DNA of 64,000 nt from Synoicihabitans lomoniglobus (GTDB taxonomy: Bacteria > Verrucomicrobiota > Verrucomicrobiia > Opitutales > Opitutaceae): assembly GCF_029023725.1 (NCBI RefSeq), contig NZ_CP119075.1, positions 4,397,501 to 4,461,500 on the forward strand, read 5' to 3'. Below are positions 1-64,000 of this stretch, piece by piece (position 1 is the first letter of the stretch; the number at the start of each line of letters is the position of its first letter). The translations under genes were made by a program, and so were the position numbers. The notes below the pieces were generated by a model. The model ran no database searches, was not told where the DNA came from, and worked only from the letters and a program-made list of their open reading frames with translations.

Positions 1-1
1 C

Positions 2-307
2 TTCCGCCTCATCGTCAACGAAGTCGACGCGGTCAAAACGCCCAAATTGCCCAAGCTGCCCGTCGCTCGCGCGGTCTGGGAATGCCGCCCCGATTTCAAG
101 ACAGCCTGCCAAGCGTGGATTCTCGCCGGCGGCGCCCATCACACCGGCTACAGCTACACCGTAACGAGCGAAATGCTCGAAGACTTCGCGACGATTGCCG
201 GCATCGAAACGGTCCATATCGACGCCGACACCCGCATCGGCTCGCTCAAACAAGACCTCCGCAACAACGAGGTCTACTACCACCTCAATCAAGGCTTCCG
301 CGCCTGA
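2..307 (+). CDS. araA: L-arabinose isomerase, C-terminal part (cut by window start)
   Basis: Only the last 101 residues are present; the reading frame is open to the left edge and ends at TGA 305-307. L-arabinose isomerase converts L-arabinose to L-ribulose in the cytoplasm. The fragment carries the conserved C-terminal pattern: LIVNEVDAV, then KLPVARAVW, then [10 protein letters not shown], where the paired histidines belong to the metal/substrate site of the family. It ends with the usual short tail after a [13 protein letters not shown] stretch. araD follows 103 bp downstream on the same strand, so both are probably one operon. Recognition is firm despite the truncation. Confidence 0.95.
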
Positions 308-312
308 TGGAA

Positions 313-392
313 TTAACCACGAAATACACGAACCGCACGAAAACCGTCCGACAACGCTGACCTTTCGTGTTATTCGTGTATTTCGTGGTTAA
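313..392. repeat. REP-like palindromic element between araA and araD
   Basis: A perfect 20-bp inverted repeat (TTAACCACGAAATACACGAA at 313-332 and its complement at 373-392) encloses 40 bp that contain further imperfect ACGAAA/TTTCGT pairs. The whole unit can fold into one long hairpin on either strand. It lies between two genes transcribed in the same direction, where it could stabilise the upstream mRNA end or attenuate araD. No other copy was seen in the window. The arm sequence resembles short interspersed palindromes that I recall from several environmental bacterial genomes, but I could not search for copies. Confidence 0.75.
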
Positions 393-410
393 ACTTTTCG
401 TCCTCTTCCC

Positions 411-1121
411 ATGCTGACTGAACTCAAACGCGAGGCCTACGAGGCCAATATCGCCCTGCCGCGCGAAGGCCTGATCAACCTCACCTTTGGCAACGCTTCC
501 GCGATCGATCGCGCCCAAGGCATTTTCGCCATCAAGCCCTCCGGCGTCGCCTACGCCGACCTCACGGCGGAAGACATGGTGCTGATCGACCTCGATGGGA
601 AGCAGGTCGATGGATCGATGCGCCCGTCGTCCGACACGCCCACGCATCGTCGACTATTCCTCGCCTTTGAATCGATCGGCGGCGTCGTGCATACCCATTC
701 CTCGCACGCCACATCGTTTGCGCAGGCGGGCCGCGAGATTCCGATCTTCGGCACCACACACGCGGACTATTTTTTCGGCCCGATTCCCGTCACCCGCAAA
801 ATGACCGCCGCCGAAATCGGTGACGGAGCTTACGAATGGGAAACCGGCAACGTCATCGTCGAGCGTTTCGCTGCGCTCGATCCGGCGGACTTCCCCGCCG
901 TGCTCGTCAACCGCCACGCTCCGTTCACCTGGGGCGCCACCGTCGCCAAAGCCGTCGAGGTCGCCGTCGCCGTGGAGTGTATCGCGCAAATGGCGCTGAT
1001 GTCGCTGCAACTCGAACCGACGTTGCCCGCCATCGAACCAGAGTTGTTGCACAAACACTTCAAACGCAAACACGGCCCCGGTGCCTATTACGGCCAGACC
1101 GATTCCGGTCCGACTTGCTGA
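411..1121 (+). CDS. araD: L-ribulose-5-phosphate 4-epimerase
   Basis: Class II aldolase/adducin-family protein of 236 residues, the usual AraD length; it epimerises L-ribulose 5-phosphate to D-xylulose 5-phosphate. Visible family features are NLTFGNAS near residue 23, IKPSGV near 41, the zinc histidines in GGVVHTHS (H94 and H96), GTTHADYFFGPIP, and the late histidine in NRHAPFTWG. The ATG at 411 gives an N-terminus that aligns with the family. With araA upstream it forms the arabinose catabolic module; no ribulokinase is visible here and it may lie upstream of the window or elsewhere. An insertion sequence lies just downstream, 95 bp from the stop. Confidence 0.96.
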   Translation: MLTELKREAYEANIALPREGLINLTFGNASAIDRAQGIFAIKPSGVAYADLTAEDMVLIDLDGKQVDGSMRPSSDTPTHRRLFLAFESIGGVVHTHSSHATSFAQAGREIPIFGTTHADYFFGPIPVTRKMTAAEIGDGAYEWETGNVIVERFAALDPADFPAVLVNRHAPFTWGATVAKAVEVAVAVECIAQMALMSLQLEPTLPAIEPELLHKHFKRKHGPGAYYGQTDSGPTC

Positions 1122-1216
1122 CGATCGTGCGGTGAGCTCTTATTCTTGGAAGAGCCAACTCACACGGTTCCTGTGCAAATTCCACCCGTAGCAACTGTCT
1201 TATTAAGTATGGAATT

Positions 1217-2152
1217 TTAAGCGGTCACCGCAGGGGCGTCGGCGAGGATGCGGTTGAGGAAAATGACGAGTTTGCGAGCGACGGCGATGTAGGCGACTTT
1301 AGCGGGTTTACCGGCTTGGCGAAGGCGTTGATAGTAAGGTTGCAGATACTCGTTGTGTTGGGCGGCGACGACGGCGGCCTGATACAGTGCTCGTCGAACG
1401 TGGGCGCGTCCGTGAGCGATATGTCGGTGGCCACGCATGGTGCCGGAGTCGTGGTTGATCGGGGCGAGTCCGCATAGCTTGGCGATTTGGCGGCGGTTGC
1501 ACTGGCCCAGTTCGGGCAACTCGGCGACCAGCATCCACGAGGTCTTTTCCGCGACCCCGCACACCAAGCAAAGGGCTTGCATGCGTGCGGCGATGGGCGC
1601 GGCGGCGGCGGTGTCGAGCAGTGCGCGCAATGCGCGTTCGGCTTTGGTAATATCGACGTCGATACGCTCGATGTGCTGTTGGCACAGGCGTTGGGCCGCA
1701 GCGTCGAGCTGCCGAGCTCGGCACTGCCACGCTTTGCGGTCTTCGACCAAGCTTGAGCGCACGACCAGTAAGTCACGCATCTTGCGCAACACCTTGTCGG
1801 GCATGATGGTGAGAGCGGGATTGAGGCACTTGCCATAACGCTCCAGGACCTCGGCGTCGACGGCGTCAGTCTTCTCCAAGCGTCCCACCGAACGGGCAAA
1901 ATCCCGCACATGGCGTGGGTTGATCACCGAGATGGGGATGTGTTGTTTGGTGGCCGCCTGCTGGAGCGCATGGTGGCAACGACCGGTGGCTTCACACACC
2001 AGGTGCACGCGGGGATGGGTTTGGCGCAAAGTGCGCAAATGCGCCACGAGGATCGCGTCGCGGTTGGGGACCGGAGTGTTCGGAGCGGAGGAAAAGTTCA
2101 GCGTCTGAGCGCTGACATCGACCCCCAGATAGTGGATTGCGGAAGGATTCAT
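1217..2152 (-). CDS. IS110-family transposase (DEDD recombinase)
   Basis: A 311-residue protein with both IS110 domains. The N-terminal RuvC-like DEDD domain shows YLGVDVS (D12), LVCEATG (E54) and KTDAVDAEVL (D96 and D99). The C-terminal Tnp20 domain shows GVAEKTSWML, LCGLAPINHDSG and GRAHVRRALYQAA, containing the serine used for strand exchange in this family. All four acidic residues and the DSG serine are present and the frame is uninterrupted, so the enzyme looks intact and potentially active. In the family it acts with a bridge RNA encoded in the element. The ATG start at 2152 gives a full-length N-terminus. Confidence 0.93.
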   Translation of the reverse strand: MNPSAIHYLGVDVSAQTLNFSSAPNTPVPNRDAILVAHLRTLRQTHPRVHLVCEATGRCHHALQQAATKQHIPISVINPRHVRDFARSVGRLEKTDAVDAEVLERYGKCLNPALTIMPDKVLRKMRDLLVVRSSLVEDRKAWQCRARQLDAAAQRLCQQHIERIDVDITKAERALRALLDTAAAAPIAARMQALCLVCGVAEKTSWMLVAELPELGQCNRRQIAKLCGLAPINHDSGTMRGHRHIAHGRAHVRRALYQAAVVAAQHNEYLQPYYQRLRQAGKPAKVAYIAVARKLVIFLNRILADAPAVTA

Positions 2153-2340
2153 ACTCTGCCTTGTTTTTGACGGGCTCGGTGCGAACCGGCCCCAGCAACT
2201 GTTCGAGTTAATCGACCAAAACTCCGGCGGCTCACGCTACGATCGAACTGCCCGCGTTTAAAAACGTGGGCGTTCAAGGAGCGCGACGAGCTCACCGGAG
2301 CCGATCCACCGGGGCGGCCGCCCCGGTGGATCATCCCGCT
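2153..2340 (-). ncRNA. Candidate IS110 bridge-RNA region upstream of the transposase
   Basis: The segment 5' of the transposase has no good coding frame and folds strongly. An outer stem pairs 2222-2227 (CTCCGG) with 2295-2300 (CCGGAG). Inside it a hairpin at 2245-2275 has 4-bp and 10-bp stem segments separated by one unpaired base, one non-Watson-Crick position, and a 2-nt loop. A perfect 30-bp palindrome lies at 2303-2332. In IS110-group elements such as IS621 the bridge RNA is transcribed from this position and carries internal loops pairing with target and donor DNA. Position and folding support the call; I did not identify the guide loops. The 30-bp palindrome could instead be a genomic REP sequence outside the element. 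Confidence 0.45.
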
Positions 2341-2521
2341 TTACCCACGGAGCGAACAGACCAACCCCGTGAACAAAACCGAACAGCCCCCACCATAGCA
2401 TATTTTAAGCAACAAGGAGCGCGCTGGCGCGCGATCCCCACCTGCCTCTCGTCTCCAGCGTTCCGCGTTCAGCCTTCCGCATTCAGCGCGAGCAAGCTCG
2501 CAGCCTACCTTGGAATCCGAG
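2341..2521. other. Intergenic stretch with small palindromes
   Basis: No convincing gene. It contains GCGCGC-TG-GCGCGC near 2419, a run of related words (CGTTCCGCGTTCAGCCTTCCG and ATTCAG) around 2460-2490, and GCGAGC-AA-GCTCGC near 2489. Such pieces look like degenerate interspersed repeats left between the insertion sequence and the ThuA-like gene. No transcription signal was recognised. Confidence 0.4.
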
Positions 2522-3478
2522 TCACGGCCCCTCAAACGGACGGCTGCTCATGGCGGCCGCCGTGGGGAAATCATCCGGCACAGGCAGCGTCACTTTTCCG
2601 GTCGCCGCCCATTCCGCGCCGCGCAAAAACGTGGTGATGAAACCCACGCACTCGAACGAATAATCGTCGTGTCCGAGCGTGCTGTGGAACACGCGTCCGT
2701 TGCCGTAGTTGATGGTCATCAACATAGGCTCGTGTCGCTCGGTGCCGCGTTGGTCGGCCGCCGAATAGGCCGTAGCCAACACCGTCATGTTCTCGGCCGG
2801 TCCGCGCAGACGATCATAACACTCGTCCATCGTGTGCAGCCAACGCTGCGGTAATCCGGCCGTGATCGGATGCGGCTCGCGCAAGGTCAGTTGGAATTCA
2901 TGTTGCGGACCGTGACTGCCGCCGCGCCCCGGTGACTCATCCCGCACCCGCTCATCGGCGTCATTGTAATACACGTAAGGACCGGACTTTTCATCGCGGT
3001 CGCCCCAGCCGCCCAGCCCGATCATGCGATTGTAGGCCGGCCATTCGGGGAAAGCGTTGTCGGCCGCGTGCACCACGACCAGTCCGCCCCCGGCGTTCAC
3101 GAAGCGCTCAAATGCTTCGCGCGTGGCGACGGGCCACGGCGCGGTCTGCCAGCCAAAATTGTTAATCACCACATCGTAGTCTTCGAAGGCGGGCGCGAAG
3201 TCGGGATCGGATTTCGGTTCGCCGAGCTCCTGCGTCGGCGACTCGCCCGTCAGTGGATAATCACCCAACCATTTCGCGCCCCGCCACGTGAAGGCCGTGC
3301 GTTCGACATCGACGGTGAAGCGCCCTGACTCCTCCAAATAACGCTTCATCATCACGGTGGATTTCGGCCACACATCGTGGTTGTTCTGACCATCAATAAT
3401 CAGCGCGCGCAACGACGGCGCGGCGGCAAGAGGAGAAAGCAGCAGGGCCATGCCCAGTCCGAGCGCGAGGGGTTTCAT
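2522..3478 (-). CDS. Exported ThuA-like domain protein
   Basis: A 318-residue protein with a Sec signal peptide (about residues 1-20, ending LAAA) followed by a ThuA-like, class I glutamine-amidotransferase-like domain. Typical pieces are LRALIIDGQNNHDVWP, YDVVINNFGW, the GGGLVVVHAADNAF strand-turn, MDECYDRL and MLMTINYGNGRVFHSTLGHDD near the end. ThuA proteins are linked to disaccharide or keto-sugar metabolism, but the exported versions common in Verrucomicrobia and Planctomycetes have no settled reaction. It is the last minus-strand gene of locus 1 and is 506 bp from the gene before it, so it may have its own promoter. Confidence 0.85.
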   Translation of the reverse strand: MKPLALGLGMALLLSPLAAAPSLRALIIDGQNNHDVWPKSTVMMKRYLEESGRFTVDVERTAFTWRGAKWLGDYPLTGESPTQELGEPKSDPDFAPAFEDYDVVINNFGWQTAPWPVATREAFERFVNAGGGLVVVHAADNAFPEWPAYNRMIGLGGWGDRDEKSGPYVYYNDADERVRDESPGRGGSHGPQHEFQLTLREPHPITAGLPQRWLHTMDECYDRLRGPAENMTVLATAYSAADQRGTERHEPMLMTINYGNGRVFHSTLGHDDYSFECVGFITTFLRGAEWAATGKVTLPVPDDFPTAAAMSSRPFEGP

Positions 3479-3984
3479 TACTGATCACCATGCAACGCCC
3501 GGGAGAAAAAACGAGTCTGCGAACGGCCCGATTAGCGTTAACGTTGCTGCGGGACGCCCGCCAAGATTAACCCTCTCGCGGGCGGCGGCCGGGAGGTTCC
3601 CGACGCGGGAATCTCTCCGGAGACAATCAGGACGAGCCAATTCCAATTGGGGTGCCAAAGGGATCGGCTGCCTGCGACCAGTGATTTGCCACCTCAACTG
3701 GCGCGCTCGTTCGTCCGCCCGACATGGCTGGCGTCCAACCAATTCCGGCGAGCCTCCACATTCCAGTTTAGCTTTCCCATTGTGATGGTGTCATGGCCTT
3801 AATAATTTGCGGTGATCTTCGGCGTCACCGCAGTGAACCCAAAATGGAGATGAGCCACGAAGTCGATTTCGGGGAGTTTTACCAACGTCCCAAAAGTAAA
3901 CCTACGGGGCTTTGCCAACGCGGTAAGACGTGGGCGTTGGACTCAACGCAAAAGCTACCTCCGGCCCAACCACCTATTTTCAAT
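3479..3984. other. Intergenic region with two hairpins
   Basis: About 500 bp without a supported gene. Two inverted repeats stand out: CCAACGC at 3915-3921 with GCGTTGG at 3934-3940, and TGCGGTGA at 3808-3815 with TCACCGCA at 3825-3832. Both lie just downstream of the GH-like gene ending at 3985 and could end its transcript, but neither is followed by a clear T-run on the minus strand. The part closest to the ThuA-like gene (3479-3700) is GC-rich and shows no recognised motif. Confidence 0.4.
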
Positions 3985-5103
3985 TTATTCAAGCGGAGCA
4001 CCGGCGGGATTGAGCACCCGGCGGACGGCTTCCAATCGCTCCATGTCAGGTTCTCCGGACGGAGTCCATGTCGGAGCCAGCCAGCCTCCCTCGTCATACT
4101 CATTCCAAGCGTAGACGATCACCGTATTGGCCGGGTTGAGCCCGGGGTAACTGCGCACCAGATCGAGAGCCGATCGAAGGGTTGATTCGATTTCGCAGGG
4201 CGTGGCCATGCTGGGAAATACGTCCTGATGGTGGTAGGAACTGGAAAGGTCTTCCCAAAAGACCGGGTTGTCCTTGCGCGGCATTTTGTCCCATCCCGTG
4301 GTCACAAAGGGCACCAGCGGAGTCTGGTGGGCGGTCGCAGCCTGCCAATAGTCCTGCTCGACCAGCTCGGCGAGCTCATGGAAGGTGGGAACATCCGATG
4401 CGTAGGCGTAGGCGGAAACCGCGTCGAATCCCAGCGACGATTTCTTGGCGAAATCGTCAACCGGCTTCCAGCCCATGTAGACAAAATAGGGATCCATTCC
4501 CGCTTTCTTTAAGGCAGCACGCAGGTCGTTGAAGCGAGACACCGGAAATTGTTCGTCGAAGGTGTTGCCAAACGCGTAGACCAAGGGCCGACCTCCGGCC
4601 ACAGTCACGTAACCGGGCTCCTGGAGCAGTCGAACGAAGCGGGCCTGCTCAAGCGCCCATACGTCCTCTTCCAGTCCGATCGAGTTATGCAGGATCAAAC
4701 AGAACTTGATCTCCCCGCGGTCGGGGCTGGCCAGATACTGCTCCAACCCTTCCGACATCTCGCTGCCTTTCGGGTAAAGCAAGAACGCCCAGTAATCCAA
4801 GCCCGCCGCCGCGGCATAGTTGATCTCCTGCTCCATCACGCCCGGCGCACTACCATCAATGTGAGCTTTATCGTCTGCGTCCAATTCCGCGAACCAAGGC
4901 AGTCGGTGATGGTATCGGACCGGACTGAGGGTGCGCTCAACCTCGCGCGTCACTTCGCCTCCCGACCAAGCATCCCACCGAATCGCGCCGACCGTGGGAC
5001 GGTCGACCGGGTTCGCCCCCGCCGACAGCGCGGTGATGACCATCGTCGCAAGCCTCACCAGCGTTCGAGTTTCCGGGGTGTTAATGAAAGTTAGGTATGA
5101 CAT
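3985..5103 (-). CDS. GH99/GH71-like TIM-barrel protein, putative glycosidase (short form)
   Basis: A 372-residue exported protein with a hydrophobic N-terminus (about residues 13-29). The remainder matches the catalytic-like region of the 748-residue protein encoded at 6929-9175: both have VGAIRWD.W near the start, a conserved YHHRLP/HYRLPFFAE segment, DYWAFLLYP/DYFAYLLYR, PLVYAF/PLVYIF, GFDAVS/GLDAVS, VTTGWD and VYAWNEYDEGGW near the end. This resembles the GH71/GH99/WbsX group (possibly Pfam DUF5010), for which an endo-acting retaining glycosidase role is plausible but not shown. It lies 90 bp downstream of the sugar symporter and is probably co-transcribed with it. Confidence 0.7.
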   Translation of the reverse strand: MSYLTFINTPETRTLVRLATMVITALSAGANPVDRPTVGAIRWDAWSGGEVTREVERTLSPVRYHHRLPWFAELDADDKAHIDGSAPGVMEQEINYAAAAGLDYWAFLLYPKGSEMSEGLEQYLASPDRGEIKFCLILHNSIGLEEDVWALEQARFVRLLQEPGYVTVAGGRPLVYAFGNTFDEQFPVSRFNDLRAALKKAGMDPYFVYMGWKPVDDFAKKSSLGFDAVSAYAYASDVPTFHELAELVEQDYWQAATAHQTPLVPFVTTGWDKMPRKDNPVFWEDLSSSYHHQDVFPSMATPCEIESTLRSALDLVRSYPGLNPANTVIVYAWNEYDEGGWLAPTWTPSGEPDMERLEAVRRVLNPAGAPLE

Positions 5104-5193
5104 GATTTTAGTGGCTTTCCGTAGAGCGAGGGAATCGGGACACGGAGACGGAACCGCTTCATTCGGGCTCGCCGTTGCCGCTCTGGGCCGGGC

Positions 5194-6585
5194 TCAATGT
5201 TCGGCGAGAGCCTCCTGGATCTCTTGCATGCGTTTCTCGGTCAGCCGATAGCCACCCAGCACGAGCAGCGAGATTCCCCCCAGAATTGCCGGCAGAAGGG
5301 AGAAGCAAAATTGCATCCATCGCAGGGTGCCTCCGCTCTGACGTCCCTCCAATTCCGCGTCAAAACCGATCCAAACCAAGAGGAACCCGGAAACGACGAT
5401 GGCCAAAGTAAGCCCGGCTTTGTTGATCCATTGCCCGACCGCCATGAAGGAACCCTCCCGTCGACGACCGGTGCGCAATTGATCCTCATCACAGAGGTCG
5501 GCGACCATCGACGGCCACAACGTCCAAAACGCGATGTTGGCACCGTTGTAAAAGAATCGAGTGATAAGCGTCAGCAGCGGATTCCCAATCTGCAAAAGGA
5601 ACCATTCCGCGACGGAGGCGATCACGCATATCGCCAAAACGATGAAGAGAGCTCCTTTCTTGTCGAACCGCCGTGAAATGACCGGAACCAGAGGAATGAA
5701 CACGATCATACCCAAGGTGCCAACCGTTCCATACCAGCCCATGTAAGGCGCGGCCGCCTTCGGATCACCGACAAAGTAGCAATAGGTGGTGATGTAAAAG
5801 AGCAGGGTCTGCACAATGTTCGAGCCAAAGACCTGAAGCAGGGCGACCAACTCCAAAGCGAGAAATGAGCGATTCGAGAGCGTGAGCGAAACGGCCCGCG
5901 TGAGGGTTATTTTCTCTTGTTGCTGGGCCGATGTTTGCAGGCGCTCTTTGAGAAACAAAGCCGGAACGACCCCCGAAAAAATGAAAATGATGCCGCCCGC
6001 GATTCCGGCGACCTTGATCCCCGTAAGCACTCCGCCGAAGATGTCCAACTGGGCGAAGGGGTAAACCCACGACAGCCCGAACCATCCGATAACCGAAATA
6101 AAACTTCGAACCGCCATGAGCCTCGTTCGCTCGTGGTAATGAGGCGTAAGCTCCATGGCGAGAGCCTGATACGGAATCGAGAAGATGGTGTGGGCCGTGA
6201 AATAGAAGAGGTTCAGGACCGCGAAATACCACAGAATCCCCGAAGTCGACCAACCCCCAGGCACCCACCAAATCGCAGCGAAAAAGACCCCGGACAGAAG
6301 CGCACCGAGGATGATCAGCGGGCGCCGCCGGCCCCAAGGGTGGCGAAAATTATCGGAGAAGTTACCCACCACCGGGTCAGTAAAGGCATCCCAGATGCGG
6401 AAGACCGACATCACGATGCCGAGGGCCGCCGGACTCACCCCGAGAGCAACGTTGAAGATCGGATTGGCCAACGAACCCACAGCGTGGAGTCCGATTTGGT
6501 CCAAGAAGACCCCACTACCGTAGGCAATTTTGCCGCGAGGCGTAATGACTGACCGGCTCTTCGCCTCGGATGAGGTTGCCGTCAT
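5194..6585 (-). CDS. GPH-family sugar:cation symporter (MFS fold)
   Basis: A 463-residue inner-membrane protein with about twelve hydrophobic segments. Near residues 66-90 it has DAFTDPVVGNFSDNF followed by GRRRPLI, the signature of glycoside-pentoside-hexuronide symporters such as MelB. It should carry glycosides or uronides from periplasm to cytoplasm with a cation. It precedes a GH-like gene by 90 bp. A copy of the locus-1 operator word lies 149 bp upstream of the start, so it is probably controlled with TonB receptor 1. The substrate cannot be read from the sequence. Confidence 0.9.
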   Translation of the reverse strand: MTATSSEAKSRSVITPRGKIAYGSGVFLDQIGLHAVGSLANPIFNVALGVSPAALGIVMSVFRIWDAFTDPVVGNFSDNFRHPWGRRRPLIILGALLSGVFFAAIWWVPGGWSTSGILWYFAVLNLFYFTAHTIFSIPYQALAMELTPHYHERTRLMAVRSFISVIGWFGLSWVYPFAQLDIFGGVLTGIKVAGIAGGIIFIFSGVVPALFLKERLQTSAQQQEKITLTRAVSLTLSNRSFLALELVALLQVFGSNIVQTLLFYITTYCYFVGDPKAAAPYMGWYGTVGTLGMIVFIPLVPVISRRFDKKGALFIVLAICVIASVAEWFLLQIGNPLLTLITRFFYNGANIAFWTLWPSMVADLCDEDQLRTGRRREGSFMAVGQWINKAGLTLAIVVSGFLLVWIGFDAELEGRQSGGTLRWMQFCFSLLPAILGGISLLVLGGYRLTEKRMQEIQEALAEH

Positions 6586-6928
6586 GGCAGCAGTCCTTTG
6601 GGGGCTTTTTCCGCAAGCAGGGACATCATGGAACTCAGGGGGAGGTAAGAAGGGGAAATGGCGGGACGTTCGTCACCGCCACTTCGGGGGGTTAAATTGC
6701 TTCCTCAAAATAGCCTAACGCGGAAAAATCGTCTTGAATGATTTCACCATATTCAATCGGAAATCGACATGGTCGCGCCCCCACGGGCCATCAAGAAGAC
6801 GAAAAAACGAACCCCACTGCTACGCCCCGGGCGAAACAATGGGATCCAGACTCACCAAGCGACTTGTCCACCGCAGGCGTGTAACGAAGATATTCGAATC
6901 GAATGGCCTGCAATAGCCTTAATCCCCG
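6586..6928. other. Promoter-containing intergenic region upstream of the symporter
   Basis: About 340 bp without a supported gene. It holds the locus-1 operator word at 6734-6748 and AT-richer sequence around it, which fits a promoter for the symporter unit. No terminator was recognised after the 748-residue GH-like gene that ends at 6929. Short open frames here lack coding character. Confidence 0.5.
6734..6748 (-). promoter_or_regulatory. Locus-1 operator word upstream of the symporter
   Basis: Reads TTGAATGATTTCACC on the plus strand, differing at two positions from the copy upstream of TonB receptor 1. Its orientation relative to the downstream gene is the same as in the other copies. It lies 149 bp upstream of the symporter start codon. 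Confidence 0.6.
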
Positions 6929-9175
6929 TCATTGGGGAGCGTTATACAGATCGGCTACCTGCTGACTGTTCAAAGCCTGGTCACAGATGATCACCTCGTC
7001 GATCTTGCCGGCGAACCAGTCGATATTATCCGCCGACTTATAGCCGAAGTGCAAAGGAGAACTGGTCGCCGCGATGCTCCCTGAAATTGTGGTCGTGGCA
7101 GTATTCACCAGCGAACCGTTCAAGTAAGTGCGCAACTTAGAACCATCATAAGTGCCTACCAAGTGATACCACTGACCGGTGCTTAGGGTGCCGAATCCAA
7201 GGGACGTGCCCGTGGAATACCAGGCATTGTTTGAGGTCGCGACGACTAGGCTGGCATAGCCGGTGGGACCGACGGTAAGACGATAGGAACCTCCCTCGGA
7301 GGCCTTGCCAACGGGCACGGATACAGCCGCGGTGTTAGTCTCCACCCAAACCCACGCCGCTATCGTAAGTTTGGCCATTCCGTCGAGATCTTTAGAATCA
7401 TGCACGGTAATGTAGTCGCCCGCACCGTCGAAGACGGCGGCGCTGCCGACCTTTCCACTCGACCAAGAGACATCGCCATTAATGTAGCCCACATGTCCTT
7501 TGCTGGCGGAATCGGTCGCCCGGAGGGAACTGCTGGTTCCGTCAAGCAGCCACGCGCCGATCATGGGGTAACCCGTGTAAAATGGCGCGGGTTCGATGGT
7601 GTCCATGATCCGAACGTAGTCGATTGAGAACGAACCGGAGGAGGCCCCGTTTTCCGGATCAATCCGCAGGCGGCGAAGGGGACCAATCCAATTGGAATTA
7701 TCGGCGAAATTCACCGTATATTCCCGATACTCAGCGTCATTTGGATTGATACTAAAGACGTGGGATTTTGCGCCAGTGAATCCATACGTAGAATCGGCGG
7801 GATTTAAGAAATATATATGCCCCTTGGTTCCCGCGGTGCCGTTCTTCATGCGCACGGCTACAATATGATGCTCATTGATCGACTCGCCGAGATTGTCGGC
7901 TGAATAGACCTGAGGATCAATGCCTGCCGGGGAGCCGTCGATTGTCCCCGGATCAGCGCTGTCGTGGGTAAATCCTGATACTTGATAAGCACCGGTCCAA
8001 CTTTCCGCGTTGGAGGTAAACGACCACTCCTTGCCCACACCAGTCGTGATGCCCGGGGCACCCAAAACAGTCGCAATCGCGTTCAGTCGGTCGGGACCTT
8101 CTTCAAGCGTGGGGCAAATCCAGCCGCCCTCATCAAACTCATCCCACGCGTAAACAAGCACCGTATTGGCCTCGGCGGCACTGGAATAGGTATCCACCCA
8201 ATTGATGGCATCTTGCAGCTGGTCCGCCACTTGGGAGGGGGTGGCCATCTCGGTGTAATATAGGAACGAGCTCGGTGGCGGATTCGCCCATGACTGGGGG
8301 ATTTCGAAGCGAGTGCGCCTATCCCACCCGGTCGTTACCCAAGGAATAACCTTTCCGCCCCCCGATGTCCGGTAGCTGTTCCATTTCGACTTCTCATTAT
8401 TTTGCAGAATCGAATATTCCGCTCCGCTGGTGGAACCAGTCGAAGTGGCATAACTGGAAACCGCATCCAACCCGAGATTACTCTTGGCGGAAGAGGCTGA
8501 GCTGGCACTGAATTCCAAAGCAACGAAATAGGGATCTCCGGTCCCTTGGGTAATCGAGTCGCTGGCGAGCAGGTCCAATTCTGCTTTCGCGGCCGCCCAG
8601 CTTCCCCATAGAGATTGCATTTGGCTAGCCAGAAAAATATAAACCAACGGCCTTTCCACTCCTCCGATATTGACTGTTTGATAGTCGGAATTTTGGAAGT
8701 AGTCCAACATACGCTCAGAAAATCCATTGGTCTCGGTCCAAAAGGCGGGGCTACGGTCCCCCTGAATGATGGCGCAGAAATCTACATTCGATGAGGTAAC
8801 ATTATGGACATCCACCATTTTGCCCAAGGCGTAGCTATGTCGATAAAGCAGGTAAGCAAAGTAATCGATACCACCACCCTCTGCATACGCGAGCTCCCGC
8901 TCAAAAACCGCGGCGGTATCACCTTTGATGGTCACGGTATTTTCGCCGTTGATCTCAGCGAAAAACGGCAACCGGTAGTGCCAGTGCTTCGGCCCCAAAG
9001 TAGCCTCTACTTGTTGGCCGACGGAACCTGAAGCACCACTGTTCCAGACATCCCAGCGTATCGCGCCCACGAGCGTGTTGTTGGGGTTGGACGCAAAAGA
9101 TGATAGGGATGCTGCAAAGAAAGCTGATACAACGATAATTGTCCGGCCAAAAAACCATGGAGAGGTGGAAGTCAT
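6929..9175 (-). CDS. Exported GH-like protein with LamG domain, putative glycan hydrolase
   Basis: A 748-residue three-part protein. After a signal peptide (about 1-28, ending SSFAS) comes a GH71/GH99-like TIM barrel (about 33-380) sharing GAIRWD, PWVTTGWD and VYAWDEFDEGGW with the 372-residue neighbour. Residues 390-545 form a beta-rich segment resembling a galactose-binding/CBM fold, ending SFSIDYVRIMD. Residues 555-745 are a LamG/concanavalin-like lectin domain (VFDGAGDYITVHDS, WYHLVGTYDGSKLRTYLNG, GKIDEVIICDQAL). The layout suggests an enzyme held to polymeric substrate. The ATG at 9175 directly abuts a (TTGGGG)9 repeat, so no Shine-Dalgarno is visible. An operator-like pair lies at 9302-9329. 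Confidence 0.75.
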   Translation of the reverse strand: MTSTSPWFFGRTIIVVSAFFAASLSSFASNPNNTLVGAIRWDVWNSGASGSVGQQVEATLGPKHWHYRLPFFAEINGENTVTIKGDTAAVFERELAYAEGGGIDYFAYLLYRHSYALGKMVDVHNVTSSNVDFCAIIQGDRSPAFWTETNGFSERMLDYFQNSDYQTVNIGGVERPLVYIFLASQMQSLWGSWAAAKAELDLLASDSITQGTGDPYFVALEFSASSASSAKSNLGLDAVSSYATSTGSTSGAEYSILQNNEKSKWNSYRTSGGGKVIPWVTTGWDRRTRFEIPQSWANPPPSSFLYYTEMATPSQVADQLQDAINWVDTYSSAAEANTVLVYAWDEFDEGGWICPTLEEGPDRLNAIATVLGAPGITTGVGKEWSFTSNAESWTGAYQVSGFTHDSADPGTIDGSPAGIDPQVYSADNLGESINEHHIVAVRMKNGTAGTKGHIYFLNPADSTYGFTGAKSHVFSINPNDAEYREYTVNFADNSNWIGPLRRLRIDPENGASSGSFSIDYVRIMDTIEPAPFYTGYPMIGAWLLDGTSSSLRATDSASKGHVGYINGDVSWSSGKVGSAAVFDGAGDYITVHDSKDLDGMAKLTIAAWVWVETNTAAVSVPVGKASEGGSYRLTVGPTGYASLVVATSNNAWYSTGTSLGFGTLSTGQWYHLVGTYDGSKLRTYLNGSLVNTATTTISGSIAATSSPLHFGYKSADNIDWFAGKIDEVIICDQALNSQQVADLYNAPQ

Positions 9176-9232
9176 TGGGGTTGGGGTTGGGGTTGGGGTT
9201 GGGGTTGGGGTTGGGGTTGGGGTTGGGGTTGG
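9175..9232. repeat. TTGGGG hexanucleotide tandem repeat at the start codon
   Basis: Nine consecutive TTGGGG units and a partial tenth; the first T of the array is also the first base of the start codon complement. On the coding strand of the GH-like gene the leader reads CCAACCCC repeats. The G-rich strand has nine G4 runs and could form a G-quadruplex on the template strand. As the unit is 6 bp, copy-number change would not shift a reading frame, but it would alter promoter-to-start spacing and leader structure. Confidence 0.95.
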
Positions 9233-9301
9233 TAAATCTTCGCAATCCGGTTCAGCGCGAAACCGGTAAGTAATAACCTAGCAGCATCTTAGGCCAAGGT
9301 C

Positions 9302-9329
9302 TTGAACGGTTTCGTGATAAACTTGAACG
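9302..9329 (-). promoter_or_regulatory. Operator-like direct repeat upstream of the LamG-containing GH-like gene
   Basis: TTGAACG occurs at 9302-9308 and again at 9323-9329, 21 bp apart, about two helical turns, which is the arrangement expected for AraC-type binding. The first copy extends to TTGAACGGTTTCGTG, which matches 11 of 15 positions of the locus-1 operator word in its ATTTCACC variant. It lies 127 bp upstream of the start codon at 9175. Confidence 0.5.
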
Positions 9330-9396
9330 CACCTTCGATGCTTGTGTTCATTTGTGATTCTTCCGGCGCCTCTCCCTTTCACTATTCAGTTCCACA

Positions 9397-10094
9397 TCAC
9401 GGTTTTTCCGCAGACAGAAACTCCGCTTTATTAAAAATTCCCTCCGTTCGTATCGACCGAATTGGTAACGGAAAAGTGGCTGATAGGCGTCGCCAGGGAC
9501 GGTCGTGGAAGATCCGCAAAATTTCGGGCTCCAATGCCTTTGCCCACACCTCGTATCCCGCGTTTGTCGGGTGCACGTTATCCGGGCGAAAAAGCCCTTC
9601 TTGAGGGACCTGTCGGGCTCAGCGAAAAGGCGATTCGAATCCAGATTTCGAATACCCAGCTTTGCGGCCCATTGGGGCAGCCTGCGATTGACCGATTCAT
9701 TAATCTCGCGCCGCCCGACATGGTCTGCCCACGGAAAAAGGGAAACCAAAAGGAGTTCCGCTGGGGGCAGTTTCAATTGGATCTGCAGACAGATCGCCTC
9801 GATGCCATCGAGCGATTTTTCTGGAACACCATTCCTGGTGTTGTTCGTGCCAATGGAAACCACCACGAGCTTCGGATTGATGCCATCCAGCTCCCCGTGC
9901 GCGGTTCGTCACAGGACTTGCTGGGGCCGGTCGCCCCCCAAACCCAAGTTCAAGGCGTTGCGGTCACCGTAGTATTCCTGCCAGACCGATTTGCCGACGT
10001 TTTCCCATCCGCGCGTGATCGAGCCTCCGGTGAAGACCAAATCCACGAGCTCTTTTCGGTGGAGCCGTTGCATAATTTGCCGATGACGCGGCAT
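9397..10094 (-). pseudogene. Broken SGNH/GDSL-type esterase
   Basis: The reading frame starts with ATG directly after the upstream sulfatase stop. It encodes VDLVFTGGSITRGWENVG (block I, where the family usually has GDS), then LNLGLGGDRPQQVL, where an in-frame TGA at 9909-9911 falls at a position that is normally Trp. The same frame resumes with HGELDGINPKLVVVSIGTNN (block III) and continues to about 9600. There a frameshift moves the C-terminal block V (RPDNVHPTNAGYEVW), with its catalytic Asp and His, into another frame ending at 9397. Two lesions plus the altered block I indicate an inactive carbohydrate esterase gene. Sequencing error is possible for the frameshift but less so for both lesions. 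Confidence 0.8.
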
Positions 10095-11567
10095 CTACCA
10101 TGGCAGGGCGTATTCAGCCGTTTGCACCACAGGGATGACCGCGTCCTGCTGCTTACCACAGAGCGTGTTAAGCGCGGCCAATCTCTCTGCCATCAGGATC
10201 GGGATCTGGACTCCCATCGCTTCCAATCGGTTTAATAGATCCTCCTGCAGGCGAGCCGCCACATCCGGTTGAGTCCCGATCAGATTTCGACGCTGCCCCG
10301 GATCCTTGGCGAGGTTGTAGAGTTCATGGGTTTCTATCTTCCCCGGACCCTTGCCATTCAGCAGATCAACTTCCCAATGGTGAATGTAGATGTAATCGCC
10401 ATCACGAAGGGAGCTCCATGGGCGCAGCCACGCGCTGCCGTCTTCGCCACGATAGTGGGGAAAGTGAAAAACAACCGGCGCTCGTTCCTCAGTCGACTGG
10501 CCCAGCAGAGCCTTCGTGAAATCTTCACTGTCCGGCGCTGCACCCTCCGGCACGGAGCCACCCGCCAAATCCACCAGCGTTCGAAAATAGTCGGTCGTGA
10601 CGACGACACCGTTGTTGCTGGAACCCGGTTGAATTCGTTCAGGCCACCGGGCTACGAAGGGAACCCGGATGCCTCCTTCATACCAACTCCCTTTCCCCGC
10701 GCGATAGGGGAAGTTCAAGTCTCCCAGACCGCCGTTATCACTGGTGAAAATAACCAGAGTGCTATCGGCGATTCCCAACTCGCCGATCTCCGCCAACAGA
10801 TCGCCCACGCTGTCATCCAAATCCTTGACCATGCCGGCATAGACCGGGGTCTGCAGCGGTGAGCGATCGGCCCATTCCGGTAGAGACCCTTTTCGTTCGA
10901 AATGCTCTCGGCTCCCCGTCGTGGCCGCTTGGGGAACGTGCACGGAGTGATGGGAGACGACGACGAAGAAAGGGGTGTGGGATTGAGCGGCCTCCTTCAT
11001 AAAGTCATTCGATCGACGCGTGATCTCCGCCAAATGATACTCATCGTGGTTGGCGTCCGCGGCCAGAGCCGTGTCGCAGTGATTGACCAACCATTCGTCG
11101 TATCCCGCTTCCTCCGGGCTCACCCCCTCGATGTGCCACTTGCCGAACATGGCCGTGCGATAGCCCGCCGCCCGTAATACGTCCGGCAGAAAAGTCTGGT
11201 TCGGAGACAAAAGTCGGTCGGGTTCGCACCAAAGCGGCTCTGCCACGTATACATGGCTCAACCCCCAAGGGTAGACTTCGGTGGAACGGGTGCGGGCGGG
11301 AAACTTCCCCGTGATCAGGGCGGTGCGCGTCGGCGAACACACCGAACCCGCCGAATAGTGTTGATCAAAACGCATGCCCTCCCGGCGAAGTCGATCGATG
11401 TGAGGCGACTCATAGAAGTTGTTACCGTAGCACCCCAGATCATTGATACCCAAGTCATCGGCCAAAATGAGGACCATGTTCGGGCGTTCGGCTCGAGACG
11501 AAACGCCAAAGGCCAGCGCCACCCCCAGCAGGGCCGGGAACAGGTGTAAAAAGCGGGAGATAATCAT
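10095..11567 (-). CDS. Exported type I (formylglycine) sulfatase, motif CSPTR
   Basis: A 490-residue alkaline-phosphatase-superfamily sulfatase that should hydrolyse a sulfate ester of a carbohydrate in the periplasm. A signal peptide covers about residues 1-26. Metal-ligand aspartates are at LADDLG (D37, D38), the Cys converted to formylglycine is C77 in VCSPTRTALITGKF, followed by GKWHIEG near 140 and FTSDNGGLGD near 285. It belongs to the minus-strand run TonB receptor 1 - WbsX-like - sulfatase - this gene - SGNH remnant; its stop codon is immediately followed by the remnant's ATG. Its sulfatase subfamily and the sulfate position attacked cannot be assigned by eye. Confidence 0.93.
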   Translation of the reverse strand: MIISRFLHLFPALLGVALAFGVSSRAERPNMVLILADDLGINDLGCYGNNFYESPHIDRLRREGMRFDQHYSAGSVCSPTRTALITGKFPARTRSTEVYPWGLSHVYVAEPLWCEPDRLLSPNQTFLPDVLRAAGYRTAMFGKWHIEGVSPEEAGYDEWLVNHCDTALAADANHDEYHLAEITRRSNDFMKEAAQSHTPFFVVVSHHSVHVPQAATTGSREHFERKGSLPEWADRSPLQTPVYAGMVKDLDDSVGDLLAEIGELGIADSTLVIFTSDNGGLGDLNFPYRAGKGSWYEGGIRVPFVARWPERIQPGSSNNGVVVTTDYFRTLVDLAGGSVPEGAAPDSEDFTKALLGQSTEERAPVVFHFPHYRGEDGSAWLRPWSSLRDGDYIYIHHWEVDLLNGKGPGKIETHELYNLAKDPGQRRNLIGTQPDVAARLQEDLLNRLEAMGVQIPILMAERLAALNTLCGKQQDAVIPVVQTAEYALPW

Positions 11568-11623
11568 AGGCTAATTGAGAATTTTCATAATGGGGCGATC
11601 AGGTTGGCTGGCTCCGTCCCGCC

Positions 11624-13057
11624 TCAAGGATCATCGTATTCAGAATGATTATACCAATCGACCGGCGGCGGAGCCGGATAGCGGAGATCAAGCCGGCTCC
11701 GCGTGAACGCACTGAACAAGGGGTCGTTGATCTCCTTCATCCAAGTGATCAGACGACGGCGCTGCCGGGTCACCTGCCCTGTTGCGGATGGAAGATTTAT
11801 TAGGTTTCGCAGCTCCCCCGGATCACTCTTGAGATCGTAGAGCTCGTCATGGTCGGCGGTCGGGTTCCAGACATACTTCCAATCGCGATCACGCACCATA
11901 CGTGAACTGTAAAGGCCCATTTGGCACCCACTGTATTGGGCAAAGATATCAGAGCGAGCCTCCTCCCGTCCATTGGCCAAATCCAACAGATCCTGGCCAA
12001 CAAACGAATCTGGAATCCCCAATCCCGCCACGCGAGCTATTGTGCGAGCCAGGTCGATTTCGTTGCAGACAAATGCGTCGCAGGTCTGCCCCTTCTGTAG
12101 TCGCCCCGGAAAGCGCATGATCAAGGGAACCCGCACCAAGTCGTCATACATCGCGTAGTGCTTGTCCAGTAAACCATGCCCGCCACAATAATCACCGTGA
12201 TCCGAGGAATAGATCACCAACGTCTCATCGGCAATGCCCAGTTCCGCCAACTGCGCCAGCAAGCGTCCAACCTGTTGATCGATCAAGGACACCTCGGCAA
12301 GATATCGGGCAACCACCGGTTGCCAATCCGACCATGTCCAGCTGCGGGTGCCCCAGACTTCATGCTGTCGTCCCTGCGCGACCGGCTTGCCTTCCAACCT
12401 ATCGGAAAAACTCGGCCAAGGCAGGATGCTGGTGGAATCATACCGAACCGATTCCTGCTCCGGTGGGCGACAGGGCAAATGAGGCTCGTCAGGGTCGAGG
12501 CGAATGAAGAAGGGACGTGCTTCGCCGTGATAACGTCGCATCAAACTCAACGCTTGATCCGTAAGCCAAGCGACTCGGGACTGTGCTGGCGTAATGGCCC
12601 GATCCACGTCGCCAAACCATCCGTTGACCACTTCAATCGGAGGAATCCCCTGAGCCTCTCGCCAACGATCGTAGCCATCCCGCAGGATGGCGTCATCCAC
12701 CCCATGATCTGCGGGGGCCCCGGCGACTTCACCGTGAAACTTCCCCACCAACGCTTGGCGGAAGCCCGCATCTGCCAGCAAATGCCACAAATTCGGCAGG
12801 TCCCGCCGGGCGGGCTGGTAGCCCTCCATATGCTCAATATTGATGCACCCATGCGTCGTAGGCCAGGTTCCGGTCAGCAAAGACGCCCGGGCGGGCGAAC
12901 AAATCGGTGAGGGGGTGAACGCATGGGTGAAGTTCACCCCCTCCCCGGCTAACTGATCAAGGTGGGGCGTATGAACCAAAGAGTGCCCGTTGATCCCAAG
13001 ACAGTCCTGACGGTGCTGATCGGAATGGATGAGTAGGATGTTGGGCGCACGGTTCAT
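11624..13057 (-). CDS. Type I sulfatase without signal peptide, motif CSPAR
   Basis: A 477-residue sulfatase that begins MNRAPNILLIHSDQHRQDCLG, so the catalytic beta-strand starts at residue 5 and there is no room for a signal peptide; no upstream in-frame start was found. It is therefore predicted to be cytoplasmic. The metal site uses D13-Q14 in place of DD, a pattern of the choline-sulfatase/phosphonate-monoesterase-like branch, with formylglycine Cys C53 (ICSPARASLLTG) and YSSDHGDYCGGHG late in the fold. It lies 68 bp after the WbsX-like gene and 56 bp before the exported sulfatase. It may desulfate imported mono- or oligosaccharides. Confidence 0.9.
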   Translation of the reverse strand: MNRAPNILLIHSDQHRQDCLGINGHSLVHTPHLDQLAGEGVNFTHAFTPSPICSPARASLLTGTWPTTHGCINIEHMEGYQPARRDLPNLWHLLADAGFRQALVGKFHGEVAGAPADHGVDDAILRDGYDRWREAQGIPPIEVVNGWFGDVDRAITPAQSRVAWLTDQALSLMRRYHGEARPFFIRLDPDEPHLPCRPPEQESVRYDSTSILPWPSFSDRLEGKPVAQGRQHEVWGTRSWTWSDWQPVVARYLAEVSLIDQQVGRLLAQLAELGIADETLVIYSSDHGDYCGGHGLLDKHYAMYDDLVRVPLIMRFPGRLQKGQTCDAFVCNEIDLARTIARVAGLGIPDSFVGQDLLDLANGREEARSDIFAQYSGCQMGLYSSRMVRDRDWKYVWNPTADHDELYDLKSDPGELRNLINLPSATGQVTRQRRRLITWMKEINDPLFSAFTRSRLDLRYPAPPPVDWYNHSEYDDP

Positions 13058-13125
13058 CTCTTTCAGCGAAGGCCCTCGGGAAACGCACCATTGTCAATTT
13101 ATCCACTTCCCGGATACGATAAGTC

Positions 13126-14283
13126 TCAACGAGTAATCGAAGAATCTTCAGTCACGCGAAGCGTATCCCGGATGGCCTCCAGGAAAGCGAAGCCATTTAC
13201 GGTGTCGGGCTCCAAGTAGCTCCCCTCAGTCCATTCGTTCCACGCGTTGATGGTGAAGATCTGTGGGGATGAGTCGTTGGATTCGGCCAAAAACGTCTTC
13301 ATGGCCGCCACGACCCGCCGAAGCTCGACCGGTGAATTTTCGACCAGAATCGGGGTGTAAGGGTAGCCGATATCGTCATAATGACCGGCTTGATTTGTCC
13401 GTGGGCTGGGGTCCCAACCCACCGTCACATTCGGGATGTAGCGCAAGGCTTCCTGCCCCCTCAGACGCGACCAGTCGGCGATACATTGCTGGGCGTAACC
13501 GGGGAATTTCGTCGTGGGAAACTGGCGCATCTCCTGATGGTGAATCCAGACATAGGACGTAACACTATCAAAGCCCAATTGCTCGGGGCTCGCCGCACTG
13601 CTGCTGGTGGGCGCTTCCCCGGCCAGGATGACCTTGTCGAAGAGCACGGCATTGAGGTGAAGTTCACCGAGACCGGCGTGGCGGACGCGTTCGCGAAACT
13701 CTGCGAGCGCAGCGCGAGTGGCCTCTACCCCACCGAAGCCTTCAATCAACTTGGAAATCTGGTAAAACGAGACGTAGAGGCCTCCCTCCACCCGCCAGTA
13801 GGATGGGTGGGGGAAATAACGTTCAATCATTCGATCCGTGGCTTGCCGGAAGGCGTCGAGCGACAATGCGCCAGGGGAGAGGACGGGAGCCTCACCCGTC
13901 CCGGAATGCGGGTGGATGTGGGTCCAGTCGTGGTTCGCCCACATGATCGAGAACTTGAGCCGATCATTATTCGGTGCCTTAAGGAACCCCTTCTCGAGGG
14001 CCGCTTCGAGATAGGGGCCATCTTCATACCAATACCAATCGAAGATAAAGGCGGTCAGACCGTGGTCGGCTGCGGCGTCGATCTTGCGCGCCATGACCTG
14101 CGGGTCGGACTCATCCTCATAGCCCCAGAGAGGCTCCCGGGGCTGGTGATGGCCCTCAAACCGGGGTTTCGCTTCCTGCAAGAGATCCCACTCAGACCAG
14201 CCATGTCCATACCAGACGTCGTTCCTCTGGTCATGGCGGTGGTAGTTGGGGAAGTAGTAGGCTGCCGCCTGAATGTTAGACAT
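13126..14283 (-). CDS. WbsX/GH99-like domain protein, putative glycan-cleaving enzyme
   Basis: A 385-residue protein starting MSNIQAAAYYFPNYHRHD, the standard opening of the WbsX-like (PF14307) family, with WYGHGWSEWDL near 25, EPLWGYEDESDP near 50, FIFDWYWYEDGPYLE near 85, LKFSIMWANHDW near 118 and INAWNEWTEGSYLEPD near 355. The family was named after glycosyltransferase clusters but shares the fold and acidic motifs of GH99 endo-mannosidases; in sulfatase loci a hydrolytic role is more plausible. I chose the ATG at 14283 because the longer frame up to 14418 would overlap the TonB receptor gene and adds Arg/Pro/Ser-rich sequence without family similarity. No signal peptide is visible, which suggests a cytoplasmic place. 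Confidence 0.85.
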   Translation of the reverse strand: MSNIQAAAYYFPNYHRHDQRNDVWYGHGWSEWDLLQEAKPRFEGHHQPREPLWGYEDESDPQVMARKIDAAADHGLTAFIFDWYWYEDGPYLEAALEKGFLKAPNNDRLKFSIMWANHDWTHIHPHSGTGEAPVLSPGALSLDAFRQATDRMIERYFPHPSYWRVEGGLYVSFYQISKLIEGFGGVEATRAALAEFRERVRHAGLGELHLNAVLFDKVILAGEAPTSSSAASPEQLGFDSVTSYVWIHHQEMRQFPTTKFPGYAQQCIADWSRLRGQEALRYIPNVTVGWDPSPRTNQAGHYDDIGYPYTPILVENSPVELRRVVAAMKTFLAESNDSSPQIFTINAWNEWTEGSYLEPDTVNGFAFLEAIRDTLRVTEDSSITR

Positions 14284-14293
14284 CGATTCTGTA

Positions 14294-17200
14294 TTAGAAG
14301 GTGAACGTGTTGGAGATGGACCACCGCTGAGGGGTCGCGATGCGCGCCGACGCCGTCTGACCGTTGGGCTGGGCGGCGACCGCGATGAGTTCATTGCCAC
14401 CGAACGCATCCCGGACATTCAGTTGGATGCGCCAGGTTGCCCGGTCATTCAGGATCTTGCGCTGGTAGCCCAACCAGAAGTCGAAGTCCAACTGGTCCGT
14501 CGCGTAGATCGGCTTGGTGATGTCGTTGATCCAAACGCCGGCTTGATTTTGGGTCGGGGTGTAACCGATCGCCCCCTCATCCTGCCAACGGGCCGCTCCG
14601 CCCACGGTGAACCCGTTGAGAATCCCTTCGCGGAAATCATACGTGGTGATAAAGTTAAAGCGCCATTCGCGTAATTCCTGCACCGTCGAGCCATTGCTGG
14701 CCAAGGCGTTGAGGTAAGGGATCAAAATCTCGGTTTGATAACGCCCCCCCAAGCTGTTGGGACCGAAGCCATTGAAGTGCAAAATATCCTCCAAACCTTC
14801 CTGCTCCCGCACGGAGGTGGCCAAGTGGCCGTCGCCATCTTCAAAGAGCGATCGGTTGGCCTCAACGAAGGCCGTGAGATCAGCCCCCACGTTGGACCTC
14901 ACCGCCTCGGTTTTGGCGGCATTGAAGATCATGCGCCAATTGCGAGTTGGATTGTAGGTGACCTCAAACTCCCAGCCCTCGGACACGATGTCGGCGACAT
15001 TGCCCGAGTTGGGCGGCATCGTGGCCGACCAATTGCCATTACCGGGGTTCTGCGTGAACTGCCACCCCTCGGCCAGCAGCGGATCAACCGGGCGCAACCA
15101 CTCCTCCGGCGTGCGCGCCGCGAACCACTGCTGGGCGAAAGCCTGCTCAGCGGCGGTGCGGCTCGGGTTGGGAACGTTGGCCTGGGCCGGATCCGACAGA
15201 CCAGAGCGGAGCGGGAGATAGTTGGAGTCCCCGGGTTCGAAACCGAACCAGCGATTGACCACCACTTCACTGTTGAAGGCCCCGTTCTTAAGACCGTTCA
15301 TGGCCCGAACGACATCGTTGCCCGCCCAAAAAACCGGATAAAACGTGGCTTGGTCGTTGGACTGAGTGGTGCGGTATTTCGTTACTTTCGCGAGGAACTT
15401 GCCATCCGCGAGTGACACCGAAAACGAAGTGTCCTCGGTCAAACCCGAGGGCGGGTCGAATTGCTGGCCGTAGACATTGGTCACCACGGCGGACGGGCGA
15501 AAATTCTCTGATTCGCTGTAGGCGAGGCTGAAACGCGTTCCGGCCGGGAACAGCCGGTTGATGAAATCCGGAGAGTGGGCGACCACACTCCACGACACGG
15601 CCGAATCCTTGGCGTAGATGTTCGGAGTTTCGGGCAGGGTCCAATTCGGATCAAACGGATCCGTTTGTCCGGTCACCGGAATATTCGGCGGACCGCCAGC
15701 ATCGTAGAGCGAGAATTCGTCCTCACGCCAGCCCAGCAGTCCGACCACGTGGTCACTGAACAAATAGGTCTGCCACACGGCGGCGAAGCTCTCGGTTTCA
15801 TCCGAGCTCTTGTTGGCGTTGGTGTAGAGCTTATCGAGGTCGCTGTTCGAATCGATGATGGTCAACGGCACCCGGTCCCAGGAACCGATCAGACTGTTGT
15901 AAATCAGACCTGTCGCGGTTTTGGCCGGCGTCTGATCAGCCACGATTCCGCCAATGTTGGCCCCCGGCGCTCGGCTCAGACCCGCGATGGACGGCCCGAG
16001 GTAATGGATTCCCGCCCAGGTTTGATACCCAGGAAATGAAGCTCCTTGCACCGGATCGCTGCCATACCGGTTCGTATCGAGGGTGTAACCGTAGCCGTTG
16101 TAGTAGCGGTCAAAGGTTTCCGCGGTCTGCTTGCCATAGGAACCGGTGAAAACATGCCGCCCCAAGTGACGAAGCAAACCGTCCTTCTCGGAAAAATCCA
16201 GATCGGCAAACACCGTGGCGCGGGTAAACTCACGTTCCTTCTCGCGGAAGCTGTTACCGCCGGAGTCGGAGGCAACAAAGGGTCGACCAAAGTTCGGGTT
16301 GGGCGAGCCATCGACCAACTTGGTCTGCATATCGACCCGAATCCAATTCTCGGTGTAGCTCAGGGCGTTGTAGAACTGTTCGGCGTTATACGACTGACGG
16401 TCATAAGAGACTTCGAACCCGAAAGCGTCCTGCAGGAAGGTCTGACGCGCCGTCGCGTTCAACGCCGAAAAATCGCGCCCTTCCCTCTTGTTCGGACCAT
16501 CCAGCAGAATGTCGTAGAAATTGAAGATCGAGGGATCCATGATTTCCTGATTCCGCCAGAGCCCACCAAAGGCTTCACCCGCCGGCGCGTAGAGCTGATT
16601 GAGGAAGTGGTTCGGAAGTCCGCTCTTGGCGGCATAACCCGCCACCGCCCACCACTGCGTATACGGATCGCCGCCCCGAGTCTGCATGATCTCCGGTGTC
16701 CCGGCCCCACCTTGTGCGCCCGAGGCGGGGTCGGTGAAGACCGCCGTGGGCTGGCTGAAGGATCGCCCGGCCGCGTCGAGATGCGCGAAAAGAAAGGGGT
16801 TGGTATTGATCTCGCTCGTTCTCGCGGGATCGAGTTCTAGCTTGTTGAGAACATCAAACCAAGCCGTCACCCCATCGATCGGCGGGGTTGGTCGAGGCCG
16901 GTTGGCGTCGATCTCTCCGTCCTCATAGTGGAAGCTCAATTGCGTAAAGCCATTCCGCACCAAATGCGGTTCCCAGCTGAGCGACGCAAACAGCCGCTCG
17001 TCGTTTTCATAGGCGGGCTTCTGCTGGAAATTCTCGTGATCGAGCAACCCGATAACCCGAATCGCTAGGTTGGCCTCTGGAATCGCCTTGTTCAGATCGA
17101 CGACGACCCGGTGGGAGTCAAAGCGAGCGTATTCATGCGTGAGCGAATAACCGTCCTTCGCCATGTTGGGCGTGCGCAGCTGGTTGTTGATGATGCCAGC

Positions 17201-17761
17201 CGGACTGCCCAACCCAAAAAGAATACTGTTGGCACCGCGTGAGATATCAACCCGAGACGTATTGTAGGCATCCATTGGGATGTCGGTCGGGAAAAAATCC
17301 CGTGTGAGATCCGCGCCGTTGAGCCCGCGCACCCGCGTCGATCGCTGCGGCTCAAGCAAGTATTCACCGGCATCGGAAAATCCACCACTGCCTAAACTCA
17401 CGCCGGAGAAGTTACCTCCCACTCCACCGGTCTCAGTCCCGGGCGTGTAGATCAAAATATCCTCAACGGAGGTAGACCCGGTATCCAACATGAACTGTTC
17501 GTTCACGACACTTACCGCTGCTCCAACATCGGAGAGCTTCATCCGCAAACGCGAGCCGGCCAAGGTGTCGCCCACCTGATAGCCGCTGTCGCGTTCGCCA
17601 CTGACTTCGAACGGAGAAAGCACGACAATCTCGTCTTCGTCCTCCCCGGTTTGACCAGTCGATGACGTGGTTTGAGCAAGCAGAGAAGTTTGCAGAGCAA
17701 ACAAAGTAGTGGCGCAACACGCGCCACGAAACAAAACAGATTTGGATCGGGGTATGTTCAT
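14294..17761 (-). CDS. TonB-dependent outer-membrane receptor 1
   Basis: A 1155-residue receptor: signal peptide (about 1-30, ending SLLAQ), acidic linker, then EIVVLSPFEVSGERDSGYQV leading to the plug domain (about 60-240, with TLAGSRLRMKLSDVGAAVSVV, YTPGTETGG, RVRGLNGADLTRDFF and GANSILFGLGSPAGIINN), then a long beta-barrel ending in SNTFTF with a terminal Phe. It should import oligosaccharides using TonB energy. No SusD-like partner is encoded beside it. It heads the operon continuing with the WbsX-like protein and two sulfatases, and faces the AraC regulator across a 487-bp region that contains two copies of the locus-1 operator word. Confidence 0.95.
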   Translation of the reverse strand: MNIPRSKSVLFRGACCATTLFALQTSLLAQTTSSTGQTGEDEDEIVVLSPFEVSGERDSGYQVGDTLAGSRLRMKLSDVGAAVSVVNEQFMLDTGSTSVEDILIYTPGTETGGVGGNFSGVSLGSGGFSDAGEYLLEPQRSTRVRGLNGADLTRDFFPTDIPMDAYNTSRVDISRGANSILFGLGSPAGIINNQLRTPNMAKDGYSLTHEYARFDSHRVVVDLNKAIPEANLAIRVIGLLDHENFQQKPAYENDERLFASLSWEPHLVRNGFTQLSFHYEDGEIDANRPRPTPPIDGVTAWFDVLNKLELDPARTSEINTNPFLFAHLDAAGRSFSQPTAVFTDPASGAQGGAGTPEIMQTRGGDPYTQWWAVAGYAAKSGLPNHFLNQLYAPAGEAFGGLWRNQEIMDPSIFNFYDILLDGPNKREGRDFSALNATARQTFLQDAFGFEVSYDRQSYNAEQFYNALSYTENWIRVDMQTKLVDGSPNPNFGRPFVASDSGGNSFREKEREFTRATVFADLDFSEKDGLLRHLGRHVFTGSYGKQTAETFDRYYNGYGYTLDTNRYGSDPVQGASFPGYQTWAGIHYLGPSIAGLSRAPGANIGGIVADQTPAKTATGLIYNSLIGSWDRVPLTIIDSNSDLDKLYTNANKSSDETESFAAVWQTYLFSDHVVGLLGWREDEFSLYDAGGPPNIPVTGQTDPFDPNWTLPETPNIYAKDSAVSWSVVAHSPDFINRLFPAGTRFSLAYSESENFRPSAVVTNVYGQQFDPPSGLTEDTSFSVSLADGKFLAKVTKYRTTQSNDQATFYPVFWAGNDVVRAMNGLKNGAFNSEVVVNRWFGFEPGDSNYLPLRSGLSDPAQANVPNPSRTAAEQAFAQQWFAARTPEEWLRPVDPLLAEGWQFTQNPGNGNWSATMPPNSGNVADIVSEGWEFEVTYNPTRNWRMIFNAAKTEAVRSNVGADLTAFVEANRSLFEDGDGHLATSVREQEGLEDILHFNGFGPNSLGGRYQTEILIPYLNALASNGSTVQELREWRFNFITTYDFREGILNGFTVGGAARWQDEGAIGYTPTQNQAGVWINDITKPIYATDQLDFDFWLGYQRKILNDRATWRIQLNVRDAFGGNELIAVAAQPNGQTASARIATPQRWSISNTFTF

Positions 17762-18248
17762 TTAAGAAGGGGTGTTAGGGGCTGATGGGACGCACGTTAA
17801 TCGAGCGGGGTTGGGGGAAGCGCGAAGGAAAGGCGAGGTGGTGTGCCAGCCTGCCCAAAAGATAACACCCCTCTCTCCGACAGTATTGAACGATATCACC
17901 GTAACAGATAACAGAATACTCCGAATTCAACGATTTCACTCGGGGCACTCAAACCGGAGAAGGACTCTGCCGAGAACGGCCACCTCCCTAAGAAAGGATG
18001 AAATTTATCAACGGGCCGGCTCAATCCAGTCGAATTCAGTTACTTTTACTACTATCAGTAAACTACTTAGATACTTCCTCAGGCATCATCCCAATCCAGC
18101 CTGACATCTCTGGTGATTTATTCAGCGGATTGAAAAAACCTCACGAAGGTCCACCAAACCGGTGAACTTGCACCTTCACGCAATATTCCAACTTCGGCTT
18201 TGTTTCTTGAACAGCTGCTCGTAATGCCTCCAACTCCCGGCGTCGCCG
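17762..18248. other. Divergent promoter region between TonB receptor 1 and its AraC regulator
   Basis: 487 bp without coding character and richer in A+T than its surroundings, between two divergently transcribed genes. It contains the operator pair at 17886-17940 and AT-rich stretches around 18000-18110 that could hold the promoter of the regulator gene. No hairpin terminator was seen. Confidence 0.6.
17886..17940 (-). promoter_or_regulatory. Tandem locus-1 operator words upstream of TonB receptor 1
   Basis: TTGAACGATATCACC at 17886-17900 is the exact complement of the word upstream of the sulfatase gene at 19316 (15 of 15 positions). A second copy, TTCAACGATTTCACT at 17926-17940, matches 12 of 15 positions in the same orientation, 40 bp away. 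The proximal copy ends 125 bp upstream of the receptor start. Direct repetition is typical of AraC-family binding sites. Confidence 0.75.
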
Positions 18249-19127
18249 ATGCAGTCGCCCCACTATAGTCGTCAACATGTGAACCTGAGCGCAGGTGTGC
18301 CGTTTAGGGCAGTGAGCATCGACGATCACCCTGACGTGATTCAGCACGATCACTCGTTTCACGAGATCGTCATTGTGACTGCAGGATCCGCCATGCAGTC
18401 CACCGCCGAAGGGCATGAACAGTTGCAGGAAGGAACCGCCCTCATCCTTCAACCCGAGTCGTCGCACAGCTACAAACGAAGCAGCGGGTTCAACGTCGTA
18501 AACATCTACTATCTAGCGGAGTGGTTCCTCACCGACGTGAATGCACTGCGCGGTGTCGATCACCTGTTTTCCCTCTTCTTTGGCTCCGCCCTTTTCGAAA
18601 AAAAATTGGCGGCGCCCATCGTGCGCCTCGATCTCAACGCGGTGGAATTTGCACGACTCAAGTTGGAACTCCAACAAATGATCCAAGGGGAACAGGACAA
18701 GCGCTCACTACTGTATCGGGAAGCGTGTTTCCTCAAGATTCTGGATGATCTGGCTAATGCCTACGGTCGCCGCTTCGGGCGAGACCGGACCCGCCCCGTC
18801 CGCAATGAGGTCATCCGCGGCCTGGAGGTCATCGAACGCCAAGCCTACAAGGGTGGCTTTCATATTGCCGAAGTTTCGCGCCAAGCCGGTCTTTCAATCA
18901 ACCAGTTTGAACGTCTTTTTCGAAATCACACGGGGATGAAACCGATCGACTATTTTCAGAAGATGCGGCTCAATCACGCCTGTCGTCGGCTGCTCAATTC
19001 AGGAGCCTCCATCGCAGAGGTGGCCTATGAATTCAACTACTCGGACGCGGCGCATCTGAATCGCTATTTCCGCCGATTTCTCAGCATGACCCCCGGCCAG
19101 TATCGCCAACAATACGGAGTCAGCTAG
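18249..19127 (+). CDS. AraC-family transcriptional regulator of locus 1
   Basis: A 292-residue protein with an N-terminal cupin-like sensor domain (about 20-100; HDHSFHEIVIVTAG and LILQPESSHSY) and a C-terminal double helix-turn-helix (about 195-290; FHIAEVSRQAGLSINQFERLF, then MRLNHACRRLLNSGASIAEVAYEFNYSDAAHLNRYFRRF in pieces, ending MTPGQYRQQYG). It lies between the receptor-1 operon and the 19.3-24 kb sulfatase/esterase operon, and the shared 15-bp word occurs on both sides, so it is the best candidate to activate both in response to a sugar. The ligand is unknown. Confidence 0.93.
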   Translation: MQSPHYSRQHVNLSAGVPFRAVSIDDHPDVIQHDHSFHEIVIVTAGSAMQSTAEGHEQLQEGTALILQPESSHSYKRSSGFNVVNIYYLAEWFLTDVNALRGVDHLFSLFFGSALFEKKLAAPIVRLDLNAVEFARLKLELQQMIQGEQDKRSLLYREACFLKILDDLANAYGRRFGRDRTRPVRNEVIRGLEVIERQAYKGGFHIAEVSRQAGLSINQFERLFRNHTGMKPIDYFQKMRLNHACRRLLNSGASIAEVAYEFNYSDAAHLNRYFRRFLSMTPGQYRQQYGVS

Positions 19128-19254
19128 CTCCGCCCGATTCCCCCCCTGCGGGCAGACGACTCACCGATCGTAGTCACGGCCCGGAGAACCCCATGACCGA
19201 TACCGAAAAGCACCCCGCACCAAGCCCGCCCACCCGAGCGCCTTATTGCAAAAT

Positions 19255-19269
19255 GGTGATATCGTTCAA
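19255..19269 (+). promoter_or_regulatory. Locus-1 operator word upstream of the sulfatase operon
   Basis: GGTGATATCGTTCAA, identical on the sense strand to the word upstream of TonB receptor 1. It ends 46 bp before the sulfatase start codon, a spacing that would put it next to a -35 element. Confidence 0.75.
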
Positions 19270-19315
19270 GATACCCCCTGAAGATTCCGCTAAGGTAACG
19301 TCCCCTTAGAATCCC

Positions 19316-20809
19316 ATGAATCACCCCGCTCCCCCCCTCTCTTTCTTACGTTACCTGTTGGTGACCGTGATGCTCGGAATTCCGCTGGCCGCTCAAGCCG
19401 GGACCTCGCCGAAAACGCTGTCGGCCCAGCCCAACATCGTGCTGATCATGGCCGATGATTTGTCGGCCAAGGAATTTCAGCTCTATGGCGGACCCATTCA
19501 AACGCCCAACCTGGAGCGACTCGCCCATGGAGGCATGTTCTATCAGGCGGCGTGGTCTACCCCCTTGTGCGGTCCCTCGCGCGCCATGCTCATGACCGGC
19601 CGCTATCCTTTTCGCACCGGCTTCTACCACAATCAGGTGAAGCCACCCGATGCCGACCTTTGGCACCACAACATCCTTCTGCCCCAATTGCTGGGGCGCG
19701 CCGGTTATCACACCGCTATGTTCGGCAAAAACCACTTCGGCGGAGACGCCCGCTCGGACTACGGATTCGATGAGTCGCTCACCGTGGAGGACTGGCCCGG
19801 CTACGATGGTCCTTCACAGGGCCTTCCGAACGCCTCGGACGCCGGCATGTATAGCGTCCAGTGGTATTGGCACCCCGCCCTCCTGCACAACGGCGAGGGC
19901 ATCCCGACCGGTCCCAAAGACTTCGGTCCTGACATCGAGGTCGATCACATCGTGGAATTCATCGGGGCCAACAAACATCGCCCGTTCTTTGTCTACTACC
20001 CCACAAACTTACCGCATCAGAACTACGTGCCCAGTCGCGGTCGCTGGGCCTATACTGACGTGCCCGAACGCGATGCCGACGGCAAGTTGACCGGCCAACG
20101 GATCGAAGGCTCGCTGGAAAGCAATGCCGCCTACGTGGATCACCTCGTGGGACGGATCGTCGCCGCGGTTTCCGAGGCGGGTTTGGCCGAGCAGACCATC
20201 ATCATGTTCGTCACAGACAACGGCACCGCCGGCTACGGCAAGAACCACCTCGAGACCGACAAGGCCGTTCACGTGCCCTTGATTGTCAACGCACCCGGCA
20301 TGATCCCTCCGACCGGATACGTGGACACCTTGGTCGACTTCACCGACTTTCTTCCCACCTTAGTGGACCTCGCCCACGGGGAACTCCCCTTCGACTACGC
20401 GTTGGATGGCCACAGCTTTGCTCCTCAGATTTGGGGCGATACGAAGTTCGAGGGCCGCAGCTGGATCTTCACGCAAATGCACCTGGCGCGGTGGTTCCGC
20501 GATCACGACTGGTTGCTGGATGGTAACGGACGATTCTACCGCATCGGCGATGCCCGGACCGAAGTCGAGGGCTACGAGGATGTGACGCTTTCCACCGACC
20601 CCGAGGTCATCGCCGCGCGCCGGCGTTTCGAAACCTATTCGGAGAAAACTCCGAAGCCCGATCTGGACGACCCCGAGGTCTACGCGCGCTGGCGGGACCT
20701 CCTCGAGGATCGAGTGGAATACAACAAGCTCGGCGACTTCGCCCCCTACCGACCGCCCTACCTGGACAACGAGATGAGCCCGACCGGCCCGGATCACCTC
20801 AGCCCCTAG
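19316..20809 (+). CDS. Exported type I sulfatase, motif CGPSR
   Basis: A 497-residue sulfatase with a signal peptide (about 1-28, ending AAQAG). Catalytic landmarks are MADDLSAKEFQLYGG (metal aspartates near 47), C85 in LCGPSRAMLMTGRYP as the formylglycine precursor, MFGKNHFGGD near 140 (Asn where most relatives have Trp) and FVTDNGTAGYGKNH near 300. It is the first gene of a plus-strand operon and has the operator word directly upstream. The following sulfatase gene starts 8 bp after its stop, so they are almost certainly co-translated. The sulfate position attacked is unknown. Confidence 0.92.
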   Translation: MNHPAPPLSFLRYLLVTVMLGIPLAAQAGTSPKTLSAQPNIVLIMADDLSAKEFQLYGGPIQTPNLERLAHGGMFYQAAWSTPLCGPSRAMLMTGRYPFRTGFYHNQVKPPDADLWHHNILLPQLLGRAGYHTAMFGKNHFGGDARSDYGFDESLTVEDWPGYDGPSQGLPNASDAGMYSVQWYWHPALLHNGEGIPTGPKDFGPDIEVDHIVEFIGANKHRPFFVYYPTNLPHQNYVPSRGRWAYTDVPERDADGKLTGQRIEGSLESNAAYVDHLVGRIVAAVSEAGLAEQTIIMFVTDNGTAGYGKNHLETDKAVHVPLIVNAPGMIPPTGYVDTLVDFTDFLPTLVDLAHGELPFDYALDGHSFAPQIWGDTKFEGRSWIFTQMHLARWFRDHDWLLDGNGRFYRIGDARTEVEGYEDVTLSTDPEVIAARRRFETYSEKTPKPDLDDPEVYARWRDLLEDRVEYNKLGDFAPYRPPYLDNEMSPTGPDHLSP

Positions 20810-20817
20810 CCGCCGTC

Positions 20818-22353
20818 TTGAACCGACCCGACATTCTTTACCTGGTCACCGATCAGCAGCGTTTCGATACCATCCGCGCGCTGGGAAACGCCTCGATCCA
20901 CACCCCAAATCTCGATCGCCTCGCCGTGCGCGGGCTGACCTTCAACCAGGCCTATTCGCCGTGCCCGGTTTGCGTCCCCGCCCGCTACGTGATGCGCACG
21001 GGCTGCCAGCCCGCCACCACCGGTTTCTCAGAGCTTTGGCGGGATCGTCAGTTCACGGAGAGTAGCGTGCGCGAGCGCTGTGGTCCCTACCTGGCCGAAC
21101 GCATGAGCGATCTCGGGTATCGCACCTTCGGGATCGGGAAATTTCACACCGATCCGTGGGACGAAGACCTCGGCTACGAGGACTACCTGCAAACGTGGGA
21201 ACACTTCGGGAGTCCGGAGATGCGCGAGGCCGATCCTTACGCGCGATGGCTCGGGGTAAACCATCCCACCTTCGACTACCTCGAGGCGCTCTATGGTGAA
21301 AGAAGCGAGATGTATTACGTTCCCCAAACGCGTCCCCTCCCGGCCGAGCTCTGCGCGGAATCGTGGTGCACCGACCGCGCCATCGAGCGGATCAATGTGG
21401 GTCCATCCGACGACTCACGACCATTTTTCGGCATGGTTTCCTTCATCGGCCCCCACCCCCCGTTTGCACCTCCGTTGCCATTCAATCGCATGTATGATCC
21501 CGACCAGATGCCATCGCCCATCTGCGGTGATCGAACCGAAGACCATCGGGACGAACAAATACCGTGGATGAATCAGATCATCTGGGCCGAGGGAATCAGC
21601 GATCCGTTGGCCAGAATCTTGAAGGCACGCTACTACGGCGAGATCTCGTTCATCGATCGCTGCCTCGGCAGGATTCTCGACGAGGTGGAGGCGAGACCGG
21701 ATCCCGATAATGTGCTCATCTGTTTCTGCTCCGACCACGGTGACCATTTGGGCGATCACCACGGTTGGCAAAAAGAGAGTTTCTTCGACGCGTCCGCTCG
21801 CATCCCGTTTCTCGTAAGTTGGCCCGCCCGCCTGCCTCGCAATGAACGCCGGGACGACCTCGTATCGCTCACCGATCTCTTCGGTCTGGCGACCGGCGCG
21901 GCGGGGAATCCCGAACCGCGTGAAGGCATCGATTTGCTTTCCACGATTCAGGACGCCCGCCACGGCCGCGATATGCTCTTCGGCACCCACAGCGAACCGG
22001 GCGGGGAGCGCTTCAAGATCATGGTCCGCGACCCGCGTTGGAAATACATCTTCATGGCAAACGGCGGCTACGAGCAGTTGTTCAATCTGCGGTACGATCC
22101 TCATGAGCTGCACAATCGCATCACGACGGAACCCACCCACGCCTCCCGACTCAAGGAAGCGGCGCAAAACCATTGCCGCCAAGGCAGCGCCCGGGACGCC
22201 GTGGACGACCGGGGAGAGCTGCGCCGTTTTCCCTTTAAGGCCCGTCAAACCGCCGCGCCCTACGGCACCGGAAACCGTGTCCTCCAATTCGACCTCTCCC
22301 GCGGAATCCGCGGCTTTTCTTCCCCCGCAGAATCTCACCGTGACCCGGGTTAG
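20818..22353 (+). CDS. Type I sulfatase without signal peptide, TTG start, motif CVPAR
   Basis: A 511-residue sulfatase whose first in-frame start is a TTG just 8 bp after the preceding stop; the protein opens NRPDILYLVTDQQRFDTIRALG in pieces, so the catalytic core begins at once and no export signal exists. It is predicted to be cytoplasmic. Landmarks are D12-Q13-Q14 in the metal site, C52 in VCVPARYVMRTG, and CSDHGDHLGDHHGWQKESF near 305, typical of the choline-sulfatase-like branch. It pairs with the exported sulfatase before it, repeating the exported/cytoplasmic pairing at 10-13 kb. The last 60 residues (Arg-rich) show no family similarity. Confidence 0.9.
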   Translation: MNRPDILYLVTDQQRFDTIRALGNASIHTPNLDRLAVRGLTFNQAYSPCPVCVPARYVMRTGCQPATTGFSELWRDRQFTESSVRERCGPYLAERMSDLGYRTFGIGKFHTDPWDEDLGYEDYLQTWEHFGSPEMREADPYARWLGVNHPTFDYLEALYGERSEMYYVPQTRPLPAELCAESWCTDRAIERINVGPSDDSRPFFGMVSFIGPHPPFAPPLPFNRMYDPDQMPSPICGDRTEDHRDEQIPWMNQIIWAEGISDPLARILKARYYGEISFIDRCLGRILDEVEARPDPDNVLICFCSDHGDHLGDHHGWQKESFFDASARIPFLVSWPARLPRNERRDDLVSLTDLFGLATGAAGNPEPREGIDLLSTIQDARHGRDMLFGTHSEPGGERFKIMVRDPRWKYIFMANGGYEQLFNLRYDPHELHNRITTEPTHASRLKEAAQNHCRQGSARDAVDDRGELRRFPFKARQTAAPYGTGNRVLQFDLSRGIRGFSSPAESHRDPG

Positions 22354-22443
22354 CATACAGAAGGATCGTGCCTTAGGTTTCCGCGCCGAATGGCCCGTTG
22401 CGAAACCCCGACCATCGCGTGCAACCCCATAACCCTCTCCATC

Positions 22444-24015
22444 GTGACTGCCCGACATTTCCTGCTCTGTCTCGCCTGCCTTTGCGGGGTCCAACTCTGC
22501 TTGGCTGACACGCTGCTTCCCGCCGTCTTCAGCGACCACATGGTTTTGCAACGCAACCAACCGTGTCGCGTGTGGGGTTGGGACGATGCCGGCCAACCGG
22601 TGACCGTTTCCTTCGCCGGTCAAACCCACCGCACTGTGTCCGGTGACGACGGCCGTTGGCAGGTGAACCTGGAGCCCACGGCCGCGTCATCCGCCCCGCG
22701 AGTTCTGCGCATCAGCGGCACCACGGAAGTCAAAATCAACGACGTGTTGGTCGGCGAAGTCTGGCTCTGCGCCGGCCAGTCGAACATGGCGCTGGCATTG
22801 CACAAAACGTGGAGTGGCGACCTCTCCGCTCTCGCTGCCGGTAACGCCCAACTTCGTCTGCTACGGGTGCCCCACGTGGGCAGCCCGGAACTCAAACGCG
22901 ATTTCGAGGGCCAATGGGAACACGCCCTGCCGGCAACCGCAGCCAACTTCAGCGCAGTCGGCTATCACTTCGGGGAACACCTGCAGCGCATCTTGGGGGT
23001 GCCGGTCGGCCTGATCGACAACTCCTGGGGTGGATCAGCGATTGAGACTTGGATTAGCCGCGCGGCCGCCGAAGCGCACCCTCCGTTCGCTGATCGGGTC
23101 GACGAGCTGGTCAAACTCGAGACCTACCACCAATCCGCGGCCGCTTGGGAGGATTACGAAAACCAAAAATGCCAATGGCCCGCCGAACGCGAGCGAGCCA
23201 TCGCGGAGGGTCGATACCCTCCGCCAGCACCGCAGACTCCGGATCAATGGCTCACCGGCAATAAGCGCCTCGGCAACGGCTTTGGGGGATCCGTGCACCC
23301 GCTCTTGGGTTACGGCATCCGCGGCGTGATTTGGTATCAAGGCGAGTCAAACGCCGGCCGCGCGGCCGACTACTACGACCAGTTCCCCTTCCTGATTGAG
23401 CAGTGGCGGAGCGAGTGGGGACAGGGGAACTTCCCCTTCTACTGGGTTCAGCTGCCCGGCTTCATCGGTTTCACGCCCGACACGTCTGCTCCCGGCGATG
23501 CCGCCTGGGCCGAGTTACGGGAAGCCCAGACCCGCGCTCAAACGCTGCCGCACACGGGCCAGGCGGTCACCATCGACCTTGGTGAAGGCAACGATATTCA
23601 CCCCCGCCTCAAACTGCCCGTCGCGCAGCGGCTTCTTCGTCTGGCACTCCATCACGACTACGGTTTCAAGGACCTGTCGTATCGAAGCCCCGAATACCGC
23701 GACCATGCCATCAACGGCGATCGCGTCACGATTTCCTTCGACTGCTTTGGCAGCAGCCTGCGCACGATCAATACTGCGGATGTCCAAGGTTTCGCGATCT
23801 GCGGGGAAGACCAAATCTGGCACTGGGCGGAGGCCGAAATTGTCGGGGATTCCCAAGTCAAAGTCTGGGCACCGGGCGTGGACGGCCCCGTTGCGGTCCG
23901 CTACGCTTGGTCGAACAATCCGCCGGCCAATCTTATTACTACAGACGGCTTGCCGGCCACCCCGTTTCGCACGGACGATTTCCCGCTTTCCACGCGTTCG
24001 GTGAGCAAAAACTAG
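22444..24015 (+). CDS. Exported sialate O-acetylesterase-type carbohydrate esterase (SASA)
   Basis: SASA-family SGNH esterase of about 523 residues; it should remove acetyl groups from a glycan in the periplasm. Visible are LLPAVFSDHMVLQRNQP at the mature N-terminus, the nucleophile motif VWLCAGQSNM (about residue 115), LIDNSWGGSAIETW, GVIWYQGESNAG, and the catalytic Asp-His region GNDIHPRLK near 380. I prefer the GTG start at 22444, which gives a clean signal peptide (TARHFLLCLACLCGVQLCLA); an ATG at 22390 would add 18 residues before it. It ends the plus-strand operon of two sulfatases and this esterase, implying that the substrate is both sulfated and acetylated. Confidence 0.9.
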   Translation: MTARHFLLCLACLCGVQLCLADTLLPAVFSDHMVLQRNQPCRVWGWDDAGQPVTVSFAGQTHRTVSGDDGRWQVNLEPTAASSAPRVLRISGTTEVKINDVLVGEVWLCAGQSNMALALHKTWSGDLSALAAGNAQLRLLRVPHVGSPELKRDFEGQWEHALPATAANFSAVGYHFGEHLQRILGVPVGLIDNSWGGSAIETWISRAAAEAHPPFADRVDELVKLETYHQSAAAWEDYENQKCQWPAERERAIAEGRYPPPAPQTPDQWLTGNKRLGNGFGGSVHPLLGYGIRGVIWYQGESNAGRAADYYDQFPFLIEQWRSEWGQGNFPFYWVQLPGFIGFTPDTSAPGDAAWAELREAQTRAQTLPHTGQAVTIDLGEGNDIHPRLKLPVAQRLLRLALHHDYGFKDLSYRSPEYRDHAINGDRVTISFDCFGSSLRTINTADVQGFAICGEDQIWHWAEAEIVGDSQVKVWAPGVDGPVAVRYAWSNNPPANLITTDGLPATPFRTDDFPLSTRSVSKN

Positions 24016-24113
24016 CCTCGATGGTCGTCATCGGCCCGAATCATGCGACAACCCCGCCGATCTGCGCCCAGGACTGCAACTACTGCTTCTTCCTCGAAAA
24101 GGAGGGCGCTGCC

Positions 24114-24221
24114 TTCACCCTGCGAGGCCTGCTAAAGGTGTCGTTGGAGTGGACGCTGGTGACGCTGGCCTACAACCTCAAACGCCTCCACAAGCTCGGC
24201 GCCGACTTCAAAACGGCCTGA
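24114..24221 (+). pseudogene. Transposase C-terminal remnant
   Basis: About 35 codons reading FTLRGLLKVSLEWTLVTLAY and then NLKRLHKLGA up to TGA at 24219. This resembles the C-terminal end of DDE transposases of IS1182/IS5-like elements, where a RGL..V..EW....A.NL..L pattern precedes the stop. No N-terminal or catalytic part is present upstream. It marks an old insertion between locus 1 and locus 2. Confidence 0.55.
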
Positions 24222-24224
24222 CAA

Positions 24225-24246
24225 GGGCTCGGCTGAGCCCCTTTCG
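24225..24246 (+). terminator. Possible hairpin terminator after the locus-1 plus-strand operon
   Basis: GGGCTC (24225-24230), loop GGCT and GAGCCC (24235-24240) form a 6-bp GC stem followed by CTTTCG. The T-run is short, so this is a weak candidate. It may instead be the end of the old insertion element. Confidence 0.35.
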
Positions 24247-24384
24247 TCGTCGCGATGGCTGTCTCCCGGGCCACTCCACTCGTGGGCGCGTCAGCCATGC
24301 GCCGCCTCCCATGATTTTCCGCTCCGCCGCCAACCTACCCACTCAGGTTGTCCATCTTGGCTAAATCCCAAGTCCGACAGACTG

Positions 24385-25704
24385 CTAGTTCGAATCGCCT
24401 TCCAAATATTGGGAAACCTGATGGGCGAGTTTCGGGGCAGCTCCGGGACCAAATGGGGAAACGCGCGGTTCGTAGCCGCCCAAGGGCAGTTCTTCATCGG
24501 TGAGCAGGTAGCCCAACCAACCGTTGGTATAGCCAAAATAGAAGGTGTGCTCCGCGGAGGATCGCGCCCTCACCTCCAACGCGACCTCACTGAAGAGCTC
24601 GAGCGGAGCGGACCAGATCGCCACATCCTCGCCGAAACGCAACAGACGCACCGGCAGCCTCACCGATTCCTTTCCAGCCGAATCCCGCCCCCCGAATACT
24701 TGCAGTGATTCCGTGAGTTCCAGTCCGGATCGACCTGGCAGGTCCACCACAATCTCCTCCAGGTCCAAATGCACTTCGCTGTGTTTGACCGCGATTTCGG
24801 CCGCGGCGGACAGAATACGATCGCCCAGCAAAAAACGAAACTCGCTCAGGTGTCCCGCCCGGGGATTGGGATAGACCGAGTAGAGCGGTGCCACATCGCC
24901 CGCCGCTCCGTTGACGAACAACATCGGCGCCCCCGTTTGCGCTTCCACGTAGGCGGACACGACCCCGGGAGCATCCCCGCTGATCACTTTGCTTTGCCCA
25001 CCAAGCACGGTGCCATGGATCGCGTAATTGGCCACATGGGCGATCAAATCTCCGGACGTCGACTCCACCCGCAACAAGCCGATCCGACGATCGACGGGAC
25101 CATCCGGATTCATGCCCAGTCGCACGGAGCCGTCGACATCGCGGGCCCGTCGGTTGATGTTGGCTCGGGACTCGCCCCAGCCCCAACCGATCCGAGCCGG
25201 TTGCACCTTGGCTCTCGCCTCGGCGATCGCCGCCAGCAGCGCGTCGACGATCTCGGTGGTATACGTCTCGTCCACGGCATGGTCGTATCTATCGGGCAAA
25301 TACACTTCCGCCATGCCGGGCGGACCGATCTCGGGCGCGGAGTGCGTGTGCGTGAGTGTCCACCAAAATCCCAACCGGTCCACGCCCTGTTCGGTGGCCA
25401 GCCGGACGGCCGCCGTTTCATAAAGTTCGGGCGACATGACGCAGAATTCCGACGAGGCCAGCACCCATTCGTGTTCGCCATCATTCAAAACCAACACGCG
25501 GTGATGAATCGGGTCGTGCACGCCCGTCGACTCGCGCGGACCGTAGCCACCCAACATTTTGGGCTGGTCGGGCGTGATATCGATCGTCACGGCCGCCGCG
25601 CGCAATGGGCCGCCTCGAACCGTGCCGGCCAGCAACGAACACACCGCCGTCGCCACGACCAAACGGCGACGATTCCGGTTAAAACGAATTGAGGGTAGGG
25701 TCAT
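24385..25704 (-). CDS. Exported neutral/alkaline ceramidase-like protein A
   Basis: A 439-residue protein with a signal peptide (about 14-32) and the N-terminal domain of the neutral/alkaline non-lysosomal ceramidase family (PF04734). Landmarks are VTIDITPDQPKMLGGYGPR, the zinc-type TLTHTHSAPE near residue 118, NYAIHGTVLGG near 230, ISGDAPGV near 248 and FVNGAAGDVAPLYS near 270. Bacterial members are common in sulfatase-rich PVC loci where ceramide is an unlikely substrate; an amidase or esterase acting on glycan substituents is an alternative. Its ATG overlaps the TGA of the sulfatase gene before it by 4 bp, so translation is coupled. Confidence 0.8.
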   Translation of the reverse strand: MTLPSIRFNRNRRRLVVATAVCSLLAGTVRGGPLRAAAVTIDITPDQPKMLGGYGPRESTGVHDPIHHRVLVLNDGEHEWVLASSEFCVMSPELYETAAVRLATEQGVDRLGFWWTLTHTHSAPEIGPPGMAEVYLPDRYDHAVDETYTTEIVDALLAAIAEARAKVQPARIGWGWGESRANINRRARDVDGSVRLGMNPDGPVDRRIGLLRVESTSGDLIAHVANYAIHGTVLGGQSKVISGDAPGVVSAYVEAQTGAPMLFVNGAAGDVAPLYSVYPNPRAGHLSEFRFLLGDRILSAAAEIAVKHSEVHLDLEEIVVDLPGRSGLELTESLQVFGGRDSAGKESVRLPVRLLRFGEDVAIWSAPLELFSEVALEVRARSSAEHTFYFGYTNGWLGYLLTDEELPLGGYEPRVSPFGPGAAPKLAHQVSQYLEGDSN

Positions 25705-27140
25705 GATTCGGGGAGTTGTTCAACCAATTGGTCGGGACCATGGGTGAGGTGATCGAGAAAGGCATCCAACTCCTCGCGGAGGCGGGCCACTGCTTCGGGA
25801 TGCGATGCCGCCACATCGCGGGATTCGCTCGGGTCATCCAGCAAATCGAACAAGAGCGGCGGCTCGTGTTCCATCCGAGGCGTTTCCAGCCCAAATCCCA
25901 ATTGGGTCGCAAGGTGCATTTTGAAACGAGTATCCCGAACCGCCCACACCGTCGTGCCTCGAAAAAACGGCATAAATCCCCGTCCGCCGGAAGCAGCCGT
26001 GCGCAACACCGGAGTGAGGTCAACGCCGTCGATCTGCCGGTCTTCCGGCACCGGCGCACCCGCAATCCGCGCAATCGTGGTAAACAGGTCTACGCCCGCG
26101 CCCAAATCCCGCACCACCGCCGGTGCCACCGTGCCCGGCCACCAGAATAGCGCGGGCACACGGTTACCGCCATCCCACGTTGACCCTTTGTCCCCGCGCA
26201 ATGAACCCGCACTGCCCCCGTGACTGCCAAATACCGTCCAGGGCCCATTGTCCGAGGTGAAAACCACGAGGGTATTTTGCGCCATGCCCTGTTCCCGCAA
26301 CGTGGTCATAATTCGACCCACACCGTCATCGAGTTCGGCCAACGCATCGCCATAGATTCCCGCTTCACTGCGGCCGGCGAATTCTTCCGATACGAACAAC
26401 GGCACGTGCGGCATGTGATACGCGAGGTAGAGAAAGAAGGGCTGCTCGCCTCGTCGTCCGATGAAATCAAGCGCGTCATCCGTCGACCGACTGGTGAGCG
26501 TGCGTTGATCCACGGGGCGCTCCACGGTGATTTCGTTTCGCATCCACGGGATGTCCCAGTATTCGCTCCGAGGTTCGTAGAAAAGGGAGGTGTTCCAATA
26601 GTCCCGCCGCTGAAACGCCCGCCGCCAGGGTTTCGCCACCAGTTCGTCGTTGGAATACGGCGTGCCGGAAAATTCGTCAAATCCCTGCCGCGTGGGCAGG
26701 TAGCGCGGCAAATGCCCGAGGTGCCACTTGCCGATGGCACCGGTCGCGTAACCCGCCTCGCGCAGCACCTCGGCGATAGTGATCTCCTCCGGCGGCAACC
26801 CGCCCGCCGCATGCGCCGTGAGCACCCGACGACGGTTGCTGGTCATGCCGTTTCGCACCGGCCAGCGTCCCGTCAACATCGCCGCACGGCTCGGTGTGCA
26901 AACATTGGCCCCGGCGTAAAACTGCGTCCATCGCTGCCCTTCGGCCGCCATGCGGTCCAACTGCGGGGTGCGAAACGTGGGATGTCCGTAGGCGCCCAAA
27001 TCACCAAAGCCCATGTCATCGGCGACAATGAGAATTACGTTGGGTCGATCCGAGGAGGTGACCGCGGCGAAGGCCGCGCACACCGACCCGAAAAACATCA
27101 ACATCACTCGCCCCACAAACCTGAGATAGTCTCCCGTCAT
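25701..27140 (-). CDS. Exported type I sulfatase, motif CTPSR
   Basis: From the ATG at 27140 this is a 479-residue sulfatase with a signal peptide (about 9-26, RVMLMFFGSVCAAFAA). The longer frame to 27257 adds sequence without family similarity; an ATG at 27158 is a second option. Features are VADDMGFGDLGAYG (D41, D42), C81 in VCTPSRAAMLTGRWPVR, IGKWHLGH near 130 and FTSDNGPWTVFGSHGG near 290, the last pattern typical of arylsulfatase A-like members. A locus-2 operator-like word lies 165 bp upstream. It is followed by ceramidase-like protein A with a 4-bp overlap. Confidence 0.92.
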   Translation of the reverse strand: MTGDYLRFVGRVMLMFFGSVCAAFAAVTSSDRPNVILIVADDMGFGDLGAYGHPTFRTPQLDRMAAEGQRWTQFYAGANVCTPSRAAMLTGRWPVRNGMTSNRRRVLTAHAAGGLPPEEITIAEVLREAGYATGAIGKWHLGHLPRYLPTRQGFDEFSGTPYSNDELVAKPWRRAFQRRDYWNTSLFYEPRSEYWDIPWMRNEITVERPVDQRTLTSRSTDDALDFIGRRGEQPFFLYLAYHMPHVPLFVSEEFAGRSEAGIYGDALAELDDGVGRIMTTLREQGMAQNTLVVFTSDNGPWTVFGSHGGSAGSLRGDKGSTWDGGNRVPALFWWPGTVAPAVVRDLGAGVDLFTTIARIAGAPVPEDRQIDGVDLTPVLRTAASGGRGFMPFFRGTTVWAVRDTRFKMHLATQLGFGLETPRMEHEPPLLFDLLDDPSESRDVAASHPEAVARLREELDAFLDHLTHGPDQLVEQLPES

Positions 27141-27304
27141 AATCCTAATTGAAATCATCGCAGGGCCTCTCCGCAGTCGAAGGGAAACGCTTGCAACGGG
27201 CATCCGCGGACATCCGGAAAACTCAGTTGGGGTGCGGGCAGCGACCACGAGCGTCAAGGTAGCACGTTCGTCCCGCCACGACTGCCCCGCGTGTCTCGAT
27301 TGAT

Positions 27305-27319
27305 CGCACTATCATATCA
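27305..27319 (-). promoter_or_regulatory. Locus-2 operator-like word between divergent genes
   Basis: CGCACTATCATATCA on the plus strand matches 12 of 15 positions of GGCACTTTCGTATCA. It lies in the 294-bp gap between the divergent sulfatase (start 27140) and ceramidase-like protein B (start 27435). The orientation is the one seen for minus-strand genes, which points to the sulfatase unit. Confidence 0.5.
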
Positions 27320-27434
27320 ATGCAGCGCAACGGCGTGGCGCGCGCGGCGGTGAACACGCCCAAACGAGACGAAAGTCGCAGCGATTGCGTCCCGAAGTGT
27401 AGAAAACGGATCAAATCCCCCCCAGTCTCGCGCC

Positions 27435-28868
27435 ATGCTTTCCCCAGTGCATTGTGGTTTTCCCGCTCGATCAACGTCCGTAAGCCGCCTGCGCCGATTC
27501 GGCATCCTGGGGGCGATGGCCGTCCTCGCGATCACCCGTGGGGCGATCGCCTCCCCCGCTCCCGGTGAGGTTTGGCAGATCGGCCTGGCCAAGACCAAAA
27601 TCACCCCCACCGAGCCGGTCGTCATGGGTGGGTTTGCCTCTCGCCGCGATCCGTTCGTCGGCGTGATCCATGACGTCTGGGTGAAGACCATGGCGATCGA
27701 AGATCATACCGGCCATCGCGCCGTCTTGATCACGTGCGATTTCATCGGTTTTCGGGCCGTCAACGCCGACCCCATTTGCGCGGCGATAATGGAACGCACC
27801 GGGCTGGGCCGAGACCAGATCCTGCTGAACTGCTCGCACACCCACACCGGCCCCTCGCAGGCGGATTCGCCGACGACCGACAGCTACCTTCCCGCCCCGA
27901 AGGTGCGTGACCTCTACGACTACACGGAGTGGTTGAAAACCCAGGTTGTTGATACCGCGGTGGCGGCGCTGGAAAACCTTGCACCGGCCACCCTGGGACA
28001 CGGGATCGGGGTCGCCCCGTTCGTGATGAACCGCCGCGAGCCCTCGCCACGCGGCATCGTGCTCGGCCACAACCCGAGCGGCCCCGCCGACCGCAGCGTG
28101 CCCGTGCTCAAAATCACGGACCTCGACGGCGAGGTGCGGGGCGTGCTCTTTGGCGCCGCCTGCCACAACACCACCATTCTCCCCACCGACAACCAGGTCT
28201 GCGGCGACTTCGCCGGCTACGCCCAGATCTGGCTGGAGGAAACCTATCCGGGTGCGCAGGCCATGTTCATGCAAGGATGTGGCGGCGATGCCGGCCCCTA
28301 TCCCACCGGTAAACTCGAATACTCCCGCGCTCATGGCCAAACGTTGGGCGCCGAGGTCCAGCGCCTGATCGAGCAGGACGCCTTTCACTCCGTGCGGGGT
28401 GCGTTGCGCACGGGCTTTACCAAGGTCGAGCTGCCGCTGCGGGGAGCCATGACGCCGGCCGAGATCGCGGAGTTGCAACGCGGCCCCGCGCAATGGAAAC
28501 GTTGGGTCGGGCAGAAAATGGCCGCGCGGCTGGAAAACGGTGACCCTTGGCCGGAAAGTCATCCGGCACCGCTGGCGGTCTGGCAATTTGGCGACGACCT
28601 GACGCTCGTCGGCTTGTCGGGCGAAGTCGTGGTCGACTACGTGGCCCGCATCGAAGAGGCCGTCGGTCCGCTGAACCTGTGGATCGCAGGCTATTGCAAC
28701 GACGTCTTTGGCTACCTGCCCTCCGCGCGCGTATTGCGCGAAGGCGGTTATGAAACGCGCGGACTTTACAGCGGCGAGTTGTTCTCTCCCCGCGTCGAGG
28801 ACGTGGTGGTGAACGAGGTCCGAGCGTTGGCCGAATCCGTCGGCCGATCCGTCCCCGAGCTCAACTAA
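27435..28868 (+). CDS. Exported neutral/alkaline ceramidase-like protein B
   Basis: A 477-residue protein related to ceramidase-like protein A: hydrophobic N-terminus (about 22-40), then VWQIGLAKTKITPTEPVVMGGF, LITCDFIGF, the metal motif LLNCSHTHTGPSQ near 135, GAACHNTTILPTDNQVCGDFAGYAQ in pieces near 235-258, FMQGCGGDAGPYP near 277, and the late LVGLSGEVVVDYV and WIAGYCNDVFGYLP. It retains the C-terminal portion that protein A lacks. It is transcribed divergently from the sulfatase/protein-A pair and converges on the permease gene with a 10-bp gap. The substrate is unknown. Confidence 0.8.
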   Translation: MLSPVHCGFPARSTSVSRLRRFGILGAMAVLAITRGAIASPAPGEVWQIGLAKTKITPTEPVVMGGFASRRDPFVGVIHDVWVKTMAIEDHTGHRAVLITCDFIGFRAVNADPICAAIMERTGLGRDQILLNCSHTHTGPSQADSPTTDSYLPAPKVRDLYDYTEWLKTQVVDTAVAALENLAPATLGHGIGVAPFVMNRREPSPRGIVLGHNPSGPADRSVPVLKITDLDGEVRGVLFGAACHNTTILPTDNQVCGDFAGYAQIWLEETYPGAQAMFMQGCGGDAGPYPTGKLEYSRAHGQTLGAEVQRLIEQDAFHSVRGALRTGFTKVELPLRGAMTPAEIAELQRGPAQWKRWVGQKMAARLENGDPWPESHPAPLAVWQFGDDLTLVGLSGEVVVDYVARIEEAVGPLNLWIAGYCNDVFGYLPSARVLREGGYETRGLYSGELFSPRVEDVVVNEVRALAESVGRSVPELN

Positions 28869-28878
28869 TCAGCGTCTT

Positions 28879-30240
28879 TCAGCGGTCCTCGGTCTTGGGC
28901 GGCTCGCCATCTCCGCGCAGGCATTGTCGACCGTAGATCAACACACACATGACCGCGCCGACGCCAAACGCCCAGGCCGCGCCTTTGATGGTCAGCATCG
29001 CCGCCACGATACCGGCAATACCGAGATCACGCTGACTCCGCGCTTCCCCCACGCCGATGCGCACGCTGACGTAGCCTTGAATCAGCAACGTGAGGGCGAG
29101 GGCTATACCGAGAATCGGCTGGAGCAATGAGACGATGGGCAGCAACAGCAGACCGGTATTGGTGCCCCAGCGAAACGAACCGGAACCACCGAAAATCGAA
29201 TCCATCGCCTTGCGGCCCGCTTTGTAACGCTCCACCACCACGACCTGCATGGCCGCCCAAAGCGGACCGCACATGGTGATGTCCGGTCCCAGGAGGCTCA
29301 TACAAAAGTTGCGGCCGCCGAAGAGCAGGTGGGAACGATTCGGATTGTAGTCGATCTTCTCATCCGGCCGCGCCTGATCACCTTCCGCCAGGATCGCCTT
29401 GCTTTGCAAAATGTCACCAAACAACACGATGTAGGTCGCCAGCACCGTGGGCAACGCGGTGAGGAACATCGACCACGGCGGTAGTCCCAAACCAAATACG
29501 GTGTAGTTTTGCCACAACCCCATGAAGTCCGGCCGACTGATCCCCCATTCAATTTTCGGCCACGCCACCTCGCCGACCAAGGGACCGACGAACAGCGCCA
29601 TAAGAATCACCGGAAACACACCCAGCTTCGCCACCAGCGCACTCCAACGATAACGGGTTTTGAGCTGCTGAAAATGCAGCGAAAAGATCAGGTAAAACGC
29701 CGCGCCCACGCAGATCGAGATACTCCAGGGATACTGATCAAAACGTCCTCCCGCTTTGAATACCGCCGTGATCGCGGCGATGCCGGCCCCGATGATAATG
29801 CCCGACTTTATCGCCGGAGGAATCAGGCCCACCATGCGTTTGGCCGCGCCGGTCATACCGAGTCCAATCGACAGCACGCCCAACATGAGCTGAAACGCAA
29901 TCAGGGCAAACACCCGCGCCTCCCCTTCGGGATACTGGGAACAGTAAGCCATGATCAACGGAATCGCCGGCGTGATCCATCCCGGCACGACGGGGTCGCC
30001 CAGCAAATGGTGAATCAGGTAGAACATGCCGTTCAACATCACCACCGCGAGCGCCACCTGAAACGGCATGCCCAGCAGTTCCAGCATGAGCGGAATCGCG
30101 GCGAGATCGACCGCGCACATCAACAGCCCCTGCACGTAGTCCGGCCACTCAAACCGGTAATGCACAAAGGGCAGGCGGAGCTTAAAAATGCCCAGCGCAA
30201 GGGAGGGGGCCTCGTCGCCGGGAATGCGGTGTTTTAACAT
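28879..30240 (-). CDS. Multi-pass permease, nucleobase/ascorbate-transporter-like
   Basis: A 453-residue inner-membrane protein with about twelve to fourteen hydrophobic segments, for example DYVQGLLMCAVDLAAIPLML, WITPAIPLIMAY, SGIIIGAGIAAITAVF, LTALPTVLATYIVLFGDILQ and LGIAGIVAAMLTIKGAAW. Paired helix-rich halves and P-rich breaks suggest the 7+7 fold of NCS2/SLC23 or SulP transporters, but no clear signature was found. I chose the ATG at 30240 because the longer frame runs through the receptor-2 terminator. It is isolated from the receptor gene by that terminator and its own regulation is unclear. Uptake of a sugar acid or release of sulfate would fit the setting. Confidence 0.55.
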   Translation of the reverse strand: MLKHRIPGDEAPSLALGIFKLRLPFVHYRFEWPDYVQGLLMCAVDLAAIPLMLELLGMPFQVALAVVMLNGMFYLIHHLLGDPVVPGWITPAIPLIMAYCSQYPEGEARVFALIAFQLMLGVLSIGLGMTGAAKRMVGLIPPAIKSGIIIGAGIAAITAVFKAGGRFDQYPWSISICVGAAFYLIFSLHFQQLKTRYRWSALVAKLGVFPVILMALFVGPLVGEVAWPKIEWGISRPDFMGLWQNYTVFGLGLPPWSMFLTALPTVLATYIVLFGDILQSKAILAEGDQARPDEKIDYNPNRSHLLFGGRNFCMSLLGPDITMCGPLWAAMQVVVVERYKAGRKAMDSIFGGSGSFRWGTNTGLLLLPIVSLLQPILGIALALTLLIQGYVSVRIGVGEARSQRDLGIAGIVAAMLTIKGAAWAFGVGAVMCVLIYGRQCLRGDGEPPKTEDR

Positions 30241-30289
30241 GGGGGAGAAGCCGTGGGCGAAGCTCGTTCGGGCGATGGATGGGGAATGG

Positions 30290-30313
30290 AAAAAGCCGGC
30301 CTTGCGGCCGGCC
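30290..30313 (-). terminator. Rho-independent terminator of TonB receptor 2
   Basis: A 7-bp GC stem (GCCGGCC at 30295-30301 and GGCCGGC at 30306-30312, loop TTGC) followed on the minus strand by five T. It lies 48-70 bp after the stop codon of TonB receptor 2, and makes the permease a separate unit. Confidence 0.85.
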
Positions 30314-30360
30314 GAAAACAGGACGGGTGGCGAGTCGCCCCACCACCCGTCGGAAACCAA

Positions 30361-33300
30361 TCAGAAGGCGAAGGTATTGGTCAGGAACCAGGCCTTCTCG
30401 TTGGGAATACGAATGGTCGCGATGGAGCCGTCGGGGTTGGCCCGCACCGGAATGTCCTCGTCGCTGCCCAGCACGTTGCGGAGATTGAGTTGGACCTTCC
30501 AGTCGATCTTGTCGGTCAACTTGCGCTGATAGGACAACCACATGTCGCCGGCCCATTGGCTGGGAGCGAAGAACGGGTTGTTCAGGTCCGGCACAATACC
30601 CGCCTCGTCGGTGTAGATTTGACCGTAGCCGATGCCCACTTCGTCCTGCCAGCGCACCGCACCGCCCACGGAAAACCCCTTGAGCATGGTGTCCCGGCTG
30701 AAGCGGTAGTTCGTGACGAAATTCGCGCGCCATTTGCGTTGCTCCAGGGAGGTGGTGCCGTCCTTGGCCAGGATACCGTTGAGGGGCACCAAGACGAGAC
30801 GGTTGAATTCGCCGTAAACGGTTTCGTTGGCGCCGAAGGTCGGGGAAACCCGGAGATCGCCCAAGCCGGAACTCTGAATGTTGGCGACAATCAGATCAGA
30901 GAGTTCCTTGGCCAGCGGCGCACTGTCGGACTGCACCGTCTCCTGCTTGCTGAGGTTGAACATCAGGCGCCAGTTGGGCGTCGGGTTGGTCACGAAGTCG
31001 ACTTCGAACCCCTTGGCCTTGACCGAAGCCGTGGCGACCTGACCACCAAACGAATCACTCTGCACCTGGTAGGTTCCGTTGATCTGTTCCACGCGGTAAT
31101 TGAACTGCTGTTGCAGCTCCGCCGGGATCAGACCGATGATGGCTGCTTCCAGCTCTGCGTAGGAATTGATATTGGGAATCGGGTCGCTGGAGAGACCCTC
31201 CGTCGCGGCCGCCTTGGTTTGCTCGAACGTCCACCCGGTGTTGAGGGGCTCGGCGATCATGCGCTCCAGACGATAGGCCTGACGATTGCTCACCAGCGCC
31301 GCATTCAAGCCGGAATTAGCCCCGGAGGAAGTGGTTTCAAACCAGTTGAAACGCAGGTGGTGCTTCTTGGCCAATTCGACGGAGAAGCCCATTTCGCTGG
31401 TCTCGCCCGTGGGAGGGCCAATGACCTCGAGGTTGACGTTGCGACGGAGGCCCGCGGGGGAGAAGTTCTCCGACTCACCCCAATGGAAGCTCAAGCGGGG
31501 AGAAAGCGGCAAGCCCTCGGTCCACGCATCGGGCACGTGGGCGACCACACTGGCGGTGAAGGTGTCACCTTCTTCCACCGAACTGGGTTCGTCCTGCAGG
31601 AAGTAGTTTTCCACCTTCAGATTGCCGTCGTCCTGGAAGGTGCCGGCGGAACCCGAGAGATCGACCACTTGGCTGGCGGTGAGCGCCTCGTAGCTGGTGG
31701 CCTCGTCCGTGCGCCAACCGAACAGACCGATCAGGTGGTCCGACAGCAGCCGACTTTGCAGGGTGAAGGCTTGGGACTCGATGGTGTTCTGCGACACATT
31801 GCCGGCGTAGTTGATCCCCTCGACGTAGAAGTTGTTGTTCTTGATCGAGTCATCGGTGCGGGCGCGACCGGTGGGCCCTTGATACCAGAGGTTGTAGGAG
31901 TCACCGATCTGTGGCACAGCGATATTGATCGGACTGATGCGAACATCCTGAGGTCCGGAGGCCGTAAGGGCGCTGGGACCGACATAGGCGATACCCACGA
32001 CCGTGCGGAAGAAAGCTCCGGCGCGACCGGAGAACGCGCTCCCCACTGGCACTTCGTCGGTGTTCCACGACGCTCTGTGGTAGCGGGTTTCCACGTCGGA
32101 AGTCTGCTCACCATAAAAACCGGTGAGGGTGTGGTTGCCCAGGATTTTGCCCCAGCGGCTATCCATGATATCCTCAAAATCAAACTTGTAGAAGGCCGTG
32201 GCGCGCACCGCTTCACGGTCGATTTGATTCTGCTTGTAACCACCGAGGTCATTAATGCGGACGAAGGGACGGCCCAGGTTCGGGTTCGGGTCGCCGTTAC
32301 CGAGATTCTCGGAAATATCGATCTGAATATCGGCGTTAGAATAGATGGAAACCAACGAGTCATCCACCGGAGTCTGCCAATACGGCGTCCACTCCTGCTG
32401 GTCATAGGAGATTTCGATACCGGCATTGCGGTTTTTGAAGAAGAGCTGCTCGAACGTCACGTTGACGGTTTCGAAGTCGCGATCCACATACGAGGTATCA
32501 CCCGAGAAGAGTTCGTTGTGATAGTCGAAGACATTGCGGTCTTGAATCGATGGATACACAAAACCCACCGCGTAACCCTGCCCTTCAAAACCTTGGGTGG
32601 CGAACCACTCGTAACGTTTAGCCCCCGGGTAAAATGTCAGGCGCCCCTGCAAGCCGTTGGCATTGGGATAGGAAGCGGAGCCGGCGTTGGGCACTTGATC
32701 GTCCGGATTCTGAAACACCAGCGCGCCTTGGTCGAACACCGAAGTCCAGGCGATGGTCGGCGTGGTGGCGGTGTTGATGGTGCCGTTGGGCGCCGTGTTG
32801 ATATTCACGGTGTGTTGCGACTCAAAGTCGGTGGTAAAAATCTCCGGAATCAACGCTCCGGTGTAGGGCTCATAGTAGTCGCGCGGGAGCGTGCTCCACC
32901 AGTTGTTGTAGAGATTGCGCGGCGGCACCACCATCGCAGGGTTGCTCTCCATATTGCCCTGCTCGTAGTTGGCGCGAATGACCGTGTTACCCAAAAAGTC
33001 GCTGTTTTCGTTTTTGAACAGCACGGCTTCGATTGCGGCATAGATGCGGGCGTCATTTTGGTAAGCGGGCTTCTGGTCGTAGTTCCGCGCCTCATCCAGT
33101 CCGGCGACCCGGATCGCCAACCGATCGGGAATCAGCATCTGGTTCAGGTCAAACGAGAGCCGATGGGTTCCATTGTCCCCCACCGTGGCCTTCACCTCAC
33201 CGAAGTTTTTGCTGACCTGAGCCTTGTTGAGCGAATTATCGATGATTCCGCCGGGTGAGCCCACGCCGAAGAGAATCGCATTGGGACCACGATTGATCGT

Positions 33301-33813
33301 CACCTGGGTCGAATTGTAGGTGTCGAACGGAATGCTGGTCAGAAAGAAGTCACGTGTCAGCGTGGCTTCACCCAAACCACGCACCCGTTGATTGGTCTGC
33401 GGGTTGATCCGCGCCGCGTTTTGGTCCGAGCGGTTGCCGCCGGAGTCCGATCCGCCGCCTGCAAAATTACCCTGCGTGCCACCGGTCTCCGTGTTCATTG
33501 TGTAGCTCAGCAAGGTGCTGGCATCCGTGGCTCCCAAATCATCCATCAGCTCCTTGGTGACCACTTGGATGGCGGAGCCGACGTCGCGCAACGGCATGCG
33601 CAGTCGCGATCCTGCCAAGGTGGCGGTCGCACGATAGCCAACATTGGAATCCTCCTCGAGGACGAACGGGCTCATCTGGAGCACTTCGTCGTCGGTTTGA
33701 GAATCCTCTTCGTTTGCGGGGTTGGATTGCTGGGCGAGGGATATGCTCGCAAGTGTCACCATGGAGCAGGAGCCCAAGGCCACACGAAATAAGTTCTCTA
33801 GTGTCGTTTTCAT
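30361..33813 (-). CDS. TonB-dependent outer-membrane receptor 2
   Basis: An 1150-residue receptor from the ATG at 33813, which gives a proper signal peptide (LFRVALGSCSMVTLASISLA); the longer frame to 33972 adds unrelated sequence. After an acidic linker comes VLQMSPFVLEEDSNVGYRA, the plug (about 55-240: TLAGSRLRMPLRDVGSAIQVV, YTMNTETGGTQGNF, RVRGLGEATLTRDFF, GPNAILFGVGSPGGII) and a barrel ending TNTFAF. Its plug is clearly related to that of receptor 1, but the barrels differ, so the ligands probably differ. It is a single-gene unit with a strong terminator. A locus-2 operator word lies 390 bp upstream, implying a long leader. Confidence 0.94.
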   Translation of the reverse strand: MKTTLENLFRVALGSCSMVTLASISLAQQSNPANEEDSQTDDEVLQMSPFVLEEDSNVGYRATATLAGSRLRMPLRDVGSAIQVVTKELMDDLGATDASTLLSYTMNTETGGTQGNFAGGGSDSGGNRSDQNAARINPQTNQRVRGLGEATLTRDFFLTSIPFDTYNSTQVTINRGPNAILFGVGSPGGIIDNSLNKAQVSKNFGEVKATVGDNGTHRLSFDLNQMLIPDRLAIRVAGLDEARNYDQKPAYQNDARIYAAIEAVLFKNENSDFLGNTVIRANYEQGNMESNPAMVVPPRNLYNNWWSTLPRDYYEPYTGALIPEIFTTDFESQHTVNINTAPNGTINTATTPTIAWTSVFDQGALVFQNPDDQVPNAGSASYPNANGLQGRLTFYPGAKRYEWFATQGFEGQGYAVGFVYPSIQDRNVFDYHNELFSGDTSYVDRDFETVNVTFEQLFFKNRNAGIEISYDQQEWTPYWQTPVDDSLVSIYSNADIQIDISENLGNGDPNPNLGRPFVRINDLGGYKQNQIDREAVRATAFYKFDFEDIMDSRWGKILGNHTLTGFYGEQTSDVETRYHRASWNTDEVPVGSAFSGRAGAFFRTVVGIAYVGPSALTASGPQDVRISPINIAVPQIGDSYNLWYQGPTGRARTDDSIKNNNFYVEGINYAGNVSQNTIESQAFTLQSRLLSDHLIGLFGWRTDEATSYEALTASQVVDLSGSAGTFQDDGNLKVENYFLQDEPSSVEEGDTFTASVVAHVPDAWTEGLPLSPRLSFHWGESENFSPAGLRRNVNLEVIGPPTGETSEMGFSVELAKKHHLRFNWFETTSSGANSGLNAALVSNRQAYRLERMIAEPLNTGWTFEQTKAAATEGLSSDPIPNINSYAELEAAIIGLIPAELQQQFNYRVEQINGTYQVQSDSFGGQVATASVKAKGFEVDFVTNPTPNWRLMFNLSKQETVQSDSAPLAKELSDLIVANIQSSGLGDLRVSPTFGANETVYGEFNRLVLVPLNGILAKDGTTSLEQRKWRANFVTNYRFSRDTMLKGFSVGGAVRWQDEVGIGYGQIYTDEAGIVPDLNNPFFAPSQWAGDMWLSYQRKLTDKIDWKVQLNLRNVLGSDEDIPVRANPDGSIATIRIPNEKAWFLTNTFAF

Positions 33814-34283
33814 AGTCGGTAGGGGTGTCAGGTAATTGTGGAATAGGCGTCGGCCGAGCCAGTGAGCTAATACCAACGCGTATGCAGGGGGGCCCGTCAG
33901 GGGGTCGATACAATCGGTCGGCACGACGTAGCTCGGAGCGGTCCGTATCGAGAAGCCGTCCGGCTTCCGCATCGGGACAATTCCTTACGCCTCGGCAAAT
34001 CACTTGGTGCGCGACTCGCAGCCCTGAAACAGAAAATCTCTCGCGCGAGAAAGATATGTATATTGTTCATATCTATGATTTTATATTATGCCTGGGATTT
34101 CTTTAATCGGGGAAGTAAGCCAAGTATAGGCCCACGTGCAGCCTACTTATTTATCCTACCAACGACTTCCCCATCCCAGCTATGCCTCTCATCTCTTGTA
34201 TCGACACTATCGTATCAAGAAGCGGATTTTAACCCGATCGATACCAGAGGCCGCGCGACGCGCCCGCGGTCCCTCGCGCGACT
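33814..34283. other. Long upstream region of TonB receptor 2 with palindromes
   Basis: 470 bp without a supported gene. It contains the operator word at 34203-34217, a perfect 12-bp palindrome TCTCGCGCGAGA at 34039-34050, and directly after it the inverted repeat AGATATG (34052-34058) and CATATCT (34068-34074) with a 9-bp spacer. The part from 34050 to 34240 is clearly more AT-rich than the surrounding coding DNA and is the likely promoter; the remaining 200-odd bases would be an mRNA leader. Confidence 0.6.
34203..34217 (-). promoter_or_regulatory. Locus-2 operator word upstream of TonB receptor 2
   Basis: GACACTATCGTATCA, 13 of 15 positions identical to GGCACTTTCGTATCA, in the orientation shared by other minus-strand genes. 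It is the only copy in the gap between the sulfatase that ends at 34284 and the receptor start at 33813. Confidence 0.65.
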
Positions 34284-35759
34284 TCAAAGCAAATCGTATT
34301 TGTTCAGCCAATACGAATACATCGTCGGCGCGGTGAGTTCGCTCACGCCCATGCGTCGGCGAAGTTTGCCCAGATAGCCGTCGAGCCACTTGCCGTAGGG
34401 CGCGATCTCCGCGGGGTCTTCGGGGTGAACACCCAGGTCGCCGGTCTCCGCCACCCAATCATTCAACTGCTGGCGGAAGGTTGCCAGGGTGTCGGTAAAA
34501 CGTGCGTCACCCGCGAGGTTATTCATTTCATTCGGATCCGCCCGAATGTCGTAGAGCTCTTCCGCGGGACGCCCGTTGCCAACGAAGCGGGAGACGTAGT
34601 CGTCGAGGCCGGTGCGCTCGTGATGCGTCATCATCACGGCCACGGCCGGTTCCACCAACAGGGTGTAATCGTTCGTGGGCAGGTAGGGGTTTCCTGACGT
34701 GAAGTTGCGGATGTATTTCAGTTCGGTGGTGCGCACGCTGCGAATACGATCGGGCACCACGCCGGTGCGATCCTTCGCCGAGAAAACCCGTTCGCGCCCG
34801 GGAGTCGTGTCGTCCGCAAATGATCGTCCTTGCAGGTAGTCCGGCAAGGTCACGCCTGCGATATCCAGACAGGTCGGCCCCAGGTCGATCATGCTGATCA
34901 AGCGTTCGTCCACTTGCCCGGCGTTGCGACCATCGGCCCAACGCATGATGAGCGGCACACGCAATCCGCCATCGTAGAGATAACCTTTGTCGCGGGGAAA
35001 CGAACGTCCGTTGTCTCCAAAAACGAGCACAACGGTATTGTCGGCCAGACCTTCCCGCTCCAGCCGCTTGAGGATGGCACCGACCTGCCGATCAAACAGT
35101 TGCACCTCCTCCAGATAACGGGACCAGTCAACCCGCAGGACGGGGTGTTCGGGATAGTAGGGCGGCAGCTCCACCTTGGAGGGATCCACCGGACGCCGCA
35201 TGTCGCGCGTCCATGTGCGATGAGGTTCGTCAATATTGACTTGAGCAAAAAAGGGCTGTCCCGGAGCCCGCTGTGACCAGTCCACGCCGTCGAACGGTTC
35301 GCCGGGAACTTCAAAATTCCAGTCCAGTTTTCCTACCTTTTCCAGCGGTTGCCCCGCCGCCTCATCCGGCGACGACGGTCGGCCGTTGCTGACGAAATAC
35401 CCCGCCTGCCGAAACAGTTCCGGAATCGTCACGACGCCATCCGGCAACGGCCGCTTCACCAACGTGCGGTGATTTTGGGCACCAATGCTGGTCTGATACA
35501 TGCCGGTGTTAAATCCGGAGCGATTGGGCGAGCACACACTGGCGGTGCCAAATACATTGGTGAAGCGCACGCCTTCTTTGGCCAGCGCATCGAGATGCGG
35601 TGTCGCCGAAGCCGCTGCGGTTGGCTCGCCGTAGCAAGCCAGATCGGGCGACAAGTCATCCGCGATAATCCACAACACGTTGGGACGTGACGTGGGTTCA
35701 GCACACAACGCGGAAGCGACCACAAAAGTCGCGAGCAAACGGATGAAGGAAGTGGTCAT
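34284..35759 (-). CDS. Exported type I sulfatase, motif CSPNR
   Basis: A 491-residue sulfatase with a short signal peptide (about 1-20, ATFVVASALCA). It has IADDLSPDLACYG (metal aspartates at 33-34), C76 in VCSPNRSGFNTGMY, an unusual SNGRPSS segment where most relatives have GKWH, and VFGDNGRSFPRDKGYLYDGGLRVP near 265. CSPNR with the GMYQTSIGAQNHR continuation suggests a sulfatase subfamily different from the others here. It is the last gene of the run sulfatase - dehydratase - AstE-like - SDR - sulfatase, 26 bp after the SDR. Confidence 0.92.
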   Translation of the reverse strand: MTTSFIRLLATFVVASALCAEPTSRPNVLWIIADDLSPDLACYGEPTAAASATPHLDALAKEGVRFTNVFGTASVCSPNRSGFNTGMYQTSIGAQNHRTLVKRPLPDGVVTIPELFRQAGYFVSNGRPSSPDEAAGQPLEKVGKLDWNFEVPGEPFDGVDWSQRAPGQPFFAQVNIDEPHRTWTRDMRRPVDPSKVELPPYYPEHPVLRVDWSRYLEEVQLFDRQVGAILKRLEREGLADNTVVLVFGDNGRSFPRDKGYLYDGGLRVPLIMRWADGRNAGQVDERLISMIDLGPTCLDIAGVTLPDYLQGRSFADDTTPGRERVFSAKDRTGVVPDRIRSVRTTELKYIRNFTSGNPYLPTNDYTLLVEPAVAVMMTHHERTGLDDYVSRFVGNGRPAEELYDIRADPNEMNNLAGDARFTDTLATFRQQLNDWVAETGDLGVHPEDPAEIAPYGKWLDGYLGKLRRRMGVSELTAPTMYSYWLNKYDLL

Positions 35760-35785
35760 GAAGGAAAATGTGTTGGGATTGAAAA

Positions 35786-36538
35786 TCAGTAAGTGGCGCG
35801 ACCGCCCGAGGCATCAAACACCGCGCCGGTGGAAAAGGAACACTCGCCCGAACACAGCCAGGCCACCAGCGCGGCCACTTCGTCGATCTCACCGAGTCGA
35901 CCAACCGGAATGCGACTCACCATGTAGTTGATGTGTTCCGGTGTCATTTGGTCGAGGAGCCCGGTTCGAATCACCGCCGGAGTCACCGCGTTGACCCTAA
36001 TCTCCGTTTGGGCGAGTTCTTTGCCGAGCGATTTGGTCAACGCGATCACCCCTGCCTTCGATACGCTGTAATGCGAGGCGTTCGGGTTGCCTTCCTTGCC
36101 GGCGATCGAGGCGACGTTGACAATGCGCCCATACCCGCCGACCCGCAGGTAAGGCACCACACTGCGGCAGGTGTAAAAGACCGCGTTCAAATTCACATCC
36201 ATCACGCGTTGCCAATCCGACAGCGACAGCTCCCAAAGCGCGGCGTTGCCTCCCGTGATCCCGGCGTTGTTGACCAAAATATCGAGACCGTCCCACGCCG
36301 ACGCGGTTTCATCCGCCGCTGCTTGCACGGCCACCGGATCGGCCAAATCCAGACCGCACGTCCTCACTTCCCCCAGAGTGCCCAGTTCGGCTTTCGCTTC
36401 AGTCAGGGCCGTTTCGTCCACATCCCACAAGGCGACGCGGGCACCCGACTCCAACAGTCGTTTCGCGACGCCAAAGCCAATGCCCCGAGCCGAGCCCGTC
36501 ACCACGGCACGTTTATTTTTAAGATCTATTTGGTTCAT
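35786..36538 (-). CDS. Short-chain dehydrogenase/reductase, sugar-type
   Basis: A classical 250-residue SDR: nucleotide-binding TGSARGIG at 14-21, NNAG at 90-93, and the catalytic Ser144, Tyr157 and Lys161 (SIAGKEGNPNASHYSVSK). The DVD after strand 2 (residues 39-41) suggests NAD preference. It lies between an aspartoacylase-like enzyme (4-bp overlap) and a sulfatase, in the operon led by a sulfatase and an acid-sugar dehydratase, so oxidation of a sugar or 2-keto-3-deoxy sugar acid is plausible. Annotation as 3-oxoacyl-ACP reductase would be a family-name artefact here. Confidence 0.85.
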   Translation of the reverse strand: MNQIDLKNKRAVVTGSARGIGFGVAKRLLESGARVALWDVDETALTEAKAELGTLGEVRTCGLDLADPVAVQAAADETASAWDGLDILVNNAGITGGNAALWELSLSDWQRVMDVNLNAVFYTCRSVVPYLRVGGYGRIVNVASIAGKEGNPNASHYSVSKAGVIALTKSLGKELAQTEIRVNAVTPAVIRTGLLDQMTPEHINYMVSRIPVGRLGEIDEVAALVAWLCSGECSFSTGAVFDASGGRATY

Positions 36539-37581
36539 ACGTTCGTCTTCGCATTCAACTCCGCCCGCATCTCAGCCGAGACATCGTGGGCCAGACAAAA
36601 AAGAATATCGCCCTGACGGGTCAGCGGCGGGCCGCGATGAGCCACAATCACCCCGTCGGACTTGGCTCGCTGGAGCACCGGCTCCCGGATTGGGTTCTCC
36701 GGGAAGTGCAGCGCCCCGAGCACGTCACCGGCGGTAACATCCGCCCCCAACGCGACCCGAGGCTCAAACAGTCCCGACTCGGGACTGAAAACGTAATCCT
36801 CCCGGTCCAACGCCTGCACCCAGCGGGGTGGGCGTCCGTCGCGCGGCAGGTCTTCGCCGGCGCCGTCGCGCAGGAGCCCGAGATGTCGCAACACCCGTCG
36901 CACGCCCCCTTGGCAGAGTTGGTGAATTTCGGCGTTGAGCGATTCTCCGCCGCCCAGCTCCGTCGAGACCATGGTCTTGCCTTGTTGCTCAACTTCCGTC
37001 GGCAGAAGGCCTCGTCCCGCGACGTCGGCATAGAGAAACGCGATGTCGGTGCCGAAGGCGGCCGTCGCCGCCGCCATCCGGGCGCGTTGCGCGGGATCCT
37101 GCACCCAATGCATATGCGCGCAGGGATGAAACACCACGCCCCGACCGCCCGTGTGCAGATCGATCACCACGTCCGCCATGGGAAACAGGGTGTGACTGAG
37201 AAAATCCGCGGTGATCTCGCTGACACTTCCGCTGGGATCGCCCGGAAAGCAGCGATTGAAATTCTTACCATCCAGAGGCGACAGACGAGTCGCCGCGCCC
37301 GCCGCCGGCGGATTGAGCACCGGAATCATGATGAGCCGACCGTTGATATCCTCGAGCTTCAGCTCCCGCATCAACCGCATGATGCCCACCTGCCCCGGAT
37401 ACTCGTCGCCATGATTTCCGGCCGTCAGCAGAACCGTCGGCCCTTCCCCGCGCGCCATCACCTGCACCGGCAGCAACACCTGCGCCCACCCGCTCAAATT
37501 GTAGGAATTCGGCACCTCCAGCACCCCGCGCTGCAGTCCGGGAGCATGAAAGTCGATTGAGGTGTGTATCGGGTTTTTCAT
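36535..37581 (-). CDS. Aspartoacylase/succinylglutamate-desuccinylase-like zinc enzyme
   Basis: A 348-residue cytoplasmic M14-like protein. The zinc site is read from TAGNHGDEYPG (H57, E60) and IDLHTGGRG (His near 143); VSTELGGG near 205 is another family segment. The C-terminal third (about 250-330) is the beta-rich extension, including GADVTAGDVLGALHFPENP, seen in longer AstE-like proteins. Members remove acyl groups from amines or amino acids; in this operon it might deacylate an amino sugar or an intermediate, which is inference. It overlaps the SDR gene by 4 bp and lies 12 bp after the dehydratase. Confidence 0.83.
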   Translation of the reverse strand: MKNPIHTSIDFHAPGLQRGVLEVPNSYNLSGWAQVLLPVQVMARGEGPTVLLTAGNHGDEYPGQVGIMRLMRELKLEDINGRLIMIPVLNPPAAGAATRLSPLDGKNFNRCFPGDPSGSVSEITADFLSHTLFPMADVVIDLHTGGRGVVFHPCAHMHWVQDPAQRARMAAATAAFGTDIAFLYADVAGRGLLPTEVEQQGKTMVSTELGGGESLNAEIHQLCQGGVRRVLRHLGLLRDGAGEDLPRDGRPPRWVQALDREDYVFSPESGLFEPRVALGADVTAGDVLGALHFPENPIREPVLQRAKSDGVIVAHRGPPLTRQGDILFCLAHDVSAEMRAELNAKTNV

Positions 37582-37593
37582 GACGCCTTCGCT

Positions 37594-38715
37594 TTACTCC
37601 GATTGATCGACCAAAACCGAGCTGATAAATGCTTCGTTGAGCGTCACACCGAGGCCCGGTCCATCCGGCACGGTGATGAAGCCGTCGGTCGCCTGAACGC
37701 GCTCATGAGTGAGCTTTTGCCGCAGCGGTTCTTCTTCGACGCAGTCCTCGAAAAGGAAGGCATCGCGGCAGGTGCTCAACCAATGCAGACTCGCGGCTAA
37801 TGTCACCGGGCTGGTGTAACAATGGTTGCACGGCCGCGCGCCGATTTCCGCGATGCGTTGCCGCAGGTAGACCGCGTCCGTGAAGCCGTTGCGCGCGAGA
37901 TCGATTTGATAAATGTCGAGCGCTCGATTTTCGAGCAGAGGTCGAAAGGAATCGCGGCCGCACTCTTCCTCGCCCGCCGCGATCGGCACCGGCGAACGAT
38001 CACGCAGCCAGCGATAACCTTCCACATTGTCGGGCCGCAGCGGCTCCTCCAACCAACCGATGTTGTAGTCGGAAAACATGTGTGCGCGCTGCAAGGCGGT
38101 GCGTTCGTCCCATACACAACCCGCGTCGATTAGCAGAATGGCATCGTCGCCCAAACCGGCGCGAGCGCCCGCCACCAACTCGCGATCCTTCGCTTCCGAC
38201 TCGCCCATCGGTTCCCAACCAAATTTCACCGCCGTGTAACCGGCGTCGATTTGTTTGCGGCCGATGTCACCCGTGGCGGCTCCGTCCGCTCCGAACAGAA
38301 TCGAGGCGTAGGCCCGAAAGCGATCGTGACGTTTACCGCCGAGCAGGCGGTGAATCGGCTGCTGCAGCAACTTGCCCAGCAGATCCCACAACGCCATGTC
38401 GATCGCCGCCATCGCGGTAATGGTGACGCCACTACGACCGTAGTAGAGCGTCGACTGATACATCTTCTCCCACAGGCGATCGATTTCCATTGGATTCTCC
38501 CCGATCAGCACTTGGCGCAGGCCACAGGCGATGTTGTGCGAGAACGGCGCGTCGATCACCGCCTTCACCACTTCGGGCGAGGAATCGGCTTCACCGAAGC
38601 CCTCCGTGCCGTCCTCGGTGCGAATACGGACCAGCAGCGAATCCTGGCAGCTGGCGGTCTTCCCGATGACGGAAGGGTTACGTAATATCTGGCAGATAAC
38701 TTGGGCGATTTTCAT
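37594..38715 (-). CDS. Enolase-superfamily (mandelate racemase-like) acid-sugar dehydratase
   Basis: A 373-residue two-domain enzyme, probably a cytoplasmic dehydratase of an aldonate to a 2-keto-3-deoxy acid. Metal ligands are D197 (IDAG), E223 (WLEEPL) and E249 (AGEEE); the general-base dyad is D272 (YQIDLARNG) and H298 (CNHCYTSP), as in the mandelate-racemase subgroup. On barrel strand 2 the usual KxK is K164-F165-G166, so the second Lys is missing, which favours a dehydratase over a racemase. With the SDR and FAH genes of the same proposed regulon it would supply a fuconate- or rhamnonate-like route. The exact substrate is unassigned. Confidence 0.87.
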   Translation of the reverse strand: MKIAQVICQILRNPSVIGKTASCQDSLLVRIRTEDGTEGFGEADSSPEVVKAVIDAPFSHNIACGLRQVLIGENPMEIDRLWEKMYQSTLYYGRSGVTITAMAAIDMALWDLLGKLLQQPIHRLLGGKRHDRFRAYASILFGADGAATGDIGRKQIDAGYTAVKFGWEPMGESEAKDRELVAGARAGLGDDAILLIDAGCVWDERTALQRAHMFSDYNIGWLEEPLRPDNVEGYRWLRDRSPVPIAAGEEECGRDSFRPLLENRALDIYQIDLARNGFTDAVYLRQRIAEIGARPCNHCYTSPVTLAASLHWLSTCRDAFLFEDCVEEEPLRQKLTHERVQATDGFITVPDGPGLGVTLNEAFISSVLVDQSE

Positions 38716-38739
38716 GGTGGGAGAATAAAAACGCGGGCG

Positions 38740-40533
38740 TCAGCGGACACGTTGCAACTCGGCGTAGGCGACGCTCTCCGCGTAACGGCCGGTTTTGAGA
38801 AAGATGCGCAATGAGTCGGTCGCCGCCGGCAGATCGACGGCCTCAAACTCCAGGCTCTTGACTCCCGCGCGGAATGGCTTGGTCCACGCTTGTCCGGCAA
38901 ATTTGATGGTGGCGACGCCATCGGCATCCTTGGCCTCAAAATCCAGTTTTACGCGGTAGGTGCCCGGCTCGGGCGTGCGCACGTCCCAATGCCCGCCGTT
39001 GACCGTATGCATGTCGCCCCAGTCGGATCCTTCCGTGGCGAGGCGCCAGCTGCGGTTGTCAAAACGCGACAAGACCGTGGTCGGCTGCGCGGGCGTGCCG
39101 AGCAAGGTGAGCGCCTGATGCGAGTAGTCGCGCTGACCGGTGACATCGTCGAACCAGGCTTCGTAATCTTCCAGCAACCGGTCGACGATCTCGGGGTGTT
39201 GCGCGGCGATGTTGTTGATTTCACTCGGGTCCTCCTGCAGGTCGTAGAGCTCAAGTGAGTTCAACATCGCCTTGATGCGACGCTCGGACGGCGGGTCGTA
39301 AACGACGTGAGGATTGTCATCCGGCGAGATCAACTTGTAGCGATCGGTGCGCACCGCGAAATGCACGTAGCGAAACGGCTCTGGTCCGGCGTGCAGTTGA
39401 TAAAACAAACGGCGATCCGGCCACGCATCGGTCTCTCCACGCAGCAGTGGCAGCATGGAAATACCGTCAATCGCCCGGTCCGTCGGCAGCGGGAATCCGC
39501 ACGCTTCGGCCAACGTCGGCATGACGTCGATATGGCCGGTCAGCGTTTCGAGCTTGCGGCCCGCGGCAAACTTGCCCGGCCACCGAATCAGAAACGGCAC
39601 GCGGATGCCGTTTTCATAAACACTGGTCTTCGTGCCGCGCAGGCCGCCGACGTAGCGGTCGGGATATTTGTCATTCTTGGTCCGGCGCGTGCGGGGTCCG
39701 TTGTCGGAAAGGAAAATCACGATCGTATCCTCCTCCAAATCAAGTTCCTCCAACGTGTCCATGATACGCCCGACATTGCGATCCACGGATGCGATCATGC
39801 CGTAGGTCAGCGCATTGTGTTCGTGTAGTCCCATTTTCCGATACGGATCGGCGAGTTCATCCGGCACGACCAAAGGGAAGTGCGGCAAGGGTGTGGAGTA
39901 GTAGGCCAAAAACGGCTGGTCCGCATTCTCGCGAATAAAGTCGATGGTCGCCTCCGCGAACACGTCGTCGCAGTAACCTTCCGTGCGTTCAGACACGCCA
40001 TTGTGCTCCAGCACGGGATCGTAATAGGTGTTACCCGCCGGGCCGGCGGGTTGGCCGATGCCGCCGCCTTTGTGCACCAGCACCTCCTGAAAGCCCTGGT
40101 CATTGGGACGCAGCGGGTAATTGGGGCCCAAGTGCCATTTGCCAAAAATGCCGGTGGCGTAACCCGCGTCGCGCATCAGCTCGGCCAACGTGATTTCGTC
40201 GGCGTGCATCATGAAGTTGCCGCCCAACACTTCGGTCACGCCCGTGCGATAACAATGCCGTCCCGTCAGCAACCCCGCCCGCGTCGGCGCGCAACTCGGG
40301 TAGGTGGTGAACTGGTCCAAACTCGTGCTTTGCCTGGCCAATCGATCGAGGTTGGGCGTGCGCAACGAAGGATTGCCGTTGTAGCCGACGTCGCCCCAGC
40401 CCTGATCGTCGGTGAGGATCAACACCACATTGGGGGATCTGCCTTCGGTCGCCGCGCTCGCCGCGACGAGCAAAGCAAAATAAGCGAGGACGATCAGGAA
40501 GGGGAACCGTCGCGAAGCAGGGGAAAACATCAT
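38740..40533 (-). CDS. Exported type I sulfatase with C-terminal beta domain, motif CAPTR
   Basis: A 597-residue sulfatase, longer than its neighbours. A signal peptide (about 8-28) precedes LTDDQGWGDVGYNGNP (metal aspartates at 42-43), C81 in SCAPTRAGLLTGRH, FGKWHLGPNYPL near 130 and FLSDNGPRTRR near 275. Residues about 490-597 form an extra beta-rich domain (VNGGHWDVRTPEPGTYRVKL, IKFAGQAW, DSLRIFLKTG), seen in some arylsulfatase A-type enzymes and possibly glycan-binding. It is the first gene of a five-gene operon running to the sulfatase at 34284, and has an exact copy of the locus-2 operator word 95 bp upstream. Confidence 0.93.
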   Translation of the reverse strand: MMFSPASRRFPFLIVLAYFALLVAASAATEGRSPNVVLILTDDQGWGDVGYNGNPSLRTPNLDRLARQSTSLDQFTTYPSCAPTRAGLLTGRHCYRTGVTEVLGGNFMMHADEITLAELMRDAGYATGIFGKWHLGPNYPLRPNDQGFQEVLVHKGGGIGQPAGPAGNTYYDPVLEHNGVSERTEGYCDDVFAEATIDFIRENADQPFLAYYSTPLPHFPLVVPDELADPYRKMGLHEHNALTYGMIASVDRNVGRIMDTLEELDLEEDTIVIFLSDNGPRTRRTKNDKYPDRYVGGLRGTKTSVYENGIRVPFLIRWPGKFAAGRKLETLTGHIDVMPTLAEACGFPLPTDRAIDGISMLPLLRGETDAWPDRRLFYQLHAGPEPFRYVHFAVRTDRYKLISPDDNPHVVYDPPSERRIKAMLNSLELYDLQEDPSEINNIAAQHPEIVDRLLEDYEAWFDDVTGQRDYSHQALTLLGTPAQPTTVLSRFDNRSWRLATEGSDWGDMHTVNGGHWDVRTPEPGTYRVKLDFEAKDADGVATIKFAGQAWTKPFRAGVKSLEFEAVDLPAATDSLRIFLKTGRYAESVAYAELQRVR

Positions 40534-40627
40534 GACAAAAAGTGGATAACACGGACGACGACATTCGTCCTCGTCGCCATATTACCCAGCGTCGGTCCCG
40601 CCCGCTAGGCCTCCCATCTCGGGAGGT

Positions 40628-40642
40628 GGCACTTTCGTATCA
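40628..40642 (-). promoter_or_regulatory. Locus-2 operator word upstream of the sulfatase-dehydratase operon
   Basis: GGCACTTTCGTATCA, identical at all 15 positions to the copy at 44787-44801. It ends 95 bp upstream of the sulfatase start codon at 40533, inside a 136-bp gap. Confidence 0.75.
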
Positions 40643-40669
40643 GTCGCCCAAAGAAGCGCATCTCGCCCC

Positions 40670-43450
40670 TCAGTAACTCCAGGCTTCGTCGAAATGCCCC
40701 ACCGCCACCGGAGCGGACTGGCCCAAATGTCGCACGGCCCAATCCCCCAGCCGCGCATAGTTCAAGTAGGCCACCGACGATGACGCGGCTTCGCCAAACG
40801 TGTGACCGCTGTTCAATACCACGTAGCGATCAGCTCCTCCGGCCAACGGGTTGGGATGAATCAATACCGGCAGATGTTCGTCGGCGGCGTAGCGTTGATC
40901 ATTCATCGCAACCGTTTCCCGCGTCCACCCCAAAGGGAGAGCCGCCACCATGCTCGCCAGCACCGCGTTGCTGCCGGGGTCGCCGAAAAGAATCAAATTT
41001 TTGGTGCGAATATCCTCCGCCGTCACATCCCGGTCATCTTTCACCGGAACCTCCCCCACCCAGTAACGACTCCATTGATACGCGAAACGTTGCAATTCGG
41101 CTTCAGCCGCCGCCGCCACGGCCGGATGCCACGGCGTGCCGGTGCCGCGCACGGCCAGAAATGGAGTGGTGAACGCATCATCGATCGGGCCCTGTAGCCC
41201 GGGTCGTTTACGCCAGGCGCCCGCCTCCGCCGGAGGTAACTCCGCCACTTGCGCCCACCCTTTTGATGTGCGCTGCAAAACCCAGCCGTGGTCCGGATGC
41301 AGAAGGTTGCGATCCAGCTCGATGGTTCGCCCCGGCAGCACCACCCGCGGCTGCCGCGAGTCCAGGCGGTCGGCCGCCAAAGCGAATGCAGTGATATTTT
41401 GCAGGCGCGAGATGGTAACTTCGTTCGGCGCGGTCGCGCGGGCCACGATCTCAGACCGCGCATCGTGTTGATTCAGCCCGAGCAACTTCACCCAATAGGC
41501 GCGATTGTAACGCAGGGAGTAGGTCACAAAACGCACTTCCGGCCGCATCCGATCCGTTCCCTCGCCCGCGAGTTCGTTCATCAATTTCACCTGTTCGCGA
41601 TGCGTGGTCAACGCCACCCGATGACCCGCGCCGGGCGCCACCAAATTGATCATCTGCAGTTCCTCCTTCGCCATGGCCAATCCCATGAACGCATGGTTGC
41701 GCACGCCCGGATCTCTCTCGCCCATGGCCGCGACCACCGGTATCAACCCGGCGTTGGCGGCGTAACTCACCGCATCCATGGTGGGCAGCACCCGTTCCTC
41801 GTGGTCCGGCAACGCGCCCACCCGGATCAGGCGGGCATTGCCCTCCCCTTCCGCAAAGAAGCGTGTATCCACATAACCCATATACGGCCCCAGCGCCGCG
41901 AATCGATCCGGGTTTTTAAGTCCCACGTGCCACGTGCCCGAGGCACCCATGGAAAAGCCGCGCAACATGACCCGGTCACGGTCGATGTTATATTCCCGAC
42001 TTACCGCTTCGATTGCCTCAAAAATGTCGGCTTCCCCCGCAAAGCGGTAGCCGTTGGTCACGCGCCCCAACGGGTAGACTTCAATGTAATCCGCGTCGGG
42101 CGCCCGCCACCCCATGCCAAATCGGCGAAACCAATTACTGAATCCCAGCTGCGCCGCGCCTCCGGTCGAGGGAATGCTGCCGTGCAGCACCACGTCCAAA
42201 CGGACCGGACGCTTGCCGTCGTAATTCTCCGGCACCACCACCCCGTAAATCTGCGCGGACCCGTCGATGGCCGAACGGTGCCCGCGCAAAATACGACCGG
42301 TGTCCTGCCGCCATGGAGCCTTGCCCTCCCCCAACGCCGTCGCTCGCTCACGACCGGTCGCCAACGCCTCCGTCACCAATGCAACTTGGGACGCGGACAG
42401 ACTGGATTCAAAACGCAACGCCCACAGCGCCTGGTTGAGGTAGATCTCCGCATCCGCTGTGTCGACGGCCGGGAGGCGCTCGCGCAGTTGTGTCAGTTCC
42501 TCGCGCAAGGCCCGCGATTCCTGTTCGATTGTTTGGCGATCCGGCGCGCCGATCCCGGCCGGCCACTGCTCCGGCAACGCGCCGTCATCTCGCGTGTAGT
42601 CAAAACCCAGCGGCATGCCCGACCCATTCCAGTGGGCGTTGAAGAAATTGATGGAGCGTTGCACCAGCTCGCGCGGATCCTTCGCAAAGTCGGCACTGTC
42701 CGTCTCGATCGCCATCGTCCCCGACCATCCCGTTTCCCGAATCGCTTTGAACACCCCGGCAAAATTGACGTCGCCCTCCCCGGGCAGCTGGTCGACCCAC
42801 GTATTTTTCCCCTCGGCCCCGACTTGCACGGTTTTGTCCTTGAAATGCAGGTCGACCACGCGGTCCCCGTAGGAGCGGAAAATCTCAGCCGCGTCGAACC
42901 CGGCCGCCGTGACCCAGCCGATGTCGAGGCACACGTAAAGATCCGGGTATTGATCCAACAGCGCGTGCACCGTCGCAGGATCGCCGTAGGGCGTTTCGAG
43001 CCAGTGGTTGTGCACCGCCAACTTCAGGTCCTGGCGTTTGGCCGTCGCCAGGAGCTCGGACCACTTCGATTGATCGCGCGGCTCGACCACCAGAAATTTC
43101 ATCCCGCCCAACTTGGCCAACGCGAACATCTGCCGATCCTCATCCTCGTTGCGGCCCATGGCCGAATACATCGTGTAAGGTTCAATGCCCGCCGCCCGCA
43201 TCACTTTGAACTTGGACGCGTTGACGTTGCTTGGGGCCGCCGGGTCAATATGAGCGCGATAAAGCGCGACCCGCGTAATCCCCTGCTCCGCCGCAAAGGC
43301 CACCATGTCGTCAAAAGGCATCTCGCGACAGGTCCAACTTTGCAGGCCCAGTTCCGGCCGAGCCAACGCAGGCGCGACCAATAGCAAGCTCATCGACAGC
43401 CAACGCGATAGCCGACGTCCCCGCGAGCAACGTGAAGCGGAGGCGCTCAT
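40670..43450 (-). CDS. Exported fusion of a sugar-isomerase-like TIM barrel and a serine esterase
   Basis: A 926-residue protein from the ATG at 43450, which overlaps the upstream Gfo/Idh stop by 4 bp. After a signal peptide (about 12-32, SMSLLLVAPALA), residues 33-270 resemble xylose-isomerase-like TIM barrels: ITRVALYRAHID, KLAVHNHWLETPYGD, LDIGWVTAAG, VVDLHFKDK, GEGDVNFAGVFKAI, GTMAIETD. Residues 360-640 are an alpha/beta-hydrolase (IYGVVVPENYDGKRPVRLDVVLHG) with nucleophile S500 in RGFSMGASGTWH, and a later GAGHRV. The last 250 residues (LILFGDPGSNAVL, VVLNSGHTFGE) extend the esterase part. An epimerase-like barrel and an esterase exported in one chain is unusual. Confidence 0.82.
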   Translation of the reverse strand: MSASASRCSRGRRLSRWLSMSLLLVAPALARPELGLQSWTCREMPFDDMVAFAAEQGITRVALYRAHIDPAAPSNVNASKFKVMRAAGIEPYTMYSAMGRNEDEDRQMFALAKLGGMKFLVVEPRDQSKWSELLATAKRQDLKLAVHNHWLETPYGDPATVHALLDQYPDLYVCLDIGWVTAAGFDAAEIFRSYGDRVVDLHFKDKTVQVGAEGKNTWVDQLPGEGDVNFAGVFKAIRETGWSGTMAIETDSADFAKDPRELVQRSINFFNAHWNGSGMPLGFDYTRDDGALPEQWPAGIGAPDRQTIEQESRALREELTQLRERLPAVDTADAEIYLNQALWALRFESSLSASQVALVTEALATGRERATALGEGKAPWRQDTGRILRGHRSAIDGSAQIYGVVVPENYDGKRPVRLDVVLHGSIPSTGGAAQLGFSNWFRRFGMGWRAPDADYIEVYPLGRVTNGYRFAGEADIFEAIEAVSREYNIDRDRVMLRGFSMGASGTWHVGLKNPDRFAALGPYMGYVDTRFFAEGEGNARLIRVGALPDHEERVLPTMDAVSYAANAGLIPVVAAMGERDPGVRNHAFMGLAMAKEELQMINLVAPGAGHRVALTTHREQVKLMNELAGEGTDRMRPEVRFVTYSLRYNRAYWVKLLGLNQHDARSEIVARATAPNEVTISRLQNITAFALAADRLDSRQPRVVLPGRTIELDRNLLHPDHGWVLQRTSKGWAQVAELPPAEAGAWRKRPGLQGPIDDAFTTPFLAVRGTGTPWHPAVAAAAEAELQRFAYQWSRYWVGEVPVKDDRDVTAEDIRTKNLILFGDPGSNAVLASMVAALPLGWTRETVAMNDQRYAADEHLPVLIHPNPLAGGADRYVVLNSGHTFGEAASSSVAYLNYARLGDWAVRHLGQSAPVAVGHFDEAWSY

Positions 43451-44607
43451 GATTGGGGCACCTTGATCCAACGTGAACCCCGCGACGCACTTTTAACGAC
43501 CGCGTCGATGAAAACCATGCCCGCCACTCCGTCCGTGATCGTCGGGAAATCCGGGTTGCGGGGCACGCGACGACCGGACACCTCCGCGCGCACCGCCCGG
43601 AAGACTTCCTGGTAAATATTGGCAAAGGCCTCGAGGTAACCTTCGGGATGCCCAAATGGCACCCGCGTGAATTGCCCCGGCACCGTCACGTAGTCGTTGC
43701 CCCGTCGCCACACCTCGCGCGGTTTGTCGGGGTATTTGACGATCAACTCGTTCGGGTGTTCCTGGTGCCACTCCAAGGATGCCTTGGACCCATACACCCG
43801 CAGGCTCAGCGCATTCTCATCGCCCGCGCTGATCTGGGAGGCATGCAGCACCCCCTTCGCTCCATTGTCGAAACGCAGCAGCACATTGCCGTCATCGTCC
43901 AGCGTGCGTCCCGGCACGAACGCCGTGAGGTCGGCGCACAATTCGGTGATTTCCAAACCCGTGACATAACGCGCGAGATTCTCCGCGTGGGAACCGAGGT
44001 CACCCATGCAGCCTGCCGCGCCGGAACGTTTAGGATCGGTTCGCCAATCCGCCTGCTTCTGGCCGGAGGCCTCGATCGCGGAGGACAGCCAGCCCTGGGG
44101 ATACTCGACCAATACCTTGCGAATGTCGCCGAGCTTGCGGCGCTTCACGAGGTCGCGCGCCTGTTTGACCATGACGTTGCCGGTATAGTTGTGCGTCAGC
44201 GCGAACACCTTGCCCGTCCGCTCCACCACTTTCTGCAGCGTGCGCGCCTGCTTGAGGTCAAAGGTCACGGGCTTGTCACACACGACGTTAAAACCGCTCT
44301 CCAGGAACAGCTTGGCCGGACCAAAATGCTGGTGATTGGGCGTGACGATGACCACAAAATCCAGGCGTTCATCCTTGGGTCGATTCGCCTCGGCCGCCGC
44401 CATGTCCTTGTAACTCGGATACACCCGCAACGGGTCGAGATAAAAGTCGGATCCGGAATCGGCCGAACGCTGCGGGTCCGACGAAAAGGCGCCGGCCACC
44501 AGCTCGGCTTGGCCATCCATGATGGCGGCGATACGATGAACCGACCCAATGAAGGCGCCGCGGCCTCCACCGATCATTCCAAAACGAAGTTTACGTTTCA
44601 TAAGCAA
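43447..44607 (-). CDS. Gfo/Idh/MocA-family oxidoreductase A
   Basis: A 386-residue NAD(P)-dependent sugar oxidoreductase. The Rossmann motif is [13 protein letters not shown], the catalytic lysine is in CDKPVTFD, and [16 protein letters not shown] gives the Asp/His of the active site. [15 protein letters not shown] and [15 protein letters not shown] are typical of the longer subfamily with dehydrogenase or keto-glycoside activity. No signal peptide is visible. A start at the third codon (44601) is equally possible. It is the first gene of a two-gene unit with the TIM/esterase fusion and has an exact operator word 180 bp upstream. Confidence 0.9.
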
Positions 44608-44786
44608 ATACAGGTCGAGACACCGACACCAGCGAACGCCGAATATCTGTCGTGTTGACCAAAGAGGAGGACATAGAGGGGTGAAACGGAGCGCGCGTAG
44701 CCGACAGCCAAGCCGCCGTCACGGACCGTGGCGCACACCCTACTCCAAGTCGCCCTCACGGCTCTACGCTTGGCGTCTCGGACACC

Positions 44787-44801
44787 GGCACTTTCGTATC
44801 A
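44787..44801 (-). promoter_or_regulatory. Locus-2 operator word upstream of oxidoreductase A
   Basis: GGCACTTTCGTATCA, an exact repeat of the word at 40628-40642 more than 4 kb away, in the same orientation. It ends 180 bp upstream of the start codon of oxidoreductase A. Confidence 0.72.
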
Positions 44802-44864
44802 AGTGGGTGTCCGGTTCGCATATATCGTGAGGAGAAAGTCCGTCCTCAGCCCGCCCCGCCGGAA

Positions 44865-44934
44865 GTCGGGTGTGAAGCCCGACCCACACAGTTTGGATGC
44901 ACCGCTTGGCCGTGGGTCGGGCTTTACGCCCGAC
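44865..44934. repeat. REP-like long inverted repeat
   Basis: Arms of 23 bp: GTCGGGTGTGAAGCCCGAC plus CCAC at 44865-44887 and its near-perfect complement at 44912-44934 (21 of 23 positions), with a 24-bp spacer. Each arm is itself partly palindromic (GTCGGG..CCCGAC). This is the build of REP/BIME elements. No second copy was seen in the window. Confidence 0.7.
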
Positions 44935-44959
44935 AAGCTACCACGTCTGCCCAGCGGCG

Positions 44960-47900
44960 CTACGGCGCGTCGACTGGCACGAGTTTAAGCCCGCGCACAT
45001 CCGCCAACTCACGACGCAGCTTCCCATGCGGTTGCATCACGATCCGGCTTTCACCCGCGGTGAGTTTCAGGACGCCCGCATCGTGCTCGGCGAAGGTCGT
45101 GTAGCTCCCCGTGTCGGGCACGGTGCCGATGAGGGTGTCGTGACTCGCGACCACGGCAAATTGGTTGCCGGCGGAAACCTGGTCGGCCGCCAGGGTGACC
45201 AGCACCCGATAGCTACCGGCGTTGGCGACACTCACTTTCCACTCGGCCACATCCTCGACGAAACGCCACGGCGCGAGCACGTCGAGCGCCTCACGATAGG
45301 CGAGCTTGCGACCGAAAACGGTGGACTTGCTGGCGGGCAACAGGAGCGATCCGTCGGTCGCGGGCTCGATCAAAACACCGGCCGTTTCGGCCTCGTCATT
45401 TTCCAGTAATTCCCCCGCCCGCCAAGGCATGACACGATCGACGCTGGCGGCACGGACGGACGCAATCGTCGCGGGATCGACCGGCGGCGCGCGGTTGCCC
45501 CAAGCCTGACGAATGTAACTGAGAATTCCGGCAAAATCTTCATCGGAGAAGCCACCATTGGCGAAGCCGGGCATGGCCAGATTCCACGTCGTGCCGGCCA
45601 CTTCGATCTCACCGTAGAGACCGTTGAGCACAATCCGCGCAGCTCGTTCCTCCGATCCCGTGACCCATTCCGAACCGGCGAGCGGCGGCGCCACACCTTC
45701 CAGTCCGCGGCCATGGCCTTGGTGACAGGCAGCGCAAATCTGGTTAAATTTTTCTTCGCCGTGACGGATGAGTTCGCGCTGCTCGTCGGTAATGGCGGCG
45801 AGTTGGTCTTCGTCGAGGAAACGGCGCTCCGCCCCGGGCCATTCGAGTTTTTGTAACGCTTCGAGCGCGCGGTTGCGTTGCCCCTCCGGCAGGGTCTCAT
45901 CCCGGCTGAGACTCAACAACGCGGTCGGCCGCACCGGCAGACGGAACGGAGCCTCCCACTGCACCCACGTCAGCGCATTCAGGATAGCCTCGCGGCGGGC
46001 ATCGGAGTCATCCAAATGACCCAAAAGCTGATCGACTCGCGTCTCGTCGCCTTCGTAAAGCACGCAGAGCGCGAGCATCGCGGACAGTCCCGGTTTTTGG
46101 TCCTGCCATTCCAGGAAGGTCTCCAGTTCCTGCCCGCCGAGTCCCGTGAGGGCGGCTGTGCCCAGCAGCGGTTCAGCATCGATCTCAAGCAAGCGCTGCA
46201 TGGCCGCACGGGCCGCCGGCGTGCCGTAGGAGCCGAGCGACAGCATGAGCTGAAGTCGCACCGCCGGACTGGTATCAGCGACCAAGTCGGCCACCTCGGC
46301 GAAGAGCGCAGCGACGCCTTCGCTCAGGCGCACGCCCATCTCCCGCACCACTGGATCGGCGTCGCGCAGGGCCGAACGACGGGAGGCGTTGTCGAGCGCC
46401 CCCATGCCATCGAGGCTCCAGAGAGCGTGAACTTTGCCGAGGCCGTGGGCGCGTTGCACATAGGCGCGCAGTTCGGCGGTCGCATCGGCGCGTTCCACCA
46501 ACAAGCGTTGCGCCGTCAACCGCTGCCAGCCGTTGGCGTGACCGAGCATGGCAACAAGCTCCGGCGAGGTCATGGCGTTTAAATTCGGCGGCACCCGCGA
46601 CAACGGTCGATCCTCGGCGACGATGCGCCACATGCGACCGAAGTCGTCGCCTTCCGCCAGCTTGCGTTCATTGATCTGCTTCTCGAGCCACGGCACCATG
46701 AAGATGACGTGCTCGATAATGCCGTGATACATGTCGGCAATGTAGAGTGCACCGTCGGGGCCCACGCGGGCATTGACCGGACGAAAACGTTCATCGGTCG
46801 ACTGCAGGAATTCCTGTTCGGCCGGGTAGTAACGCGACACGGTGGGCTTGATGCCGTTCTCCATGACCAAGCGACCCAGCAGATGGCCGCCCGACTCCGG
46901 CACGAAGAAGTTACCGTAGGCGTCGTCGGGAAACTGCGTGCCGTCGTAGTAGCAGGTGCCCGCGACGATGGTGTAGGTTTCGAGACGACCGTCGTCGCGC
47001 AGCTCCAGCGCACCGAGCGTGATGGCCGGAGTGACGCGATTGGGATAAACGAGATTGGCGTCACCGGGCGCGAGATCGGCATTCACGCCAAACCGACTTT
47101 TGTCCTTCGCCGCGTTATCGTAGAGGGTCTGAAAATGCGGATTGCGCAGGAGATATTCCGCCGGGAGATAGTCGCCGTAAAGGGGTTGATCCTGGTAACA
47201 GGTGAAGAAGCGCCCCTTGTCATCGAAGGTCACCCCAAACTGACCGCGCTTCACCGTCGGAGCTTCCTCCAACACACCGTCGCGCCAGCGGTAACGTGAG
47301 GGCGAATCGGCGCAATGCAGCCAGTTGTCGAGCCCGTAACGCAGCCCGTTGGCCGTGTGCTGCGGGTTGCCGGGGAAACCCATTTCACCGACCTTGGTTT
47401 TGCGGTCAGCCTTCAGATCGCCGTCCAAGTCTTCGCAGAACCAAATGTGCGGAGGCTCCTGAATGAGCACGCCGCCTTTCACAAACGTAAGGGAACGCGG
47501 CATGACGAGCCCGTCCTGAAAGACGGTGCTGGTCTCGGCGTAACCATCGTGGTCCTTGTCCTCCAATACCACCACGCGGCAAATCGGCGCGCCTTCGTCA
47601 GTGCCCGCCAAGTCACGCATGTAACCTTGGTATTCCACCACCCACATGCGGCCCTCCGGATCGAACTCGAAGAAGATCGGTTTTTGCACCGCCGGCTCAT
47701 GGGCCACCAGCTCGATGCGGTAACCGGGCGCGAGCGTGAAGGATGCCTTCGCCTGCTCCGGCGACAGGATCGGCGCCTCCGGAATATCGATACGCTCGAG
47801 CAGCTTTTCCCCTTCTTCCCAATCCGCCCAACCACTGAGGGCAGAGGGTGGGCGCACCCGGGGCCGCCCGTCCGGCACGATGCCCTGCGCCGCCACCGGC

Positions 47901-47998
47901 ACGACGCTGCCGACCAACGCCAACAGGCCGGCCAAAAGATACGTGGCGCGCGAGCCTCGCAGAGAGGAGTTGGAACAGAAATGTGTCAGAGCGTTCAT
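44960..47998 (-). CDS. Exported beta-propeller/HEAT/cytochrome c dehydrogenase (PVC type)
   Basis: A 1012-residue periplasmic protein. A signal peptide (about 18-38) is followed by a six-bladed beta-propeller (about 80-450) like soluble glucose/sorbosone dehydrogenases: GYRIELVAHEP, GRMWVVEYQGYMRD, DKDHDGYAE, NPQHTANGLRYGLDNWLHCAD, GALYIADMYHGIIEHV. HEAT-like helices span about 470-720. A cytochrome c domain with heme motif CAACH lies near residue 754, with a distal Met probably in LAMPGF. A C-terminal beta domain (about 880-1010) may bind carbohydrate. The family is held to oxidise sugars and pass electrons through heme c. It follows two sulfatase genes with a 22-bp gap. Confidence 0.87.
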   Translation of the reverse strand: MNALTHFCSNSSLRGSRATYLLAGLLALVGSVVPVAAQGIVPDGRPRVRPPSALSGWADWEEGEKLLERIDIPEAPILSPEQAKASFTLAPGYRIELVAHEPAVQKPIFFEFDPEGRMWVVEYQGYMRDLAGTDEGAPICRVVVLEDKDHDGYAETSTVFQDGLVMPRSLTFVKGGVLIQEPPHIWFCEDLDGDLKADRKTKVGEMGFPGNPQHTANGLRYGLDNWLHCADSPSRYRWRDGVLEEAPTVKRGQFGVTFDDKGRFFTCYQDQPLYGDYLPAEYLLRNPHFQTLYDNAAKDKSRFGVNADLAPGDANLVYPNRVTPAITLGALELRDDGRLETYTIVAGTCYYDGTQFPDDAYGNFFVPESGGHLLGRLVMENGIKPTVSRYYPAEQEFLQSTDERFRPVNARVGPDGALYIADMYHGIIEHVIFMVPWLEKQINERKLAEGDDFGRMWRIVAEDRPLSRVPPNLNAMTSPELVAMLGHANGWQRLTAQRLLVERADATAELRAYVQRAHGLGKVHALWSLDGMGALDNASRRSALRDADPVVREMGVRLSEGVAALFAEVADLVADTSPAVRLQLMLSLGSYGTPAARAAMQRLLEIDAEPLLGTAALTGLGGQELETFLEWQDQKPGLSAMLALCVLYEGDETRVDQLLGHLDDSDARREAILNALTWVQWEAPFRLPVRPTALLSLSRDETLPEGQRNRALEALQKLEWPGAERRFLDEDQLAAITDEQRELIRHGEEKFNQICAACHQGHGRGLEGVAPPLAGSEWVTGSEERAARIVLNGLYGEIEVAGTTWNLAMPGFANGGFSDEDFAGILSYIRQAWGNRAPPVDPATIASVRAASVDRVMPWRAGELLENDEAETAGVLIEPATDGSLLLPASKSTVFGRKLAYREALDVLAPWRFVEDVAEWKVSVANAGSYRVLVTLAADQVSAGNQFAVVASHDTLIGTVPDTGSYTTFAEHDAGVLKLTAGESRIVMQPHGKLRRELADVRGLKLVPVDAP

Positions 47999-48020
47999 GG
48001 CAAAAAGGGTCGATCGGGGG

Positions 48021-49574
48021 TCAGTGCAGGGTCACTTCCCGGGGCGCAGGCAAGGTGGCGATAAAGTGGGCGTCGGTGGCTTCGAGTTCCTCCAACAGCG
48101 CCGCCCGCATGCGGAGCAGGTCGGCGCGATGAGCGGACTCCAGCGCGAGATTGCGTTGTTCGTCGGGATCAGCCCTCACATCGTAGAGCTCCTCGATCTC
48201 GTCCGGCACCAGCGAGCGGATGTATTTGAGATCGCCTTCCGAGACAGCCAGCCACCACGGGATGGTGCGGGTGAAGTTGTTCTCATCGGTCACCGCCGTT
48301 TGAATCTGATCGCCGAAACTCGACAGGAAATGCTCGGTCAGCACGCGCCCCGGAACACCGGCCGCGGGATCGCGCAAAGCGGGACGCAGGTTGCGACCGT
48401 GCAACGGCCAATCGACCTCCACGCCAGTATAGCTGAGAATTGTCGGCACGACATCCATGATGCCCACGGGACTGCGCACCACGCCACCCGCGCGAGCTTC
48501 CCCCGGATAACGCACAATCAGCGGCATGCGCAGGCAGGCATCGTAGGGACCCACCTTCCACGCGTAACCGCGCTCGCCCCAGGCGAAACCTTGGTCGGAC
48601 GTGAAAACGATGACCGTGTTGTCGAGTTGGCCCGTCTCCTCGAGCGTCTTATACAAACGACCGATCGCTTCATCGAGACTGACCACGAGTCGGTTGTAGC
48701 CGACAATCAGGTCTTCCAAGCGCACGGAGCGGTGCCCGTAACGCGGACGTCCTTCAATATCGGGTTCGAACATGGTCAGCGTGCGCATGTAGGTCGGCTT
48801 GCCGACCCGCGGTCCATACCAGTCCTCCGGAATCGCGACCTCCACATCCCGATAGTGATCCTTCGCGTCGGCGTGCACCGTGTTGGGGAGATGCGGGGCG
48901 TTGTAGCACAGCCACATCAGCCAGGGCTTGTCGTGATCCCGCCGCATGTAGTCCTCCGCAAAGTCGGTGTAGACAAAAGTTGAATACCCCGGAACCACCT
49001 CCGCCGGAGCTCCGTCGACGCTGAGGGACTGGTTATTATACCAATCTCCCTGGGGCGTGTTTTGGTCCCACACCACCGAATGGTCCCAGAGGTCACCATG
49101 CCCGGCGTTTTGGCCCACGTGCCACTTGCCGATCATCGCCGTTTCGTAGCCGGCTTCACGGAGCTCGCGCGGCCACATGCGAGCGACCGCCGGATCCCAT
49201 CCGTCGCTCATGGTCGCCCATGCTCGCGGCGAATGCGGATCACGATTGAGATCGACGCCCTGGATGGCGTGCGGCTGCTGACCAGTGAGCACGATCGCCC
49301 GACTTGGCGCACACCAGGACGCTCCGTAAGCCATTGAAAAACGCACGCCTTCGATCGCCAGCCGGTCGATGTTTGGCGTCTTTACCCACGGCCGCGCGCC
49401 CTCCTCCAGGTAGGACGACAGCGTGCGGTGGCTCTGGTCATCGGTGTAAATAAACAGGACGTTGGGCCGGTTATCAGCACCGGTCTGCGCGACGGCGCGA
49501 GTGGTCACCGCGCAGACCAATGCCGAGGCCAGCAAAAGTCGGTAAATAGAGAAAGAGGATCGAATCGAAAACAT
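48021..49574 (-). CDS. Exported type I sulfatase, motif CAPSR (paralogue 1)
   Basis: A 517-residue sulfatase, signal peptide about 1-29. Landmarks: YTDDQSHRTLSSYLEEGARPW (metal aspartates at 44-45), C88 in WCAPSRAIVLTGQQPHAIQG, MIGKWHVGQNAGHGDLWDHS near 145, and FTSDQGFAWGERGYAWK near 320, where Gln replaces the usual Asn. It is a close paralogue of the next gene upstream (49626-51185), with most residues identical over the full length; the main difference lies around residues 265-285. Both are spaced 51 bp apart in the operon with two TIM-barrel genes and the heme-c dehydrogenase. Confidence 0.93.
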   Translation of the reverse strand: MFSIRSSFSIYRLLLASALVCAVTTRAVAQTGADNRPNVLFIYTDDQSHRTLSSYLEEGARPWVKTPNIDRLAIEGVRFSMAYGASWCAPSRAIVLTGQQPHAIQGVDLNRDPHSPRAWATMSDGWDPAVARMWPRELREAGYETAMIGKWHVGQNAGHGDLWDHSVVWDQNTPQGDWYNNQSLSVDGAPAEVVPGYSTFVYTDFAEDYMRRDHDKPWLMWLCYNAPHLPNTVHADAKDHYRDVEVAIPEDWYGPRVGKPTYMRTLTMFEPDIEGRPRYGHRSVRLEDLIVGYNRLVVSLDEAIGRLYKTLEETGQLDNTVIVFTSDQGFAWGERGYAWKVGPYDACLRMPLIVRYPGEARAGGVVRSPVGIMDVVPTILSYTGVEVDWPLHGRNLRPALRDPAAGVPGRVLTEHFLSSFGDQIQTAVTDENNFTRTIPWWLAVSEGDLKYIRSLVPDEIEELYDVRADPDEQRNLALESAHRADLLRMRAALLEELEATDAHFIATLPAPREVTLH

Positions 49575-49625
49575 GTTGAGAAAGAGAAACGAAGGTGTTG
49601 GCCGACCGCGGAACGGAATGGAGTT

Positions 49626-51185
49626 TCAGCGGAGCACCATTTCTTGTGGAGCCGGCAGGGAGGACCGGAACTGGGCATTGGTGGACTCCAATTCCTCCGC
49701 CAACGCTTCGCGCATGCGAAGCAGATCAGTCCGATGAGCGGCTTCCAAGGCCAGGTTGCGCTGCTCGCCGGGATCGGCGGCCAAGTCGTAGAGTTCCTCC
49801 ACTTCGTTGGGCACGAGCGTGCGGATGTATTTGAGCCGACCTTCCGTCACCGAAAGCCACCACGGAATGGTGCGCCAAAAGTTGTTATCATCCGTCACCG
49901 CCGTTTGGATCTGATCACCGAAGTTGGATAGGAAATGTTCGGTCAGCACCCGACCGGGCACCCCCGCGGCGGGATCATTCAACGCTGGACGGAGGTTGCG
50001 ACCGTGCAGATCCCAATCCACCTCCAGGCCGGTCAAACTGAGAATCGTGGGCACCACATCAATGATGCTGACGGGACTGCGAACCACCCCGCCCGCTTTC
50101 GCTTCCGGCGGATAACGCACCAGCATCGGCATGCGCAGACAGGCGTCGTAGGGACCCACTTTCCAAGCATAACCATGCTGCCCCCAGGCGAATCCCTGGT
50201 CAGACGTGAACACGATCACCGTATCGTCGAGCTGACCGGTCTCCTCCAGCGTCGCATACAAGCGGCCAATCGCTTCATCGAGGCTGACGACCAGTTCGTG
50301 GTAGTTGGTGATCATCTCCTTCAAACTGTAGCTGCGGTTCGGATAGTGGTAACGTGGGCTGCCTTCAATATCCGGCCGATACATCGTGAGCGTGCGCATG
50401 TAGGCGGGTTTCCCCACGCGCGGGCCATACCAATCCTCCGGAATCTCCACCTCCGCGTCCCGATACGTGCCCTGCGCGTCAGGGTGAACCGTGTTCGGCA
50501 GATGAGGCGCATTGTAACACAGCCAGAGCAACCACGGTTTATCATGATCGCGGCGGATGTAGTCCTCGGCAAAATCGGTGTAGACAAATGTTGAATACCC
50601 CGGAACCACCTCGGCGGGTGCGCCGTCGACGCTCAGCGACTGACCGTTATACCAATCTCCGGTGGGGGTGTTCTGATCCCACACCACCGAATGATCCCAC
50701 AGGTCGCCGTGTCCGGAGTTTTGGCCGGTGTGCCATTTGCCGATCATAGCGGTTTCGTAGCCGGCCTCGCGCAGTTCCCGCGGCCACATGTTGGTGCTCT
50801 CTGCGTTCCAACCCGCTTCCAGCGTCGCCCACGGGCGACGCGAACTCATGTCCCGATTCAAATCGAGGCCCTGAATGGCGTGCGGTTGCTGACCCGTCAG
50901 CACCACCGCCCGACTGGGCACGCACCAGGAGGCGCCGTAGGCGTTGGAAAAACGCACGCCCTCCTTGGCGAGGCGGTCGATGTGGGGAGTTTGGGCCCAA
51001 GGTTGAGCCCCCTCCTCCAGGTAACAACCCAGGGTGCGCATGCTCTGATCGTCCGTGTAGATGAACAGAACATTGGGCCGGTCATCGACCCCGGTTTGTG
51101 CCACCACACGAGCGCCCGCAGCCCAGGCCACCAATGCGGTCACGAGGAGTCGAAGTAGCGTCAGGCGCGGTAAGATGAGGTGCAT
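49626..51185 (-). CDS. Exported type I sulfatase, motif CVPSR (paralogue 2)
   Basis: From the ATG at 51185 this is a 519-residue sulfatase with signal peptide HLILPRLTLLRLLVTALVAW and beyond; 12 extra upstream codons are possible but would spoil the signal. C88 in WCVPSRAVVLTGQQ is at the same position as in paralogue 1, and long shared stretches such as YDACLRMP, VLTEHFLS, FGDQIQTAVTD and VDGAPAEVVPGYSTFVYT in both show a recent tandem duplication. Differences cluster near residues 105-125 (SSRRPWATLEAGWNAEST) and 270-285 (YHYPNRSYSLKEMITNYHE), possibly tuning substrate choice. It begins 36 bp after the sugar-isomerase-like gene before it. Confidence 0.93.
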   Translation of the reverse strand: MHLILPRLTLLRLLVTALVAWAAGARVVAQTGVDDRPNVLFIYTDDQSMRTLGCYLEEGAQPWAQTPHIDRLAKEGVRFSNAYGASWCVPSRAVVLTGQQPHAIQGLDLNRDMSSRRPWATLEAGWNAESTNMWPRELREAGYETAMIGKWHTGQNSGHGDLWDHSVVWDQNTPTGDWYNGQSLSVDGAPAEVVPGYSTFVYTDFAEDYIRRDHDKPWLLWLCYNAPHLPNTVHPDAQGTYRDAEVEIPEDWYGPRVGKPAYMRTLTMYRPDIEGSPRYHYPNRSYSLKEMITNYHELVVSLDEAIGRLYATLEETGQLDDTVIVFTSDQGFAWGQHGYAWKVGPYDACLRMPMLVRYPPEAKAGGVVRSPVSIIDVVPTILSLTGLEVDWDLHGRNLRPALNDPAAGVPGRVLTEHFLSNFGDQIQTAVTDDNNFWRTIPWWLSVTEGRLKYIRTLVPNEVEELYDLAADPGEQRNLALEAAHRTDLLRMREALAEELESTNAQFRSSLPAPQEMVLR

Positions 51186-51221
51186 GGGATTCGGACGAGA
51201 GTTGATATCACCGGAGGGCAT

Positions 51222-52250
<1,029 letters not shown>

Positions 52251-52365
52251 GGGAAAAGGGACTCACTAAGATTCAGGTGAAGGGTTCGAACGGAAATTAA
52301 ACCCCCGCCGCCGGATTACCTGATAAAACCCGACGACAGGGGGTGCGGAGACCGCGAGCCGCGCG

Positions 52366-53409
52366 TTACGTGCAGCCCAAAAGATGACGGAGCGTGTAGC
52401 GTTCGAGTCCTTCGTAATCCCGGTCATCACGAAAGGCTTCGACCTTGGTGAGGTCGTAGGAACGCACCTTGTCCAAAAGGAGTTCAAAATACTCGCGCGT
52501 GTTCTTGAGATGATCCAACACCGGCAGACCCGGCTGCGTGCGCATGGCTTTCACGTCCAGGCCGATGAATTCACCGTTCCCGCCGTAACCCGCTTCCTCC
52601 AGGACGAGGACTTGATCAAAGGCCGAGCGGAGATTCGCGCTGCCAAAATTTTTGTCCTGATCGTATTTGAGGCCGTTCTGATCGTTCAGGTGCACGCTGC
52701 CGAGTTTGTCGTGCGCCAAGGCGAACGCCATCTCATCGCTGGCATCCAACCCGGCAAGCATGGCGTGCGCACTTTCGATGATCACTTTCACGCGCTGGTG
52801 ATCGCGCGAAGCCCGGGACAGGGCGATCGCGTGGCCCGTCGTCGGCACATAAGCGACGTCGGTCGGCTCATTCGGCTTGGGCTCGATCCAAACTTCGATT
52901 TCGGGATCATAATCGAGCACCTTGTCGATCAATTCGAGGATGCGTTCATAAGCCACGCGGGCATTTTTGGCTTCACGAATGTAGGTGCCCTCACGGGCCA
53001 ACCACAGCACAACGGCCTTGGAACCGAGAATGCGGGCGATATCCACTGAACGTTTGGTCCGCTCCCACGCCATCTCGCGGTCCGCGGCGCAGTTGGAGGT
53101 ATAACCGCCGTCGACCGTTTCCGCCGCAAACCACATCCGCGGCGCGACGAATTCCGCCTCCAAGCCTTGGTTGCGCAACATGGTGGCCACTTCGTCGGCC
53201 TTGTTTTCAATCTGGCCGGCCGAAAGCGACTCCAAGCCAGGCACAACGTCGTCGTCATGAAACTGCACGCCGTCGAAACCCATCGGTTTGTAGAGCGCAA
53301 ATTTTTCTTCGTGGGGAAACGCATCGCGCACCGGCGGACCAAACGGGTCGGCACCTTCGCTGATGTTCCACGGACCGAACGAGAATCGATATTGGGTGGG
53401 TGAACTCAT
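52366..53409 (-). CDS. Xylose-isomerase-family sugar isomerase
   Basis: A 347-residue TIM-barrel protein opening RFSFGPWNISEGADPFGPP, close to the start of the shorter class of xylose isomerases (FGLW...RDPFG). Further matches are GFDGVQFHDDDVVPGLESL, VEIWIEPKPNEPTD (a metal-ligand Glu and the conserved Lys of KPNEP), SVHLNDQNGLKYDQDKNFG with metal Asp/His, and FIGLDVKAMRTQ. These suggest a true aldose-ketose isomerase, but not necessarily for xylose. It heads the minus-strand operon of TIM-barrel, two sulfatases and the heme-c dehydrogenase, and faces the AraC regulator across a 223-bp region with an operator-like word. Confidence 0.85.
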   Translation of the reverse strand: MSSPTQYRFSFGPWNISEGADPFGPPVRDAFPHEEKFALYKPMGFDGVQFHDDDVVPGLESLSAGQIENKADEVATMLRNQGLEAEFVAPRMWFAAETVDGGYTSNCAADREMAWERTKRSVDIARILGSKAVVLWLAREGTYIREAKNARVAYERILELIDKVLDYDPEIEVWIEPKPNEPTDVAYVPTTGHAIALSRASRDHQRVKVIIESAHAMLAGLDASDEMAFALAHDKLGSVHLNDQNGLKYDQDKNFGSANLRSAFDQVLVLEEAGYGGNGEFIGLDVKAMRTQPGLPVLDHLKNTREYFELLLDKVRSYDLTKVEAFRDDRDYEGLERYTLRHLLGCT

Positions 53410-53524
53410 GGTATTACAGGATAAAAAGGGGGCTTAAGGGGTGACCGGCGCAAAGCGGGGCCAGCTGACCGAGCGACTCTACCACCACCTCGCCCGACGT
53501 TCTCCGCGTGGAAACTCAAAGAAT

Positions 53525-53539
53525 GACACTTTTATCTCA
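53525..53539 (-). promoter_or_regulatory. Locus-2 operator-like word between the isomerase operon and AraC regulator 2
   Basis: GACACTTTTATCTCA matches 11 of 15 positions of GGCACTTTCGTATCA, the weakest copy of the set. It ends 115 bp upstream of the isomerase start at 53409 in the usual orientation and lies 94 bp upstream of the regulator start, so it could also serve autoregulation. Confidence 0.45.
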
Positions 53540-53632
53540 CGCTATTGCACTGGACACGGATTCGGACTCACTTTCGATCTTCGGCTCGCCATCCATATCG
53601 CCCCTCCCGTCAGCCGAGTATCCAGATATTCC

Positions 53633-54541
53633 ATGCAAGCCCATCGCGAACTCATTCGACTGCAGGAGAACGAAACGTTCCGCGTTCTCCGTTGGAACCG
53701 CTCGGTCGTCTCGGTCGACGTGATCTTTGGCCGCGACCGCTTCACCCAATTGCACGGCCAGGGCGACCACTGGCACTACCACCCCGCCCTCGAACTGACT
53801 CTCATCCAATCCGGCAAGGGCACGCGCCTGGTCGGGGACGACATCGATCTGTTCGAGTCGGGCGACCTCGTGCTCATCGGCCCCAACGTGCCGCACTATT
53901 GGCATATGCGCGGCAACTCCTCGGGCCTGGCGCTGCAGTGGGATTTCCCTAGCGAGCACGGGATTTGGAATTTCCCGGAAGTCGCGCGGCTCCGCGACCT
54001 GACTGATGCCGCTCGCCGTGGCGTGCAGCTCGTCGGAAACACCGCTCTGCGGGTCCGTCAGGCCATGGAAGAAATTGTGCGGGCGGAGGGGCTTACCCGC
54101 CTGGGCATTTTTCTCAAGATTCTGGGCATGCTGGTGGAGTGCTCCAACAAAGATCGGCAACTGCTCTCCGACCAACCGTTCTCTATTTCGAGCAACGCCC
54201 AGACCCAGGAAATCATTCAACGCGCAGTCAGTTACATTCTGGCTCACCATCGCGAGCCCATGGCCCTCAATGATCTGCTCGAACTCACAGGGATGAGTCG
54301 CGCCACCTTTGCCCGCCAGTTTCTACTGCACGCCGGCAAACCGTTTTCCACGTTTCGCAATCAGGTTCGCCTGCAAGCGGTCTGCCACGCGTTGAAAGAA
54401 ACCAACGAACCGGTCAGCAACATCGCACTCGACCATGGGTTCAATCAGCTGTCGTTTTTCAACCGCCTTTTCAACCGTGAGTTCGGCATGAACCCCAGCA
54501 CCTACCGCCGTCGCCATCGCAGCGGCCTGCCGCTCTCCTAG
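53633..54541 (+). CDS. AraC-family transcriptional regulator of locus 2
   Basis: A 302-residue regulator from the ATG at 53633; an upstream frame to 53441 would run through the divergent promoter and lacks family similarity. N-terminal cupin sensor (about 25-110): GDHWHYHPALELTLIQSGKG, LVLIGPNVPHYWHM, LALQWDFPSE. C-terminal HTH pair (about 205-300): EPMALNDLLELTGMSRATFARQF, PVSNIALDHGFNQLSFFNRLF and REFGMNPSTYRRRHRSG. The sensor is of the sugar-responsive group seen next to carbohydrate loci. It is flanked by two units carrying the TGATACGAAAGTGCC-like word and is the leading candidate to bind it. Confidence 0.93.
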   Translation: MQAHRELIRLQENETFRVLRWNRSVVSVDVIFGRDRFTQLHGQGDHWHYHPALELTLIQSGKGTRLVGDDIDLFESGDLVLIGPNVPHYWHMRGNSSGLALQWDFPSEHGIWNFPEVARLRDLTDAARRGVQLVGNTALRVRQAMEEIVRAEGLTRLGIFLKILGMLVECSNKDRQLLSDQPFSISSNAQTQEIIQRAVSYILAHHREPMALNDLLELTGMSRATFARQFLLHAGKPFSTFRNQVRLQAVCHALKETNEPVSNIALDHGFNQLSFFNRLFNREFGMNPSTYRRRHRSGLPLS

Positions 54542-54579
54542 GCCTCCAGCGCAGCCAGATTCCTCCGGATGTGGTGGAA

Positions 54580-54594
54580 TGATACAAAAGTGCC
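54580..54594 (+). promoter_or_regulatory. Locus-2 operator word upstream of the aldolase operon
   Basis: TGATACAAAAGTGCC on the plus strand, differing at one position from the complement of the 40.6 and 44.8 kb copies. It ends 70 bp before the aldolase start at 54665. This copy is inverted in the genome but has the same orientation relative to its gene as the others, which supports function. Confidence 0.72.
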
Positions 54595-54664
54595 ATGCTC
54601 TGAGATGTAGGACGGAGCCAACGGGCCGACACGTCGCTAGCATGCGACACGTAATCCCCCCGGT

Positions 54665-55504
54665 ATGAAACCACTCCGCCTCCAACGCCTTTTCAACTGC
54701 CGCTCCAACCGCTGCTTCGACGTCGCCGTCGACCACGGTTTCTTTAATCAGCCCGGTTTTCTGACCGGCATCGAGAACATGCCGAAGACCATCGCCACGT
54801 TGGTGGAAGCCGGCCCGGATGCGATCCAGCTCACCGTCGGCCAGGCCCGACATCTCACGCGCTCGTTCGGCCGCCCCCCTCCCAGCCTCGTGCTGCGCAC
54901 CGACGCGGCCAACATCTACGGCAAGGAACTGCCCGAAGCCCGCTTCAGCATCATGATCGAGGAGGCCATCCTCCAAGCCGTGCGCCTGGACGCCGCCTGC
55001 GTTTGCGTGAACCTGTTCCAAATTCCCGGCGCCCCCGATATGCACCGCGACTGCGTGCGCAACATCACCAAGCTCAAGGTCGAGGCCGACCACTACGGCA
55101 TGCCCATGATGGTGGAGCCGCTCGTTTTTGCCCCCAACGCCGAGGCCGGTGGTTACATGGTCGACGGCGATGTGGTGAAAATCAAACACCTCGTCCGCCA
55201 GGCCGTGGAACTCGGGGCCGATGTCATCAAGGCCGATCCCACTGCCGACGTCGAAAACTACCATGAGGTCATCGAAGTCGCCGGCGACATTCCCGTATTG
55301 GTGCGGGGCGGCGGCCGCGTGAGCGATCGGGAGATCCTCGACCGCACCCGGAAAATTCTGGCGCAGGGCGCGTCCGGCATCGTTTACGGCCGCAACGTGA
55401 TTCAGCACGAATCGCCTCACGGCATCACCCGCGCCCTCATGGCCGTGGTGCACGAAAACGCGACGGTCGAGGACGCCCTCGCTCTCATCAAATCCGCCGT
55501 TTAA
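54665..55504 (+). CDS. Class I aldolase of the FbaB/LsrF (DhnA) family
   Basis: A 279-residue (beta/alpha)8 aldolase. Visible are VAVDHGFFNQPG near residue 20, ACVCVNLFQIPG, MVEPLVFAPNAEAGGYMVDGD, the Schiff-base lysine in GADVIKADPT near 195, PVLVRGGGR near 220 and GASGIVYGRNVIQHESP near 240 (phosphate-binding end). Family members cleave or condense phosphorylated ketoses, e.g. fructose 1,6-bisphosphate or LsrF substrates. As the first gene of an operon with a PfkB kinase it may cleave a ketose 1-phosphate or bisphosphate. The gene after it starts 63 bp downstream. Confidence 0.85.
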   Translation: MKPLRLQRLFNCRSNRCFDVAVDHGFFNQPGFLTGIENMPKTIATLVEAGPDAIQLTVGQARHLTRSFGRPPPSLVLRTDAANIYGKELPEARFSIMIEEAILQAVRLDAACVCVNLFQIPGAPDMHRDCVRNITKLKVEADHYGMPMMVEPLVFAPNAEAGGYMVDGDVVKIKHLVRQAVELGADVIKADPTADVENYHEVIEVAGDIPVLVRGGGRVSDREILDRTRKILAQGASGIVYGRNVIQHESPHGITRALMAVVHENATVEDALALIKSAV

Positions 55505-55567
55505 CCCCTCGCTCAGCCTCCCGGCTCGGGCGTCCATACCTTGGCTCCCCGACGCTACCCTACATCT

Positions 55568-56689
55568 ATGAAAACCGTGAACATTGGCATCATCGGCGGT
55601 GGCCTCATGGGGCGTGAAATGGCCAGCGCGTTCGCCCGCTGGTGCGCCTTTACCGATTTAAACGTGCGCCCCCAATTGGTCGCTGTCGCCGACCTCAATC
55701 CCGATACGGTCGCGTGGTTCGAACAGATCCCCAGCTGTCGGCAACGGGTGACCGACTACGCCGAGCTCCTCGCCAACCCCGAGGTCGATGTCGTCTACGT
55801 CGCCGTGCCCCACATGCTGCACGAGAAGATTTACCTCGATGTGCTCGCCGCCGGCAAAGACCTGTTGGCCGAGAAACCCTTCGGTATCGACCTCGCCGCC
55901 GCACGTCGTATCGCCGCCGCCGCGGAATCCAGCGGACGCTTCGTGCGCTGCAGTTCCGAAATGCCGTTCTTCCCCGGCGCCCAACGCGCCCTGCAAGCCG
56001 CCCGCAGCGGCAAACTCGGACGCGTGCTGGAGGTCGTGTCCGGCTTCCATCACAGCAGCGATCTCGATCCCGACAAAGCGGCCAACTGGAAACGCCGGAG
56101 TGAAACGTGTGGTGAGGTTGGCGTGCTCGGCGACCTCGGCATGCACGCCTGCCACCTCCCCTTGCGTCTGGGCTGGAAACCGACCCGCCTCTTTGCCCAA
56201 CTGCAAAAAGGGTATCCCGAACGACCCGATGGTCGCGGTGGTCGCGCGGCCTGCGACACGTGGGACAACGCTTTGCTGAACTCCTGGGTGAACATCGACG
56301 GCCACGAAACCCCGTTGCGCTTCGAAATGAAACGGCTCGCGCCCGGTGCGACCAATTCGTGGTTCATTGAAATTCTCGGCACCGACGGCGGGGTGCGCTT
56401 CACTACGGCGGAACCGAAAACCCTGTGGTCCTTCTCCCGCGACAAAGAGCAATGGTGGTCGCGCACCGAACTCGGCTTCAGCACGCCCTTCAAGACCGTG
56501 ACCGGCGGCATCTTCGAGCCGGGTTTCCCTGATGTTATTCAACAGATGTGGGCGGCTTACCTCGCCGAACGCGACGGCAGTTTGGGCGCCCGCTTCGGTT
56601 GCGCCACTCCCGCCGAGGCCATCGCCTCGCACGAGATTTTCGCCGCTGCCCTCACCTCCCACGCCAACCAGTCGGTGCAATGCCTGTAG
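55568..56689 (+). CDS. Gfo/Idh/MocA-family oxidoreductase B
   Basis: A 373-residue dehydrogenase from the ATG at 55568, which begins KTVNIGIIGGGLMGREMASAF, a standard Rossmann start; nine extra upstream codons are not needed. AEKPFGID gives the catalytic Lys and GDLGMHACHLPLRLG the Asp/His pair. The central region (GYPERPDGRGGRAACDTWDN) is typical of myo-inositol or sugar dehydrogenase-like members. Its last codons overlap the PfkB start by 10 bp, so both are translated from one mRNA. It probably oxidises a cyclic sugar or reduces a keto-sugar; the substrate is unknown. Confidence 0.9.
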   Translation: MKTVNIGIIGGGLMGREMASAFARWCAFTDLNVRPQLVAVADLNPDTVAWFEQIPSCRQRVTDYAELLANPEVDVVYVAVPHMLHEKIYLDVLAAGKDLLAEKPFGIDLAAARRIAAAAESSGRFVRCSSEMPFFPGAQRALQAARSGKLGRVLEVVSGFHHSSDLDPDKAANWKRRSETCGEVGVLGDLGMHACHLPLRLGWKPTRLFAQLQKGYPERPDGRGGRAACDTWDNALLNSWVNIDGHETPLRFEMKRLAPGATNSWFIEILGTDGGVRFTTAEPKTLWSFSRDKEQWWSRTELGFSTPFKTVTGGIFEPGFPDVIQQMWAAYLAERDGSLGARFGCATPAEAIASHEIFAAALTSHANQSVQCL

Positions 56690-57753
56690 CACCGGAGCCC
56701 ACCGCCGGCGGCCTCGAACGTCGCGGCGTAATCGCCGGGGGCAATTTCATTGTCGATACTATCATCAGTATCGATGACTACCCTCGCGAGGAGATGCTCG
56801 CCAACATCATCGACGAGTCCCCTTCCAACGGCGGGGGACCCTACAATGTTCTCCGCGACCTCGCCGCACTTAAAAGTCCATTCCCCCTCGAAGCAGTGGG
56901 CTTGGTCGGCGATGATGATAACGGCCGCTGGATCATCGACGACTGCGCGCAGCACGGCATCTCCACCGACCGGCTGCGGGTCGTGACCACCGCCCCGACC
57001 TCTCACACCCACGTCATGACCGCGCAAACGACGGGCCGTCGCACGTTCTTTCATCACCGCGGGGCCAACCGACTGCTCTCGCCGCGGCACTTCGACTTCG
57101 CCCACTCGTCCGCCCGCATCTTTTATCTGGGTTACCTGATGCTCCTGGACCAGCTCGACCAACGCGACGACACCGGTCGCACCGGCGCGTCCCATGTTCT
57201 CGAAGCCGCACAGGCCGCCGGACTCACCACCGTAGTCGATCTCGTGAGCGTGGAAGCTCCCGACTTTCGCGCCACCGTCGCCGCCGCCCTGCCTTGGATT
57301 GATCACCTCATTATCAATGAACTGGAGGCCTCCCGCTTCCTCGGGCGGGCCCTCGAAAACGACGATGCCTCTGCCCTGGAAAACGCCGCCCAACAGATCC
57401 TCGCCGACGGCGTGCGGGTCGCGGTGGTGATCCACACGCCGAGCGGGGCCATCGTCGCCAGCCGCCGCGAAGGTTCGCACAGCCTCGGTTCGCTGGACCT
57501 CGATCCGACCTTGTTTCGAGGAGCCAACGGAGCCGGTGACGGCTTCGCCGCCGGATACATCCACGGTTTGCACGAGGATCTTCCCATTTCCGAGCGTCTG
57601 CTGCTCGCCAATTGCACCGCCGCAGCCTCGCTGAGCGACCCGTCCCCGTCTGCCGGCGTTCGGCCCTCCGCCGCATGCCTGCAACTGGCCGAACGCTACG
57701 GCCTGCGCGAATGGGGGGAGGGCGCCCGACCCGTTTCCGCCCGCCAGGGCTAA
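56680..57753 (+). CDS. PfkB-family sugar kinase
   Basis: A 357-residue kinase from the ATG at 56680, overlapping the preceding stop. GGNFIVDTIISIDDYP and SNGGGPYNVLRDLAAL form the N-terminal PfkB signature (sugar-binding), GLVGDDDNGRWIIDDC follows, and GANGAGDGFAAGYIHG near 290 is the second signature with the catalytic Asp and anion hole. RRTFFHHRGANRLL contributes the lid. It should phosphorylate a ketose or sugar acid (fructose, tagatose, 2-keto-3-deoxy sugar acid type). With the aldolase two genes before it, a kinase-aldolase pair is formed. Confidence 0.9.
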   Translation: MPVAPEPTAGGLERRGVIAGGNFIVDTIISIDDYPREEMLANIIDESPSNGGGPYNVLRDLAALKSPFPLEAVGLVGDDDNGRWIIDDCAQHGISTDRLRVVTTAPTSHTHVMTAQTTGRRTFFHHRGANRLLSPRHFDFAHSSARIFYLGYLMLLDQLDQRDDTGRTGASHVLEAAQAAGLTTVVDLVSVEAPDFRATVAAALPWIDHLIINELEASRFLGRALENDDASALENAAQQILADGVRVAVVIHTPSGAIVASRREGSHSLGSLDLDPTLFRGANGAGDGFAAGYIHGLHEDLPISERLLLANCTAAASLSDPSPSAGVRPSAACLQLAERYGLREWGEGARPVSARQG

Positions 57754-57765
57754 CTTCCCCGCCGC

Positions 57766-58539
57766 ATGAGCAAACCGACCGCCCAGCGCATCACGCTCAT
57801 CACCGGGGCCGCCTCCGGTATTGGTGAATCCACTACGCGACGTTTCGCCACCGAAGGTGACCACATCTGGGCGATCGACCACGACGCCGACAAGCTCCGC
57901 GATCTGACGAGCTACGTAAACGACCACGGGGGGCGACTCACTCCTGTCTGCCTTGACCTTGACGACCCGTTGGCCATCGCGCGTTTCAGTGAAGACTTCC
58001 ATCGCCAGCACCCCGCAGGGGCGGATGTGCTGATCAACAACGCGGGCATCGGGGCCGTTGGCACCATCCTGCAAACCGAGGCGGCCGACCTCGACCGGCT
58101 CTACCGGGTCAACGTGCGCGCGCCCTACCAACTCAGTCAACTATTCCTGCCTGCCATGGTGAAACGACGGCGCGGTGCCGTGATCAATGTCGCCTCCCTG
58201 GGCGGATTAATGGGCCTGCGTGATCGGGCGGCTTATTGCACCACCAAGTTCGCCGTCGTCGGACTGACCAAGTCCATGGCTCTCGACCACGCCGTCGACC
58301 AAGTCCGGATCAACTGCGTCTGCCCCGCCCGGGTGGAAACGCCCTTCGTCACGGCCCGGATTCAGGAATACCCCGATCCCGCCGAAGCCTATCGGCAAAT
58401 GAGTGCCACCCAGCCCATCGGACGCATGGCCCGCCCCGAAGAAATCGCGGCCGCCATGCTCTATCTGGCCAGTGACGATGCCGCTTTCATCACCGGCTCC
58501 GCCCTCGTCATCGACGGCGGCATGAGCGCCGGAATCTAA
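57766..58539 (+). CDS. Short-chain dehydrogenase, deoxy-sugar-acid type
   Basis: A 257-residue SDR: TGAASGIG at 13-20, acidic residue after strand 2 (IDHD) indicating NAD, NNAG at 91-94, and Ser144, Tyr157, Lys161 (AYCTTKFAVVGLTKSMALDH). The YCTTK-AVxGLTKSxAxDH run and INCVCPARVETPFV resemble L-fucose dehydrogenases and 2-keto-3-deoxy-L-fuconate dehydrogenases. The FAH hydrolase that would follow such a step starts 14 bp downstream, which strengthens the call. The substrate remains inferred. Confidence 0.87.
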   Translation: MSKPTAQRITLITGAASGIGESTTRRFATEGDHIWAIDHDADKLRDLTSYVNDHGGRLTPVCLDLDDPLAIARFSEDFHRQHPAGADVLINNAGIGAVGTILQTEAADLDRLYRVNVRAPYQLSQLFLPAMVKRRRGAVINVASLGGLMGLRDRAAYCTTKFAVVGLTKSMALDHAVDQVRINCVCPARVETPFVTARIQEYPDPAEAYRQMSATQPIGRMARPEEIAAAMLYLASDDAAFITGSALVIDGGMSAGI

Positions 58540-58553
58540 CCGTTTTTCTTTCC

Positions 58554-59381
58554 ATGAAAATCATCCGTTATCGCGACTTCCAGGACACCATCAAATTCGG
58601 TTGCATCGGCGCCGACGGTTCCGAGCAGCGCCTCGACGGCGATCTGTTCAAGGGCCTGAGCGCCACCGGTGAAACCGCTCACGTAAAAACGCTGCTGGCC
58701 CCGATCGATCCGGTCGCGGTCTTCGGCATCGGACTCAACTACCGTCAACACGCCACCGAATCCGGCATGTCCGCTCCGGCCGAACCGGTGGTATTCATGA
58801 AACCACCCAGCGCGCTCCAGCGTCCCGGAGGTCCCATCGAAATCCCCCGCCAAGCGGCCAGCCACGAGGTGGACTACGAAGTCGAACTCGCCGTGGTGAT
58901 TGGCAGGCCCGCCAAAAACGTCACGGTTGAAAAAGCCCTCAATTACGTGCTGGGCTATACCTGCGCCAACGACGTCAGCGCCCGCGATTGGCAAATCAAA
59001 CGCGGTGGCGGTCAGTGGTGCCGCGGCAAGATGTTCGACACGTTTCTGCCGCTCGGTCCTTCGCTCGTGACCACCGACGAGTTGCCCGACCCGCAGGACC
59101 TCAAGTTGCGCAGCCGGGTGAACGGCCAGATCCGTCAGGATTGGACCACCGCCGACATGATCTTCGATGTCGCCACGCTCATCAGCTTCCTCAGCGCCAG
59201 CAGCACGCTGCACCCGGGCACGGTGATCCTCACCGGCACTCCGCATGGCGTGGGCATGGGCTTTCAACCACCCCGTTGGTTAAAGCCCCACGACCGCGTC
59301 GAGGTCGAAATCGACGGCATCGGCACCCTCACCAATCCTGTCGTGCTCGAGCCCCGGACTGAACCGGCCTCCACGCGTTAA
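58554..59381 (+). CDS. Fumarylacetoacetate-hydrolase-family enzyme, 2,4-diketo-3-deoxy acid hydrolase candidate
   Basis: A 275-residue FAH-fold hydrolase. GIGLNYRQHA near 60, FMKPPSAL near 81, the metal ligands E109 and E111 (HEVDYEVELAVVIG) and D140 (GYTCANDVSARDWQ), KMFDTFLPLGPSLV and TGTPHGVGMG near 225 are all in place. In the non-phosphorylating L-fucose and L-rhamnose routes such an enzyme cleaves the 2,4-diketo-3-deoxy acid to pyruvate and L-lactate; ureidoglycolate lyase or acylpyruvase are alternatives. Last gene of the 54.7-59.4 kb operon. Confidence 0.88.
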   Translation: MKIIRYRDFQDTIKFGCIGADGSEQRLDGDLFKGLSATGETAHVKTLLAPIDPVAVFGIGLNYRQHATESGMSAPAEPVVFMKPPSALQRPGGPIEIPRQAASHEVDYEVELAVVIGRPAKNVTVEKALNYVLGYTCANDVSARDWQIKRGGGQWCRGKMFDTFLPLGPSLVTTDELPDPQDLKLRSRVNGQIRQDWTTADMIFDVATLISFLSASSTLHPGTVILTGTPHGVGMGFQPPRWLKPHDRVEVEIDGIGTLTNPVVLEPRTEPASTR

Positions 59382-59504
59382 CTGATAGGGTCGAGCGCAT
59401 ACGCGGGCAACACGAACGGGCCCTTCTCATGACTTCGATGTGAGCCCGGGGACGTGGCGCTGGCCGGGTGACGAAGCGATCCTTGTCGGTCCGCCTCGTC
59501 CGGC

Positions 59505-59524
59505 GTAGAGCTGTAGCGCTCTAC
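59505..59524. promoter_or_regulatory. Inverted repeat overlapping the leader of AraC regulator 3
   Basis: GTAGAGC (59505-59511), a 6-bp spacer and GCTCTAC (59518-59524), ending 10 bp before the ATG at 59535. It occupies the place of a ribosome binding site, so it could be an autoregulatory operator or a translational hairpin. Confidence 0.45.
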
Positions 59525-59534
59525 TCAGTCCCCC

Positions 59535-60398
59535 ATGGCCGTTGAAATCCCAAACATCCCCTTTGCCCACTCCCAAGGGAAAAAAACCCCGGTTGAAGTG
59601 GTCCGGCTTTCGGAACTTCGGGCCCGTGAGACGGACCTCCCGATCTTCGCACCCAAGCGACCGGACTTTTACGTGCTCATGTTCGTCACGGAAGGTGCCG
59701 GCTCCCACTGGATCGATTTCATGCGTCACGCTTTGCGGCCCGGCGATGTCCTGCAGGTTCGACCCGACCAGGTCCACGCGTTTGATGCCGATTCGAATCA
59801 CGAGGCACTCCTGCTGCTGTTTCGTCCCGAAATGGTCCCCGCCAGTCACGTCGAACGATTGGCGATTCACCTGAGCCAACCCGTCCATCTCGCATCGCGC
59901 GACTTCAAGTTGTTGATTCAGGTGCTCGATTTTCTGCAGCAGATCGAGCGGATGCCGGCCCACATTCGCCTGACCTCCATGGCCGCAGGATTACTCCAGG
60001 CCATCATTGCCGGACTCGACGAATGGTATGCCCGGGAACATTCATTGTCGGCTAACCCGGGCCATCAGCGTGCCTTGGAATTGGTGCACCGTTTCGAACA
60101 GCTGCTTCATCACCAAGTCGGCCGTCAATCGCTCGTCGCGTGTGCCGGGCAGTTGCACGTGACCACGCGGACCCTGTCGCGGGCCTGCCAACAAATCCGA
60201 GGGACCAGCCCCAAAAAACTGATCGATCGCAATCTCGCCCTCGAAGCGAAACGGCAACTGATCCTGGGCAACGCCACCGGGGAGGAAATCGGTTACGATC
60301 TCGGCTTCAGCGAAGCCTCCAATTTCGTGAAGTTCTTCAAACGGATCGTCGGGCAAACGCCCGAGGCCTTTCGTCTCCAGCAACGTCGCGACGAATAA
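59535..60398 (+). CDS. AraC-family transcriptional regulator 3
   Basis: A 287-residue regulator with an N-terminal cupin (about 25-100; FYVLMFVTEGAGSHWIDFM, GDVLQVRPDQVHAFDADSN) and C-terminal HTH domain (about 190-285; QSLVACAGQLHVTTRTLSRACQ, SPKKLIDRNLALEAKRQLIL, GEEIGYDLGFSEASNFVKFF and QTPEAFR). It differs from the two locus regulators in its short linker. It lies 86 bp upstream of the alkylsulfatase-like gene in the same direction and is likely to regulate it; the operator words of the two loci were not found here. Confidence 0.92.
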   Translation: MAVEIPNIPFAHSQGKKTPVEVVRLSELRARETDLPIFAPKRPDFYVLMFVTEGAGSHWIDFMRHALRPGDVLQVRPDQVHAFDADSNHEALLLLFRPEMVPASHVERLAIHLSQPVHLASRDFKLLIQVLDFLQQIERMPAHIRLTSMAAGLLQAIIAGLDEWYAREHSLSANPGHQRALELVHRFEQLLHHQVGRQSLVACAGQLHVTTRTLSRACQQIRGTSPKKLIDRNLALEAKRQLILGNATGEEIGYDLGFSEASNFVKFFKRIVGQTPEAFRLQQRRDE

Positions 60399-60484
60399 GG
60401 CGTGTCCGGGCTCTGTCCGTTTTCTACCATCGACTGTCGGCTCGCCACCTTGTGACCGGGCACGGCGTTTGATAGAGTGATGGC

Positions 60485-61933
60485 ATGAAAACCACCTTCA
60501 CCAGCGGCTTGGCCATCGCCACCGCATTCACGTTATTAACCGCATCCGGTTCGGCTGCCGATTCGCCCGCCGCCCTTCTCCCTTCGTCCCATGCGGCGCA
60601 CGTCCATGCCCCCGTCTCGATCAGCGGAGGCACGCAGGTTGCGCCGAGCGTTGCATTGGATCTGCTGCATGCTCAGGACCAACAATTCGAACGGCAGATC
60701 GTGCAAGTCGCCCCCAACGTGTTCACCGCCGTCGGCTACCACGGAGCCAATACGTCAATGATCGTGGGCACCGACGGGGTGATCATCGTCGACACCCTCA
60801 TGGTGCCGACCGCCGCCGCGACTGCTCTGCAGGCCCTGCGCGCTTACAGCGACAAACCGGTGAAAGCGATCATCTACACCCACAGCCACGGCGATCACAT
60901 TGGCGGGGCCAGCGCGTTTGTCGGCGACGAGATGCCGGCAATCTACGCCATGGAAGGGTTCGGTTCAGCCGAAGGGGTGACGGAAATGGTGGGCCCCATC
61001 AAAGCGAAGCGCAACGTCCGCCAATTCGGACGCAATCTGCCGTTGGCCGAGCAGACCAATCGCGGAGTGGCCCCGGCCGGCACGGTCGACCGCGACGGGG
61101 GTAAAGGGATCCTGCCGCCCACCGTTTTAGTGCCGCACCGCGGCGATCGCACCGTGATTGCGGGGGTCGAACTCGAGTTTCATTACGCTCCGGGTGAGAC
61201 GGACGACGCCATGTTCATCTGGTTGCCGCGCGAGAAGGTGCTGTTTGCAGGGGACAACTTCTACAGCTCCTTTCCGAATCTGTATGCCATTCGCGGCACG
61301 GCCTACCGCAACGTGCTCAACTGGTCGGAAAGCGTCGCTCGCATGGCCACATTTAAACCCCACCACGTGGTGCCGGGGCATACCCTGCCCATCCATGGAC
61401 AGGAAGCGGCCACCACCGCGTTGGAGAATTACAGCGCGGCCATCCGCAGCGTCTATGACCAAACGGTCGAAGGTCTGAACGCCGGTAAGAGCCCGGATCA
61501 GTTGGCGCACGACGTCACCCTGCCGGCCCACCTCAAGGACAAACCGTATCTGATCGAGTATTACGGAACCGTGTCGAATGCGGTGCGGGCCATCTCGGTT
61601 GGTCTGCTGGGCTGGTTCGATGGCAACCCCACGACCCTGAACCCGCTGGAGCCCGCCATCGCAGCGCAAAAAATCGCCCGTCTGGCGGGAGGCACCCGCA
61701 ACCTCACCACCCAGATGGAAGCCGCTTTGCAGCAGGGCGACTATCAATGGGCCCTGGAGCTGTCCGATCATGTCAAGTGGCTGACCGACGGCGACCCGAC
61801 CCGCGCCCGTGAAATCAAAATCGAAGCACTACGGGGTCTCGGAGCTCTGGAATACAACGCCCCCAATCGAAACTACTACCTGAGTTACGCCAACGAACTC
61901 GAATCCGGCCAATTGCGTGACCCATGGTTCTGA
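60485..61933 (+). CDS. Exported metallo-beta-lactamase-fold alkylsulfatase-like enzyme (SdsA1/BDS1 type, short)
   Basis: A 482-residue protein with signal peptide about 1-25. Zinc motif THSHGDHIGG (H133, H135, D137, H138) is followed by LFAGDNFYSSFPNLYAIRGTAYRNVLNW near 250-275 and VVPGHTLPIHG near 295, the pattern of type III alkylsulfatases. Residues about 305-480 resemble the all-alpha dimerisation domain (YLIEYYGTVSNAVRAI, ALQQGDYQWALELSDHV, NRNYYLSYANELESG). The C-terminal SCP2-like domain that binds alkyl chains in SdsA1 is absent; that enzyme is about 650 residues. Hydrolysis of a smaller or soluble sulfate ester is therefore possible. Confidence 0.82.
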   Translation: MKTTFTSGLAIATAFTLLTASGSAADSPAALLPSSHAAHVHAPVSISGGTQVAPSVALDLLHAQDQQFERQIVQVAPNVFTAVGYHGANTSMIVGTDGVIIVDTLMVPTAAATALQALRAYSDKPVKAIIYTHSHGDHIGGASAFVGDEMPAIYAMEGFGSAEGVTEMVGPIKAKRNVRQFGRNLPLAEQTNRGVAPAGTVDRDGGKGILPPTVLVPHRGDRTVIAGVELEFHYAPGETDDAMFIWLPREKVLFAGDNFYSSFPNLYAIRGTAYRNVLNWSESVARMATFKPHHVVPGHTLPIHGQEAATTALENYSAAIRSVYDQTVEGLNAGKSPDQLAHDVTLPAHLKDKPYLIEYYGTVSNAVRAISVGLLGWFDGNPTTLNPLEPAIAAQKIARLAGGTRNLTTQMEAALQQGDYQWALELSDHVKWLTDGDPTRAREIKIEALRGLGALEYNAPNRNYYLSYANELESGQLRDPWF

Positions 61934-61951
61934 TCAGAACCCGAAACGCGG

Positions 61952-61968
61952 GAGATTTCGGAAATCTC
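61952..61968 (+). terminator. Possible terminator hairpin after the alkylsulfatase-like gene
   Basis: GAGATTT (61952-61958), CGG, AAATCTC (61962-61968) form a 7-bp stem with a 3-nt loop, 19 bp after the stop. No T-run follows, so it may only protect the mRNA end. Confidence 0.35.
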
Positions 61969-62132
61969 GCTCCGCCCACGTTGGGTTAGGAGCTGCCTAT
62001 TTCCTCCTCGTTGCTCTCCTCGCAAACGGCCGTTCGCTCACTCAATCACCCTGCTCCCGTCACCGTCGCGCATTACGCGCTTAGCCGGGTTATCCATCGG
62101 GCGCGGGTAAAAGGGCGTCACCTATCGGGGTG

Positions 62133-62471
62133 ATGTTCGCCTCCGCGGATATCCCGCAAAGTGCGCGACCGGTCGTCACTTCGGCGGAAACCCGTGCCCC
62201 CAAGGCACAAATCAAAGCGCTGCTCGATCAGGTCGACGCCGATCAAAAAGCCGGCGCGATTCATTGGTTGCCCATCACCGACGATCATCTTCAACGCGTG
62301 TCGGCCGTTTTCCTGAAGGCTCCGGCTGATCTCTTTTTGCGCGCCGCAGACGCCTTGCATCTCGCCTGCGCGGCGGCGGAGCGTTTCCCCGCAATCTATT
62401 CCAACGATCGCCACCTCCTGGCCGCCGCATCTCGATTCGGACTCGATGGAATCAACGTCATCGCGGCATAG
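62133..62471 (+). pseudogene. PIN-domain (VapC-like) remnant
   Basis: A 112-codon frame whose second half, LRAADALHLACAAAERFPAI then YSNDRHLLAAASRFGLDGI, is typical of the C-terminal half of PIN-domain ribonucleases, with the acidic residues of ADALHL and SNDRHL. The usual N-terminal part with the first catalytic Asp (DTS-type strand) is missing; the frame instead begins MFASADIPQSARPVVTSAE. No antitoxin gene was found upstream. It is most likely a truncated toxin gene, though a noncanonical full PIN protein is possible. Confidence 0.6.
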
Positions 62472-62481
62472 GAGGTGTTTT

Positions 62482-62862
62482 TTGAAGGACAGAAAAACAG
62501 GGGCAATCCGCAGATCTTGGTTCCAGCCTCAAACCTATAGCCGTTCTTTGCTGGCGCATCCATTATTTCGATACATCGCCGCCGATGACCGAGCTCACCA
62601 GGTCACCTACCTTTGGCGTTCAGAGGGGCCATATTGTCACGTTGTCACCACTCAAAAAATCGCCGAATCGGTGATTTCCGGTCGAGCCATCGGATTTAAT
62701 CTGAGTTCCGCAGCTCAAAAAAACACGATTGTTGCATTTAAGAGCTTGGGGAATGAATGCCCCTTTGCGGTTCTCGGCGCGGCGCGCGGACGGACTATTC
62801 CTGCCCGAAGAGGATCGTTTGCATCTGGCGGGCGATGTCGGGGTTTTCGTAGAGGGCGTTGA
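62482..62862 (+). CDS. Small hypothetical protein (doubtful)
   Basis: A TTG start at 62482 follows a perfect AGGAGG (62470-62475) with a 6-base spacer, directly after the PIN remnant stop. The product would begin MKDRKTGAIRRSWFQPQTYS and has no recognised family. The first ~100 codons (including YIAADDRAHQVTYLWR and VHVVTT-like strands) look protein-like and the DNA is AT-richer than its neighbours. The last ~22 codons overlap the end of the opposite-strand dehydrogenase gene and are Arg/Gly-rich, so the 3' end may be truncated. It may be a decayed gene. Confidence 0.3.
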   Translation: MKDRKTGAIRRSWFQPQTYSRSLLAHPLFRYIAADDRAHQVTYLWRSEGPYCHVVTTQKIAESVISGRAIGFNLSSAAQKNTIVAFKSLGNECPFAVLGAARGRTIPARRGSFASGGRCRGFRRGR

Positions 62863-64000
62863 CCATCCGCGTGTAGGTGGTGGTAAAGGTCTGGTGGCGG
62901 ACCAGGTCGCCGAAGACCGGCTTCAACTTGAGAAACGACAGCGGGTCGCGTGGCGTGTCAGCGGCGGCTTTGTTCAGCTCCGCTTTCAGGTCGTCAACGA
63001 TGTCGAGCGGCGCACCGTGCCGACTGGTGCCTTTGTCGCTGTAGAAGCACCAGGCGGCGATCACCAACGTGGCGTATTCGATGCTGCCACCGCGGGTCAG
63101 ATTTTCGGTGATGGTGGGGATGAGGAATTTCGGCAGCTTGGAGGAGCTTTCCAGGCATATGCGGGCGAGGTTGTCTTTGATGTTCGGGTTCCCAAACCGC
63201 TCGATCAGGCAATCCTTGTAATCGTCCAGATCGATGCCTTCCACGGCGTCGAGCACAGGCGTGGCTTCGAAGTCCATGAAGCGGCGCAGGTAGGTCGCGA
63301 AGAGCGGATCGGCCATACAACCGTCGATGGTGGCATGTCCGTGAATGGAGCCCAGCAATCCGAGCACGGAGTGACCGGCGTTGAGCAGCCGGATCTTCAT
63401 TTTTTCGTAAGGAGTGACATCGGGCACGAATTGCGCGCCGACGGTTTCCCACGCGGGTCGTGCACCACAAAAATGGTCCTCGATGACCCACTGGATGAAC
63501 GGCTCACAGGTGACCGGCCACTCGTCCTTCACCCCGCACTCGGTATCCAGATACTCGATATCGGACGGCGTGGTGACGGGCGTGATGCGATCGACCATCG
63601 CATTGGGGAAGCAGACCTCGCGCTCAATCCAGCGGGCGAGTTCGGGGTCCTGTTTGGCGGCAAAGGCCAGCAGCATCCGGCGCGTCATGTCACCGTTGTG
63701 CTGGATGTTGTCGCAGGATTGCACGGTGAAGGGAGGTCGGCCCACCGACCGGCACTGTTGGAGCGATGCGGTGAGGTAGCCGAAGATGGTTCTGGGCAGC
63801 ATCGGATTCGCAAGATCGTGCCGCACGTCGGGGTTCTTCAGATCGAACTCACCGGTAGCGGGGCTGAAGTTGTAGCCGCCTTCGGTGATGGTGAGGGAGA
63901 CGATCTTGGTCTCCGGGTGCGCCATGCGGGCGATGACCGCTGCAGGGTCGTCGCAACTCAGCATGAAGTCGATGAGCGAGCCGATCACCCGGGTCTCCAT
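62795..64000 (-). CDS. Mannitol dehydrogenase-family polyol/uronate dehydrogenase (cut by window end)
   Basis: The 401 residues seen are the middle and C-terminal parts of a long-chain mannitol dehydrogenase; the frame is open at 64000, so the Met there is probably internal and the N-terminal Rossmann start lies outside. Family landmarks are RVIGSLIDF, KIVSLTITEGGYNF, PFTVQSCDNIQHNG, FPNAMVDRITP and the catalytic Lys region EKMKIRLLNAGHSVLGLLG. These fit mannitol 2-dehydrogenase or D-arabinitol dehydrogenase better than fructuronate reductase. It uses NAD to interconvert a polyol and ketose. It converges on the PIN-remnant region and is not part of the sulfatase loci. Confidence 0.9.
   Translation of the reverse strand: METRVIGSLIDFMLSCDDPAAVIARMAHPETKIVSLTITEGGYNFSPATGEFDLKNPDVRHDLANPMLPRTIFGYLTASLQQCRSVGRPPFTVQSCDNIQHNGDMTRRMLLAFAAKQDPELARWIEREVCFPNAMVDRITPVTTPSDIEYLDTECGVKDEWPVTCEPFIQWVIEDHFCGARPAWETVGAQFVPDVTPYEKMKIRLLNAGHSVLGLLGSIHGHATIDGCMADPLFATYLRRFMDFEATPVLDAVEGIDLDDYKDCLIERFGNPNIKDNLARICLESSSKLPKFLIPTITENLTRGGSIEYATLVIAAWCFYSDKGTSRHGAPLDIVDDLKAELNKAAADTPRDPLSFLKLKPVFGDLVRHQTFTTTYTRMVNALYENPDIARQMQTILFGQE

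Follow-up and report, generated by a model that had tools for sequence, protein, structure and literature searches.

The stretch of DNA analysed here, which we call the window, is 64,000 nucleotides of contig NZ_CP119075.1 of Synoicihabitans lomoniglobus, and near its beginning, behind an aldolase gene (araD), it carries an insertion sequence whose features are collected in Table 1. The transposase matches the profiles PF01548 (DEDD_Tnp_IS110) with 57.4 bits against a cut-off of 29 and PF02371 (Transposase_20) with 63.9 bits against a cut-off of 21.3, and alignment with the IS621 recombinase places D12, E54, D96, D99 and D235-S236-G237 at the expected positions, S236 being the DSG serine, in agreement with the residues that a first-pass annotation of this DNA had named from the letters alone. 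In the 5.93-Mb host genome the protein has a single match, the element itself. The genome also contains three further DEDD-domain loci above cut-off, in longer open frames (455 aa), which the tnpA protein search did not retrieve. With that single protein as query, no close relative was found in the genomes of named species, and relatives in genomes of the same family are 48% (G094), 48% (G068) and 43% (G102) identical.

Table 1. Features of the IS110-group element and its insertion site (positions within the window).
Feature	Position	Strand	Basis or remark
Whole IS110-group element, one core included	1192..2416	-	1225 bp; six-copy G102 relative and own-genome REP-like repeats matching up to base 2415
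Left-end core dinucleotide CT	2415..2416	-	six-copy relative and REP-like repeats
Non-coding left end encoding the predicted bridge RNA	2153..2414	-	ends and fold
Perfect palindrome, 30 bp	2303..2332	.	position of the bridge RNA 5′ stem-loop, abutting the target-binding loop
Target-binding loop (predicted)	2222..2302	-	long outer stem, internal loop, inner hairpin; predicted fold and pair counts in 4 elements
Left target guide CGCGCTCCT	2277..2285	-	9/9 with left flank plus core
Right target guide CGTAG	2237..2241	-	complementary to CTACG of core plus right flank
Donor-binding loop (predicted)	2153..2208	-	conserved with covariation
Left donor guide ACAGTTGCT	2194..2202	-	identical to the element's right end plus core
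Right donor guide AACAAG	2160..2165	-	complementary to CTTGTT, the first 6 left-end bases
tnpA, 311-aa DEDD/Tnp recombinase	1217..2152	-	ORF, Pfam profiles, IS621 alignment
Short right end	1192..1216	-	25 nt non-coding, terminating in AAGACAGTTG
Right-end core dinucleotide CT	1190..1191	-	six-copy relative and REP-like repeats
Host REP-like repeat entered by the element	2415..2435	+	empty copies are GTAGGAGCGCGCTGGCGCGCGAT; tail split by the element

Because the element is without a second copy in its own genome, its ends were set by two other routes. The 43%-identical relative is present in six copies in G102, and the alignment of these copies is near-identical from CTTGTTG to GTTGCT; one of them (L042) has an empty repeat in its right flank, CCCCTACTGCGGG, which identifies the core as CT. 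The minus-strand ends of the element in the window are the same as those of this relative, with CTTGTTGC at 2416-2409 and AGTTG-CT at 1196-1190. The second route lies in the host genome, where three partial matches of the flank cease to be similar at base 2415; the two that were read (L056 and L057) have GCGCGCTC-CT-AC and continue as GCGCGCTCCTAC, which is the left flank, the core and the right flank joined. Taken together, the six-copy relative and the host repeats that stop at 2415 place the element at 1192-2416 and not at 1140-2345, the extent first proposed, in which 1140-1189 is host flank and from which 71 left-end bases (2346-2416) are missing. What stands of the earlier description of an apparently intact IS110 element is the open frame, the catalytic residues and, now added, a core at both ends; the corrected boundaries contain the whole of 2222-2332, the segment whose exclusion would have counted against the bridge RNA. 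A non-coding left end of 262 nt against a right end of 25 nt, and a CT core at both ends without a long target duplication, are the layout of the IS110 group.

The place of the element behind the aldolase gene, for which the first-pass annotation had sought a reason, is explained by the REP-like repeat that sits there. The pattern GCGCGCNNGCGCGCTCCTAC occurs at 107 sites in the host genome at two mismatches or fewer (a count that includes the element's own split site), 16 of them exact, compared with 3 for the reversed pattern, and several copies are arranged as inverted pairs whose starts are 60-75 bases apart. A second copy (GCGAGCAAGCTCGCAGCCTAC) at 2488-2508 on the plus strand of the window opposes the one that bears the element, so the element occupies one half of an inverted REP pair. 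The host genome has 18 matches, some of them partial, to Y1_Tnp, a transposase family linked with REPs. A second element end was suspected at a REP copy that has CTTG in place of CTAC (own genome, 4193990), and this site proved to be without an IS end. The copies of the G102 relative likewise lie in REP-like repeats, and REPs are described as targets of such insertion sequences in the available text of two papers (PMC1525189; PMC11208160). Other IS110 relatives (L029, L034, L037, L078, L080 and L098) are located immediately or almost immediately behind CTCTGCG or CTCCGCG, and these sequences look like a further common intergenic repeat that serves as a target. In five genomes of the genus (L059-L063) no orthologous empty site was found behind the aldolase gene, the flank matches there being of chance size (10-15 bases); neither flank has a recognisable counterpart in them, and the insertion is therefore not datable.

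The left end is predicted to fold, from its outer end towards the gene, into a 5′ stem-loop, a target-binding loop and a donor-binding loop, an order that is characteristic of the IS110 group and that is read here from structure prediction with partial covariation. The outer CTCCGG/CCGGAG stem with its nested hairpin, noticed at the outset, turns out to belong to one structured domain at 2222-2302. This domain also contains the complementarity to the flanks whose absence would have spoken against a bridge RNA: CGCGCTCCT, 9 nt, equals the 7 left-flank bases next to the core together with the core itself, and CGTAG, 5 nt, is complementary to the core plus ACG, with the two target guides on opposite sides of a single predicted internal loop. 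The donor loop extends up to the tnpA start codon. In this donor loop, 8 consensus pairs are kept over 11 elements and 3 of the 8 have changed on both sides. For the target loop, examined in 4 elements, the outer helix has changed on both sides at 7 of 18 pairs and 84% of its cells are paired, and over the whole structure, which was itself derived from one of those four elements, 70% are paired, against 31-52% when the structure is slid; the inner helix is only 52% paired. The covariation score of the target loop was reached by 2 of 500 shuffles, and the count of pairs changed on both sides by 86 of 500. When 15 elements were folded singly, the close ones (L009, L010 and L038) took the same layout and the distant ones varied. 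An Rfam scan of 1000-2600 gave three matches, all below the gathering cut-off, and no family above it.

How specific are the guide matches? The left guide matches the window's own flank at 9 of 11 positions, a value equalled by none of 34 swapped flanks, and over 35 elements, one per genome, own flanks match on average at 7.9 of 11 positions and swapped ones at 7.2, which is a modest excess; the left guide of L010 does not fit (7/11). The right target guide carries little weight alone, since in the window it is only 5 nt long, is similar in several elements, and 15 of 16 swapped flanks match the window RNA as well as its own does. As the swap test of the left guide was only modestly positive, joint and fixed-place tests were used. 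A joint score of left and right guides, compared with 1500 CT sites drawn from the window, was significant (p ≤ 0.05) for 12 of the 17 elements with both ends known, giving a combined Fisher value of 1.8e-13 that is too optimistic because several of the 17 are related. The window itself has p = 0.045 in a scan without fixed register, and with the register held to ±4, a register that was picked after the match had been seen, 19 of 5706 CT sites in the window score as high.

On the donor side, the variable letter before GTTG is the same in the RNA and in the right end in 16 of 17 elements (C/C in 10, A/A in 5 and T/T in 1), a set in which L016 and L020 share one RNA, and the sole mismatch is G102. 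In L016 and L020 the left end starts with CTGGTA and not CTTGTA, and the RNA carries TACCAG and not ACAAG. Over 35 elements, an exact reverse complement of the first 6 left-end bases lies within the last 60 nt before the gene in 13. Apart from the L010 left guide, the G102 donor letter and the short right target guide, the guides match target and donor as expected for the IS110 group, and the guides for target and own ends, together with the predicted fold, support the original proposal that the structured upstream region encodes a bridge RNA.

The nearest well-described system is IS621 of Escherichia coli, which the element resembles in belonging to the IS110 group, in its long left end, CT core and REP target, and in the order of 5′ stem-loop, target loop and donor loop (PMC11208160 and PMC11208158). 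The left end of IS621 (L113) begins with CTTGT and its right end finishes with ACAGTAT-CT, where the window has ACAGTTG. The two differ in that the transposases are only distantly alike and well separated in a tree, in the sequence of the REP and of the guides, and in the 5′ stem-loop, which in IS621 is 28 nt with two mispaired positions and in the window is a perfect 30-bp palindrome. The IS621 copy in L113 (E. coli NZ_CP151045.1) shows, at 1530-1862, a tandemly duplicated left end, the duplication taking in the 5′ stem-loop and a portion of the target loop. The same-family elements of G094, G068 and G102 share the kind of ends, the CT core and the loop order, and differ in guides, targets and palindromes, the G068 element having no palindrome of at least 10 in its left end. 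ISPpu9/ISPpu10 and ISPa11 are also insertion sequences that insert in REPs (PMC1525189 and PMC8450116, available text), in other hosts and other REPs, and ISPa11 is of the IS1111 family according to the available text of PMC11187229.

We are therefore highly confident in reading the locus as an intact IS621-type insertion sequence of the IS110 group whose left end encodes a bridge RNA guiding insertion into a REP-like repeat. The ends, the core, the REP site, the guide matches and their conservation in relatives are shown at the level of sequence, the fold of the bridge RNA is predicted, and circle formation, expression of the RNA from the junction and strand exchange would follow by analogy with the published IS621 mechanism. 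On this model the left end would be transcribed into a bridge RNA composed of the 5′ stem-loop (the palindrome), the target-binding loop and the donor-binding loop; a recombinase loaded with this RNA would recombine the junction of the circle (right end-CT-left end) with a CT of a REP-like repeat in the host, a CT selected where CGCGCTCCT and CGTAG pair with the two target strands.

Of the other readings of the locus, that of a decayed, inactive element in which the guide match is a relic is unlikely. It would account for the single copy in the genome, and no orthologous empty site in the five genomes of the genus dates the insertion; yet the open frame and the catalytic residues are intact, both cores are present, and guides and ends still match, although intactness is no proof of activity. 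It is very improbable that the upstream structure serves only as a 5′-UTR control of tnpA, for example of its translation, with the protein choosing the target. ISPpu9, a REP-targeting insertion sequence, does have a structured tnp 5′-UTR that controls translation, in the available text of PMC8450116, and the donor loop of the window reaches the tnpA start codon, but a role in control alone predicts neither guide matches to both sides of the target and to both ends nor that the donor letter agrees in 16 of 17 elements. One segment could nevertheless serve both purposes. An IS1111-group element with its RNA in the right end, which would share the transposase superfamily, can be dismissed, since no more than 25 non-coding bases make up the right end and the RNA structure is found upstream of the gene, not downstream.

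Within the bridge RNA reading, the least expected feature is the palindrome, which the first-pass annotation had measured correctly and whose length was reached in 0 of 100 dinucleotide shuffles of the 330-nt region. A strictly perfect palindrome of 26-34 nt is present in 13 of the 57 unique upstream regions examined first, and in each case 0 of 100 shuffles reached its length. The set was enlarged to 80 unique regions from 116 loci (116 of 118 had enough upstream DNA), and in 27 of these, the window included, the best hairpin is a near-perfect palindrome of 24-34 nt with at most one G-U pair, 25 of the 27 being 30-34 nt long; a further 23 regions are without a stem of at least 7 and 30 have another kind of hairpin. 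The letters of the palindromes are mostly unrelated between elements, with a few related elements sharing the outer arms. In a tree of 74 transposases, whose deepest forks are without support, the 27 carriers are spread over many branches as the tree is drawn, with non-carriers interspersed.

The tips are palindromic as well. Of the four-base hairpin loops in the 5′ zone, 28 of 56 are palindromic (GGCC 16, TGCA 6, CATG 2, GCGC 2, GTAC 1, GATC 1), where about 1 in 16 is expected by chance, as against 0 of 4 in the zone of target and donor loops. A first survey, which admitted stems of at least 4 and any loop length, had found palindromic tips in 17 of 87 hairpins of the 5′ zone, 0 of 54 of the middle zone and 1 of 48 of the donor zone. 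G-U pairs account for 6 of 364 pairs in the palindromes; among the remaining pairs predicted for these regions, some of which are surely mispredicted, they number 309 of 2503.

Outside this lineage, 22 plasmid or E. coli loci have no strictly perfect palindrome of at least 20 inside the left end. In L206 such a palindrome is situated past the left-end motif, and palindromes of 26-38 nt interrupted by two mispairs are present in L207, L213, L217 and IS621. A set of loci from named genomes was built by keeping 80 of 403 found, of which 61 were usable after 12 near-duplicates and 7 loci without a gene start or enough upstream DNA had been dropped. Real perfect palindromes of 32-34 nt occur in 4 of the 61: two in Verrucomicrobia, one of them the same as that of L114, one in Acetobacteraceae and one in Peregrinibacteria. 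Four-base loops in this set are palindromic in 7 of 18 cases in the 5′ zone, where three of the seven belong to elements counted above and one to L246, itself doubtful, and in 1 of 3 in the other zone, a small control that is not clean. Two candidates were set aside as not real: a run of N in L261, and a 274-nt perfect palindrome centred on GGCC before the IS110 gene of L246 (Azospirillum MAG, JAIXPD010000073.1), which probably arose when the assembly wrongly folded back on itself at a genuine but shorter palindrome. Within the loci sampled, the long palindrome is mainly, not exclusively, a feature of the phylum Verrucomicrobiota.

Variation among copies in one genome is informative here. G221 contains six copies of one element (L166-L171), 91-99% identical in pairs over the aligned part, and their palindrome exists in two versions, GGGGAGGGGCGGACGGCCGTCCGCCCCTCCCC in two copies and GGGGAGGGGCGTCCTGCAGGACGCCCCTCCCC in four. 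The versions differ at six bases, which form three mirror pairs, all compensated, one of them within the four-base tip; the probability that six changes placed at random in 32 bases pair up like this is about 2e-5. Elsewhere in the aligned left end (columns 45-290), eight columns vary. In the alignment the palindrome version is not linked to two neighbouring single-base differences, which points to recombination between copies or to repeated change, and in several of the copies the transposase matches are split or interrupted. Strict upkeep of the palindrome is contradicted by an uncompensated change in one of three G839 copies examined, by one uncompensated outer base between L118 and L068, and by a mispair common to the five G840 copies examined. 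In G102 the palindromes are identical in all six copies.

Since the bases of the tip cannot pair with one another inside the hairpin, covariation there needs another cause, and the possible causes considered were pairing of one RNA molecule with another, a constraint that acts on the dyad in the DNA, and mutational copying of one arm onto the other. That the perfection of the palindrome is unrelated to bridge RNA function, arising from a mutational process such as template switching between the arms or from a DNA dyad or cruciform, is a serious contender to which we give somewhat less than an even chance. The scarcity of G-U pairs speaks for it, as a constraint on RNA alone would tolerate them, and so do the two fully compensated versions among the copies of one genome in G221; against it stand the fixed place directly before the target loop, which is that of the IS621 5′ stem-loop, and the narrow range of lengths. 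About 120 bases from a Y1_Tnp (REP-type) transposase match in the host genome lies a stretch (L055, G000:C1:4052199-4052240) that is 88% identical to the left end of the element; the similarity starts shortly before the palindrome and is lost halfway through it.

A more speculative proposal, which we consider rather unlikely, is that IS110 bridge RNAs dimerise through their self-complementary 5′ stem-loop, so that the target loop could come from one RNA and the donor loop from its partner. The tips in this lineage (GGCC, TGCA, CATG, GCGC, GATC and GTAC) are palindromic while their letters change. For four such palindromes the predicted dimer is 17-19 kcal/mol lower than two hairpins, compared with a gain of 13.7 kcal/mol for the IS621 stem-loop and 7.4 for the hairpin of the window's target loop, and any palindrome gains in this manner. 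In the available text of PMC11208158, the IS621 5′ stem-loop is conserved in structure, diverse in sequence and invisible in the map, removing it reduces RNA binding and, slightly, recombination, and the target and donor loops in the complex probably come from two RNA molecules. In that text and the available text of PMC11208160, "palindrom" is used only for REPs or in references and "kissing" is absent, and a literature search whose scope left out most subscription papers and bioRxiv found no paper on an IS110 element with a perfect palindrome or on a kissing loop of a bridge RNA.

Overall, the IS110 group gains an ordinary, well-supported new member whose predicted bridge RNA can be read. 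In this natural predicted bridge-RNA system the target can be read as well: it is an abundant repeat of the host, and this accounts for where the element inserted. The palindrome is a lead on a little-understood part of the bridge RNA that may surprise specialists, and its covariation, which extends through the tip, would be compatible with a connection between two bridge RNAs.
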